From the NCBI RefSeq assembly GCF_000003815.2, contig NC_049979.1, positions 7,395,105 to 7,459,104 on the forward strand: DNA of 64,000 nt, in the 5' to 3' direction. Source of the stretch: Branchiostoma floridae. Its lineage: Eukaryota > Chordata > Leptocardii > Amphioxiformes > Branchiostomatidae. A model generated the notes under the pieces. The model ran no database searches. It had not been told where the DNA came from and worked only from the letters and a program-made list of their open reading frames with translations. The position numbers and the translations under genes are program-made. Within the stretch, counting starts at the first letter, position 1. Each line of letters starts with the position of its first letter. Below are positions 1-64,000 of this stretch, piece by piece.

Positions 1-1013
1 ATATACATGTACATGTAATTAAAAAAATGTTCTGTGATGAAAATGCCTGCATTATGAAGAGCTTTGTCAGCCTTTTCTTGTGAGAGCCTTTGGAGGACAC
101 TGGACTTATATCTTAATCTTTTGAAGTACATGACACGTATTTCACACACGTTGCCACATGTACATGTATACCACATTACCAGCAGCATAATACTAGGCTC
201 CTTTGTTGATAAACCTTTGAAACTTAGTTTTTTCTTTCTTTCACATCTCTTCCTGCCAAATTCAAGTTCTTTCCTCATCAATCAGTTTATGGTTCATGAG
301 CTTCTTTTGCCGTACAGCCAAATACACCAATCTTATAGCCCTCCATAAGATTAGACTATACCATTGCACCGTCTTGAACTTATCACTTGAGACGTCTTAC
401 ACTATCTTCTTGAAATGAGAGACCCCTTCGCAGATCTTGAATTCCGAGGATAGCTCACAGGATGTTATCAGCCCTGTTGGCATGTACACAGGAAATGTTT
501 GGTAAGCGTTGACAAATATACCCAAGATTAAAGGTCAAGATTAAGGTTAAGCAGTGCACAGCTTTATCAAACAGGGGCATCTTTGAACATAGCAGTCATT
601 TATCATGTATAACTTCTTGTCCGATTTCAATGACACTGAAGGGTTCAGAAAACACGTTGCTCCTGAAATGACAACCGAATTCAATGCAAGGCTGTGCCAT
701 ACCATGCAAATTTAATACGAATATGACACAAAGATTAAACTCAAAAACCGATGTTAGATGCTTTGGTCTTTCACCAACTCAGCCCATCATCAGACCAACT
801 TGGCCCCAAACTCTGGTCAACTCGGCCAAACATCTTTTAGCGCTAACCCTGGACGAGTTGACCAGTATGTTGGGCCAAGTTGACTGGGTCAAGAATGCCC
901 TGATCCTGTTCGTCCTATAAAAATCCCTCTACATGCACATCTATACAACATAGCACATTAGCAAATAAATGAAAATGATATGGTAAAACGTACAGTGTTT
1001 ACTAGCGTTGAAA
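1..1013. other. non-coding stretch, no gene seen
   Basis: AT-rich sequence with only short chance reading frames and no splice-bounded coding exon that I recognise. If the PLC beta gene starting near 4.77 kb continues leftwards, this is probably its intron or distal sequence. Confidence 0.5.
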
Positions 1014-1225
1014 GGTCTGCGTGGCGCAATCGGCAGTACGTTTCACTCAGGCCCAGAACAGAAGGTTCTGAGTTCGAACCCCGCCGTGTCACCGATCTTG
1101 TGCCCTTGGGAAAGGCACTTTACACGACTTTCCTCACTTCACTCAAGTGAAAAATGAGTTTATAGGCTACAAAATTCTTCAGCAAGTTGAAGTTGGTAGC
1201 CTCAAAATGAAAGAAGAAGAAGAAA
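1014..1225 (+). repeat. tRNA-derived SINE
   Basis: The head looks like a tRNA gene: an A-box-like TGGCGCAATCGG and a B-box-like GAGTTCGAACCCC, about 45 bases apart. It runs straight into a non-tRNA body (CTTGGGAAAGGCACTTTACA and a CACTTCACTCAAGTG stretch) and ends in a short A/GAA-rich tail (AAAGAAGAAGAAGAA). tRNA-like promoter, body and simple tail are the layout of a SINE moved by LINE machinery. A functional tRNA is unlikely because the 3' acceptor strand does not pair with the 5' end. Only one copy was seen in this window. Confidence 0.75.
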
Positions 1226-3000
1226 TGTTATATACAAATGTACAATGTACGATGAATAAAACCAGACTCAGGCTGTTGCAGGCCCTTGTAATTTGCTGTT
1301 TCCAGCTGAGCTACCAAAGCCATGTGCGCATGCAGTGAATTGCAAGTTGAATGTTGTGATTCCCAGCATTAACCTTCAAGCCCTGTAATCTTTGGTTGAC
1401 GAAAGGAGACCTATGGCTGGAAGTATTTACAAAATGTACTTCAACTTCGAATTGTTACTGTCTTCCCTTCCTGGTTGATTAATGGTAGGTCCCAAATAAG
1501 CATCTTTGAGTCACAATCCTCTTTGATGTGAATAATTCATCTTGCATCAGTAGATGGTCAACTGGGTATTTTCAAGTAGTACACTTGAACCCACTTTGTT
1601 TCCTTTCACTTCACATGAAAGTGAAGTGAATTTTACCAACGAGCTTTCATGATTTTACTGTGTTCTCAATATATTTTGGTCTCAAATGATCAAATCCAAA
1701 TCGCCTGGCAGGCACAGTTCATTTACTTGCACAAAACGGATGTTACCAAAGTTTTCATTCTTGACAGAAGAAAGTCTACTAAAAAAAAACTAAATCAAGA
1801 AATGGGTATGTTATACAAAGCACTGTTCTATGATTCAGACAATTCAAACAAGACAACAACGATTTACTCACAAAGGGTAATGTTAAAAGGAGAGCACAAT
1901 TATAGCAGTGAGACTGGTTTGTACTTGAATCCATTGGCTTCTTGCTTTGTTTCCCTTTGGGATGATCACGTCTCATTATTTTGACAAAAGAGGAAACCTA
2001 ACAAGGGTGTGGGAGTGAACTGAGTTACAGTGGCAACAAGAGGTTAGCAAACACTTGCCTCATTCCCTTTATATAAACAAGGCTATTAATCAACACATTA
2101 GCATCAAATAATGGGACAAGGTCACACAAATTTAACTACATGTTTAACAAATACATGTAAATCTATTGTAATCAGAACTGAAAACAATGTGTCTTGGCTA
2201 AGTTGTCAGATTGATGATAAGATAGGCTCGATGTTCAGTTCAGTTCTGATGTAAGGTACTATTTATAACTATTGAGCAGAGCATTCTTTTTCTTGTGACT
2301 GAGATCTCATTAGACTGGGTATTTTTAATTGTAGGATAACATCCCCCAAAACCAAAAAAAGAAATAACCTATTGGCACAATTAACTTACCACATACTGTA
2401 CAATGCAAAACATATGCGAAATATCATTTCTTTCATCTTAAGACTAACAGCACTAACATCTCCTTTTTTACCAAATTGTCAATGTAGTATGATGATATTT
2501 GAATGTGTTTTCATGGAATTCATAGATTTTACTTTCAGATCATTTGTAGACTTTTCAGTGGATAATCTTAAGAAATGCCTACATTAGGTGTACATAGCAC
2601 CTGTCAGAACAATATAATTCAGATGTTGTCTTCCAGTTGTTTCAATAAAGACCAAATTATCTTTGAGATCAGTAATAATTCAGGAGTCAGGGAGTATCCG
2701 TGGGTCATGTTTCAGAACCGCTTATTTATTGATGGAAAACACACACCTGTTCTGACAGAGAGCACAGTCACAACCTCTCTAATTCAGCCTGCCAGAATCA
2801 CAGACCTTAAAAATTTCATACACAGCAAGAAAGACAAGTTAAAATTCCTCCTCCCAAAAACCTATTTATCATACTAAGCCCCTCCTTACTTTAGACATGT
2901 CATTGTCTCCAGGCTAGCTTCTCAGAGAGTATGAAACAAATCTCCAACTACTTTTGAATTACAATTGAGATTCAACATTGATAGGATTCATGTATTAATG

Positions 3001-3533
3001 NNNNNNNNNNNNNNNNNNNNNNNNNNNNNNNNNNNNNNNNNNNNNNNNNNNNNNNNNNNNNNNNNNNNNNNNNNNNNNNNNNNNNNNNNNNNNNNNNNNN
3101 NNNNNNNNNNNNNNNNNNNNNNNNNNNNNNNNNNNNNNNNNNNNNNNNNNNNNNNNNNNNNNNNNNNNNNNNNNNNNNNNNNNNNNNNNNNNNNNNNNNN
3201 NNNNNNNNNNNNNNNNNNNNNNNNNNNNNNNNNNNNNNNNNNNNNNNNNNNNNNNNNNNNNNNNNNNNNNNNNNNNNNNNNNNNNNNNNNNNNNNNNNNN
3301 NNNNNNNNNNNNNNNNNNNNNNNNNNNNNNNNNNNNNNNNNNNNNNNNNNNNNNNNNNNNNNNNNNNNNNNNNNNNNNNNNNNNNNNNNNNNNNNNNNNN
3401 NNNNNNNNNNNNNNNNNNNNNNNNNNNNNNNNNNNNNNNNNNNNNNNNNNNNNNNNNNNNNNNNNNNNNNNNNNNNNNNNNNNNNNNNNNNNNNNNNNNN
3501 NNNNNNNNNNNNNNNNNNNNNNNNNNNNNNNNN
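3001..3533. other. assembly gap (533 N)
   Basis: Run of undetermined bases. Any exon of the neighbouring PLC beta gene lying here would be invisible. Reading frames spanning it mean nothing. Confidence 1.
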
Positions 3534-4669
3534 GGCACTTTTGACGCTGAACTTCAGCTGCATATTAAAGTCTTGATCCAGAATCTGCACTTGACACCTC
3601 AGATGCTTCTATATATAGTTGTACAATGAAATTCCACAAGGGTTACATTGACATGATGCGTGCGTTGAGATGGAATACTGACTACAACAGCCTTATTCCC
3701 TTCATGAAGGAAGCCCTGCATATAACCCTGTACAGAGCTATCCTGATGACAAACCAATTACCTGTGCCATGATCTAGTGGAGATTTATATGATGACAGCC
3801 AGCCTGTGACCAATATGAATGTGAACCAGTTATGAACGGGGCTGGGAGAGGTTTTCCTGACCATTGTGCACACAACTCAGGAGGTTGTCTTGGAAACAGC
3901 ACCAACAGCTTATTAGTCTCCCACAATCTCCCAAAGCAGAAGATGCCACTGGGGATACATACTATCACTGCAAATATGGAATACATTTGATGTGTGCCCT
4001 CATGTGCAACAGCTTTGTTTGTACCCACGCCTTGTGACAGATACGTATAGGTGTAGACACTGTGATAAATATTGTAATAGCCTTTAATATGGCCAGAGCT
4101 GCAAGTGCACAGCAGGGCTGATGGACACCAAGACTGGACAGCAATCACAGATTTTGAAATGCCACTAGCCGTGACTGGACGTAACGTTAGCCCGAAAATC
4201 AGATGTTTTTGCGCGGCTGTCATTAACCATATTCGAGACATCTTTACACTGATCGATAATTTCTGAAGGTCCTGACCTTAACTGTACCTAAATCATGCGA
4301 TTGATAGAAGGAATATCCACGAAAATTTCAGAAAATTCCGGGAATAAGGGAGTATTGGTTGGCAAGATGGCGTCAAAATCTGGGAATTCCTATCCCTCCT
4401 TGCCATACTGAAACCCGTGTCAATTTCAACAATAACAGCATGGTTCCCCCTGTGCTCATTTCAGCTCAGTTCTTTCGGGGTTTGCTTACAAGCAGACTGT
4501 TCATGCGGCATCTCGTGAATTTTATATTGCTCCATAATACACAAGATTGCAAGATTGGCACGCCACGACTGGCCAAGACGATCAGACCCACCCTCGCCCT
4601 TTATTATTATCATGCAAGGGAGATGGCTCGTACTTCCGACAACACACACAAGGCAAGGGCGGAACTCAC

Positions 4670-4768
4670 ATCTTCCCATTTGATGAACTTGTTCCCGTCC
4701 TTCAGCTCCTCGGGAACTTCCACCGGCTTGAGCTGTAGAGCGTGGACGCCCGGCTTGGCTCCTGCCAT
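4670..4768 (-). CDS. PLCB1-like: phospholipase C beta, first coding exon (gene continues outside or in gap)
   Basis: Reading leftwards from the ATG at 4768, the exon encodes 33 residues starting [15 protein letters not shown] and ending KFIKWED. It stops in phase 0 at a consensus donor (GTGAGT, 4669-4664). The N-terminus of vertebrate PLC-beta1 has the same start ([15 protein letters not shown]) and the same KFxKWDD stretch at the head of its PH domain. PLC-beta enzymes are activated by Gq alpha and Gbeta-gamma at the plasma membrane and cleave PIP2 into IP3 and diacylglycerol. The PLC-beta4 class begins differently, so this is the beta1/2/3 type. I found no second exon between 1 and 4660; the gap at 3001-3533 or sequence left of the window must hold it. 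The flanking sequence upstream of the ATG is GC-rich, as expected for a 5' UTR and promoter. Confidence 0.85.
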
Positions 4769-4769
4769 G

Positions 4770-7480
4770 ACGGGAGCGTTGTCTGGCGGGGAGAGGCGAG
4801 GAGAAGTCTTGCCGTTCCTGCCGACCTCCTCACCGCTTCACGGAACTTCCACAACACGGTACGGCACTGAGGCTGCCCGCCGCGCAAACACTCACTGCCT
4901 GATTTAGCCGGTCTGCTGAATCAAAACTCCGAACATTAAGACTGTTTCTAGGGGAAAATTCTAGCAGTTTAAAAGTTAACTTGATATGACAATGCTTTAC
5001 ACGTCCGTCCTATCATACATAATTGTTGAAAGTTCGAAGCATATCATCAGGTGTCTCTTGCAGATGTTTGGGTGCCTGATTAACACACACATGATATATT
5101 GGCAGTGGGCGGTGTCGTTTTGTTCGATGTAAATAATCTAGATGCTTATCGGTTCTTGACCAAGATGGCTTTTTCTTACCTAGCTATCATGACTATGGAT
5201 TGGATAAAATGCCAGATACCTTTTATTAGCAATACTCTAATGGTTATCTCGGTGAAGTTCATGAAGCTTACAAGCATTTTTCCTGTAGACTTCGACAAAT
5301 AACTCAACTAACAAGGGCAACAATACTGACCCTTGAACCAGAGTAACTCAGAATTCCTCGGTAGTAGTTCTAACGCCCAGGTGTTTCTACAATGGTGACC
5401 CGATACAGGAGGCAACAAAACAGCTTTGCAAATACTCAAGGCGTTGGTAACTTATTTTAAAGGCGGGGTCCTTAAATTAAAGCAAAGAGGTTGATTAAAC
5501 TGGCATCGGTGGAACGTTGTTTTTTTCCGTCGTTTATGATGAAGTCTGAGTCAAATTTGGTGTCTTGCTTCCCGGGTTAAAGACGTGGTCTATATCATAT
5601 CGGCAATGCCGCCGCGATATGACCGGCGGGACAACACCGTGCCAGTTTAATATGGACTGTCGCAGGTCTCCGCCTTCCAGCTTTGAGTTTCCATACAACT
5701 TCTATCAATGTACAGTCAGAATATGTTACTAGTAAAGCTCAACTCAGTATTAACACTATAAACTGACCCGCTTGCGAGTAAGCTGAGACCAATTTTCTGA
5801 ATAAGTCATTTATTCAAATTATTGGGTCTGTGATTGATCAGATACGATTAAGGCTAATCAGCACCTTCGTCTTGCGCGACAACTTTCCAGACGTATCCAA
5901 CATTAACCGGCGGGAAGTTAAACAGAGAACAGCTTGGTGGGGGAGGACCTTGCTATTAGAAAATTTATAATTATAGGACATGTAACGATACAAATCAGCT
6001 TTAATAGAAGTTTTGCCACAGCCCTCATTTTTACATTATATGACCTTCACTCCAACAACAACTACAAGTACTTCAAGTTCAACAGCATCAACACTAACAA
6101 CATAAATCACTTCGATAGTGAAGTAAATGGAATGATTTCGAAGTGGTTTTATCCTGTAAAGTTTCGTAGTAACGTCTTCACCTAGAACATTAAACCACCG
6201 TGAACATGATCCCTTTTACAGTAAAAGCCTACGTGGCAGTTTAAACAGAGTACTACATTTTCTCCCTGCCGCGAAATAGAGGAACCTCCGGTGAACCTTT
6301 TACAGTAACCCTGCCAGCTTACGCCAATTAAACCCGTCGCCAGTGCTCGACATGATGAATTCGGATGTGACGTCCGACAACTGTCTCCAGAGACTGATCG
6401 CTCTTCCACCGTCCCTGTCAGTGTTGCACATCCCTCTGGAAACTCCGCTGTAGCCTTGGTGCTATCCTATATTTGTCTCGGCTCCCATCGAGTATGCATA
6501 TTGAAGCCCTGATATTGAAATCTTATAGAATGGCACACGGGAAACCTCCGTTGTCCATACTCACTACAGAAATCACTACTTTCAAGAGGAATATGAATCC
6601 ATCATTTGATTTTCACTTTACTGTTCAAACGTCACTGTCCTCAAGTTCTCTCTCACCAAGGAGCTTTCATCCTTGCTCTCACTGCATACAGTACAGTATG
6701 CCTGTATGAATGCTGATGTCTTTTATTCTCATCCGTATGGAATTGCAGACTGATCGATATTCCTGAATACACTTAGCTTATAAATCGCCAGGTACATGCA
6801 TAACGGCTGTTTGTCCTGCCTAAGCTACGTATGACTGAATCATATGTGTTTGAATCAGTCGTAGGGAGCCAAGTTAAAAAAAAAAAACTTTTGACGTTCT
6901 CAACTTTAGTTGATATTACCGACAAATCATGACACCTCTGTTATCTCAGGCTCTTCTTCAGGTGAATCCATGAGCCGATTTTCTTCCCAGTCGATTGCCT
7001 CCCAGACGTTTCATCAGCGGAAGTCTGTCAAGCAGTGAAAGCCAACCCTGCCGTTACATCGCCATCTGTGCATCACAAAAGTTTGGTTGCTTCTTCAACC
7101 TGAAGACGGGTGAGTTGTTGTTGTTGGAACAGCTTCAGATGGCTGTTATTCGTAGGCTTGGGAAAACGACAGCTCAGATGGCTGGTTTTGGTTCATCATC
7201 AGATACCGTATGGTGAAACGTCAGGTTCAACAGCAATGAGTCCTTGGAAATCACCATCTTTGGCAGAAGAAGTAATATCACTTTTACAGCCGTCAACGTC
7301 TCTGAAGAATCATATCTTGTTTTGCTGCTTTCACAGCAACCACAGCACCGCAACCATACCAATGAAAGATACAATCATTTTCCGAATTCCCGGCTTTTGT
7401 CTGTTTTAGACTACATTTATCATGTATCTTTATGAGATAAATAACTTTGAAATTCGCAAAGCAAAACTCAGTTTAGATCA
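4770..7480. other. upstream region of the PLC beta gene, no gene seen
   Basis: The first few hundred bases probably hold the 5' UTR and promoter of the minus-strand PLC beta gene. Beyond that I see no recognisable exon. A stretch at about 6184-6315 has fragments (TTAAACCACCGTGAACA, CTTTTACAGTA) that resemble a decayed copy of the TACTGTAAATGC foldback family found at 14.99 and 55.85 kb. Confidence 0.4.
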
Positions 7481-7486
7481 GTAGCC

Positions 7487-7954
7487 ATAAATTGAATATA
7501 GAAACAGGCAGGTACTACAATATAGCCCCTGACCAAAGGTTCTGTCCATTCTGCCCAAAGCATATTGAAGATGAATTTCACTTCATAATGGAATGTTCTA
7601 GATACGCTAGTTTACGTAAAGAATTATTCATATTCCTCGAATCAAGTACAACAGAACTCAAGAGACTCGATACCACAAACAGATTTGTATATATATATAT
7701 GGCTTTAGATGTCAGAACTCTCATAATGCAAAAATAGGCAAATATACCAAGGACTGCTCTGCTATTAGAAAGAATACCATGACTAATGATTAGCCTACTC
7801 CATTGTAATACTATATCAAAGAATTGTGTTAGCTCTTATTGTTATGTTAATTAGGTTGTTAAGCTTTATTCTATACCTCTATTTTGTAGTTTGTGTAATA
7901 GTTGTTGCCATACATTGTATCATGTACAATTGTTGTGCAATAGAGTTCTCTCTG
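7487..7954 (+). mobile_element. non-LTR retrotransposon (LINE) 3' end, decayed
   Basis: An open frame at about 7492-7734 carries the C-terminal motif common at the end of LINE reverse transcriptase proteins: FCPFCPKHIEDEFHFIMEC followed by a Y-x-x-L-R-x-E-L-F stretch. Its start is not an ATG and nothing of the catalytic reverse transcriptase domain precedes it, so this is a 5'-truncated copy. About 190 bases after the stop comes a tail (GTACAATTGTTGTGCAATAG then AGTTCTCTCTG, 7924-7954). It matches, in reverse, the isolated tail at 14931-14986, so both belong to one LINE family. Confidence 0.7.
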
Positions 7955-9193
7955 TATTTCGCAGGCTAGTCTGTTATTCCAATTCTATGTTGACGAATGC
8001 TATTCCGCTGAGCGAGGGGAAAGTTGTCTCTTCTATTCTATCCGCTAAGTGTCGCTGTGTTCGTCTGCCTCTGAGATGACAATCTGTAACGTTTTACCTA
8101 ACTAGTTGAGCTCCACTACAGGCGTTTTCTTGCCATGCATTGCCAGCTCATATGTCACGCGCCATTCGTCACTGTTAGATAACAAAAAGTGACTGATCAT
8201 GACTGGTGGTCTGCTATCTACAGGGTTTGAGCGAATCTACCGGTAAAGATACAGCCGGACCGGACAGTAGCTGATAGGGGAAGCTTATCGCTGTCATGTT
8301 CTCCACTTTTCTCACGAGTCCTGACTTCATCAACAACATACCCTGGAGGTAGAGCCTGGCTCTAGACGGACTGAACTACTGGAAACAGCAGTGAGAATAA
8401 TGTATCACTAAGCGAATGGGATTCTCTTTTGACTACTTTTAGGCTATGTTTATCTTGGGCAATATTTTGCTGAAAAGGGTTCACAATAAAGTTGGTTACT
8501 AATGACGGATATGTCTCTATGGGTGCCTACAACTGCAAAGCCAATCATTTATAATTTATAACGTTAAGGACACTTCCATTTGGAATATTGTTGCACTTTA
8601 CTTCTTAACCTGTTGGGTCTATCAATAACGTAAAAAAAGGCTAGAACAACACACAAAGATTGCCTTTTTCACCACTTTTATTTTAGATAAGTCGTAAAAA
8701 GTTAACTGGTCTAACAGTCAAACATTCAACAATAAGAAACAATAAATGACATGCACACGTCTGCTTACAACATGTGTGCATTGATTAACGGCGACATCGC
8801 TTTAGCAATAAATACAGAAACGCCTTTACACACTCTGCGAGTACCTATTACTCAGATTTGATAGAAAATTAAAGACAAAAGTGATGTCAGTAGTGATTAG
8901 GCTTATTCGCACACAGGCATTCTAGGTGCTTACTTCTAGGTTCGGCCGTCGTTAGTTTTCAGTAAGGGCCATGTTCTGAGTCTGGAGCTCGATACCACAG
9001 CCTTGGAAAGCCCACAGTCTTTCAGCGTCCAAAATGACCCCCCCCCCCCTAAAAAAAGAAACCCTTGTGGCATTGACTTCCCCTTGGAATTCGAGAATAT
9101 GACCAATGTTAAAATTTTTAAAAATCACAAATCCCCCCCCCCCTTCCCGAAAAAAAAACCGACGACCACTTATAGAAGGTCTGCGAATGAAGT
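7955..9193. other. non-coding stretch with C-runs
   Basis: No recognisable gene. Contains homopolymeric C runs and A runs near 9036-9160 that keep frames open by chance on both strands. Confidence 0.4.
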
Positions 9194-9194
9194 T

Positions 9195-9422
9195 AGGTGT
9201 TCTCGTGTCGCGACCTAATCTCCAAGCAGATTCCCGGTGGCATAAGATAGTATCTAATCTGACCAAGGAGTATAGCCGGCCAGAGGAGGTCAATCACCTA
9301 TCGGTGCCCGTCTGACTCCCTTTGGCCGGCTTTGGTTTCCTTGGTCAGCTTTGAAACTATCTTATGGCACCGTAGGATCTGCTTGGAGATAGATTAGGTC
9401 GCGACATCACACGACAACACCG
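9195..9422. mobile_element. foldback MITE, hAT-like family, copy A
   Basis: Inverted arms: CTAATCTCCAAGCAG on the left (from about 9215) and CTGCTTGGAGAT plus AGATTAG on the right (to about 9397), with a GGCATAAGATAGTATC arm inside. Immediately outside lies GTCGCGAC on both sides, readable as an 8-bp target duplication. Because that octamer is itself palindromic, and weaker inverted matches (GGTGTT, TCGTG) continue outwards to 9195 and 9422, part of this outer symmetry may instead be an older palindrome. Further copies are at 26.9, 30.7 and 33.5 kb. Confidence 0.75.
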
Positions 9423-10084
9423 GGCATGTGAGAATGACACACTAGTTATCGGGAACCCCAAAGGAATGATAGTGGAGACAGATAGGAAGTTCTTAATATT
9501 ACAGAAGTCTGAGAGTGACATTCCATTTTTCCGGATAAATTATTCACGAATTACGTACTAGTATTTGCCCACATAACCCCTCCATCTCGCTGTTAAAACG
9601 GAGGGTTGATACATACCATGGTATCCAATGCTATAACACTTATTACGGCGACGGTGGGCTATAATCTATGGAGCAACACAGATCCCCAGCTAACTTGGAC
9701 ATCATAAGAACGACGATCGAACAGGAAGGTTCAGTCAGGTAGGACGTGCCACGAGCATAGACGTTGCATTATTGTCTAAAGTCGCTTGTCGTCGCTTCTA
9801 ACCGGAGCCTGTTGAGTATGAGTACCACGTACTCATGGTACTGGTATTTTATTTTCTCCTGTAGGATAGCCTATCATCCAATATCCAGACGGTACTTCAA
9901 TACCAGTGGTCGTTTAGTTAGCCACAGAACACCATGTTGTTGACACGGTACTACAGATGTCTTATGATGTTCTAGACTCCGGCATACCTTCACAACCGTT
10001 TAATAGTTCCAAGTCATAGCAACTATAACTGGATATCACGTGTCTACCAGAACAGCAGAATAGCTTAAGTTTGAATATGTACAT

Positions 10085-13000
10085 TTAGGACTCTGCGTCG
10101 GCCTCCGATTGTCTCTTCTGCTTCACTAAGTAAACAGAATCTCGTCTGAGCTTCGCCAAAAACCGAGTGGCTGCAATATCCTCGTCTTCCTCTTCATCTT
10201 CTTCTTCCTCGTCATCTTTGCCATTCATATGGCGGAATTCTTCCTCTTCCTCCTCATCTTCTTCATCATCATCATCGCCGTCATCGTCGTCGTTCTGCGG
10301 GTTATAGAACCTGACAGAAATCCCGGCAGAGTCAGTGAACTCCACAGCACCACCGTGGTCCTCGCCCACCGCTCCTTCCTCCTCCTCCGCCTCTCCGATC
10401 GCTCCCTCCACGCCCTCCACCTCCTCCCGGAAGACACTCTCCATGTCATCGTCCTCCTCTTCCACCAGCTCCTCCGGCGTGTCACCGTCGGCATTACGGA
10501 CGCTCCTCCTGGCGCCGCTTCGCAACAGGAAACGGGCAACCTGCGGGAGAATGCAGCTTAGTTTACATCTTCTACAATGTATATAGTGAGAACAATAGAA
10601 GACGTACCACACACTATATCACATCTCAAGCTACATTTTAAACGTTACTAAGAAACGTTAAACATGACTAAAATCACCTTAGAAACCATGAGTACTGTAT
10701 TACGACCTTTTGTATCTATATGCCTGTACTTAGCCCGATAGGACATGATGTGCAATAATGTGCTATTACAATTTTAATTTATTGATACCATACGTGATTC
10801 TTTATGACCCTTTATCTAGACTTTCCATGCATGCATTTTTAAACAAACAATAACCCCAGTACATGATGAATTTGTCTCCGTAATGTTAAGACGATGATGG
10901 AAAAGCTGTGGACACAAATATTTGCTTCGGTGTCCTGTACAGCAATTATTCAAGATGATATTCAATATTGAGCCTGCGGCATACACTGTGTTCTAATGTG
11001 CTGAGGTATTATGATAAGGGTCCTGCACTTATGTTATCTCTGTGATTTTGTTGTCTTTACGCAATAAGGCGAAATTGGTGAATGGGCCCGGTGGGATGAT
11101 AACAATAACTGTAAAGCCGCTATACGCGTTGATATTACGATCGAAAGGGATGACTTCACATTTTAGCCCATACACTATAAGCTCCCCCATTCACCAATCA
11201 GTTGTCATGAGAGAGAAAAAAAATGAAATTGTTGACTTCGTTGCTAAACGTTTGGTGACTTCGTTGATAAAAGCTCATTGCTTCAACATTAATTTTGAGC
11301 CAAAACATCATAAACTCCCCCATTAACCACTCATAAGAAAGAAAAAAAGGAAGAAATTTTGTTCCATTATGACGTACCTGAGGATGTCCCTCGGCAACTG
11401 CGGCGTGGAGTGGAGTCCATCCATCCTCGTCCTGACAGTTCACCTTCGCTCCGTGCCGAACGAGCAGTTTCACGAAGTCAATGTTGCCGTCAAGCGCCGC
11501 CTGGTGGAGGGCCGTTAGTCCTGCAGCACGAGAAGATGTTGAGGGTCAATTTCGCAACTCCCAATTGAATACAACGGCAAAAATTAAACTTAAGTCACAA
11601 GCTTAATGCATAAAACAAGAAAACGACAAAACAAGAATTGTAAAATTGGCATTGCAAGCGATAATCGTTTCAGCTCAACTAATTCGCAGAGATGTTGACA
11701 ATAAACAAAGAAAATATCAGACTACTGTTGCCGTGACCAGGATTCGAACCTGGGTTATTGCGGCCACAACGCAATGTCCTAACCTCTAGACGATCACGGC
11801 GAGCTACATGCGATCCGATTGCTAGTGCCCGGCACTTAGTAAGTCAACATTGTGCTAACTTAGACATAGCAAACTAGAAACAGCAGAAAAATAGCACTCT
11901 CTTTAGGAAATCTTTGTCTCTGTGTGTTTTAAAGTTGTAAAGGATTGTTATCGAATAATAAGATTTTTAAAAAGTCATTTAAAGAATATTTCTAAATTTG
12001 TATAAATCTGTAGTTAAAAAAGAACGGTCGCACTGTCGTGATAATACACCTCCACAGCGATTGCCGTGACCAGGATTCGAACCTGGGTTATTGCGGCCAC
12101 AACGCAATGTCCTAACCTCTAGACGATCACGGCGAGCTACATGCGATCCGATTGCTATTACCCGGTACTTAGTAAGTCAACATTGTGCTAACTTAGACAT
12201 AGCAAACTAGAAACAGCAGAAAAATAACACTCTCTTTTAGGAAATCTTTGTCTCCGTGTGTTTAAAGTTGTAAAGGATTGTTATCGAATAATAAGATTTT
12301 TAAAAAGTCATTTAACGAATATTTCTAAATTTGTCTAAATCTGTAGTAACGAAAAAAGAACGGTCGCACTGCCGCGATAATACACCTCCACAGCGATTGC
12401 CGTGACCAGGATTCGAACCTGGGTTATTGCGGCCACAACGCAATGTCCTAACCTCTAGACGATCACGGCGAGCTACATGCGATCCGATTGCTAGTGCCCG
12501 GTACTTAATAAGTCAACATTGGAGTAAGACAAAGAAAACAAAGAGCAGTAGAAAATCTCTCTTTGGGAAATCTTTGTTTCCATGTGTATTAAAGTTTTAA
12601 AGGATTGTTATATAATAATCAAATAAAAAAGCCATTTTAACGGAAATGTCTAAATTTGTCTTAATCTGTAGTTACTAGAAAAAAGTACGGTCGCACTGCC
12701 GCGATAATACACCTCCACAGCGATTGCCGTGACCAGGATTCGAACCTGGGTTATTGCGGCCACAACGCAATGTCCTAACCTCTAGACGATCACGGCGAGC
12801 TACATGCGACGACACGAATGCTGCCCCGTATTTATGAACAAATCGCGTGGCAGTGTTTATCTAACGACAGGTGCTGTTGTATCAGTACTGCGTCTATAAA
12901 CAGTCGTGGGCAGATCTCCGCACATGTTAAGTTGTGGATCATGTTTATTTTGAGGTCGCCATGTGTGGTTTGGGTATTTATTAAACAAATGGAAGGTTTG

Positions 13001-16000
13001 GGGTGTCAATATTCCAGACGATAATCACAATGGTCAATAAACTATTCATTATTCCTGAAGATAATGACAAGTTAAGGGTAAACTAAACACAATGGATGGA
13101 TTCAACAAAGCTAGCAACGTTGATAGTTTTAACCTGATCCATAAACTCACAATTTTCGTTTCCTGATACCGTCGAAAATAAAATAAACTTCATTCTAGCA
13201 GAACAAGGTTTTTAACAGAATTTTTTTTTCTTTAAAATCAATCTCACTTCAGAAAAAATAAAAGCGACGACAGAAATAGTAACATGTACGTGATACCGGT
13301 TTGTCTGACTCACGTGCGCGTGGCTATATATGGACAGATATGGACAATGATTGATTACCATGCAAACACGAAAGGAACTGTCGCATGTCGGATCTGCACC
13401 ACCACTGACTAACGCCAGATGACGCTGTTTGCATGCTAAAGCTGGCGATGTCCGAACGCCCTCTCCCATTCTCTCTACCTCCCCCCCTCTCTCTCTCTCT
13501 TTGTTGCAAATGAATGAGTGATGAGGATTGCAATAAAAATTACGTAAAGACCCAAGTAAATGTGTGATTCAGAAATGGTGATTTTGTTGTATCTTTTTAT
13601 TTTTCTTAGCTCAATTTTCGAATTTTCATAATAAAGTGGGGACAATCTAATTATAGATCTAATTATAATGTGCTGCTAACATATCGCTCAGAATAGTAGG
13701 ATGTTTTATAGCAAATATACTACAATAACGTGGCATGTGGAAATTGCGCAGTATACATTATAAATTCCTACACTTCTACATCTCGTGATCTGACAAAGGT
13801 TACCCTTTTTTTATTCTATCGTAAACCTGGACAGTCAGTACGCCAGTACGTATGGCCTGTTGCATATGACGTCATTAGGGTCTAGGGAGGAGTCGAGAAA
13901 TGTCGGTGCAATTTCTGTCAAGTCAGTCATCCAAACGACTAACCAATCAATCAATTCGTGACAAGGCTGATTTATGAGGTGATATTACGCAGGTTTATGG
14001 GATTATATTTTCAGTGGATGAACAAGTAGGCTAATGATACTCTACAGTTATGCTTATGTCATGATGAAGATATCTATAATTTACAGCCACTTTATGTGCA
14101 GAGACAATGCATCAATCATCGCAGAACCGCACGCACTGTCCTCCTATTCTTCTGTCATTCAGGGTTATCGTACCTTTTATCTCTCATCCCACAATTCGAG
14201 TCGAGTTACATGCTAAAAGGGCCCAGCTGTAGCTCGTGATCATTCTATCATCGGAGCTTTACCCAGTGAGCTTTACCTAACCGGTTCGTCCATACAATAG
14301 TCTTATATTGTTAGCTAATAGGCTTAAGTGGAGGCAATATTCTGGCTGATGAGCATAATAAATAATACATAAGAGACTTTCCATGAAGACAGTGATAACC
14401 TTCTGCAATCCCCAGGAGAATGGAGACGAAAGAATAATATACAGACGGGCAAAGTGTTTGAGTGCATGTCACAGAATATGTCCACCAAATCGAAAGGGTA
14501 GGCCTGGGATTTAAACAAGAATTCTTCTCTGGTGTCAGAGTTTCACGTAGTGTTGATCCTAAGGACCGATAAGCCCAAACTCCATGTACCGGCAGCAGGG
14601 TACATAAGCCCAGGGCTGAACACAATAAACCCCTCATGGGTGATTAGCTGGGAAATCGTAAGCAGTTCATGTTTCGTCCGTCATCCTAACGCGTTCTGGT
14701 CCGCGGCCAGAGGAATGCAGCCTTCACAACAGATCACCAGGCTGTGTTTGGTACAAATTACAGACAAAACACACCTATAATCACGGCAGGTAGGGAGAAC
14801 CCTGCGGCAGGTCACGGGAGAGAGTTGAACGGCATCAAAGATGGCCCATCGCAACTAAGCGAGACGTCTAATCCTATAATTTCTCCTTCTAAGAACTCTA
14901 ATTTGTGAGGGGCTTCCGTAAGGATCATTATAGAAGAAGAACTTTATTGCACGACAATTGTACATGGTACAAAGTGTGGCAACAACTACTGTAAATGCAG
15001 AAATGTTCGCGGTGGATTTATGTTCGCGGTTTTCGCGTCGGCCATTTTACCGCGAATTTAAAACCACCGCGAACATTTTTCCAGGGCATTAAGATACTAC
15101 AAGGAGTGCATGGTGCTACCGCGAAATTAAAACCACCACGAAAAGTTCATTTTCCCGCTACCGCGAAATTAAATCCCCGCGAACTTAAATGCATTATTTT
15201 ACAGTATTACATAAAATACAAAATAGGGGTATAGGATCAAGCTTAACATCATTGAGCACTTCGGAACTGAACGAATTTTACATTACTTGTTATACGTCCA
15301 CGTTGTGGCTAATTAAAAGATTAGGATGAGGAAATATTATACTTTTTACTGCACACTTGACAGGACAAACGTAACGAGACAATTTTAACTATAGTCCATT
15401 CATTGTGTATAGAAACACAGTAGTTCAAAAACATGATCCTACGTGGCACACTGGCGTCTTCTGATCTGAGTCAATTCATGATCAAAAGTAAGTTTGAGAG
15501 TTTCGCAGCAAATGGCAGTTATATGTTCGCACACAGGAGACTAACTGTTCTGTAGAACATTTTCCTACTGTTGATTGTCAGGGCCAGAGGCTGAAAACGA
15601 GTCATGATAAGGGCCAGTGGTCGTTTTGATGATGAAGCTCTGAAAGATTCCATCAACTTTACTGCGTCACATTTACAAAATAATGGCGAGTCTAGACCAA
15701 CGACACACAGACGCTGACAGACCCCATCAACTTTCCGCATATTTCTCCAACATCACTGAAATGGGATGCTTAACTGCTATTTCCATGCAGCTGTTGCTTA
15801 TTTTTCAAGCAGACGAGAGGAGCGGACTTCGCAAATTCTGGCTTTGAAAAAGTTATACATGAGGCTAACGTTTACTCGACAATCAAGGATTCGTGACAAG
15901 CTTCCCTGGCCACGTCTATTTTGAGATCAGTCGCCATTTCCAGTCATAAAACATGTTGGGGCTGACGCACACGTAGCTAAGTACTGCTATACACGTCCTA

Positions 16001-19000
16001 CACCGTGGATGGAAGTCACGACGATCCAGTCTTGTGACCACCACAGGCCCGCATTGTTGTCGGTGGCTAGGCACCCAGATGTCATATATAAAAGATTCAA
16101 GGGAGATCGTTATCTTGCTGTATTGTAAACAAAAGCAACAACACAACATCCGTCTGCGTAACGGACCAGAAACACCTGTAGAACCCAGGTACTTTACAGG
16201 TGTTATATAGTGGGGGGGGGGGGGGCTCAATGTCTTTCAAACATTCCGATGAATCTTACGATGTCGTAAAAAGTCAAATAATACAATATAGGACGGTAAC
16301 TATACGTCGGTGATAACCACCAAAATATTAGCGCTCATCACGCTGCACGAAAAGCGGGATTTGCTGATATACATATAGCTGTAAATGGCAGGTATGTCGG
16401 GGGGAAGCAGTGAGCTGTATTTGATTGTCCATTTTGCCGAATATTATACTTGGGGGCTGGGGGGTTTGCTGTTAGAAAGACGGTTGCTTTACATGCAAAC
16501 CATCACGCCCTTTATCTGAAACTGACAAAGGACTGAAAGTTGCGGAGCTTATCTAAGCGGATCACTACCACAATAACTACCCGGGACTGCGTGCGGAGAA
16601 TTAATGAAGGCTGAAATGGCCCCGGTAAAACTCACCGATACAGTATAATAACTACCTTCGAAATGCCACAGGAAAGTGTCTAAATCACTAAAAGTACCGA
16701 CAATAATAATTGGTGTTTTGTTACAAACAGAACACAAAGAAAACGCAAGAGATTTGCCTTAGTTCCACTCTATTAGGATACAATATAGGATTCAATGTAC
16801 ACAATTGACTGCCTTTCTCCGAACCAAACTGCATGTAATACAGACAGCAAGGATCAATTAAGAATAGCAAGCAATGTTTTTGTTAATTTTAAACTGGCTG
16901 GACCGGTGCACTAATCTGGCTGCCAGAACAATGTAATAAACACCAATCTTTAGTTGGCTTCTAGCCCCAGGTAGATAGAAGAAAGCCAGGGAGAAAATTA
17001 ACTACGTTACCGCCGCCTTTCACCTGAAATGATTGTAAGTTTAGGCAAGACCAATTGTAGGATCAGGCGATAACAACCAGTGATTACTGAGGGCATATCA
17101 CCCTTAATGACAGACTAGGCTGATTATCTGCAGCAACAACTTCTTTTCACTCGTTCAACTTGCTAATCTGCGACAATAGAGGCCGCACTGATAACATAGC
17201 ATTAGCCACGTAATTGACCCATTCTTGTACAATTGCACCTGGTTAATTAAGATGGGCGCACTCTACCCAGATACTGGCATTGTGTACACGGTCCGTCTCT
17301 CTTTATTACAGGAGATAAAACGATTTGGGCCTGAATTTGATTGACTCTGACTTGAAGATATTTCAAAGCACCTTAAGATAGAAAACTCTTCAAATCATGA
17401 CTGACCCCTCGAACCCATGAGGGATATCCCAGGGTTTCTAGTTGACGTTCACATTTTCCTGCAGTCAGAAAAGAGATTTGCAGAAAATAGATTTGCAGTG
17501 ATAAAATAATGCTCGCCTTTTTGCGCCATTTTGTCAACTTACCTAGAAAAAAAATCGCAATTTCATTCTACAAATTGGCGCGAATGCCGCTGACAATTTG
17601 GCGCAGGTCAGCGTGATATCGCCCCATCCGACTCTCCAAGCAGAGGTTGAGTCGCGCAGATATAGTAGTCGGAAAAATTACACTGGCGAGCCTCATCCTT
17701 CGTTTTTCTTTTCCCACACCAGCAATCGTCAACTGTGGGTGCTCATCACGACCATTTGACAATAAGCAGACGGCTCGGGATAAAAGGGACCACCTGACGG
17801 CCATGTAACTAACTACGTGTACAGTCACTTTCTGGTCAGATTTTACGATTTGTTTACGGCTGCCTTCTGCCAGTGCTTCCGAGGGCCGTGCATGGAACGT
17901 TTCAATACGCTCGTGGAGCGTAATAACATTCGGTTTAGTGGAATGGGGAGGGAGAGGTACGATCGTAACGGGAAAGGTGTCATCCTGTAGCGCATAGTTA
18001 TTTCCTAACTCCAAGTGCGTTGCAGTATCGCCCATACATTGTAGAGGAATGAGCGCGTTATACGTTTGGAACCATAGTACATTCATTATTAATCCTTAAT
18101 GTTTGAGAATTGACTTAGTAACGCATCTTTTCCAGTGAAAGTGGGAAATGGTGAAGGATAACTAAAAGCTTTTTATAATAAGTATATTAAGTAATCATCC
18201 TGAAACTATTTGTTTCATTATTCGGAATTTAAAAAGCATTGTAAGGAATCATCGCACGATCGAATGACAATACCAAATCCGCATAAATATAAATTATACA
18301 TGTAAAGACCTCTGATCTCCATAGTATTGACAAATTGATCAACTTCCTTTCATTTGAGTATTTGGTGTGGCATGGGAATGTGAATTCACGATTATACAAA
18401 CTTTAATTGACCAGTTGTCCCAAATATAAGCCTTACTGTTCCTTACTGTGCCCCTCCCCATACTTCTAAATTACAGTACAAAAGCGACGGCAGAAGACTT
18501 AATCAAGGATGCTTTGTGGATCTGACAAAAGTACAAGGACTTTTAGTGTAGTGACTTGCTTTTCTGTGGGCACGTTATTCACCGTTCGTTCAGCTTTCTA
18601 CTATGGATGTCCGGTGAACCATAAAACGTGTGGGCGGTGGAGATTCAGTCGATCAGAGACGACATCAGACTTCTATGGAAGAGAGGAAAGTTTCTGTAGA
18701 AGGGGGAAGGGCCAGCCCACTGAGGTCACGGTCAAGGACAACCGAACAGTGGCACTCTGTCATCCGTACTACCGGTGCCGCCGTGTGCGTGTATCGTGCG
18801 ATTGTTTCTGCACATCTCACATTAACCATACAGGTCACGCTGCAGTTCTGTTATACAAACGTTTTTATACCAAAGCTACGTATCAAAACTTTTCTTTTAG
18901 GGTTGAAGGCACAGTTGTAAAGCACGGTTGTCTCCATTGACAACGACTCACAACACTAGATTAAACCCAGCCGTATCAACGTTCTAGTTGGGAATGGGTT

Positions 19001-22000
19001 AAGTTAACACGGATAGATTTTAGGCTTATAGCAACACAAAGGCACAATTAATGGTCTTTTTTACGCTTGTACACCGAATGTTATTGACTTCACCTGTTCC
19101 ATCTATGTTTACAATGGGAGCTGAGCGCGACCTTTCAAATTCCAATGCCAATGTCCCCCACTGCAGCAGACCAATTAAGGAACTCTATCTCTCAGTTCCC
19201 GCATTGTGTGGACTCTAAATCCCGAGATTTATGCGGGCCCGGCAGCTGTGGACCTTCAGCCGGTACGTGGGCTGCGAGACACGGGGACAATTTGGACGGC
19301 AGTACGTAAACAATTATGACGGACCTAGAGTCCCGGTATTTTTCCTGCCGTGACCCGTTGCCCTCGGTCTTCCCTACATCCCAAACGAATCAAACACCGG
19401 AGGAAGCGTGCAGGAAGCGCCTGTCTTCACAAATCCCAGCGAACAGATCTGGACCATGGTCAAACACGATCAAACGTAGATTCGGCAGTATTTCAAGCGA
19501 ATATTTACATGTATGTTCCTTTGGTTCCACGCTGAGATTGTAGACCATTGATATTGCAGTTTTACTAATAGAACATTTTGCAACTGAAATTGTGAGCAGG
19601 TGCAAAAATGGCTTCCACCAGCGGTGGCAACCACTTCGTGCTGCTCGGGCACTGACGTGAAAAAAAGTGACGCACACTGCTGCGCTTCTCCCAGACACTC
19701 CGGCTATAAGTATGCCTTATTGACATATTTTGTTTGTTTGTTTTAATTTACGTTACCTACATATCTTCCACCAAAACTTTGCACTCCCGATAAAAATACA
19801 TTTTCCTTTAAGACAATGACCGATGCCGAGCACCTTGTCTATTTCTGTGTTGCTCTGGTCATCCGATCGCGTAGGGCTCAGTGTTAAGAGGGTGGTTGTA
19901 AACAGGTACCGAGCACATTCCTCAGCGATGGCTCTAATGGTGGCCAGGTATTTTTACGGCGGGGCCGTCTGTTTGGGTCTAAGTCGGAGCCCTATTTGTC
20001 TGAAACCTGAGATCCTTTCTGGGGTTAGGGAGCGGTCCGGAGGAGATAAAGTGCTACCTAACACCAACAGAGGTCTGCTCAACTTCGACACACTTTTACG
20101 ACTGTTTGGTCTCCGTGAGGGTTGGAAGAATTTATCACCGGCATTCTTCATCAAGTTTGTGTCTATACTTTAAGTAACGTCCTTGAAGACCCTGATCAGC
20201 TACAAGGATCACGGCACGCATTATCAAAACCACTTTTGGGGAGCAGAGAGAGCCTGTGGTGAGGGGTCAAGGAGTGGGCGTCACGTGACAGCCAAGGCAT
20301 CGTAGGACCAACAAACTAGGAATCTCTAGCAGTGCAATAAACCTACCGACTCGAATTGCCCAACCGTTAACATATATCTAGCATATAAGAAAAGCAGGTA
20401 ATGTTACCAGGGCTAGCCCTTGATAATAGCCTCAGGCTAGTTGGGTAGCCCTGGCTGTATTTCTCATGATTATACAGCCGAATAAATCAAATCAAATCAA
20501 ATCAGGCTTTGCTGTCCTATGATTCAACGTAAATATCATGTTATGTAACTTTTGAAGAGAGTAATTTGAAGAGAGCACTGCCCTCCCTCCCAACAGCTTA
20601 ATGAAATGACCATGCTATCATCATTTAATATGTGTCTGTTTCTGAAGCTGTAACCTCTGACTAAGTTGGTCACAAAGCGTGATGTGTGGCTTGACCGAGG
20701 ATTTCTGTATACAGTCTGATTTGACAAGTGATCAAACTGTATACATGAATTCATCAATGATCCACCGAACTGCCCACCTGTCCTAGAACGTAAAGTTGAT
20801 TGACCTTTACCAGAGAGCGAAAACGCTGCAGGACATGATATGGTAGCTGACAATAGAATTCTATGGTTACTTTGCATTCAGTGATCCATCATTACACCTC
20901 GACCGGAGCCGCTGGACACTGGCCCCACCTGAGTCGTAAACACACGTATTTGTGATACGCCATTCTCGACTAACATGCATATGCGCCTCCCGGACTCGCG
21001 TCAGGGTCATGGCACAACAGAGCAGGGCTAAAGAGTATTGCCGTCAGTGTTAACGACGTAACGCATATAGACAATTGCAATAGACCGTTACATTTCTGCT
21101 GCAAGGGTCACTGACAGTTTGGATGGAAGGCTCCATTGAGACCTTCACAAACGTCCTTGATGTGAGAGGCGAGATGCAGGTAATAACTCTAAAAGACAGA
21201 TTTCTAAGGTCGAACTGGGACGCTATTCAAGAACAAATTGTGGAAGTCAACCAGTTGAAACTGGAAACTTTTCCATTAAAACGGTTATTCGACGCACGGA
21301 CACGGGACCCGACCCAAGGGGCCTGTTTACACGTTAAGTGGGTTGTTGACCTAAAAACGCTATTAAGAACGCGGCCTGGCCGCGCCGCAGGTTGGGCCAA
21401 GTGAGACGAGTGTTCTGAACTCTGTAGATGTGGAGCAGATGCTGAAAGACGACAGACAGAGTCGGTGCGGCCTTCACACCGTGCACGGAGAATGTGAGGT
21501 TAATCCCGTAGCACAGGCTAAGGTTGTGTCGTTGAAAAAACAAGGAACACTCTCCGGGGAAATCAACAGTGTCGTAGTTTCCGGGCAGGTACTCAGTGAG
21601 AGGGCAATCTAAGGACAGACCTGCTGACGGTGATGTTGTGTATGCAACAGTCCCGCGTGTATGGGTCCATGAGGCTGAGATATTCATGACGTCGGAAAGA
21701 ACTAAGACTAAGAGTCATGTGCCCCAGATGTGCGTCTGTTTCAGTCCCGACGGCCGAATGTATATGTGTGCAATGGAAAGCGTTTCAGAACCACACGGGA
21801 AAGAAAAAACAAACCCTGGTGGCTACGCCTCTCTAGTAGTAACAAGAATTATCTGAACCAATGACATCGACATTATGCACGCCTAATAGATAACGTTACA
21901 CGTTATATCCACGTTTTGGGGAGCTTACTGTCAGGACAATGCCCCACTCATACCTAAGATCCTGTCATGGGAAGACGATATCTCCCGCTCACTGGCCTAC

Positions 22001-25000
22001 TTCTCGTATGACAGTGTGCAATAACAATCACGTAAACTAGGCTAACAAAACCCAAGAGTAAAAGGGTTCATCGCAACGTGTCAAAACAAGAAAGACTGCC
22101 GCAAATCTGGATATCTTCAACAGTACTCAGTAGGCAGGCTTCAGTGAAGAAAAGGCAGATGATTCTTTGCACATTCGTGACCAGTCAGAGTGGCCAATAG
22201 ACCAAAGTCTTCACAATCGGGGTTGACTGCTGCGATTCGTGACCAAATAAATTGCCGGGACTTGAAACCGTTACTTTCCCCAATTATGGTGCCGATAGCT
22301 ATGATTAGTAGCTATTCTTAACACACGGTGTGCCAAAACTAGCTAAAGTGTCAAGGACTATAGCATACAACACGTGTAAACTGTGTTTTGAAACGAGAAT
22401 TAGCAGTAAGTATGGTGGCAAACGCGAAATTGAGCCTTTGAAATTATCTATCCCTATTCTTAGACCCGTCACAAATACATTATGGAAGGCCGCTGTTACT
22501 TAAAGCAAACGTCTGCACTATGCAAGTTGATCAGTTGAATGCCTTACACAATACCATCAATTCTTACATCATTCGTCACGTAGCAAACGAATGAGGGCGG
22601 GAGTACATTAGACCTTACGTCGAACAAACCCGCTAAAGAAGCGACTTTCTCCAGCATCCCTGATACATTCAAACAGAAATGAAAGACTGTAAGAAACAGA
22701 CGTTACCTGCTTGGTTAATGGCGTTGACCTGCACGTCCACGCTCTTTCGTCTGAGCAGCGCCCCTGCCTCCACGATCCCGCGGAAGTCCCCGGACTGCAC
22801 GCTCTCCTGGAACATCACGGGGGCGGAGAACTTGACTCCCGAGGGTCTGCGGCCCCTCCTCCCCACCCCTCCCCCTCCCGCCTGGAGCTCCTGGGGCGGC
22901 TCCTGGACCGTGACACCATTCCGCCTACCCGGCATGCTTTCTGTGGGGGGAGAAGACGACATCACGATGGTCAAACTAGCTGTGATTTACAACATTCTAA
23001 ACAGCGATCCCGCCGTAACAAATCTTCATCATCCGCAGCGCTAAACTGGCTTCTTTTAGATGATATTTGGTACCGCTGCGACCTACGTGTGGCACTCACC
23101 ACACATTTGGCGCCCTGTCGCCATTCACTCAGCCAGCGGTGAACTCACAGCCACCAGGCACTCCGGGCACTGATAAGATTCATGACGAACCATTTAGAAC
23201 GAAAACAGACCGCCTTATCAGTTCTAGGCAACGTGAAGTGTTACAGTTCCTACATGTATGTGTCTGGGATAACATGGATTCAAAGAGGCAAATTTTACTC
23301 GTATGGCCACAGACAATTAGTGCGCCGTTAGAAAGAACAGGTAAACTGAAGGAGATCCATATTGAAACCTGCTTGAGATAAAACAGACGGTTCTCGAAAA
23401 GTCCAGAGCACGGAGCCGCCGTAGAAACGGACTTCAGAGGCGTAATCTTCGCGCACTAATGCTTTTAGATGAGCGTGTTGCAACGTTTTCTTTCTCTTGG
23501 AGTGGCAACAATCGGGGGAAAATGAATACAAAGTGAACATCAGGAAATATCAATATTTCGTAATTGTGTCGTTTCTATCCAAATAAAGCAACAAGAGAAC
23601 TATTCGGACATTTTCCGTAGTCAGCTGTACTACTTCGTAACCATTTCAGAGTCAGTACCAAAACAGTGTGGTAGGATCTGTTTGGTCTGGTTTATTCACC
23701 TGCATTCCATTTAGCATGCCTGCTATGGTCCATATACCTGGCAACAGAAACAACTCGGTGCAATATTTTCTTTAATACCCATTTAGAGCAGACCAAAGAA
23801 AAACACCACACTGCGTGAAACAGCGCCTCGCCCGCCCACTGCCAGCCGCCCGTGGACATGATTCACCCTAACCGGTCTCACATAGACCCTTACATAAAAG
23901 CCGATTAAGATCTTAACTCAAGAACTTTAGCAGCGTTGAAAAGGAAACATACCAGCAAACTAACAACGACTGCAGGCACATAGACTGCCTATAGACTGTG
24001 TGTATTTGTACAGCTAACAAACACATAAGGCAAGAACACCAGGTTCGTTTTGAGTCCGGCCGGTGACGGCAGCCTGGGACGGCCGTCACTGGGGCGTTTG
24101 TGTACCGACCGCAAATGGACAGTTCCGTACACATCTGCCGCTGGCGGTAGAGAAACAATAACAAGCATCCTCAAGATACATGCAAATCTCAGAGTAGGTT
24201 TGAGAGCAGGAGAAGCTAACTACAGATCCTACCCCTTCTCCCCGCTCCTCCGACAAACAGCCTTCTCTGCTGTGGCAATCCGTACCGACGAGCCATTTTG
24301 CTGTTGGGCACCTTTTCACCAACCAACACGGGGCTAAGCACCGCTGACACAGCCGTTACGATCCCTGAAAGCTCCTGAAAAGGTCCAGTGGAAACTGGAG
24401 CAAGTGGCAGCTTGCTGGCCGCTTTTGAGCCTGAGAAACCGGAACCCCTCCTCTTTGTTTACGGAGATGTACACACAACATCCAATGATGTCAAAACGCC
24501 CAACCTGGCAGGGCAACCGAACCCGGGCTTCTTAATGGGACATACGTCACCGCTTCCAGCTTTTTCTTGTTAAGATAGACACAAAATTAGATATATTTGC
24601 CCCAACAACCCTCGTCTTACCTGACGATACCCAGTCACACCTTATGACAAGTTGATCCAGCTTGTCCGTACCTTGGGCTAGGCAGGATGTCGGGGGCACC
24701 ACAGTCTTATATAACAGTGTCTCGTCCCACAAGTAACCAATACATCCGTCTCTACTCATGTTTTTGTTGATGTTTTTAAAAGTTGTAGTAATAGTTGTGG
24801 TGACGGGTTACTACTGGTAAACAATTAAGGCACTCTAGTGGAAGATGTGTTCCCAGAAGAGAGGGGAGGTTACTTGGGGTGACTCTACTTGTCTACCGGG
24901 AAGCTGAATCATTAGGCAGTAGCTCATCTGTAATGAACCACTTGAGAAGATCATTCAGCTGTGTACCCTTGGAGAGAACGGACTACTAATTAGTCTGCCC

Positions 25001-28000
25001 ATAGACCCCAGTCTCTGTAGTACAAACAGGAAAAAACAATGTGTTCGAAACACGCTTAACGGTACTTCATATAAAGCTGCCAGCTCAAACACATTTGTAA
25101 GGACATTATTGGGAGTGACGGTGGAGTACATGTCAACACTGGATCCTGCCAACATTACCTCCCCCCTCCGAAGATCATCAATAATCCGCTTGGTGAAAAG
25201 AATGAAAACTTGAGTATATAAATATGCTGTTAATTTGTGGAAAAGGTTCGCCTGCCGCTCCTGGTACAAAATGGCTCATGTAGCTAGATGTTCCTTAAGA
25301 AAATACGATCGATGAAAACTACAAAAGAGCCACATCGCTGGTGAAATAGGACAGGCCACATGACGTTTCTGCTCCATTCTCCGGAGGAGCTCTCCGGAGG
25401 CGGATTCCCGTGACGACACCCTACGTACCAGCCAGAGGTACACGTGGTATCGTGATGGCAGGATTGGGACTATGATGCACGTTTCATCCCCCTGTGTTCC
25501 GTGAAAAGTATTGCTGCCATTTCAATGATCCCCATTGATATATACACAACGTACACATGCATACAAGTCATACAAGGTTAAGAAACGACAGGGTTGGCAT
25601 TCAAGGACATACGAGGGGCATTCAATAAGTAATGTCCCTGACCCATTTCCCATAGCAGGAGATTAATGAAACTTGGTACAGTTATTAGTCTTTCTCTACA
25701 TAGGAACCACCCAGAGTTATGCATTTCTCCGATCATTTGATGTAGCTCTGGACACCGTTCTTGTAGGACATCCCAGGTTGGTCCTCCGACAGGTGCCTCA
25801 TCAATGGCAGAAGAGGGACGACCAGGTCTGGGAGCTGTTTCCACAGACTTCCGGCCTTGTTTGAATTCAGGATGCCAGCGTTTTACAAGGTCATATGATG
25901 GGACATCATCACCATAAGTTTTTTTCATTTCATCAAAAGTCCCTTTTGGTGTGCGTCCTTTCAAATACAAAAACCGGATCACTGCGCGACACTCAACTTG
26001 CTCCATTTCACACCTGGTCCATTTCGCACCTGACTAAGTTCAAACACCAGTAAATCAGTAACCACAATTAGTTCAGAGCTGTTTTTTGCAACATAACCCA
26101 TAGAGATATGACTCATTACACATGCAACATTTCATCTAGATCAGACAACTGGCAGTGGGTCAGGGGCATTACTTATTGAATGCCCCTCGTATATACGAAG
26201 TCAGACTGTGATTTATGGCTTATGACATAAACGGTCGGACAGACAAAACAACGAAGCTTGTCTGCGTGGGATGAAAAGACAAATGAAAGATAAAGGGCAA
26301 AACTGTCTTGCTATCCTGACGTGCCCTGTAGTGAACCCACACGTGACTGGCAATGCCAATAAGGTTGACCCAGTTCTGTGGGTGGTACGATTGTCATCCA
26401 ACGCCACCGTGACGGCCTCAAATATATACACATCGATACTTCCATCCTTTTGCACTCCACCAAACGTGCGTCGACACGTGTTGTGTGGAATCGGGTGGTT
26501 TCACAAGCCAAGACCCTTTGTTACACTTGGGTCATTGACCCCTGGTTTGGGCGGGCTCTCAAGAACCCAGCTTCAACTCTCCATCCTCCTCAGGGTAGTA
26601 AGGGAGGGAGCGGTTATGTCTTCGTTCTCTAACAGCCGACGTCAAGTAATAGAACAAATTCAACAATGGGTTCACGATGGGTTCATGTAGAACATCAACA
26701 AGCCTAGGCCACATGTTCAATCCGTTATTCTTTGACTCAAGGTCAATCAGATAAAGCTGTATCTATAAACGGAGCTGGTTTTCTGTCGTGGTGCCGTCTT
26801 GTCGTAACTAACGTCACCAGTTGAAACAAGCGCTGTAAATCGCTCCGGCCTTACATCATCAGTATGCACAGTGTGGGGACAGACACTCCAGGGAACGAAC
26901 ACGCCCAGCTGGAAAATGATTAAACTCCAAGCAGATCCTACAATGGCATAAGACAGTGCCAAACTGGCCAAGGAGTGTAGTCAGACAAGAGGTGTACATT
27001 TGCCGGTAGTGAAACACACCCCTAAGTCGGCTTCACTCCTCTGCCAGCTTTTTTACTATCTCATGCTACCGTAGGATCTGCTTGGAGATTAGAAATTGAT
27101 CACTAATACCGTGAAAAGTACAGTAATGTTGTGTTGTTGCTTCCTCCCATTACCTCTACCCTCCATCTCTTGTCAGCATTTCATCCCGACGTACCCAGTA
27201 GTAATAACGAGTTGAGGTCTATTTGCCACCGTCAAACATGGTAACGCCGTTATTTATTTACTTCGCGAGGTGCTAATGAAGATCTTCAGGGCAATTCGGA
27301 GGACCATTTATAACAGGAACAGTGAGGAGTAATAAAGGGCGCATACCAAACTTCTTAGAGTATCACATTAATAAAACTTTCGTACTCGACAGAAATATCA
27401 AGGTGCTGCCATACATGCACAGGACTACAAATCGGTTCCATGTCAAGAGTCCTGTTTGGCCAAGTGTTTAAAAACAATTCCTCACAGAAAAACCCGACAA
27501 AACAATAGTGCCGGTGTTTGTTTCGCCGCAGGCTACTCATTACTCTCTTAATAAGTAACTTGGGTACACGAGAGTTTACAATGGGAAAGTGGATACCGCA
27601 TTGTTTACATTCCGTGCCGTTGTCTTGTTCATAAGCTCTTGCTCCTTACACCTAACGTGCACAATAGGTATGTACTCGCACAGTAACACTTAATAAAGAA
27701 ATGCCTGAGGAAGAACGCACGTAAAACTGTTTCACGTCTTTGTAGAGCCCGCGCCGGAGACGTAATCCTTCAAACGAGATAAGCTCCCTAGGCTCGAAGA
27801 TATGCAGTCCTACATGGATCAGCTGATGTGAGTGCTGTTTAATCGCCCTCCTCCCCCATGCCTAACCAAACGATACGAAGCGCGTAAACAGTGGATCACG
27901 TTCTCTCAGGGAGGGAGGAGAAATGATCGATGTAACGTTAATTGGTCCCGCGGTACCAGAAAGGTATCGTTAGCATCCTCCAGGCGCTCTTACCTGTTCT

Positions 28001-28984
28001 TCAGAGCCGCTGGGGGTCCGGGAAAAGCAGAGGAACAATTTGCTGTCGTAAATAGGCCCCCGCCTTAGGAATGTAATCAGGCCGTAAAGATAGACAGCAA
28101 ACTCGGATAGTAAATAACAACAACAACAATCAATCAATCAATCATGAATATACATGTAACATGATGATGATGTACCTAACAACATATATATATATATATA
28201 GCACAACTCAGAAATGGCGAATACAAATGTTTCATAGATCCAGCATCGATGGACACAGCAAAGAGAAAAAAACACTGAACCCATATGCATTTTTTCCGTG
28301 TTTGCAATGTCAGATACACCAGGTCCCAAATTTCTACACCGCTGGGTCAGGGAATGTCCTGAATAGGGCGTCGACCTCACATACCCTGGCTTCCCTACTG
28401 GATCGTCCCCAGGTGACAAACAGTCGCCAATTACTGTGGATATTTCAGCCCACCAGCTCAGCAAAATCCCACCTACACGTCCATAATTCAAATTCATGTA
28501 ACATCGTGTCGTGCGGGGCAGCACCGAGTCTTTCATACAAATTGGGCGAGCTGCACGCTGGTCTGTCTGCCTTTCTATTTTTGTGGGGGCAAAAATTCAA
28601 GTTGAAGTTATCGATTTACCAGAACGCTCCGTACCTAACTAGACAATACACACAACAGGATGTCTGGATGATGGCGATGATAATACCAAACAAGACAAGC
28701 CATCGCGCGCTGGTTACGTAGGCAAGCGCCAAGGTAGGACAATTTCAGCACACCCTTAACATAACAACACCCCGCGGGTTCTCTCAAGACAAGCATGACA
28801 GGACGAACATACCAGGTTTGATGTAGAGACCAGAACAGCATATATAACCTCACATGTACACCACATGTGCACATACGCTAAAACATGATATATAATGCAT
28901 GTGCTTATTTCTTATGATGTATGTCTGTTTTTAATACTCACTTCCCTCAGGCCCGTCCTGTATGGACAGAGACTCCAGCAGCAT
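10085..28984 (-). CDS. PPP1R27-like: ankyrin-repeat protein phosphatase 1 regulatory subunit (PPP1R27/DYSFIP1- or MYPT-like)
   Basis: Spliced minus-strand gene. Firm coding exons are 22940-22707, 11520-11378 and 10540-10085 (stop TAA); a probable first coding exon is 28984-28942. All junctions are GT/AG with matching phases. The 291-residue product has a PP1-docking V-K-F motif at about residues 50-52, just before MFQESVQSGDF, then two clear ankyrin repeats (about 89-154: LTALHQAALDGN, GWTPLHAAVAEGH, with ADGDTPEEL after them). This is the layout of PPP1R27/DYSFIP1, which binds and restrains PP1 catalytic subunit, and of the MYPT N-terminus. The last 125 or so residues are a tail of D/E runs not found in the 154-residue human PPP1R27. 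If the exon at 28.9 kb is not used, the ATG at 22962 gives 284 residues (MSSSPPTES...). The upstream exon is preferred because TCTTCTCCCCCCACAG at 22941-22956 is a strong acceptor. Family membership is fairly sure; the exact orthologue is not. Confidence 0.8.
11729..11800 (-). tRNA. tRNA-His (GTG), copy 1
   Basis: 72 bases on the minus strand that fold as a full cloverleaf. The 7-bp acceptor stem is GCCGTGA with TCACGGC and discriminator A. The anticodon arm is TTGCG-TTGTGGC-CGCAA with anticodon GTG, and the T arm is CCAGG-TTCGAAT-CCTGG. A-box and B-box promoters are intact (GTCTAGAGGTTAGGAC; GGTTCGAATCC). The encoded RNA starts at acceptor position 1 and, as in all eukaryotes, would need the G-1 added after transcription. 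A run of A on the plus strand just left of the gene supplies a T-run terminator. It lies inside the intron of the PP1 regulator gene, on the same strand. Confidence 0.97.
12062..12133 (-). tRNA. tRNA-His (GTG), copy 2
   Basis: Identical in sequence to the copy at 11729-11800 and 333 bases away from it. The spacer is also repeated (AGCAAACTAGAAACAGCAG and AATAATAAGATTTTTAAAAAG stretches recur), so the duplicated unit is the gene plus spacer. A T run for pol III termination lies about 40 bases downstream. Confidence 0.97.
12398..12469 (-). tRNA. tRNA-His (GTG), copy 3
   Basis: Identical 72-base cloverleaf with anticodon GTG, 336 bases from copy 2. Its downstream block (T run plus GGTGTATTATCGCGGCAGTG) is almost the same as those of copies 2 and 4. 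Confidence 0.97.
12725..12796 (-). tRNA. tRNA-His (GTG), copy 4
   Basis: Identical 72-base cloverleaf with anticodon GTG, 327 bases from copy 3, the most upstream copy on the minus strand. The spacer between copies 3 and 4 is the most diverged, whereas the gene bodies show no differences. Confidence 0.97.
14931..14986 (-). mobile_element. LINE 3' tail, 5'-truncated
   Basis: Read on the minus strand it is GTACCATGTACAATTGTCGT followed by GCAATAAAGTTCTTCTTCTA. This is the same tail as the LINE fragment ending at 7954, but with an intact AATAAA and a TTC simple repeat. Only the last 60 or so bases are present, typical of extreme 5' truncation. It abuts the MITE starting at 14987. Confidence 0.65.
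14987..15206. mobile_element. foldback MITE, TACTGTAAATGC family, copy 1
   Basis: Ends are TACTGTAAATGCAGAAATG on the left and an AAATGCATTATTTTACAGTA stretch on the right, imperfect inverted repeats. Internally it carries repeated GTTCGCGGT/ACCGCGAA motifs in opposite orientations. The outermost TA on each side may be a TA target duplication, as for Tc1/mariner-type elements. There is no coding capacity. A second copy lies in a MED6 intron at 55848-56060. Confidence 0.8.
17632..17690 (-). repeat. dispersed repeat fragment (shared with 39.9 kb)
   Basis: On the minus strand AATTTTTCCGACTACTATAT followed by CTGCGCGACTCAACCTCTGC TTGGAG closely matches the plus-strand stretch at 39944-39996. The second copy also has an inverted repeat of GGGAAAATT/AATTTTCCC around a GGCGCTC/GAGC loop. 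This suggests the end of an unclassified transposon. Confidence 0.55.
20440..20504 (+). repeat. possible LINE 3' tail with (AATCA)n
   Basis: TTATACAGCCGAATAAATCA followed by three more AATCA-type units. A polyadenylation-like AATAAA running into a pentanucleotide repeat is typical of non-LTR retrotransposon ends. No upstream coding part was recognised. Confidence 0.4.
23000..25609. other. non-coding stretch, no gene seen
   Basis: Lies between the first firm exon and the proposed upstream exon of the PP1 regulator gene, so probably intronic. The open frames here are short, overlap on both strands and resemble nothing known to me. Confidence 0.4.
25612..26189 (-). mobile_element. mariner-type deletion derivative, 578 bp, copy 1
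   Basis: Flanked by TA on each side (25610-25611 and 26190-26191), with inverted ends CGAGGGGCATTCAATAAGTA on both sides. A minus-strand frame from 26006 encodes the helix-turn-helix N-terminus of a mariner/SETMAR-type transposase (MEQVECRAVIRFLYLKGRTP, YDLVKRWHPEFKQGR and the AT-hook-like PRPGRPSS). It then jumps directly into the 5'-terminal sequence of the element. The whole DD(D) catalytic region is missing, so this copy is non-autonomous. A sister of the same length and structure is at 60596-61173. Confidence 0.9.
26921..27092. mobile_element. foldback MITE, hAT-like family, copy B
   Basis: Inverted arms CTCCAAGCAGATCCTAC on the left and GTAGGATCTGCTTGGAGATT AG on the right, with GCATAAGA/TCTCATGC subterminal matches. 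The flanking octamers AAAATGAT and AAATTGAT agree at 7 of 8 positions, suggesting an 8-bp target duplication. No coding capacity. Confidence 0.75.
28125..28199. repeat. simple repeats (CAA)n, (CAAT)n and (TA)n
   Basis: CAACAACAACAATCAATCAA near 28125 and a (TA) run at about 28182-28199. Located a few hundred bases downstream (minus-strand sense) of the proposed upstream exon. Confidence 0.8.
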
Positions 28985-29100
28985 GTCCTGGTCCTGGTCC
29001 TGGTCCTGACCGTCGGCTGCCACGTTCGCACACGTAAGGTTATCAATTTGCTCCGACGGTGGCTTATCTCCTGAAGTGTCCGCCAGGTTCGGTTCTTGTT
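28942..29100 (-). CDS. probable 5' coding exon of the PP1 regulatory subunit gene
   Basis: A GC-richer stretch, open on the minus strand, ends in a consensus donor (GTGAGT, 28941-28936) in phase 1. The first firm exon of the PP1 regulator has a strong acceptor in phase 1 at 22940, so the junction gives an in-frame Lys (A + AA) and continues SMPGRRNG. The only in-frame ATG is at 28984, giving MLLESLSIQDGPEG. Upstream of it the frame stays open (EQIDNLTCANVAADG and a short QDQDQDQD run from a CCTGGT repeat) up to a TAG near 29140, with no ATG. That part is either 5' UTR or the continuation from an earlier exon. The joining is inferred from phase and splice sites only. Confidence 0.55.
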
Positions 29101-29313
29101 CCCGTGCAGCACAGCGCCCCCGGCAGAACAAAGCAAGCTATACAGAGCAAGCGTTTCTTTTGCAAACCGTATAATTACAAATCCAGGCTCTGTTGAGCGG
29201 TCTTCTGAGAGTTACCGCTGCAGTTATCAAGAGGCCCTTTGTGGCGAGATATGGCGTTCAACTACGCTCTCTTCGATAAAGACGTACCGCGTTGATGTGT
29301 ACTGCAGATATAA

Positions 29314-29945
29314 CTAACTCCATGTACCTGTGAACACACCTGACGACAACACCCCCTTTTCAAGCACCGATGGGGATATGAAATCCTGTATGGACGTAAT
29401 CTGTGAGATTCTCACGGCGACATTTGATGTGCGAGATGCGTGGGCACAGGCACGGAGCCACCCGACATCATTCTCCCGAAGGGCCACGGTGATGGGAGAC
29501 TTCAAGGTGCAGTAAACGGATGCTTTGATGAACGACTTCCACAGGCGTTGGCCCGTTTGACAGGTAGAACCGTCCGTCAGGTGTAGTAGGCGCGGTAAAA
29601 CGGGATGTCAGGGTGCCCCGTGTGACTTGTTCGCCTGTTGTGGGCGTAGACCTCAACGAGCTCTCAAACCAAAATCAGCATGCGCAGTACGGCAAGTCTT
29701 GAGTATACAGCGCCAGCCCTATAACTAAAGGCTTAGTGGCATTTGTCCAAGATCAGTAGTCCCTAAGTCCAAATGTCTCCGGTACCCCAGGTAGCACCGC
29801 TGGTCATGGCCGTCGCCGTGATCTTGCCGGGATGAGTGGTGGTGGGACCAACCAAGCCTGGCACGCACTCGAGCGTAGCGCGAGTCAACACGCGGCCGTC
29901 AGGGGTCACTGCGGGCGTGGGTTCGTTGGCAGTCCGCACTTGCAT
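29314..29945 (-). other. unassigned coding-like stretch, broken frame
   Basis: The minus strand has consecutive open pieces with balanced, coding-like residue use. One runs from about 29945 (PTPAVTPDGRVLTRATLEC...) and is closed by a TAG. A second at about 29660-29470 contains TAPTTPDGRFYLSNG. A third, one frame off at about 29555-29331, reads GQRLWKSFIKASVYCTLKSP and ends before a possible donor GTACAT. The repeated TPDGR hints at related pieces. I do not recognise the family. It could be a decayed gene, a transposon relic or chance. Confidence 0.25.
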
Positions 29946-30668
29946 GATAAAGTCGTTAGCAATAGCCTGGTTCCACAGGCTTTTACTTGGGGACCGTCCT
30001 GTTGTACTGGAAAGTGTGGGCGAGGGAATGGAGTCGAGGCTGTTTTAATGAATCTTCATAGAATATTCAGGGCGTTTGCGTTCGATGCGTGAAGGGCAAT
30101 TAATCACCCCAACCCACCACAAGGTGTATTTGATACGTGTGCGTGGATTCTGTACACTGCAGATCCTCTTATCTCTCTCTGTATTTCTTTGACTCTCCTC
30201 CCCCGCTGTATGCCACATGTACGAAAAAACTACCCTCAAGCTCTCTGTATAATCAAATACCAGGAGCTGATAACGCGGTAAGCTGATGTTCTCATACCAT
30301 AGCACGACTCTGTTTTTAAAAAAATGTCGTGGCGCAGAAGTATTCTCCTGGGACTAGGACGCCTCAGTAAACATCCAGTCGTTATCTGTCAGTGTCAGGA
30401 TTGTTGTCGGCTAACAGGTGAGTCAACAGCTCACCTGAGCTGGAGACATTTCCTTGGGTTCGCGCCATGGACGACGGAACTATTTACAGAGAACATGCGC
30501 AGTTATCCATGGGACAGGGGCACGTGTCCGCGTAATGGGTCAAATCCAAAATGAATTATCGCTGCAGAAAAATGAACATTGATATCTCCTTTTACCTGGT
30601 AATAACTCCACTTTTCCAGACAATTTGCCCAACATCGTATCGAAGCAGGACAGAAAAGCGGACGTTCA

Positions 30669-30855
30669 ATTAATCTCCAAGCAGATCCTACGGTAGCATA
30701 AGATAGCATCTAAAGCTGGCAGACATGGCAGAGGAGTGAAGCCGGCCTAGGAGTGTGTACGCGACCGGAGCCCGTTTGACTCCCTTTGGCCGGCTATACT
30801 CCTTGGCCAGCTTTGATACTATCTTATGGCACCGTAGGATCTGCTTGGAGACTAG
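30669..30855. mobile_element. foldback MITE, hAT-like family, copy C
   Basis: TAATCTCCAAGCAGATCCTA on the left and TAGGATCTGCTTGGAGACTA G on the right. Between them are inverted GCATAAGATAG/CTATCTTATGGC arms and GCCGGC blocks. The flanking octamers match at only about 6 of 8 positions, so this copy is probably older than copy D. Confidence 0.75.
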
Positions 30856-31302
30856 CAGTCAATATCTCCTCCCAAATCCCGTTTGGGGTGAATGAACTCA
30901 AATGGAGTCTATCGCTCAACTGAGAGTGGTGAAAAGTCCAATCAAATAACAATTGCCACTGTTCTGTTTGTTTAGTTGATCAAATAAAAGATGAAATGTA
31001 AGGTTAAGGTATTGCATCACCCAGATACAAATGTAATATGCAGACATTGCGTCAGCAGATAACACTGTAGGTAAGGGCTGAATTGCCAAAGGTGTCCAGG
31101 TAGGTCTCGGACTTGTGATAGACGGAAAGGCCATCAGCAAAACAAGAGTTGACCTATCATCACGCTTTCTTTAATATAAAACCAAAATCTGAATACGAGC
31201 TTACACGGCACCATAAAAAGGTGGCATGTGCCATTGGAGCTATCTTTACTAAAATATTCTATCATCCATATCCATATCCTGACACGTAATTGTAGTGTAG
31301 GA

Positions 31303-31336
31303 TAGAGACTAAGGGTCACGTGACCCTTAGTCTCTA
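31303..31336. repeat. 34-bp perfect palindrome centred on CACGTG
   Basis: Each arm is 17 bases (TAGAGACTAAGGGTCAC and its exact complement) with no spacer; the centre CACGTG is an E-box. No gene is near enough to assign it a regulatory role. Confidence 0.9.
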
Positions 31337-33462
31337 CCGGACCCGCGAGCTTTTATAGTGGTAGCAGTAGCTAACCTGGCCGTCTTGAGAACAAGGCTGG
31401 ACTCCAGACTAAGTGGTGGCAGCCATACAATCGTGAGGACTCGGTGATTGTGCCGATGTCCTTGAGAATATCCATGGCCACAGATGAGGCTGACTCCCGT
31501 CAGGTGGCGACCAGCGAATTGCCCGGTCCCGGCTGTCATGGCGACGGTCACAGATGGTGAGGCGGAAACATCACGACACGCGGAAAATGGATTTTTCGTC
31601 GACATGTGGCGAAATTGTCAAAAATCTTTCGGCAGTTTTCAGTCGATCATTCGGATATTTGCCCTGAAATAACTTGTTCATTTGTTTATTTGTTTCGTAC
31701 TTAAAAGAAGAAAAAATAAATAAATGACAATGGATTATAGAACATAACATTCCAAGGGAGGCCCAGATCTTCTGCTTATGAGAATGCAGTGTGACCGACT
31801 CAAGAAGAGTCCACAATACTATAGATAGTGTGTGTATTCAGAGCTTGTTATACGTGGTAACACCAGTTCTTCGCTACTGCAGATGTGGCGCTTCGGTATT
31901 ACCTCAGTTGAAACATCTGACAAGACAGTAAGATTACTCTGTGCCCTGCAAGTGATTTGCTAGGGACAAACACGTTGTGGGGCTAAGCCAAACACAGAAG
32001 TACGCCTGTATCATCATATAACCTCCTGCTATTAAAGCAGCACTGTTTTCAGGCTTACCGTAGATGAGAGGTATGCAGTCGTGACCTTGGTTTGTGCCGA
32101 GATGTATCGCTACACCTGCGTGATGATCACAGCGACATCTCAAGCAGGGGTTCTTCCATCCCACTGTGGAATAAATGCATCACAAACGGGGATGGACGGG
32201 TCGATTCGAAGCTTGGGAAAACATTTATTCCTGTTTTATTGTATTGTGAACCAAAGGTGTGCCAGAAACACTATCTTTCCCAGTTAGAGAACAGCGGTAT
32301 CATGGCAAAACGAGAACCGGTGTATTGTAAAACAGAAGTGTTTTTAAAATCCTTGTTTTGCCGATCTTTTGTTAAAAAAACACACATCGAAAATGGCATC
32401 ACCCCCATCTCAAAACAGACCTCGGTCCATCATCTAGGACTTGGTCTGCCTTAGATCAACTCCAAATACATAGCAAGTCGAAAACATGGCCCGCAACTCC
32501 TAAGTTAGCATCGCGCCACCAGCCGTCGGCCGGTATGCCTGGCCTGGCCGGTATGTTTATACTGACAACACGCCGTGTGGGGACGAGCAGGTAGGGAATG
32601 TCCCCAATTTACGACTTGTGTTCTGTATAACGGTGGACATCGAGGTTTCTATGTCCAGTTTCTAAACCTAGTCTTGACACCAATCTACGAACAAATACTA
32701 GTCTAGGCTCTGTCTTAGTTCACTTGGAGACAGACAAACGTTTGGAAATAATTGTTATCATCCAGCTTGTATAACTGACAGCGCGTCACACTGTTACACA
32801 ATGTTTGATTTGTAAACAATCTTGTACAACGTTAAAGTTCGCGATCGTGCCAGAGCTGTGTTTTACCACATTCACCAACAGGTTCGCTGTGTGCCAGGCC
32901 CTGGTCCGCTGTTGGTGTCGGAAACAAACATTTAGCGAATAAACACGAAACCACAACTGTTAGATTAAAGCCAGACAGCTAACGTTATCATGTCTGTTGT
33001 TCGATGGTCTGCTCAGTTAGCTGCTTAAGACCGACACAAAAATGTGCGAACAAATCACGGGAAGAGATAACGGTCTAAAATGTCCAGCGGCAATAAGTCT
33101 TAGAACTGCCTGTGATCCCATACCTGATGCCGGTCATTATTTACTGACCTGCGGGAATTATCCTAGTTATTTCAGCGAAAAGACTCCATCAATTCTAAAC
33201 AATGTTAAGCCGCCGTTTACTCTTCTCTGTTGTTTATACACGGGCAAACATTTTCTGTTTTGTTTAGAGGCGACATCGAACGATATTCAAATTACATGGG
33301 GCTGTGGCTCTGGACAAAACCCACGAGTTGGTGGAGAGGGCGGCAAACAGAACCTGATAGCACCGTGACATGCGCACAGACAAACATCGCCCCGGCCCAG
33401 GGAGAAGCGACAACAGATTTCATAACGTGATTCTAGGAAGAATCAGAGATAGCGGAAGATTC
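31337..33462. other. non-coding stretch, no gene seen
   Basis: Only short frames on both strands. No splice-bounded exon, repeat family or RNA gene that I recognise. Confidence 0.4.
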
Positions 33463-33974
33463 CTAATCTCCAAGCAGATCCTACGGTAGCATAAGATAGT
33501 ATCAAAAGCTGCCAGAGGAGTGAAGCCGGCTTAGGAGTGTGTTTTGCTACCAGGGATCTGCCTCCACTGAAACAGGGAGGAGCATTTCTATTCAACAATG
33601 GTGTTGCTGCCCCTCCCTGTTGCCATGTGCTAATTATTTTACGAGCGAATTACACTGGGACAAAGTCAGTGACCAGCACATGTCCCAGTTGGAAGTTAGC
33701 ACCAAACAGGAAGGAGGGCAATTAGCACCTACACTGCAAGTACAGTTTGAATGGGAAACAATTGGATGTTAATAGCCTTTGTTCTAGCCGACTGGAGGCA
33801 GATCCCTGGTAGCAAAACACACTCCTAAGCCGGCTTCACTCCTCTGGCAGCTTTTGATACTATCTTATGCTACCGTAGGATCTGCTGTAGCAAAACACAC
33901 TCCTAAGCCGGCTTCACTCCTCTGGCAGCTTTTGATACTATCTTATGCTACCGTAGGATCTGCTTGGAGATTAG
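33463..33974. mobile_element. compound foldback MITE, hAT-like family, copy D
   Basis: Bounded by CTAATCTCCAAGCAGATCC on the left and its complement on the right, and flanked by GAAGATTC on both sides (8-bp target duplication). The right arm is present twice in tandem (about 33811-33883 and 33889-33964, each starting GTAGCAAAACACACTCCTAA). The centre carries a further inverted pair, TTGCTACCAGGGATCTGCCT at 33544 and its complement near 33792-33813, around a spacer with CAGGGAGG/CCTCCCTG. It looks like an arm duplication within, or an insertion into, a simple foldback element. Confidence 0.8.
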
Positions 33975-36900
33975 AAGATTCCTTTATGTGCAGGTTCTCC
34001 AAAGGTGACAACAATATGGTTGCAGTGACAACATACGCATTGACTCAATGGCAAAACCCAGCAAACGTAATTACAAAAGATACCAAATCAAACACGGACT
34101 ATTCTGTTTGCTCACATAACCGGCAAACCGCTTAAACTTTAAAGCGTAACACATCAGTTTTATACGTTAAGTGTAAGCTGTGTATTAAACAGACAGATTG
34201 GTTTGATCCACTCGCACCGCGTGGTGGTTCTCTAACGTGCTTGATGTGTGGTTCTTCTCACACACGGGATCTACGCTTCCGTCCCACTCGACAAGACGTC
34301 GGATACTAGAATATACCTCCATATCTATAAGAGAACGAACGACCACACAAATGTATATACAAACTAGCACAAACATCAAAACAACACCAAACCTAACTTA
34401 TGCAGCACAGGGTTTACAATGGACCAATGTGTGGGACATGAGCTATGTACAACTCTTTTTACAATCAAACATTGCAGAAATATTCGATGCCTCATGATAG
34501 GTATACCAACTCCAGCAAGTCTGTATGCGAGGCTATTGCTTAACGTCTATTGTTATACAGGTAGCGTGGTTGTAACGCATTAAGTCCAGGTTTTAGGTGA
34601 CGCGCCCACTCTACTACAGGTGTGCATGTACAGCGGTACTAAGCAGGTGGGAAGGAGGGAAACGTGGCCTGTACCCTACACCATACAACTACTTCATGTA
34701 TATAATGGTGTATATACCAGGATAAGTGTACAGCGAGGTAAAACATGTCCAAACTCATACTGAGGTGAAATCAATAGTGCGCATCTTTTGTAGGACCTAC
34801 GCACCACGTGGTATTGATATAGAAACTTCTTCTCAAAGTTTTACCTCATGTTTACGATTCGGTTGAGGCAGGTGAGAATTTCGTCCACTTCGGCGCGATT
34901 TTGAGGCTCGCTGACCTGTGACGACGGCTGTTGACATAGCTGACTTCGACCGACTTTCCCATGAGCAGGACAGAGGTGCCAGGACCAGGAAATCCAACTG
35001 CTCGGTTAGCGCTGCAAGAAAAAAGGCTTTCCAGTACATCTTTTTATTATAAAGGATGCATTCTGGACCACTGTATGTTCTTGGTATACATATGTCCCTT
35101 TCTCCACATAGAGCCTTTAGATTCATGGTCAGAACCACCTGTTACAGCAGTTCTACACGCTGTGTTGTAAAGACGTCAGTATTACAGAACGGGCAGGCAC
35201 ACTGTGGGTGAAGAACGAACGTTTACCGCCATTTTTATCGGAGTTTGTTGACGTTACAGCCACTTTTATCCACCGTATCACTCACCTCAGTCAACGATTT
35301 TGTAAGACTGCTGTTACATCCCAACTTGAATAACGGCGGCTTGTCACATACTATATCCACACCGCACACACGTTAAGGATTCGATATGATAGGTAAGATT
35401 ATCTGCGGTTTTGGCAGCAGGAGTGTCTGCTGAAAGATATCTGTCAATCAGAAAGGATTTGCCATGTCATCGGTTGTCGGATGTGGGATGATGAATGTGA
35501 CATGTGTCCTTCAGCAAGTCATCGCCCTCCAAGAGGCTTTCTAGGTAACCCGGTATCAAACAAGTCAACTATCGCTTTCACATAACATCAACGACTCAAT
35601 AAGGACTGACGCCTTTCGTGCCTCTTTAACAATGACCAACATTGGATCTTCTACTCAGTCTCACCCAAGACACGCGTCAGAGTGGATGTCCTTCCTATAC
35701 TAACACGTTTTTGGAAGAAGAAAAAACTCAACAGTCCTGATGCGATCAATGATATGCTACTTCTAGCCAGACCTATGTGTAGTCTAGTCGGTGGAGGAAT
35801 TATAACTTCCAGTTTTAGGGTCACCTACGTATTGGTACTCCTCGCCCCTTATTCTCGCTCCTGTTTGGGCTGTTTCTACCGCCCCGTTTCTAAGTACATG
35901 TAGATCAAGGCCACCGGTTCGCAGACCTTCGCAGACCCATGGTGATCGTGTTAAAGCTACAGTGCGTCGGACCATCACTATCGCACCCCATCAAGGAGGA
36001 CCGTGGTTACCAAATGAAACTTCATCTTTTTCGCTCAGCTCTAGTTCCTTTCTTATGGAAGAGGTTATCTGGGGTGATGTTTATGGCCATGTTCACGGCA
36101 CAGTTGGAGACAGCTGTTCATCTCTTCCTGTGATCCTATGCGCTCCCCTGTCAGCTTCCCCGAAGATGCCCGGACTCCTCCTCGGACCTGCTTCTCGTCA
36201 GACGAAAATAAAAAGTGACACGTTTGATATTCAGCTACCTGTTCAACGTCCTCCACACTAACTACAAACATCCTCCGATCTTCCGATGTCCCTCCTCTTG
36301 ATGAACAGCTGCAACTTGAAGACGACTTGAAGAGACTCTTGTAGTTTGTTTGGGGAACTCTCAAGGATCCAGGACAGAAACGAATCCGCTCACCGTCAAC
36401 ACGAAGAGCTGTCCGGCCCTGTTACCTAAGGACGGTGCGGCTATCGCTGACAGGTTCAAGTAAACCAAGGTTGACCTCGCGGTTTATAGGTATATACGAT
36501 GTCAGACAGAGAGCACTAGACACCAATGCAAACATCTTTGGTTACCGCAATGCACACCTTGATGTCCTTATAGAAAAGATGTTGTCGTTCTTAAGAACTG
36601 GTGGCCCTGTGTCGGGACGACAGGACAAGGCTGCCAGATCGCCTTAATCCGTCCACAACAAGGTGGTCAACAGGAAGACGGAGCGGTTGATAAAATTGGA
36701 TAAAGGCGCGCAGATTTCTTCACGGTCATAGTCAGGGAGACGTCTAGAGGGGTCAGGGTTCAGGTGGACGCCAGGTCAATGCCCTTTCTATGCTGCGTCA
36801 TAATCTCTACGACCTTTCACTTCTTTGACGCAATTTTAGGAGATGATTTGACTGAATAATATAAGTCAGAGAAGTATTACATTAGAATTACTATCAACGC

Positions 36901-38460
36901 TAGTTCACTTTTATCTGCGGGGTAACCTCAGTTATCCGTTACACATAAAATCGGAGTATTAGGGATATCAAGTCGACAGACGGCTGTTTCAGACCGGAAT
37001 GTTGTGAAAATATTGCAATTTGAAACCAATGTCCGTCGACTAGATATCTGTAAACACCTCGTTATTAAAAACATCGGACATAGCCATGTGGACAAAGGTG
37101 AACTACCGTTACATTATTTACAGCATCGTAAAGAAGAAAAAACTCTGATTTTATCTGGTGAGTCTGCTCACAAATGCTCCACCCCAGTTTTACGTGTCCT
37201 AGCATTTCTTGACGTCAGAAGTAAATTGAGACATCTGCAATGATTGGAGGTACCCAGCCTACTTCCTGCCCAGGGCAGACCCGGTGCTATGGGAGAGTTT
37301 AGGGACGCACGAGCGGCGGTGATCCCGGGATAACCATGCAGCTTTCTCTCTTGTTTTTACAACTAATGGGCGCTACACTTGACACCCGGGTCAGCTTCCA
37401 CTTGGGTGTCCATCATGCGACTATCAGCAGAACGCGGGGTGGTGCCGAGTTTCTGGGTTTGACCTGGTAACGCCTTTCTGTAAAGAGGATGTGTTGGTTT
37501 GCGGGAACGTTATGTGAAAGTTGATTTGAAATATAGAAATCTGGGCTATGACAATCTTCGATCAAATTTGGCGAAAAGGTGTCCATAGGATTCCAACGCT
37601 ACCATCCCTGTAGACCGGTCTACTCAGCTGTCTGGATTGTTCTGGTTATATGTAGTAAACGGAGTTTTTCGACACCAGCGCTCGTGTCAATCAACACTTG
37701 ATACATCAAGGAGCTACATATTTCTAACGAAGTACGGTATTGATTTCTCTTACACTGAAATCATACTATAAGTGACCCTGGATAACGGCGAGACTTTCTT
37801 CTCAAAGGCAACGTTGTATCCCCTGGGATGTATATGACATGTGTATGCTAACGTTACATGTAAATTTAAGAACTTGAAAGCTCTTGATAGTTACGCCCCA
37901 TGACGGGCTTTGTCGACGACAACAATCGCATCATGTTCTTACAAAGGACCACTTGATATAGTCTGTAGGTTTCGGCTAATGATGGTATGGAGATAGAAAA
38001 ACACAGGCACAGGTACGAGTCAGAACTGGGGAAGAGAAGTTATTTGATTCTTATTTCAGAGATCCCGTGGCTATAGGTGAGGTAAGAAAGTTACGTCAAA
38101 CTATCAGCAAGAAATTGAAAGAAAACATATCCTTATACCTCTTGATATAAAGGCTATCTATCTCTAGCTTGCATGTCAACTTACCGATACGTAGCACCTT
38201 GCCAACTGTGAATGAGGATACCACCTCTGGACGTGGGGCTTGATCAGCTACTGCAGGCTACTGCTAATAAAGGAGGGATGGAGGTTGGACAGGAAGATGG
38301 ATCACAGTTACCCAGAACTGTCCACACCGGAATCTCGTTTCGGGGAAAGATTGATTCACCAATAATTGACCACAGAATCAGTGAGGATGTGTTGGTCGGT
38401 ACGAGAGCACCGGACGCCAGTGCCAGTTCGCTTCCTCGTACGATCGTGGGCTATGTTCTA
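33975..38460. other. non-coding stretch, no gene seen
   Basis: About 4.5 kb with no supportable exon. Short open frames (for example near 34.3, 35.0, 36.0-36.6 and 37.1 kb) occur on both strands without recognisable domains. Confidence 0.4.
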
Positions 38461-38861
38461 CGATGGACCATTGGATCAAAACGTGTTTTAGGCGAAAGAG
38501 CTGTGTGCTCACAGCGAACGAGCTGTGTGCTCGGCGAACAAGCTGTGTTCACGCAGAAAAGGGGCTGCGTGCTCAGCGAACGAGCTGTGTTCACGCAGAA
38601 AAAGGCGGGGCTGCGTGCTCAGCGAACGAGCTGTGTGCTCACAGCGAACGAGCTGTGTTCACGCAGAAAAGGGGCTGTGTGCTCAGCGAACGAGCTGTGT
38701 GCTCACAGCGAACGAGCTCTGTGTTCACGCAGAAAAGGGGCTGTGTGCTCAGCGAACGCAGTGTGCTTACAGCGAGGGGGCTGTTACACCAGGCTGAAGA
38801 TGGCCGCCGATTGGTAGCCGCCGATCCGGCCGCCGATTCGTCATTAGACAAAACGTAGCAT

Positions 38862-39907
38862 CCCATTCAAAAATTCCTAATTTCCTTTAAAAGCTTAAAT
38901 GGATATCAAAACTGCTGGATATTGTCTATTATTACCGATATATGTATATATAAACATAAATAATAACAGAAAGTATTATATCAACGACAAATAATAGACC
39001 CAATTGGGCGGCCAACTTCAGCCTGGTCTAAAATCGGCTGCCTTACGGCTTGTAGAGCAATCTGCTACTTATCTAAACGTGGCCCATGAATTTTAAGACG
39101 AATTTAGATAGCGCATACCCCAACGTATTCAAAACAAATATCAAATCTTACGGGCCGAATTTAATTAATGAACTAGAGGGGAATTAACTAATAGGAAATA
39201 CCAAAACAAAGGGGGCGCAAAAATACGCTGCCATGAGGCTTGAAGAGCAATCTGCTACTTATCTAAAAGTGGTCCGTGAACTTTTAAGACGAATTTAGAT
39301 AGCTTATACCCCAACGTATTCAATGCAAGTATCAAATCTTACGGGTCGGATTTGATTGATGAACTAGAGGGTAGCTAACTGAGTTGAAGCAGTTTGGTCT
39401 ATAAGAAATCGGCACCGAGCTCTAGTTCATTTAATATATAAGCTATAAGCTCCTCTTAAATGTTAACGGGTTACGTTTAGATACGTAGCAGATTGCCCTA
39501 AAAGCCGTTTGGCAACCGATTTAGCCCCCCTTTACTCGGGTATTTCCTATTAGTTAATTCCCCTCTAGTTCATTAATTAAATCCGGCCCGTAGGATTTGA
39601 TACTTGTTTTGAATACGTAAGGGTTTGTGCTATCTAAATTAGTCTCAAAATTCACGGGCCACGTTTAGATAAAAAGTAGCAGATTGTTCTACAAGCCGTA
39701 TTGCAGCCGATTTTAGACCAGGCTGAAGTTGGCCGCCAATAGGGCCTATTATTTGTGCTTAATCGTTGATATAATACTTTCTGTTATTATTTATGCTTAT
39801 ACATGTATATACATATATTGGGTGGTAATAGACAATATCCAGCAGTTCCGTTGATATCCATTTAAGCTTTTAAAGGATATTAGGAATCATTAGTTTCTTC
39901 GAATGGG
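38862..39907. mobile_element. nested long palindromic element
   Basis: Arms of about 350-380 bases start CCCATTC at 38862 and end GAATGGG at 39907, and match over most of their length. For example GGCCAACTTCAGCCTGGTCT on the left appears as its complement at about 39712-39731, and TATCAACGACAAATAATAG as a near complement at about 39746. The left arm also holds a second, direct copy of an internal block (about 39030-39180 and 39230-39370: GCAATCTGCTACTTATCTAA, CTTACGGG.CG.ATTT, GAACTAGAGGG). No coding region. Confidence 0.75.
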
Positions 39908-39913
39908 CGTAAC

Positions 39914-39996
39914 GTCGGGAAAATTACACCGGCGCTCAAGAGGAGCAATTTTCCCGACTACTACTATATCTACGCGACTCAACCTTTGCTTGGAGT
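39914..39996 (+). repeat. dispersed repeat fragment (shared with 17.6 kb)
   Basis: CGGGAAAATTACACCGGCGC followed by GAGCAATTTTCCCGACTACT and a CGCGACTCAACCTTTGCTTG block. It begins a few bases after the nested palindrome ends and matches the minus-strand stretch at 17632-17690. Confidence 0.55.
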
Positions 39997-40195
39997 GTAG
40001 GAAAAGCGTAGAAGTGGAACAGATAGGGGTAAGCCGGGCCAAAGGAATACAGCTTTGCGACCTCAGGATGGATAGGTCGACCATTGGGCCAAATTCTTCC
40101 TTTTCAAGTGGGGTGCTTATGTGTCAAATGTAAAAAAAATCATGAGAGAGTGATGAAAATCATACTACATGTACTAGTATAGGCTAAGACCGGTC

Positions 40196-40894
40196 GACCC
40201 CGTTCACACTCAAAAAAATGAAGCGGCTTCAACGTCGAAGCCGCTTCAACGTGCAAGCCGCTTCAAAAAAATTACGTTCACACTCATTACAGACAATCCG
40301 ATTAATCGCACACAATCCAAGCTGATTGTGATTCCGTACCTGGACTCCAGGTACTTTTTGTACCACAATGTTCGTAGGTTTTCTAAAACCCACTCTTAAT
40401 AGTCTTATATCATGATCCAGAGAGAGATCTGTTCAAAGATATGCTTGTTTTTGTGTGATCCTTTTAGCTTGCTGTGGTTCCTCTCTCTTCGTGTGATAAA
40501 AAAAAAGCTTTGTTTGCTTCCCATTCCACTTGCCTTGACCCTACAGCGTTTGTTTCTTTCTATCCAGACATTATCATTGGGCACAAAAATTAGTAATGTG
40601 AGCAAACCTGTCAATGTGGCGTGTGTTCCTGCTCCCGCCGATACATGGATATATAACCTCCAACAGGGGGCAAATCGGAAATTTACATAGAATCTAGCCA
40701 CATTGCGTTCACACTCGCGATTTCAGCCAAGCGGCTTGTTCACAAGTGTCTCAAACTACCTCCCAGGGATGGATTGCAAACGAGCCGGATCGGTGAAAAT
40801 CCAAGCCGCTTGGAGCGTTCACACTCAAGAAAACGATCCGGATCAAGCGGCTTCGACGTTGAAGCCGCTTCATTTTTTTAGTGTGAACGGGGTC
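40196..40894. mobile_element. non-autonomous DNA transposon, 699 bp, GACCCCGTTCACACT ends
   Basis: Terminal inverted repeats GACCCCGTTCACACT followed by AAAAAAATGAAGCGGCTTCA and its complement at the right end. GTTCACACT recurs internally near 40267, 40705 and 40815, and AAGCCGCTT/AAGCGGCTT half-palindromes recur near both ends, as if serving as multiple binding sites. A TAA lies just outside the right end and near the left end, compatible with a 3-bp target duplication, but the left junction is unclear. A stretch at 40412-40690 is open on both strands with no known domain. Confidence 0.65.
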
Positions 40895-41532
40895 TAAGTT
40901 TTCTAAACGTTTCGCAAAACTGAAGTTCTAAGTTGTAGCAAATCGTCAATTTAATTAGGACAAGAACGCTCCGCAAACAGTCCCTTCACACTTTTGAGGA
41001 ACTGCGTACATATATGTGATGCTTTTGTCTACTACATGTATTATGCCAATACGCCATTTACGTCCATATCCCATTGTCGCTGTGAGCACACAGCTCGTTC
41101 GCTGTGAGCACACAGCTCGTTCGCTGAGCACACAGTCCCTTTTCTGCGTGAACACAGCTCGTTCGCTGTGAGCACACAGCTCGTTCGCTGAGCACGCAGT
41201 CCCTTTTCTGCGTGAACACAGCTCGTTCGCTGTGAGCACACAGCTCGTTCGCTGAGCACGCAGTCCCTTTTCTGCGTGAACACAGCTCGTTCGATGTGAG
41301 CACACAGCTCGTTCGCTGAGCACGCAGTCCCTTTTCTGCGTGAACACAGCTCGTTCGCTGTGAGCACACAGCTCGTTCGCTGAGCACGCAGCCCATTTTC
41401 TGCGTGAACACAGCTCGTTCGCTAAGCACGCAGCTGCTTTGCTGTGAGCACACAGCTGGTTCGCCGAGCACGCAGCCCCTTTGCTGTGAGCACACAGCTC
41501 CTTCGCTAAAACACGTTTTGACCCAATGGTCC

Positions 41533-44500
41533 TTCGTACCCATTGAACTATAACGTTACCACACGGTCCAACATCATCATGAGAAGTTATCCAAGAATCT
41601 TGCAATTGAGCCTTGTTGGATAAAGTACCGCAGGTTTTGGGAACGGCCTGTTGGATACACACAAACGTGTGTAGGTTCTTTGAGAAAACATCAAAACAGA
41701 TTCCCGAGAATTGAATGCCGTGACATTAAGATGGATGTGCCATACCGGCACAACAAACACCTTACTTCTATAAACACAAACAATCTCCATTGTCCAGCCC
41801 TCTCCGTGCCGATAGCCACTGAAAGATCTGGGTTGACGTATTGTAGCTGCCAGAAAACGGAAGGAACGTCGTGAAAGTTGTGCATTATAACTGCGACAAC
41901 GATGTCGCGACGGTTAAGCTCATGTTTGTTGTCAAACACAGGAGTTCTGAATTGGAACGGAAGAATTGATGATTACAAATCCGACGGAAATAAAGGTTGG
42001 CCAGAAAAGTTCCACTAAAGGAAAAAAAGACGAAAACACGAGTCACAAAGCTTGTACAAGATTTCCCACCGGGACGTGCTAGTTACAGTCATTTCCGAGG
42101 ACAGGCCATGTAAAAAAGGCCATGAATAAGAAAGGATGGTTGGTCCAGGTATCTTCGCTCTTTTTGCAGCTGCAAGTTTGAAAATACACAGGCCTGCAGG
42201 TCTGCATGTCAGCGGTGCCGGGTATCACAGCGCTGTTCCATCGTCAGAACTCCCTGGACGGAAAAGTTTCGCTGTCAACGCAACTGGCATGTCCGACTTC
42301 ATACTTAGAAAAGCACATTAAACATGCCAAATTGATCATGAATAATCATGATATTAGAACTATGAGTTATCCATTTTTAAAGCCAATAAATCCAGATAAC
42401 AGCCATGCTGAGTACAATAAATATGTCTAAATCTAACTGTCCTCAGTAGCTAAGAGATATTTGTTTATTTCCAGCCTGTTTTTCTGCACCAGTAGTGTCT
42501 TACTAAGGTACCCATTCATCCTCTGCAGATCCATATCTTAACATTTTTGACATCCTCTGGCTGACAGCGGACTTCAGTTCAGCACCGCTGCTGGTAAACA
42601 GGCGCTTCTCAGAAACATCGTGTTTACCCAACTTGGACCAGTGAAAATGCAGCACAAGAAGTCATAAAAGCTTTTAAAAAGTCCGATTATTAAAAAAAAA
42701 ATCAATAATGGAGCTTTAAATGTTTCATTGCTTTATAGATTCAGGGTGTAGATTGTTGGATTACAAAAATTTCCAATTATGAAAAAACTTTCGCTGTACT
42801 AATGAAGCTGTAAATGTTTCATCGCGTTACAAATTAAGGGTATACCATTTGTTGGTATTTCTAGAAAAAGGTTAACGATTTGCAGATGTTATAGGCCTGG
42901 TTGTTTTATAAACGCTAGTATCAATCGCCACTTTCACTATCTTGACTGACAGCCAACGAAGAGCAGACCTCTCTTGGGTTTCTGTAAACTTCATTTTGTT
43001 ATCTGTTCTCCTAAGAGGCCAGTCCAGGTTGGGTCTGCACCTCATCCTGTGATCTACACAAGTTAATCATAGGAGTGTTGTCTTACATAGGGGAGCTGCA
43101 CCTGTACACCGTGCCTACATCGTAGTACATGGTGGTCATTACTACAGACACATTCCTGACAGCTGCACGCGGTCTCCCCAAGGGAGATTAGAAGCCAGAG
43201 CAGAAAGGAAATGCTAGCTTTCCCTGCTCAATAATATTTTCAAACCTGCATAAGAGCTGGGACTGGACGGATGCCAGTGTGGGGAAATCCACAAGTATTC
43301 CATCAATCCCAAACACATTATGGACAGGAATGGAAACAACCATGTGGCAACTTGAACTACCATAACCTTACCAGAGAGGCGTCACTGTCTGAGTACGACA
43401 ACAAGTTCTACTGGACCTTTGCAGTTGAAGGCTATCATATAAGTCACACCCTTTTCATTATTTGGGTCTAGACTTCTTGGATAGCAGCACAAATGACATT
43501 TGGGTATCATATTCCCATTTGTTGACCACTATCTCTATCCCAACAACAAAGAAATAAAATGTGCTTATTAGTATTGCATGTACATGACAAATGAAACTTG
43601 CATCGTCCTTGATTTAATTTGCTTCTTTGATAACCAAGGATGTTACATAACACTTTAATAATTCATAAAAAAGAGTCTAATTACAAACATGTACAACAGT
43701 CAGCAATGTTGATGGTTGAAGCCTGCATTTGGAAACATTGTGGGTTGATCTGTGCTCTCCTGATTGTTGTGTCTATAAGTGTCATGTTCAATCAACCTTC
43801 ACAGCAAAGTTGGTAGTACCGGTACATAGCTTAATAGTATTACTTTGCTGGATGCTCTGTTCAGCTGTGTTTAATTGAACACCTCATCGTGACCTTACTC
43901 ATCCTTCTACAGATTTCTACATGTAAATGGTGCCGCCAACATTTAATAATAGTAGTACTTGTATCATAAAAACTGCATGACTATTGTAATTCTTCAATCT
44001 TACATTGGTAAGGCAACTGCTAGGTCTTCACATTCTATCAATACACATTCTACACAATGACCTCTAAGCTCCAATGCAACATTTAAAATTTAATTAGTGC
44101 TATGCTAGACCACTGTATTAGGAAATGATGAAAGCCTATTCAATGTTCATCATGTCCCTTTTGGGTTGAAACAGGTAGTCAGAAATACTTCTGCAGCATT
44201 ATATCTTTAAGTAGTATCAAACTGAACTTTCAATTGGCATCTGAAACAAAGCAATATCATTTTTCTTCCATTGGGTAAAAGAAAAGCAAATCAAACATTT
44301 CTTCCCAGTAGTTGCATGTCAGATGCCAGCCCTATAGTTAGCTGGATGTCCAACATCCTTAATTACTGTACTGTAGAAGACAATACAACACAATGTAATC
44401 ATACAATATGAGACATGAACATGACATTGTCATTTTATACAGGTCTGCACTAAACATATTTCTCACTCAGAACCTAACCCTTGGATCAGAAGTAAGCCAC

Positions 44501-45366
44501 ATTTGTGCATTTATTGTTACATGGATACACTCATTCAAGTTAATTTGCTAATGGACCTCTTGGGCTGGAATATACTGTATGAAGATTGTTATCAGGCAGC
44601 AAATCTCATTCATCATCAGAGCATCTGACAACAGAGGCTAAATAACTATACATTTGCATAGTCCCAGACATGTATTACTTGGGACAAACATGATTCAAAA
44701 CATGCATACTTACAATCAAGAGGTGGAGATTTTTCCTCATCGTAAGAATCTTCTCCTGAAATTGTTGCTTTAACATGATTCCAGTCAGAATCATACTCAT
44801 TTCTTTAGTAAATATACATGTAACAATGCAGTTTCACTACCTTAATATCCTGAGCAACCAATCTCCAAACAGATGTTGGGATAATAGCATAATTTTCTGA
44901 ATTGCCTTTTTTGAAACTTTGACATTACTCTACCACCAGAGTGTAGTGGGCTCTTATGACTGGTCAGAAAAGTTAACAGTTTTCCATTGATGATCATTAT
45001 TCTTAACTGAAGCAACAACTATACCAGAATTCTACAGTGTCCATTGTAGCATTGTAGCATGGACAACATCTGAAATTGCTTTTAACCTTACTGACTCTGT
45101 CACTTGTGCTTCAATCTCTCACATTCCCTTATAAAATTTGCAATCCACTGAACAAGTAAAAACGTGTAAATGAATTGTCATGAAGGATGAGGAAAAGGAA
45201 ACATATTAAAAACACAAGTATCCAGGATCGGTGCACGCCCCAACAGTGTAACAGTACTGCAGCAGCTTTTACATAATGCCAGTTTGGTCAAGAGTTGGGG
45301 AAATAAAAATCAGTAAAAGAAAATTGCACACGGCTATTATAAAACAAAATAACAAAATGTACAGCA
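41533..45366. other. intergenic, AT-rich; no gene seen
   Basis: No recognisable exon. The right end presumably includes the TMX1 3' UTR, since TMX1 is read towards this region; a plus-strand TTTATT near 44510 would be an AATAAA on the minus strand, but it is far from the stop codon. Confidence 0.4.
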
Positions 45367-48300
45367 TTATTCAGCTGTTGCCTTCACTCTCCTTTTCCTG
45401 ATGTTGGCATCATTGTCCTCTTCTGCATCCCCCTCCTCTGCCTCCTCCATCTCTTCCTCCTCCTCATCTTCCTCCTCCTGGTCCTCTGTGGGTGGTCTGT
45501 CATCCCGCCTTACCTTCGTGGGGGGCATCTCCATCTGGACCGGTTCATAGAAGCCTTTAGGTGGGGCTGCTGGGCACAGACAGTCGGTGATGAAGACCAG
45601 CACCTGGAACAACAACAACGACAGGTGATGAAAGTACAGCCCATCCAGAGGGAGCAACTGGGATGTGTGAAGTAAATGTTTCTTGTGTACACCATTCACA
45701 GTAACACTTGTGTTATCATAACATTATATGGCCACGCCCGGACTCACAAGGGTGACTGATACCGAAAATTCCAAAGTCATGGTCTTCATCGACATCCGAT
45801 GGACAAACATCATCATCATCATCATCAGGAGGACCATGACACACCGCCACACATGCTGCTAAGTGTTCACAGTAATTGGTTTAATGCTTTCTTATTTGTT
45901 GACTGCTCTTCTGACTGACTTTACTGGTCACCAATACAAAAGTCCAGCATAATTAGACAGGTTCTTAGCAGGACAATATAAGCCAAAAATCACTTTTGTC
46001 TGTTTCCTGTTCAAGATGTTAGAATTCTTTGCGACAGAAAAACACACACACAGACTCTCTTTATGTGACTTGAAGTGAAATACTTTCAGAGATGACTTGT
46101 TTTGACCACTACAAATACTTAACGCACAATGAGTAGGCAAACTACAAACCTCAAGATTAGTCTTTGTGCCAGGCTAATTTGGAGTAGAGTGCCAACTCAG
46201 GGAGTGGGGCATACGTACTGTTGCTATCCCTGTCTATTGGTTTGCTATCACCTCACACTGGGTGTCAGTCATTCATGCAACAGTGCAAAGTACATTGTAT
46301 CCTTTGAATGTTTCTTTATTCTAGTGGTACTGTCTTCTGTGAAAAGCATTTAAGTTTGTCATTGAGGAAGTCACGTTTAAATGTTTGCTTGCAATGTATG
46401 TGTGATGGGGAAAGTGTGACCAATGACAGTGTTCTGTTACAGAGTAAAAAGGGACTCTGGCAGTAATGGCCATACACTACAGGAAATAAAAAAATGGTAA
46501 GAAAATACGGACAACTGACTTTGTGGTACATATGTATTTAGCTGGATTGAAAAAAAAGTAAACATCTGTGTGCTTGTATAATTTGTTTGCATGTACATTT
46601 GCATTTCACAATTAATTGTGCATGAATATGACTAGAATCAAATAAGATAGTAAGCTGTTTTGGCATTGTTGTTGCATCCTAAAGTTGACCTTTCAAAAAT
46701 AATTTCCCCCAAGTACCCATCCTTGACACACTCTTTGATTTCCTAAGAGGTATTTTTCTGCGATGACTACTGGGGAGAATTGCTCACATGAAAACATGAA
46801 AGCACTTGAAACACTGTGAGGTTCAAAAGACAGTGTTGGTCACTTCTGGCTGCTATTCTGTCATGTATACCTGAGTTTACACATCATTAACTGCATCACT
46901 TTGAACCTCGCGGTAGGAGGTCAGGGGCAGCTCACACTGTACACAACACACGCAGTCGTGGGCAATTCCAAGTACAAAGTACTTAATGAGGGATTGAAAG
47001 GAGGGTTGAATGGGGATGTTGTGTAAGTAAAAGCTTTCAAGTTGTCACGTCATTTATCACCACACCCTTACCTCCCCTGACGGTAACTTGTGTAATAGGA
47101 AACCCCAGGGTCAACTGCACACTGTCACACACACTAGCATGGGGATGTGCACTACTGACAAAAATGGTTCTCAGCTCAGTAGAAAAGGAATACTTGTAAT
47201 GGCTCATTATGATGGCTCTTACTTATGATACATTCTTTTTTAGGAATGGAAAAGCTGTCATCATATGGTCAAGACAGGCAATCTACGGAACCAAAAAATA
47301 CTTCTATTGACAACCTTCTGTACCCTTCCATGTGTGGTTCAATATTCTAATTTTTCATGAGGCAATATAGCTTTTAAGATTCTATCTATAAGATTCAGGA
47401 CTATTTGTAAAAATTTACTTTCTTCATTAAACTTTAAGTTAATCACGATAATTTGTATTAGAATTCTTAAGCGCTGGTCTGCATGTGACATTTGACTACA
47501 GGACCTTTGCAAGTTTAAATGTTTTCAAAACAAAGAAAGACCTTGCCTGGTGGTACAGGCCACAGTAGTTCACACATGATCATCTTACTACCATGAATTT
47601 GCATGCCTCTGTGTTTCACTAGAATATGACATGTATTTGCTATTGTAACATATTCATGCACACAGTCAACTCCGACTCTTGCTGGTGACACAAGTTCTGA
47701 GTTTGGATAATCACATCTTTACATGTTAATACAAAGATATTACAAACAAGTGGGCAATGACAACTCACCATTCCTATGAGAAGACCTGCGACAATTGTGA
47801 CAGCAGCAAATAGACAATAGGAGCCCCACACAGGTATACCGTAGTCCTCTGTGATGCTGGTATGTATGGTCTGCCGATGAAACAGAGGAGCAGCGTGAAC
47901 AATGCGGGCAGAAACTACAGGAGAGACAGAAGAACAGCGCACAGGAGCAGGAGCTAGTCAATACTCTGTGCTGGGATGCTACTTTGCTAGGGACTGCAGA
48001 CAGAAGCACAAATCTAACGACCGATTAACCATTCTTTTTTTAATGTTGTTGGCTAGACTTGCAGCATTTTAGTTCCGATGCTTGTATTATTTAGAGTTTA
48101 GTGACAAGGGATGATTTGGGGATTTTTCTGAGTTTAATGATTTTATCTGAGCATCGATATGAGCACACATTGATGGCATTAGCATAAACATTAGAAGGAA
48201 GGGCTGAACATTCAGACAATGGTGAGGAGCAATCTAACAAAGAGCACAGTGTTGGATGCCATAACCTGACCTGTTTAACCACACCCTCTTGCAGTTTTAT

Positions 48301-51300
48301 AAGAAACTGCAAGGGCCCTGTGACCCTGTGGCCAGAGAATGCTGTATACTTCTAGTACATACAACTCTTGAAGTCCCATCCTTCCCTAAAGCTCAACTGC
48401 CATCCTGTCTTATACCTCTCAGCTGACTTTTGAAAGTATGTAAATACTCAAGTATCGTATTCTATAACATTACATTCTGTTATGTTACAAAGCACACAAG
48501 AAATGTAAGGAAAAGTTTAAACATACTGACCCTGACAGCCATTGAGATCTTAAAAAGCCAAGACACACAGGACATGCTGTGGAAAAGACATACAAGTTAA
48601 CATCAGTATCAATAACTTTAAAACCAATGAAATACACATGCAATGTACTAGTATGTACAGCTCATTTTAAAATATTTTAGCCTGCACATTTTATCCATGA
48701 TAAGACATTAAACGATTTGATACTATGATAGATAAATGAGGAAAAATCTACATACAGAAATGAGTTGGGAGCCTTCCAGGACTCGACAGGCTCCACATTT
48801 TCCCACTTCTTATCATCCACGAAGCTGATGAAGTCGTCCTTGGTGCGAGAGCCTGTGTATTTACGGAACTCCCCATCCAGCACACTATGTGGGTGGAGAA
48901 TGTGAGAGACAATTGCAGCTAAAGTATCAAGGATGTTTCATTTGATGAAAGCAAAGAGTGTCATGTTTGTATGAATTCTTCAGATGGAAGGAAGCACAGA
49001 CAAAGACATATACATGGAAATACAGAACACCAATTGGTAATGAGACAACAGTGAATTTGTCCTTTCATATGAATTTGAAATATCAGGAAGGACAATTGAA
49101 ACCTGAGCAACAAAAGATAACACAGAACATATCATACTGACATATATGCTGCATAAGCCTCAGGGATACTTACTGGTAGATGGTTGGCAGAGAAGTAACA
49201 CCAAACCTGCCACTTAGTCCTGTAAAATACAAACATACATCATGAAGAAACACATCCACGATCATAGTCATACATTATCTTTTCTCAGCTTCATGCTTAG
49301 GGTCATGGCACCAACTGACAATGTACAAATTATCAAGAGGGGATATGCAAGTCAGAATTAGACATGACACAAGTGGTCAGAGTAAATGACTCCAAGTATG
49401 AGGTAGTTTATGATTAGAAGTCAGCTCAGGTAATCAATTAGGTACAGGTCCAAAATACTGGAACACAGGTGTACTGTATAGGACCTGTATCTAATTAGTG
49501 CAAGCCAGGCAGGATAACAGGTCAGAGGATGGCCACTTTGAAAAATAAAATTACTGTGAAATTGCCATAGCAGTCTCTGAGCCCCAGTGAGGGAAAAAAC
49601 AACAATTTTGTAAGGGTCAAATTTTTGTTGCATCATGTGTCTACCATAATTAAACACATTTATCTGTTCAAACATGCTTTTATCCTTATTGATGATTGCC
49701 TTTTAGTTTTCCTTGAACAAGTAGGTCAGGTACAGGTTCAGGTTCAGGTCCGGACCTGTACCTAAACCTATGTACTAGTACCTGTAAATTTATAAATTTG
49801 TTTAGGTACACATCTGTAATGAGGAGTTACACTAGTAGGTCTCTGTGCCTCACCTGCCTCCTCTGTCACATCCACCTTGCCCACCTGGATCTCCAGGTCC
49901 TCTCCCCAGTCTGCAAACTCCTCCCAGGTGGACTGAAGGTTACGGCAGGCCGGGCACCAGGGGGCGTAGCTGCAACACACGGCAGGTGTTAGAGAACATG
50001 TAAATACTGTTCAGGGAAAGCAGTGGAAGATTATCTACAATTATATGTCAATGTTCAATTCCAAAAGAAGCAAATTTTTTCTTGAAATCCACAAAACTTT
50101 CCCAAGCTTTTCTCACCTTACTGTCCAAGAAAATACAACATTCTTGCTTAAGTCATCCAAACCCTTTATTAGTTTTATACATGTATATGAAAATGGACTA
50201 TATTGGACAATTCATCTCCCACTGCATGCGGAAAATAAGTCAACACACCCATCAAATAGCTTAGTAGAAATAGATTTAGATTAGACGTTATTTCCCTTTG
50301 TATTAATCTATAAGTTTCATTATCCTTCTCTTATTAGTATACACTATACAACTATGTATACCACTGCTTTACTTTGTTTGCAATTAGCCCATGGGCATGA
50401 ACTTGCAATAAAGATTATTATTATTATCATTATTATTATTATTAATGGTCTATTGTATCACCATGTAGATGTGTATTCAACAAGGGTATGTATGCAACAA
50501 ACTCTTTTTTCCACTGGTTCTAACTTCTATCGGACACCTTGGTGTCTACTACATGAAGTTGTAATCTGCATCCATATAAACTTTTCCCTATGTGTTTTCT
50601 GTACCAGGGCAACATTATGGTCATTTTGGAATATGTACTTAGTTTCTCATTTAGGTCATTGACTCGTTCAGCCTGATTTTGGCATTTACATGGCGGAGCA
50701 ATTGGTAGTAACAGTGTTCAAGATTGAACTAGGTGTATACTAAAATGTAGACAATATCTAAATCAATCAGACCTGAACAATAAATCTTTACTTTTTATTG
50801 CAGACTGTTTTTTTAATTGCACACAAAATCATTTGAACCCCTGAAATATTGAGAGTATATTGAATTATTAGTCTATCCTATCAAGCACTGAATCTAATCA
50901 ATGTTACATGAATTATTCATTACATTGCCAAATTCTCTTTGATCTTATCACAACAATCAAACATCCAATATCTTTCATGCAAATTTCAATCCTTTTGAGC
51001 AGTAATGGCAAAGCTTTCTGCATAGCACCTTCCTCCAAGGAGGTTAGACCTCCTTGCTTCCTCTATACAATTGATACATATAGAATACAACACGGTGTAT
51101 TCCGTATCACCCGAGGTATCAGCCCACTGGTGGCGGAATAAATGTAGGAATGACAATAATAACAAGATGCCTTGCTCAATTGCACTGTATGGTGATGTAA
51201 CGTTACATTATTTTCGTCACTTGCAATTGGGTTTCAGGCATACATTTGCAAATTATAAAAGTTCTTTAATATCATTACAAGGTGTAAGTAACTGCTATTG

Positions 51301-51980
51301 TAACACTGAACTTCCTCATACAGTTCTGTTACTGCTGTAAAACCTGTAATGTTATATTACATTGTTACATTGTTATGTTACATCAAGGAAGGTTACAAGT
51401 TGCAAGTACAACTCACAACAAGCAAATATTATTATGACTGTCTGTATACTGATGTCATGGTTTGTTGCTAGTATCTGTGACCTTGCATGTATACTTCATA
51501 TTTTCCCTAGACGTCTATCTGCTGCCTACATACGTAACCCTTTAGCCGTTTGGGCTGATAAAACGGGAAATCGTTCAAGTTTGCAAGCCATAAAAATACA
51601 CGGGCTACACTTTTATTAAACGGTACGACACTGATTTTCATATTAGAATAATTATTGCATACACAGTAACACAAACAATAAATGTATATGGCTTAAACAA
51701 CTCGATACAAATGGTGCTTTACTTTTCAAATGCCCTGTACATGCTGTAATAAATTCGTAACGTTATGTGTTAAAGTGTGGGAGGGGGGCAACACAACAAT
51801 CTAGGCCACTTACAATTCTACCATCCATTCCCCCTCCAGCATGGACGCCCAGTTGTCTTCCGTCAGAATAACCACGTTTCTCTTGGCAGCGCCACAAACG
51901 AGAAGTTGAGCGGCGAAAAGGAGGACGTAAATCGCCATGAGGAAGGGCGGGCGAGCGTTTTCTTTCCTGATCGCCGCCAT
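45367..51980 (-). CDS. TMX1: thioredoxin-related transmembrane protein 1
   Basis: Seven exons: 51980-51814, 49969-49854, 49219-49174, 48884-48756, 48576-48531, 47870-47769, 45603-45367 (stop TAA). All have GT/AG sites and compatible phases and join to 280 codons, the same length as human TMX1. TMX1 is an ER membrane protein disulfide isomerase that acts on membrane-bound client proteins. Visible features are a signal peptide (about 1-31, LLFAAQLLVCG), a thioredoxin domain with active site W-C61-P-A-C64 and cis-Pro106 (SLPTIY), and one membrane segment at about 184-208. The palmitoylation-type D-C-L-C-P follows at 209-213, then a cytosolic tail rich in E/D ending RKRRVKATAE. The start is the ATG that opens the signal peptide (GGGAAAAAATGGCG); the frame stays open upstream but reads as non-coding. 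It lies about 1.3 kb downstream of MED6 on the same strand. Confidence 0.96.
45809..45828. repeat. (ATC)n microsatellite
   Basis: Run of CATCATCATCATCATCATCA in the last intron of TMX1. Confidence 0.8.
49425..49770. repeat. inverted repeat pair in a TMX1 intron (possible MITE)
   Basis: TTAGGTACAGGTCC at about 49438 faces GGACCTGTACCTAAACC at about 49752. Additional GGACCTGTATCTAATTA (about 49480) and CAGGTTCAGGTTCAGGTCC motifs lie between. The arms are short and redundant, so the element boundaries are uncertain. Confidence 0.4.
50390..50446 (+). repeat. LINE 3' tail with (ATT)n
   Basis: GGGCATGAACTTGCAATAAAG running into ATTATTATTATTATCATTATT. A polyadenylation signal followed by a simple repeat is the usual end of CR1/L2-like LINEs. 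Lies in the first intron of TMX1; no upstream coding part was found. Confidence 0.5.
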
Positions 51981-53327
51981 TTTTTCTGGGATAATAAACT
52001 GGAACATTCCAAACCCAGTACAGGAGGGGTGGTCAGGATAAGCATCTACTCTCTGTTGTGGAGTAAGTAGTAAATCATCCCCAAATAATATTTTGTATGA
52101 AAAGTCTAAATGTAAGGAAATATATATAGGAAAGGTCTGACCTGACAAATTATGCCATGATATGAATATCAATATTATTGTGTGGCAATCATCACTTTGT
52201 AATAATGGTACATGCTTATCACTTCCTTCCTGGGTGCAGGTGCATGGATGATAGCAGGATCCATAAAAGGTATTAAATGTTACCAAGCAGCACGAATTTG
52301 GGAATCTACAACTGAGTGGTTTAATAGCAATTTTCTCCAGTTAGAAAAAAATATATTCCCAAAGTGTCATTGGGTACTAAGGCCTAGGAAAAAAAGAGTT
52401 GTGTTTCCTGGAAAAACCTGCCGACCCTAGACTTTCTTTGGGGTGGGCAGAAGAGTCACATTGCTATCAGTTAAAATTTTTATTCAGTCTGCTTCCTCTT
52501 GAAGTAAAAAACTGCTTGTCCTATCTAATGAAGAATAAATGTATCTATTATGCACAACATTCAAGTTTGACATTGAAAGACACTTAGTGTCCTCATGCAT
52601 TTCAGTTTACTTTGTTCAACTGTATTGTAATATGTCAAACTAGAGTTTTGGCCAGCCTAAAGAAAATTACAAGAAAAAAAAAATCTACTGCGCCTAATTT
52701 TTTCAGGACTGAAACAGGAAACACAACATTATGTGAGGTACATGTACTTAACTCTCCTTACAAACTAATCAATAAATAAATGGCTGCAGTTCCAATGAAA
52801 GATACACAGAGAGGACAATACATACAAAACATTTTATTTTATTACAACTTCACGTTTGGCCAGCTGCTGTTAAGCACATTTATGCACAAAGCATAAATGT
52901 ATGCAGGAGGATGGTTGAGAACCATTTGGGTTACATAAATAACATGATCTTTGTTTTCAAATGCATGTGCAAATTTGAGGATATATCGGTAACTCACATC
53001 TCTTCTTTTTCAGTCCAAGTACTAGTTCTTCTTCCATTGTAATTTTCTGTAAACAATACTCCTGAGGAGAAGCTTTTGCTGTATACCACAGTCAAATTTG
53101 AACAATTTCCACTTGTTCTGTATTACAATCAATGTATGTAGAAGCACAAAAATACACTTGCACCATTGATATTGTCTCTGACAACCATGACACATGGATA
53201 TTCTTTGCAGTTTCAGGTCAATCTAAATGAACTTGAGGACAACGAGGATCACTATTACTCAATTGGCCGTTATATCATATCTACACATACATATATAATC
53301 TACGTATATACATGTATATAATCTACA

Positions 53328-56300
53328 TCAGCTTTGCTTTGATAATTTCATTCTTTTCTCAGGTGGTTGCATGGACTGGTTGGATCTGGATCCGGAGCTG
53401 CTGTGGTTCTGGTTTGGCGTGTCTTCGGACTTTTCTTCTTTTACCTGTGCTGCCTGCTCTCCTGGTTTCCTGTCTTCTTCAACTGCAACAACAAAGATGT
53501 CCCTGTTACAATTCCTTGTCACACAAGAGTGTCATAGATTAGTTAGAGAGAAAGCTTGTTACTGACTTATTAGCAATGATTACATTTAGCATAATACGTT
53601 ATATAGTCACATAACTTTTCAGAGATGTGTTAATCCTAGATACGTCTTCTAAATTTGAGCAACAAATAAAATGTGTGATATTTATATGATTGAAAGAGAA
53701 ATGGAGAGCATATAAACCCAGGCACTTGTACTTGGGAGAGTGATAAGTACAATTTGCAAGTGTGAAGATCGGGAGCTTACAGGTGTTGGATCTGCCTTCA
53801 TCCCGAGGATGGTATCAAAGGTCAAAGGTATGTACTACACCTCAGGTAACCCCCTGGGGTCAGACTAACCTGGGACAGGCTGGTCACCTCTCTTGGGCTG
53901 TGCAAACTTGGGCGGGAACTTGTCTGCCAGCTCCCCCAGCAACATGTCCACTCTCTGTCTCTGGAATGCTGAACTCATCTCTTCTGGCTTCTTCTTACTG
54001 CCCTGGGAATTGGACTTATCTGGAGTTCAACAAAGTGGCTGTTACGTGGAAGACTTCATCTTAAACATATCAGATGTTTCCTTTGACAGATGGTTATCAT
54101 CTTTACCACTGACAAGATAAAGGTAGTAATATGTGCCTGTCAACTTAGCAAACAGCTTAGCAACACTCAGCAAACCTTACAACATAACATAGTATTGAGA
54201 AAGTGAGGATTGTGTGTACTGTATTAAAAAGATACAAATGTACATCCAAAAGCAACATAATAGAAAACTTTCCCAGGTATACTAGGACATTTTATCTCTA
54301 GGGAAGTGACCTGTTCAATGAGAGAGTTATAACATTGTTGCACCCACCTTCTCTCTTTTTGTCTTCCTTATCTTTGAACTCCCACCAGTACCCATTAGAT
54401 GGATGATATCTGGAGTAGGACAGAGCTGGAAACAGATAATAGAAAAGTATAACATCTTATCAACGGTACTACCGGTAGCCATCACAATCCTACAAGAGGA
54501 ACACATGTAAGTGCTTCTACAGTGTTTACTAACTCAATCTAACAGTTATCTACTATGAATTTTATATGTATAACACTAAAACATACTTATAAACATGAGA
54601 TAAACCTACCTTCATCAAAGGCAGACTGAATGTTATGAAGAGATGTTAGCTGCAAAGGGAAAGAAAGAGTCATCATCTTCAATTCATAAAAGCAAAGCTG
54701 ATTCACAAGCCAATGCAGAGACATTGACAACTCACCTACTGCTACTACATTGTAATATTCAACACTTGTTACCATAAAAAATAGATACTTAACAAGGAAC
54801 GTTGAATTCAGATGCTCACAGAGACGACTTAGAATGCACCTACAGGTTTCATCATACGTTTGAAGTTTGAAATAATCAAGAGGAATGATGTCAATCTTAC
54901 CAGTCTGGAGTTGAGAACAGAGTACAAGTCAGGGGCCTGGTACACTACACCAGCTATGATGTAGTAGTCGGCTAGTGGGGTGACTGTGGGCAAAATCATT
55001 GAGTTAAAATTCATGCCAACTGAATACGACAAGCAATGACAGCAAAGAGGCTAGCAATTATGTCATTTTGCTGCTACTCATTGTATTTGTCAAAAACGAC
55101 TAACAGGACATTCCCCATAAACAAACACTGTAGTGTACATAGCATCTGTCTTCTCTGTCAAAACCAGTGCAAGAATAATTCTTCTGTGAGTTGAACTAGC
55201 CTAAGACTACTTCTTTTTCTTACAGAAAATGAATCACAATAATGTAACAATACTAACTGACCTTGTTGTTGTGAGTGCCTGTGCTGCTTCCTAACCACAT
55301 ACAGGATGGGCTCCTGGGCATGCAGCAGGATATACTCCACTCCTGTCATGTTACTGGAGAAAACAAAGTTAACATGTACTAGGGTACTATACTATACAAC
55401 AGTATACATACATTTGTTATGTTGTATGCTTGATTGCTTTGTTGGCCATACCAATAGTGGTCTGGCTTGCAATACTAGTAGACTTGTAAATCTACATGAC
55501 ACTTCTCAAGACTCATGTAAGTTGATGTAACCATTGTCAAACAAACAGACATAAAATCAAATGATTCTTCTTGTAAGTTTGAAGTGTCCAGTTACTAGTA
55601 GGGATAGCAAGCAAGTACATGTACTTTGAAAATAACAGATTATCTCATTACATAGAAATGTAGTAGAATAAAGGGAAACAATTGCCCCACCCCCACAGTG
55701 TATAGTACATTGTAGTGGGGGAAACTGCAAGAGGAAGTGAGAGCAAAACACAAGTTCTTTCCCACTCCCACAGGGTAATAATATGCCAGTGGTAAATTAA
55801 CAGCAGGTGCGGCTACATTGGACTGGATATGATACAGCTCACAAAGATACTGTAAATGCAGAAATGTTCGCGGTGGTCTGATGTTCGCGGTTGTTGCAGT
55901 GGCCACTTCATCGCAAACTTAAAACCACCGCAAACATTTTTCCAAGGCAGTAAGAGAATACAGTGTGTGGTGTTACCGCGAACTTAAAACCACTGCGAAC
56001 AGTCCTTTATCCCCCTACCGCAAAATTAAATCCCCGCGAACTGTAAATGCACTTACAGTATCCATTCATCTACAGATAGGACGTACATGTAGTACTAGAA
56101 TACTTCACCCTTCAGTGTGGTTCACCTACTTTAACTGTTCAGGACTGAGCCTCTGCATCTTGATGATCTCGTTGTTGCAGCTCTTGTCGTAGAACGGGTT
56201 TGTTCGCTCCGAGAAGTAGTCCAGCACGTTGGCGGGACTCAGCATCGGGATCCACGCACTGTCGTGCCATGAGATGGACAGGGGGTTTTCTGGGCATCAG

Positions 56301-56723
56301 AATAGCATGGAGACTAACAGTTAGTTATACAGGAAGCAAACTTGCCTGTACAAATTGTAGAAGTTCTAACAACAGTAGAATGGTTGCATACAGTGATGCA
56401 GTCAAAAAATGACCTAAGCTGATGACTAGCAGTGTTCCTGAGACAATTGGTGCATATTATTACTGATTATGACAGGACCAAATGCAAACATAATTTACAA
56501 ACCATATCTGCCCCCCTCCCCCTTCGGAAAACCGGAACGAAAACCTATTCATTCAACAATAACCGAGGGGGCCTTTCGCCCACTCAAACAAAACACAGGA
56601 GTCTTCCAACAACTCGGGAGCATCACCCCATCTTCATGTATCTTCGAAAATCTAACGGAAAAGGAGCTGGCACACACCTTTACTCGTAGATGCAGCTTGG
56701 CTTCCATTGTTGTTGGCCGCCAT
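53328..56723 (-). CDS. MED6: Mediator complex subunit 6
   Basis: Eight exons: 56723-56678, 56289-56130, 55353-55262, 54983-54901, 54649-54610, 54425-54348, 54019-53870, 53482-53328 (stop TGA). All have GT/AG sites in matching phase, giving 267 residues (human MED6 has 246). MED6 is a head-module subunit of Mediator, the nuclear complex linking activators to RNA polymerase II. Family hallmarks run in order: [13 protein letters not shown] and [17 protein letters not shown] (about 20-58), [20 protein letters not shown] (about 73-92), [18 protein letters not shown] (about 102-119), [33 protein letters not shown] with KFPPKF, and the C-terminal PPEKRMKL. The start is the only ATG in frame before the first donor (ATGGCGGCC). 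TTTATT motifs on the plus strand at about 52833-52842 give a likely AATAAA about 490 bases after the stop. The intron between exons 2 and 3 carries a MITE. Confidence 0.97.
55848..56060. mobile_element. foldback MITE, TACTGTAAATGC family, copy 2
   Basis: Starts TACTGTAAATGCAGAAATGT and ends AAATGCACTTACAGTA, with GTTCGCGGT/ACCGCGAAC blocks in opposite orientation inside. It is 213 bases, close to copy 1 (220). Inserted in a MED6 intron, about 70 bases from the donor of exon 2. Confidence 0.8.
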
Positions 56724-57418
56724 CGTGGAACGTACCAATGGCATAAGGTGGGGGGTTGCAAAACTGACTTCCTGCATGGCTAGTGCTGGCGGCACATGCC
56801 AGCACAGGCAAAGGGGATTTCCCCTGTGTTTTCCCTGACTCACCTTAGCTAAAAAGATTGTTTCGCGTCTGAAGGACTTCTCACGAGTTTTAAGGTTTCG
56901 CGTTGGGGAAACATGTATTTTTTTGCGTGGGGGGATAGATAGAAACATTGGGACATGGTGTGTTACATGTAGTACATAATAACAAGTGGGCGGGGGTTGC
57001 AAAAAGTTTCGACAACTGTGACGTAGTTTCCAACGACTAGTTTCCATAAGCTTGAGTTTCCACCACAAATAGAAGAGCTTACTTAGTCTTGTCATTTTCT
57101 CTGTTCACCTTGTTGGTGCCCTGTTCACTAACAGGTGGGATATCAACCACAGATATTTTTTGTAGCCGACATCCTTAATTCCTGTCACCGAGTATTTTCA
57201 CTCCAAGTAAACGTTTACGCCCTCGGGGTCAACTTGGTCAAAGAAACTGCAGGTTATCTCCCCTGGGTCTACCCCATTCAGTTTTCACCTGTATTTATAG
57301 GTGATGAGTCATTGGGACTCCGAGGGAAACTGAGAGAGAGTTTCATGACGATATTCACTTCATTTTCCGCAAGTAAACGACACAGTAAAGACGTCTATCG
57401 CAGTTCCCTTCGCGGAAA
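56724..57418. promoter_or_regulatory. shared 5' region between MED6 and the galaxin-like gene
   Basis: The start codons of MED6 (minus, 56723) and the galaxin-like gene (plus, 57419) are 695 bases apart and diverge, so both promoters and 5' UTRs must lie here unless there are upstream non-coding exons. No TATA box in a convincing position was seen on either strand. Transcription starts cannot be placed from sequence alone. Confidence 0.55.
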
Positions 57419-60400
57419 ATGGACACGCGACTCAGAACAGCCTACTTTACAGCCCTAGTCGCTGTATCCGTGAGCATGGTTTCCGGCAAAGGTGAGCGTA
57501 AATAATGCTTGTTTCTAAAATTATCCGTAACAGTTTAAACAGGACATAATCCGCTGTGTCGTTCCGGAAATTGCCAGGCCTCTAAAAATGAAGTTTTAAT
57601 TATGTAAAAGCTATAGAATTGCTTGTCTTCAAAACGTCTTCGGCGAAAAGGATATCATTATTACTACTAATGTTATTGGTGCAGATGCAAAGAAGACTTT
57701 TCGTTATCGATCTATATCTATGAACTTTAATGAAAAAATGAAAGTTTTCGGGCTACGTTTCTCGGAGCTGTATTCTCGGGAAAAGTCTGCCGTCAGGACC
57801 CGACGTTTGAATATAACCCACCGCCCTGTATGTGTCAACTAACCCACCGTGTTTAGAAACATATTCACAAAAACCTGCTGAATGTTCAATTTCTTTTGGG
57901 TAGTTCTAGTGTGAAATGTAACTTTTCATATTCACGGGTGCTACATCGTGGAGCCGGAAAAGATTGACAGAGTCAAGTTTTAACTTCCGACTAGAAACAG
58001 GAAAGAAGTTAGGTGTATCGTAAACTTCTTTGTTGAACTTCCCTTTTTTAATAGCTGTAATAGATGTTAGTTGCTTCCGCCAGCTTCGTTACTTTCGCTT
58101 TTTTGCAGCTATTCTATTATTACAACAATGACGTGTCGGGGTTACCAGCAATTACAACGGATACATATATATATATAACTATTGTTGCTTCCGCCATCCA
58201 TTCGCTTTTGCGACTGTTCCAGTATTAATAGTGGCAATCCCCATAAGTCATTGTGGTTAATAATAACCGCAATTACTTATCGGGATTACCAGTGATTACA
58301 GAGGGATAATTTTTTTACTAATGTGGTACAGACCGCTTCCTCTTTTTTGGGGTCACAAGAGGTCAGGTTAAGACTGGCGCTTCTTTTAAAATCTATTAGA
58401 TAGTATACCTGTAGGCCATAGAATAAGATCAAGAGTCAGAGGATCCGCAAGGGCGGGCTTTTTGTGGTCCTCTCGGCATTCACTAAACGAATGTTATTGT
58501 CACTGCTTCCGTCGTGGTCGTGCCAATTTTCAATTTTATCCGATACAACTGTCAGCTGTTGTCTTGCTGAAAGGGAAACTTCCGCTTACTGGTAATCCTG
58601 CGAGTTTAAGTACGATCGATAGAGGGCGCTTTTTCGTGGACGATAGGCACTGTTGATTAAGCGTTTAATAGACTAGTGTGGTCTTCTTTACTTCGTGGTC
58701 TTCTTTACTTTAGAGTTGATTGTAGCTCTTTTGTACCCTGTATAGCCCTGTCCCAACGTGTCTTTGGTGTGACCAAGAACATGTACATGTATGAGATGTT
58801 TCATGGTAAGATATGACGCCAGAGTAATTTTTAAGGTACACTGTACATGTGATACACTACAATTCTTGATAATTTGGAAGACAACATGTGTGATTGCAGA
58901 TGTAGTGTCAGGTGTGCCACAGGGCTGCCCCCCAGGCAAGAGGCTCTGTTTTAATCCTGGGGGTGATCTGAGCCAAAACACATGCTACAATCCATCGACT
59001 GAAAGATGCTGCGATGGGATTCCCATTGCCAGGAGATATGGAGAGAGCTGTGGTGAGTACCACCATTAATGTGAGCAAACTCAGCAAAGACAACTTGAGG
59101 AAGCTATGTACTCAACAGCATTTATCTGTTTGTTTATCTGCCTAGGTAACAGGGCAGTTTTACAGTGCACTGGAGTTAGGAATGATGTCAGAAGGCTTGG
59201 TGTTTTTACTTAACCTCTGTCTCATCATATATGGCTACCAAATGAATAAAATCTTGTACATGTGTAAAGAAGGAGAAAAAAACAGCAAAAAAACGCCCAG
59301 TGACAAAAGGACCTTTGAAGCAAGTTGGCATTTTTAATTCTAATCATCTGTACATGAATGTCATAATAATCAAAGGGCCACCAAGACTGCTGCTCTTGTA
59401 TGTCAAGCACACAGTATGACTATGAAATACTATTTTACACATACAACTCCATGTAAACATATGTACATTCAATGTACAGGTATCAAATAATATTAACATG
59501 TATGTAACAACTTCAAAAGAACACATTGCAAGTTCTTAGCTTTTTTCACTGGGTATTTGGCTCTATTTTACCACAGTCAGATAATCTGATAGGATAATAT
59601 AAAGACCAAGAAAAAAAAGAATAAAAATGATGTTATCTGTTCAGCATTAACATGCAAAGTAATCTGTCAATATCTGTTCAATGACATGTTCAATGACCCT
59701 GTTCTTCACTGATACAAAGTACATGTAGGAGACATTCAGTATCCTGTTGTTAAGTAAAATGTTGTTCCTTGTGTAGCTGGTCCTGACTTGAAATTCTGTG
59801 GCGCAAAGAAGTACAACTGGACCAGTGGGGAATTGGACTGCTGTGGGGGGGAAGCCCATGGTGAAGTCTACAACACGAAGCAGTCAACATGCTGTTCAGA
59901 TGGGATCTCCTCTGTCATTCATGAGGTCAAGGAAGGTAATTATCATAAGGCTGAGGAACTAGATGGCACAAGAGCATACATGGACCCAATTGATGTCCAA
60001 GCATCTTCAGAAGACTTGTAACCACAAGTATCTTAGCACTGTGAACCCTTCATGCTGGCTGAATCTTGTACTTTGATGGGTTTTCCCTGTCATCCTGAAA
60101 GACAAGAAAATAATACAATTCATGAGATGTTGCTGGACAGTGTACATCAGACAATTGCAATCAACAGGAATTTACAAGCAATAAGATCACACATTAGAAA
60201 TGATGGATGTTGGTATTGATTAAATATTCATCACTCGTATCAATCTGTTGCTGTGACTGTCACTGTCACTTGTGTATATGTAAGCAACATTGATAATTGT
60301 ATTCTATGATGTTGCAAGGAAGAATTATTTTGGTCAGATAATAATGTTACACATGTATGTACTTTCAGGATTCCACTGCTGCGGTACTGACTACATCAAC

Positions 60401-63400
60401 GGTGCCACTTACAAATGCTGTACCACCAAGTACGACCATAAACAGCCAAAACCTTACAACTTCCTACACTACATGTGCTGTGCCACTCAACATGACACCA
60501 AAATCTCACGCTATATGCCAACAGTGGTAAGATGAAACAATTTGTTTGCCCATGCAACAATAAGAGAAACCTCAACATGCTTTCAGAAAGCTTTACGAGG
60601 GGCGTGCAATTAGTAATGGTCCTGACCCATTTCCCATAGCAGGAGATTAATGAAACTTGGCACAGTTATTAGTCTTTCTCTTCATAGGAATCACCCAGAG
60701 TTATGCATTTCTCCCATCGTTTGATGCAGCTCTGGACACCGATTTTGTAGGACACCCCAGGTTGGTCCTCCAACTGATGCCTCATCAATGGCACAAGAGG
60801 GACGACCAGGTCTGGGAGCTGTTTCCACAGACTTCCAGCCACGTTTGAATTCAGGATGCCAGCGTTTTACAAGGTCATATGATGGGGCATCATCACCATA
60901 AGTTTCATTTATTTCATCAAAAGTCTTCTTTGGTGTGCGTCCTTTCAAATACAAAAACCGGATCACTGCGCGACACTCAACTGGTTCCATTTCACACCTG
61001 GTCCATTTCGCACCTGACTAAGTTCAAACACCAGTAAATCAGAAACCACAATTAGTTCAGAGCTGTCTTTTGCAACATAACCCATAGAGATATGAATTAT
61101 TACACATACAAAATTTCATTTAGATCAGACAACTGGAAGTGGGTCAGGACCATTACTTATTGCACGCCCCTCGTAAAACTACAATCTTAAACATCAGAAT
61201 GCATTCCATGGGATATCTTAAGTAACATTATACTGGCTACTTAGTATGTAGATACAGATACAGGTCTAAGTTGACATGCGTTAAAAGTAGTTATCCTCTG
61301 TTCTGACTTTAGATTTGAAATAGTAGATCTTTGATAGCTTTTAACGCAAGTCAACTTAGACCTGTATCTGTATCCGTATCTAAATACTTAGTAGCCAGTA
61401 TAACTGCCCTTCTTCTTAACACACCAGCTTTGAATGACCTAATAGTAATATACAATCTCGAGCTTTGCTGTACATTTTGTGATCCTTTCTACATACACTT
61501 GAGTCTTCATAATATGTACTTTGTGTTGAAGATGCTAGAAAGGTGATTAAATGTTTCACACAAGTGCTCTTCTCATTTGACAGGACATTACTGACAACCT
61601 GGCAACCTGTTGTGGACTTGACACCATGTACAAGGGAGATCCTGACATAATGTGCTGCAATGACAAGATTGTCAAACAGACGGGTGAGTTTATCACACTG
61701 ACTTCCTGTGACGTGATCTGTACACGTGCGAGATGCACTTCTGTGACTCGGGTACAAGTAAGTTTACATAGTGTGCAGTGTAATTCAAACATACTCAGAC
61801 ACTATATAATTTTATCAAATGTTCCCCTCTGTTGCTAAAATCATATCTACAAAGGCTGACATAACATATTGCAGACAAAAACTTGAAAGGAGCTTGGTAA
61901 TAACTTAACCATGTCTTTTGCACCTTTATGTTGTGGTGCACATACAACATGTATGTAACATACATTAGTTTAAGGACAGGAGAAGGGAAACTGAGTAGGT
62001 AATGAAATAAGAATAAGTTTATGTCTTTTTGATAGTAAGTAAATAGCTAGTAAATATGTACATATTAGGAAGTGTTTTCAGATTGTATGTTGCTTAAGTC
62101 TCAGAAAATGTTCTTACTTCTTGGAAACAGACTGATGTCACAAATGCCAGTGACTCAGCCCTTGTTTGATCTACATTTCCTGCTAACTCCACGCAAACAA
62201 ATCAGAAGTGACAACACTGGCCAAACTGCTCAGTTATTTGGTTGTCAGACTTTGCCTCTTGCACCTTCATAAACATTCATAAACATAAATTTGTACAGTT
62301 ATGTACATGCACATCTTGACTTAAGCCAACAATCATGTCCATTGGTTGCACGCCTTCTGACAGTAACATCAAATGATGTCTAAGCAACAGATCCAGCAGG
62401 TCAATAAAGCCAACTGAATGTACATCGATCATTGTGTTCTCCGATCTTGATTATAGTGGTAACATTAACAGTGTTTTTGTTCTTTACTTAACTTGCTCAA
62501 TTTCTCTAACTGAAATAATGAACTGTGGTGTTGCATTGAAAAGGCCCAGGGCTTCCAGATATCAACTGTTACTTGATCTTGTGCACAATCCACAAACATG
62601 ACATGGAAATGTCAGTGACAGGATGTGCACAGGATATAAAATGTGCGACTACACCACATCACCCCACAATAGCTACACGTACACTCTCCAGACTGAACTT
62701 GACTGAGGACTGCTTCAAAAGACGTTCTAAATATGTGTAAGACATTCAGTTTCCAAGGTGTAAATGTATTTCTGATGTGTGTACTGGTGTTTCTGATAGT
62801 GGGACAGGGCTGCTGTGCAGACCACGGGCTGTTCGACAACTCAACCCACATGTGCTGCCAGGGGGAAAAGACAGTCAAGCGGAATGAATGCTGCCAAGGG
62901 CAAGTCCATTCCCCTGAAGAGGGGAGGACAGCATGCTGTGCAGGGACAGCATACAACCCAGACACCCACTCCTGCTGCCAGGACACAGTTGTGAATGGTA
63001 ATATCACACTTTCTGTCATTTGCTGACAGCTACATGTACATGTATGTCATGTCTGTCCCAAATTGTCACCTTTAATCATAGTCTTCTACATTCTAAAAGG
63101 CAAATTTGGTCATATTCTTTACCTTTTTCACATTTCTACATGTTCTTACTTTTCCCTATATACTAGTATTAAAAGAAACATTTTCCCTCCATTAATGATG
63201 AAGTTTTCCATTACTGCTACCCACAGGTACTGGTCAGTGTTGTGGAAAGGCTGTGATGGACCCCAACACGGATTCCTGTTGTCAAGGTAACATTACCCTC
63301 AGCGGTAGCCGTACTTACAAAGGACTGTATCATTTTCTGTTTTCAATTTATTTAAACATTTTTTTACTATCTTTGTTCAGTTGTATTTCTGCTATGTTGC

Positions 63401-63626
63401 TGTGCATGATATCAAAGACAAATATGGATAAAGGCGTACATGTGGTGCAGAAGCTGATTTTATGTACATGGATGTTCAACAGACACCATTGAGCAGAATG
63501 CCAGTGTGCCACAGACCAGCCCCTACCATGGATGCTGTGGCTCCCACTCTATGAACAACCAAACCCACACATGCTGTGCCAGTACAGCAGTGCCAAAGGG
63601 AGTGGGGAGGACCTGCTGTGGTAAAA
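57419..63626 (+). CDS. galaxin-like secreted di-cysteine repeat protein (3' end beyond window)
   Basis: Eight exons: 57419-57491, 58900-59052, 59777-59935, 60369-60526, 61584-61683, 62800-62997, 63227-63286, 63483-63626, all GT/AG bounded and phase-consistent (348 codons so far, no stop reached). Exon 1 encodes a signal peptide (MDTRLRTAY, hydrophobic FTALVAVSVSMV, then SGKG). The rest is built of about 18 Cys-Cys pairs spaced by 9-20 residues. The motif CCxGxxYNPDTHSCC (for example GTAYNPDTHSCCQD, VMDPNTDSCCQ, CYNPSTERCCDG) is the signature of galaxin, the coral skeletal organic-matrix protein. Sequons NWT, NST, NAS and NQT suggest N-glycosylation. No membrane segment is seen. Most internal exons have phase 1 at both ends, so repeats could multiply by exon duplication. 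The last exon may end at 63620 or 63626 (better donor GTAAGT). Function is not known from sequence; an extracellular matrix or secreted structural role is inferred. Confidence 0.8.
60596..61173 (-). mobile_element. mariner-type deletion derivative, 578 bp, copy 2
   Basis: Lies in intron 4 of the galaxin-like gene, flanked by TA (60594-60595 and 61174-61175). Ends are CGAGGGGCGTGCAATTAGTA on the left and its near complement on the right. The minus-strand frame from 60990 (MEPVECRAVIRFLYLKGRTP, PRPGRPSCAIDEA) is the transposase helix-turn-helix region with the same internal deletion as the copy at 25612-26189. Here it is closed by a stop after about 99 codons. It cannot encode an active transposase. 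Confidence 0.9.
61228..61403. mobile_element. short foldback MITE in the same intron
   Basis: TTATACTGGCTACTTAGTAT and ACAGATACAGGTCTAAGTTG on the left are mirrored by CAACTTAGACCTGTATCTGT and CTTAGTAGCCAGTATAA on the right. The arms are about 65-75 bases and cover most of the 176-base element. It lies 55 bases from the mariner derivative and has no coding capacity. Confidence 0.8.
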
Positions 63627-63925
63627 GTAAGTCTCTATTGATTTTATTCCTTACACCTTTGGATACTTTGTTTTAGAAAAATGCAGGTATCGTGTATCAA
63701 TTAAGGTATGGCACATGTTAATGCATTGACATCAAAGTTTCAAACAAGGTGGGAAGTATGGGTGCTTGCTTGCTCAGTATAGGTTTTATTCAATGCATTG
63801 AATCCTTGCATTGCATCATGTGTGTTCGTCCGTCGGCATCGACAATGACCAGTTGTCCCGTCAGAATTGGTGAGTCCTGCTGTGGCTGAGTCCAATACAA
63901 GCTCTGAAGGTTCTGCCACAGACAG

Positions 63926-63994
63926 GACACAGGTGGGTTGCTGAAGTAGACACAGGTCTGTTGCTGAAGTAGACACAGGTGGGTTGCTGAAGTA
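63926..63994. repeat. 23-bp tandem repeat, three units
   Basis: Unit GACACAGGTGGGTTGCTGAA+GTA, repeated three times with two changes in the middle unit. It runs up to the window edge and may continue. Probably intronic in the galaxin-like gene. Confidence 0.85.
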
Positions 63995-64000
63995 GTATCA

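Follow-up and report, generated by a model that had tools for sequence, protein, structure and literature searches.

The window analysed here, a stretch of 64,000 nucleotides from Branchiostoma floridae, contains the 5' part of an animal gene related to coral galaxin. The exon borders of this gene were picked by eye and positioned by script, and are predicted from the genomic sequence alone. They are given below together with a TATA-like site ahead of exon 1 and a transposon fragment inside one intron.

57292 to 57299, plus strand: TATA-like site TATTTATA, found by pattern search, 127 bases 5' of the exon 1 start codon
57419 to 57491, plus strand: exon 1, start codon and probable signal peptide (MDTRLRTAYFTALVAVSVSMVSGK)
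58900 to 59052, plus strand: exon 2, phase 1-1, one Cys-Cys (CC) pair, single cysteines, YNPSTERCC
59777 to 59935, plus strand: exon 3, phase 1-1, two CC pairs
60369 to 60526, plus strand: exon 4, phase 1-0, three CC pairs
60589 to 61180, intron 4: fragment of a mariner-like element, not part of the gene product
61584 to 61683, plus strand: exon 5, phase 0-1, two CC pairs
62800 to 62997, plus strand: exon 6, phase 1-1, five CC pairs, YNPDTHSCC
63227 to 63286, plus strand: exon 7, phase 1-1, two CC pairs
63483 to 63626, plus strand: exon 8, phase 1-1, three CC pairs, the last exon recognised within the window

Exon chain and immediate surroundings

All eight exons (57419-63626) are followed by GT and seven are preceded by AG, with the donors of exons 1 to 8 reading GTGAGC, GTGAGT, GTAATT, GTAAGA, GTGAGT, GTAATA, GTAACA, and GTAAGT, respectively. 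When spliced, the exons form a single open frame of 348 codons (348 residues) without a stop, which bears out the eight phase-consistent exons of the first-pass annotation. Because exons 1-8 hold no stop codon, the 3' end of the gene lies beyond the part read; read-through from exon 8 runs for 16 codons to a stop with intron-like codon use (-17.4 bits). Six of the seven introns (1-3 and 5-7) are in phase 1 and intron 4 is in phase 0. The end of exon 4 and the start of exon 5 are the only phase 0 pair, which supports their splicing to each other. The symmetric phase-1 exons proposed at first pass were found for exons 2, 3, 6, 7, and 8 (five of the seven after exon 1), but not for exons 4 and 5, which flank the phase 0 intron. 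Leave-one-out codon scores were positive in seven of the eight exons and near zero in exon 1 (0.7 bits) and exon 4 (-0.9 bits); as they come from a small training set, they back the exon chain weakly. The presence of a galaxin-like di-cysteine gene in the window is confirmed. The TATA-like pattern TATTTATA, which occurs four times on the two strands of the window, may at 57292-57299 serve as a promoter element of this gene.

The mariner-like fragment has 70-base inverted ends that are 81% complementary, and its minus strand contains an HTH frame of Mos1 type (PF17906, E 1.3e-10). Another frame of this kind (PF17906, E 3.3e-08) is present at 25581-26033. A TMX1-like thioredoxin transmembrane gene (45370-51887, minus strand) lies about 5.5 kb from the galaxin-like gene in head-to-head orientation; two of its peptides, when joined, match PDB entry 1x5e (2.1e-18), an APWC motif is located at 49968, and its single frames gave no Pfam match.

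Cysteine spacing and the galaxin family match

The predicted protein contains 41 cysteines, 36 of which form 18 CC pairs, exactly the number that had been estimated at first pass; the five single ones (residues 34, 41, 53, 75, and 83) are all located toward the N-terminal part. Cysteine accounts for 11.8% of all residues and 12.6% of those past residue 23. As far as the second pair of exon 5, the gaps between CC pairs are 34, 15, 16, 11, 18, 23, and 13; from the exon 5/6 join onward they are 12, 12, 10, 13, 11, 10, 11, 18, 11, and 12. In the regular part of the protein, two arms with two CC pairs span 25-33 residues. The YNPxTxxCC motifs, which the first-pass annotation took as the hallmark of coral galaxin, are present, but in the strict form only twice (exons 2 and 6), the remaining arms being looser. 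Exon 1 probably encodes a signal peptide, as predicted from its hydrophobic core (best ten residues, mean Kyte-Doolittle 2.45), and ten residues separate this presumed signal peptide from the first cysteine.

The CC pairs are far more numerous than the composition of the protein would give: 2000 composition shuffles yielded a mean of 4.2 pairs and a maximum of 10, versus the 18 observed. At the level of DNA, stop-free stretches with at least three regularly spaced CC pairs occur three times in the window, all three within the galaxin-like gene, and in none of 20 Markov-1 simulations. Stretches with at least two regular pairs number 10, six in this gene and four elsewhere (mean 1.9 and maximum 3 in the 20 simulations).

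Searching Pfam with the whole protein gave a match to Galaxin_repeat (PF24748) with an E value of 1.2e-26 and a score of 93.7 bits, the best stretch being residues 241-348; the curated cut-off of this family is 28 bits. Three shuffles that preserved the cysteines scored 31.9, 27.8, and 26.4 bits, one of them above the cut-off, and three full shuffles gave no match. Cysteine spacing alone can therefore attain the curated cut-off but falls well short of 94 bits, and about 60 bits come from residues other than cysteine. The family match together with the cysteine-preserving control supports the galaxin-like identity assigned at first pass, and the protein almost certainly belongs to the galaxin family. 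Other Pfam families gave no match to the whole protein at E up to 1. Mucin-type, trypsin-inhibitor-like, and other cysteine-rich families were rejected on this ground; a best match to one of the first two had been named at first pass as a finding that would contradict the assignment. Weak matches of sub-pieces to Vp24_capsid (E 0.031) and IGFL (E 4.5), each below the cut-off of its own family, were rejected as well. The protein matched no PDB chain at E up to 1 and no family of the prokaryote library NCBIfam. With the protein of exons 6-8, no relatives were detected among viral contigs, and seven pattern matches among genome contigs gave no confirmed relative (0/7); both searches reach only close relatives and were run on collections not meant for animals, so that their outcome carries little weight.

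The match is unevenly distributed along the gene. Exons 6-8 alone scored 94 bits against Galaxin_repeat, followed by exons 5-6 spliced (45 bits), most of exon 3 through exon 5 (31.1 bits), exon 4 through early exon 6 (30.6 bits), and exons 2-3 (20.7 bits). Among single exons, exon 6 exceeded the cut-off (33.8 bits), exons 3, 4, and 8 stayed below it (18.8, 14.2, and 23.8 bits, respectively), and exons 2 and 5 gave no match in a Pfam scan. Exons 1-5 searched as one piece of 214 residues matched no Pfam family at E up to 10, probably through a filter effect, while a shorter sub-piece (most of exon 3 through exon 5) reached 31.1 bits. That score equals the level obtained from cysteine spacing alone, and the surplus over spacing is located in exons 6-8. 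The back half (exons 6-8) thus belongs clearly to the galaxin family; the front half resembles galaxin in its spacing, and its predicted kinship rests on its sharing a gene with exons 6-8.

Growth by exon duplication, which the first-pass annotation had suggested from the symmetric phases, is plausible but only weakly supported, and would be old if true. The phases fit, but the arms resemble one another in their residues little more than within-arm shuffles do: 311 of 2000 shuffles reach the observed similarity when all 17 arms are compared, and 126 of 2000 when the last ten are. A test for two alternating arm types was not significant (733 of 2000 permutations with all arms, 555 of 2000 with the last ten). 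At the DNA level the exons resemble each other over short stretches: three of 28 exon pairs attained the reporting score, and exons 2 and 8 (20 bases) were the only pair to exceed their own 60 shuffles. This near-repeat lies at 58912-58931 (SGVPQGCPP) and 63504-63523 (ASVPQTSPY).

One gene or two

Two further features are found directly upstream of exon 6.

62635 to 62641, plus strand: TATAAAA, a putative internal TATA box, 98 bases 5' of the ATG at 62733
62733 to 62799, plus strand: in-frame, signal-peptide-like upstream extension of exon 6 from an ATG (MCKTFSFQGVNVFLMCVLVFLI...), a possible alternative first exon

The locus could accordingly be read as two transcription units, or as one with an internal promoter: ATG 62733 would be the start of another secreted galaxin-like product, whose own signal peptide leads straight into the repeats of exon 6, with exons 1-5 representing an upstream gene or a longer isoform. 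We consider this possible, if doubtful. The ATG is in frame and directly 5' of exon 6, and the hydrophobic core that follows has a best-ten mean of 3.43; an equally hydrophobic in-frame start is found at just 3 of 7285 AG sites outside the galaxin-like gene, and at 1 of 2759 AG sites with at least 9 pyrimidines in 16 (exon 6 has 10). However, this start was spotted among seven acceptors ahead of the test, its hydrophobic run overlaps the pyrimidine-rich stretch with which the intron ends, and the codon score of 62733-62798 (-13.6 bits) is within the range seen for introns (mean -9.3, sd 7.4). The TATAAAA at 62635 would suit an internal promoter, but TATAAA is present 53 times on the two strands of the window, so that one copy near ATG 62733 is not very surprising. 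Termination of an upstream gene could be provided by a poly(A)-type hexamer at 62403; from 60500 onward, the plus strand also carries such hexamers at 61546 and 63168. Exon 5 as the last exon of such a gene was rejected, its read-through codon score being intron-like (-21.6 versus a mean of -19.4), and the upstream gene is thus left with no convincing last exon, although other possible last exons exist in intron 5. The two halves also differ in that exons 6-8 fit Galaxin_repeat by residues and exons 2-5 by spacing only. Against a division between them, the phases of the exon 5 donor and the exon 6 acceptor match, the join holds the CC spacing at 12, and splicing exon 5 to exon 6 raises the score from the 33.8 bits of exon 6 alone to 45 bits, a gain that cysteine spacing alone could give.

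One gene is the better reading than two, with the internal start as a possibility. A reading in which a single locus gives rise to two secreted galaxin-like proteins, the longer beginning with exon 1 and the shorter driven by an internal TATA-type promoter and beginning at the start codon at 62733, appears rather unlikely. If it holds, the signal peptide of the short form would be coded by the end of intron 5, which is removed from the long transcript.

Relatives and proposed role

Galaxin-related entries from Ciona and Oikopleura were named in 2009, according to excerpts of PMC2726143; a galaxin-like gene in a chordate is therefore not new. The first-pass view of galaxins as mainly proteins of cnidarian skeletons stands for galaxins proper and for sequences of high similarity, which are known only from stony corals (PMC2726143). 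In the literature, high-similarity sequences are restricted to Scleractinia (PMC2726143), galaxin is termed coral-specific (PMC4890752), galaxins sensu stricto are marked by an RXRR site, and relatives are reported from polychaetes, molluscs, and sea urchins (Conci 2019, PMC6824150). The family PTHR34490 comprises 623 InterPro proteins from several animal phyla, other eukaryotes, and archaea (PMC12419799, in excerpt), and the published trees are reported to be poorly resolved (PMC12419799, PMC6824150). That a chordate has a galaxin-related gene is no surprise, and galaxin in the strict sense remains a coral matter. A description of a lancelet galaxin was not found among the papers listed from the open part of PMC (for two of the wider queries, the top 20 of 3,012 and the top 15 of 393); the galaxin-relevant passages of PMC9570262, PMC5216023, PMC3247206, and PMC3599201 do not describe such a gene. 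The present gene adds to the members of the galaxin family known from outside corals. It fits the view, put forward in parts of PMC2726143 and PMC12419799, that di-cysteine secreted proteins of other function were later recruited to the skeletons of corals and calcareous sponges; this view is unchanged by the gene because chordate members are already in print.

Like galaxin and Amgalaxin of stony corals, the predicted protein has a probable signal peptide, chains of CC pairs, and about 12-13% cysteine (overall 12.4% in Amgalaxin and 13.4% in Gfgalaxin, versus 11.8% here), and its 25-33 residues for two CC pairs compare with a coral unit of about 30 residues with two di-cysteines (values from excerpts of PMC2726143). 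Unlike them, it has no RXRR site, a pI of about 6 rather than 4.5, an irregular front half with single cysteines, and five sequons. Within the window it also has no acidic domain, which sets it apart from Acropora galaxin-like 1 and 2. The Ciona and Oikopleura entries resemble it as galaxin relatives in chordates, as described in PMC2726143. The calcarins of calcareous sponges, in the excerpted description (PMC12419799), similarly have a signal peptide, 10-23 di-cysteines typically 10-15 residues apart, and single cysteines near the ends; most of them are tied to spicule formation, whereas the present gene is known from its sequence. Large sponge FN3 proteins share a di-cysteine region, of about 200 residues (PMC12419799, same excerpts), but carry it between FN3 domains, whereas here it follows the probable signal peptide. 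A structural similarity between galaxin and usherin is cited in PMC6824150; unlike usherin, the part of the protein inside the window matched no laminin, FN3, or other Pfam domain.

The probable signal peptide, the many CC pairs at short spacing, and the five N-glycosylation sequons point to a disulfide-held secreted glycoprotein, which behind the signal peptide would consist of di-cysteine arms in series. Each CC pair may sit in a short beta-hairpin and be disulfide-bonded to neighbouring hairpins, yielding a stiff ladder, after the AlphaFold predictions for galaxins and sponge calcarins in excerpts of PMC12419799, where the first cysteine of a pair bonds the second cysteine of the preceding hairpin. 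Our AlphaFold prediction of exon 6 from a single sequence (pLDDT 42) was uninformative on such a ladder.

By analogy with its relatives, the product may well be a structural protein of an epithelium or matrix. The galaxin relative of Ciona is expressed throughout the epidermis and that of Riftia is specific to the body wall (excerpts of PMC2726143 and PMC2175520), which supports an epithelial role. The explanation that we tend to favour is a secreted, di-cysteine galaxin-related protein that would act as a structural matrix component of an epithelial surface, for example the epidermis and its coat, rather than in mineralisation. A coral-like matrix protein of biomineralisation would agree with the PF24748 match and with what is known from corals, whose skeletons contain galaxins, and from sponges, whose spicules contain calcarins (PMC4890752, PMC12419799). 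We nevertheless hold it to be highly improbable: no RXRR endoprotease site is present in the 348 residues and the pI past residue 23 is 6.1, as opposed to RXRR sites and a pI of about 4.5 in coral galaxins; no acidic domain was found in the part inside the window, where aspartate and glutamate together reach at most 6 per 30 and 7 per 40 residues; and relatives are noted in species without skeletons (PMC12419799 and PMC2726143). An antimicrobial or microbe-shaping protein secreted at a mucosal surface, for which the squid galaxin EsGal1 provides a precedent (PMC5216023, in excerpt), would suit a cysteine-rich and probably secreted product, but is drawn from analogy only, and we regard it as distinctly unlikely. 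The galaxin-like gene thus probably encodes an ordinary surface or matrix protein and is not to be read as a sign of a skeleton.

Elsewhere in the window, an ankyrin-repeat gene followed by a long acidic stretch lies on the minus strand at 10088-11545, with an ankyrin match at 11201-11545; we take it to resemble a protein phosphatase 1 regulatory subunit. Four tRNA-His (GTG) genes form a tandem array on the minus strand at 11728-12809, with a repeat length of about 333 bases. Together with the TMX1-like gene, these neighbours are in keeping with an animal genome, though by themselves they do not mark it as that of a lancelet or a chordate. Two minisatellite arrays, similar in their units, are located at 38492-38775 (periods 22, 42, and 110; open in several frames of the plus strand) and 41083-41507 (periods 42, 64, and 128; open in several frames of the minus strand).
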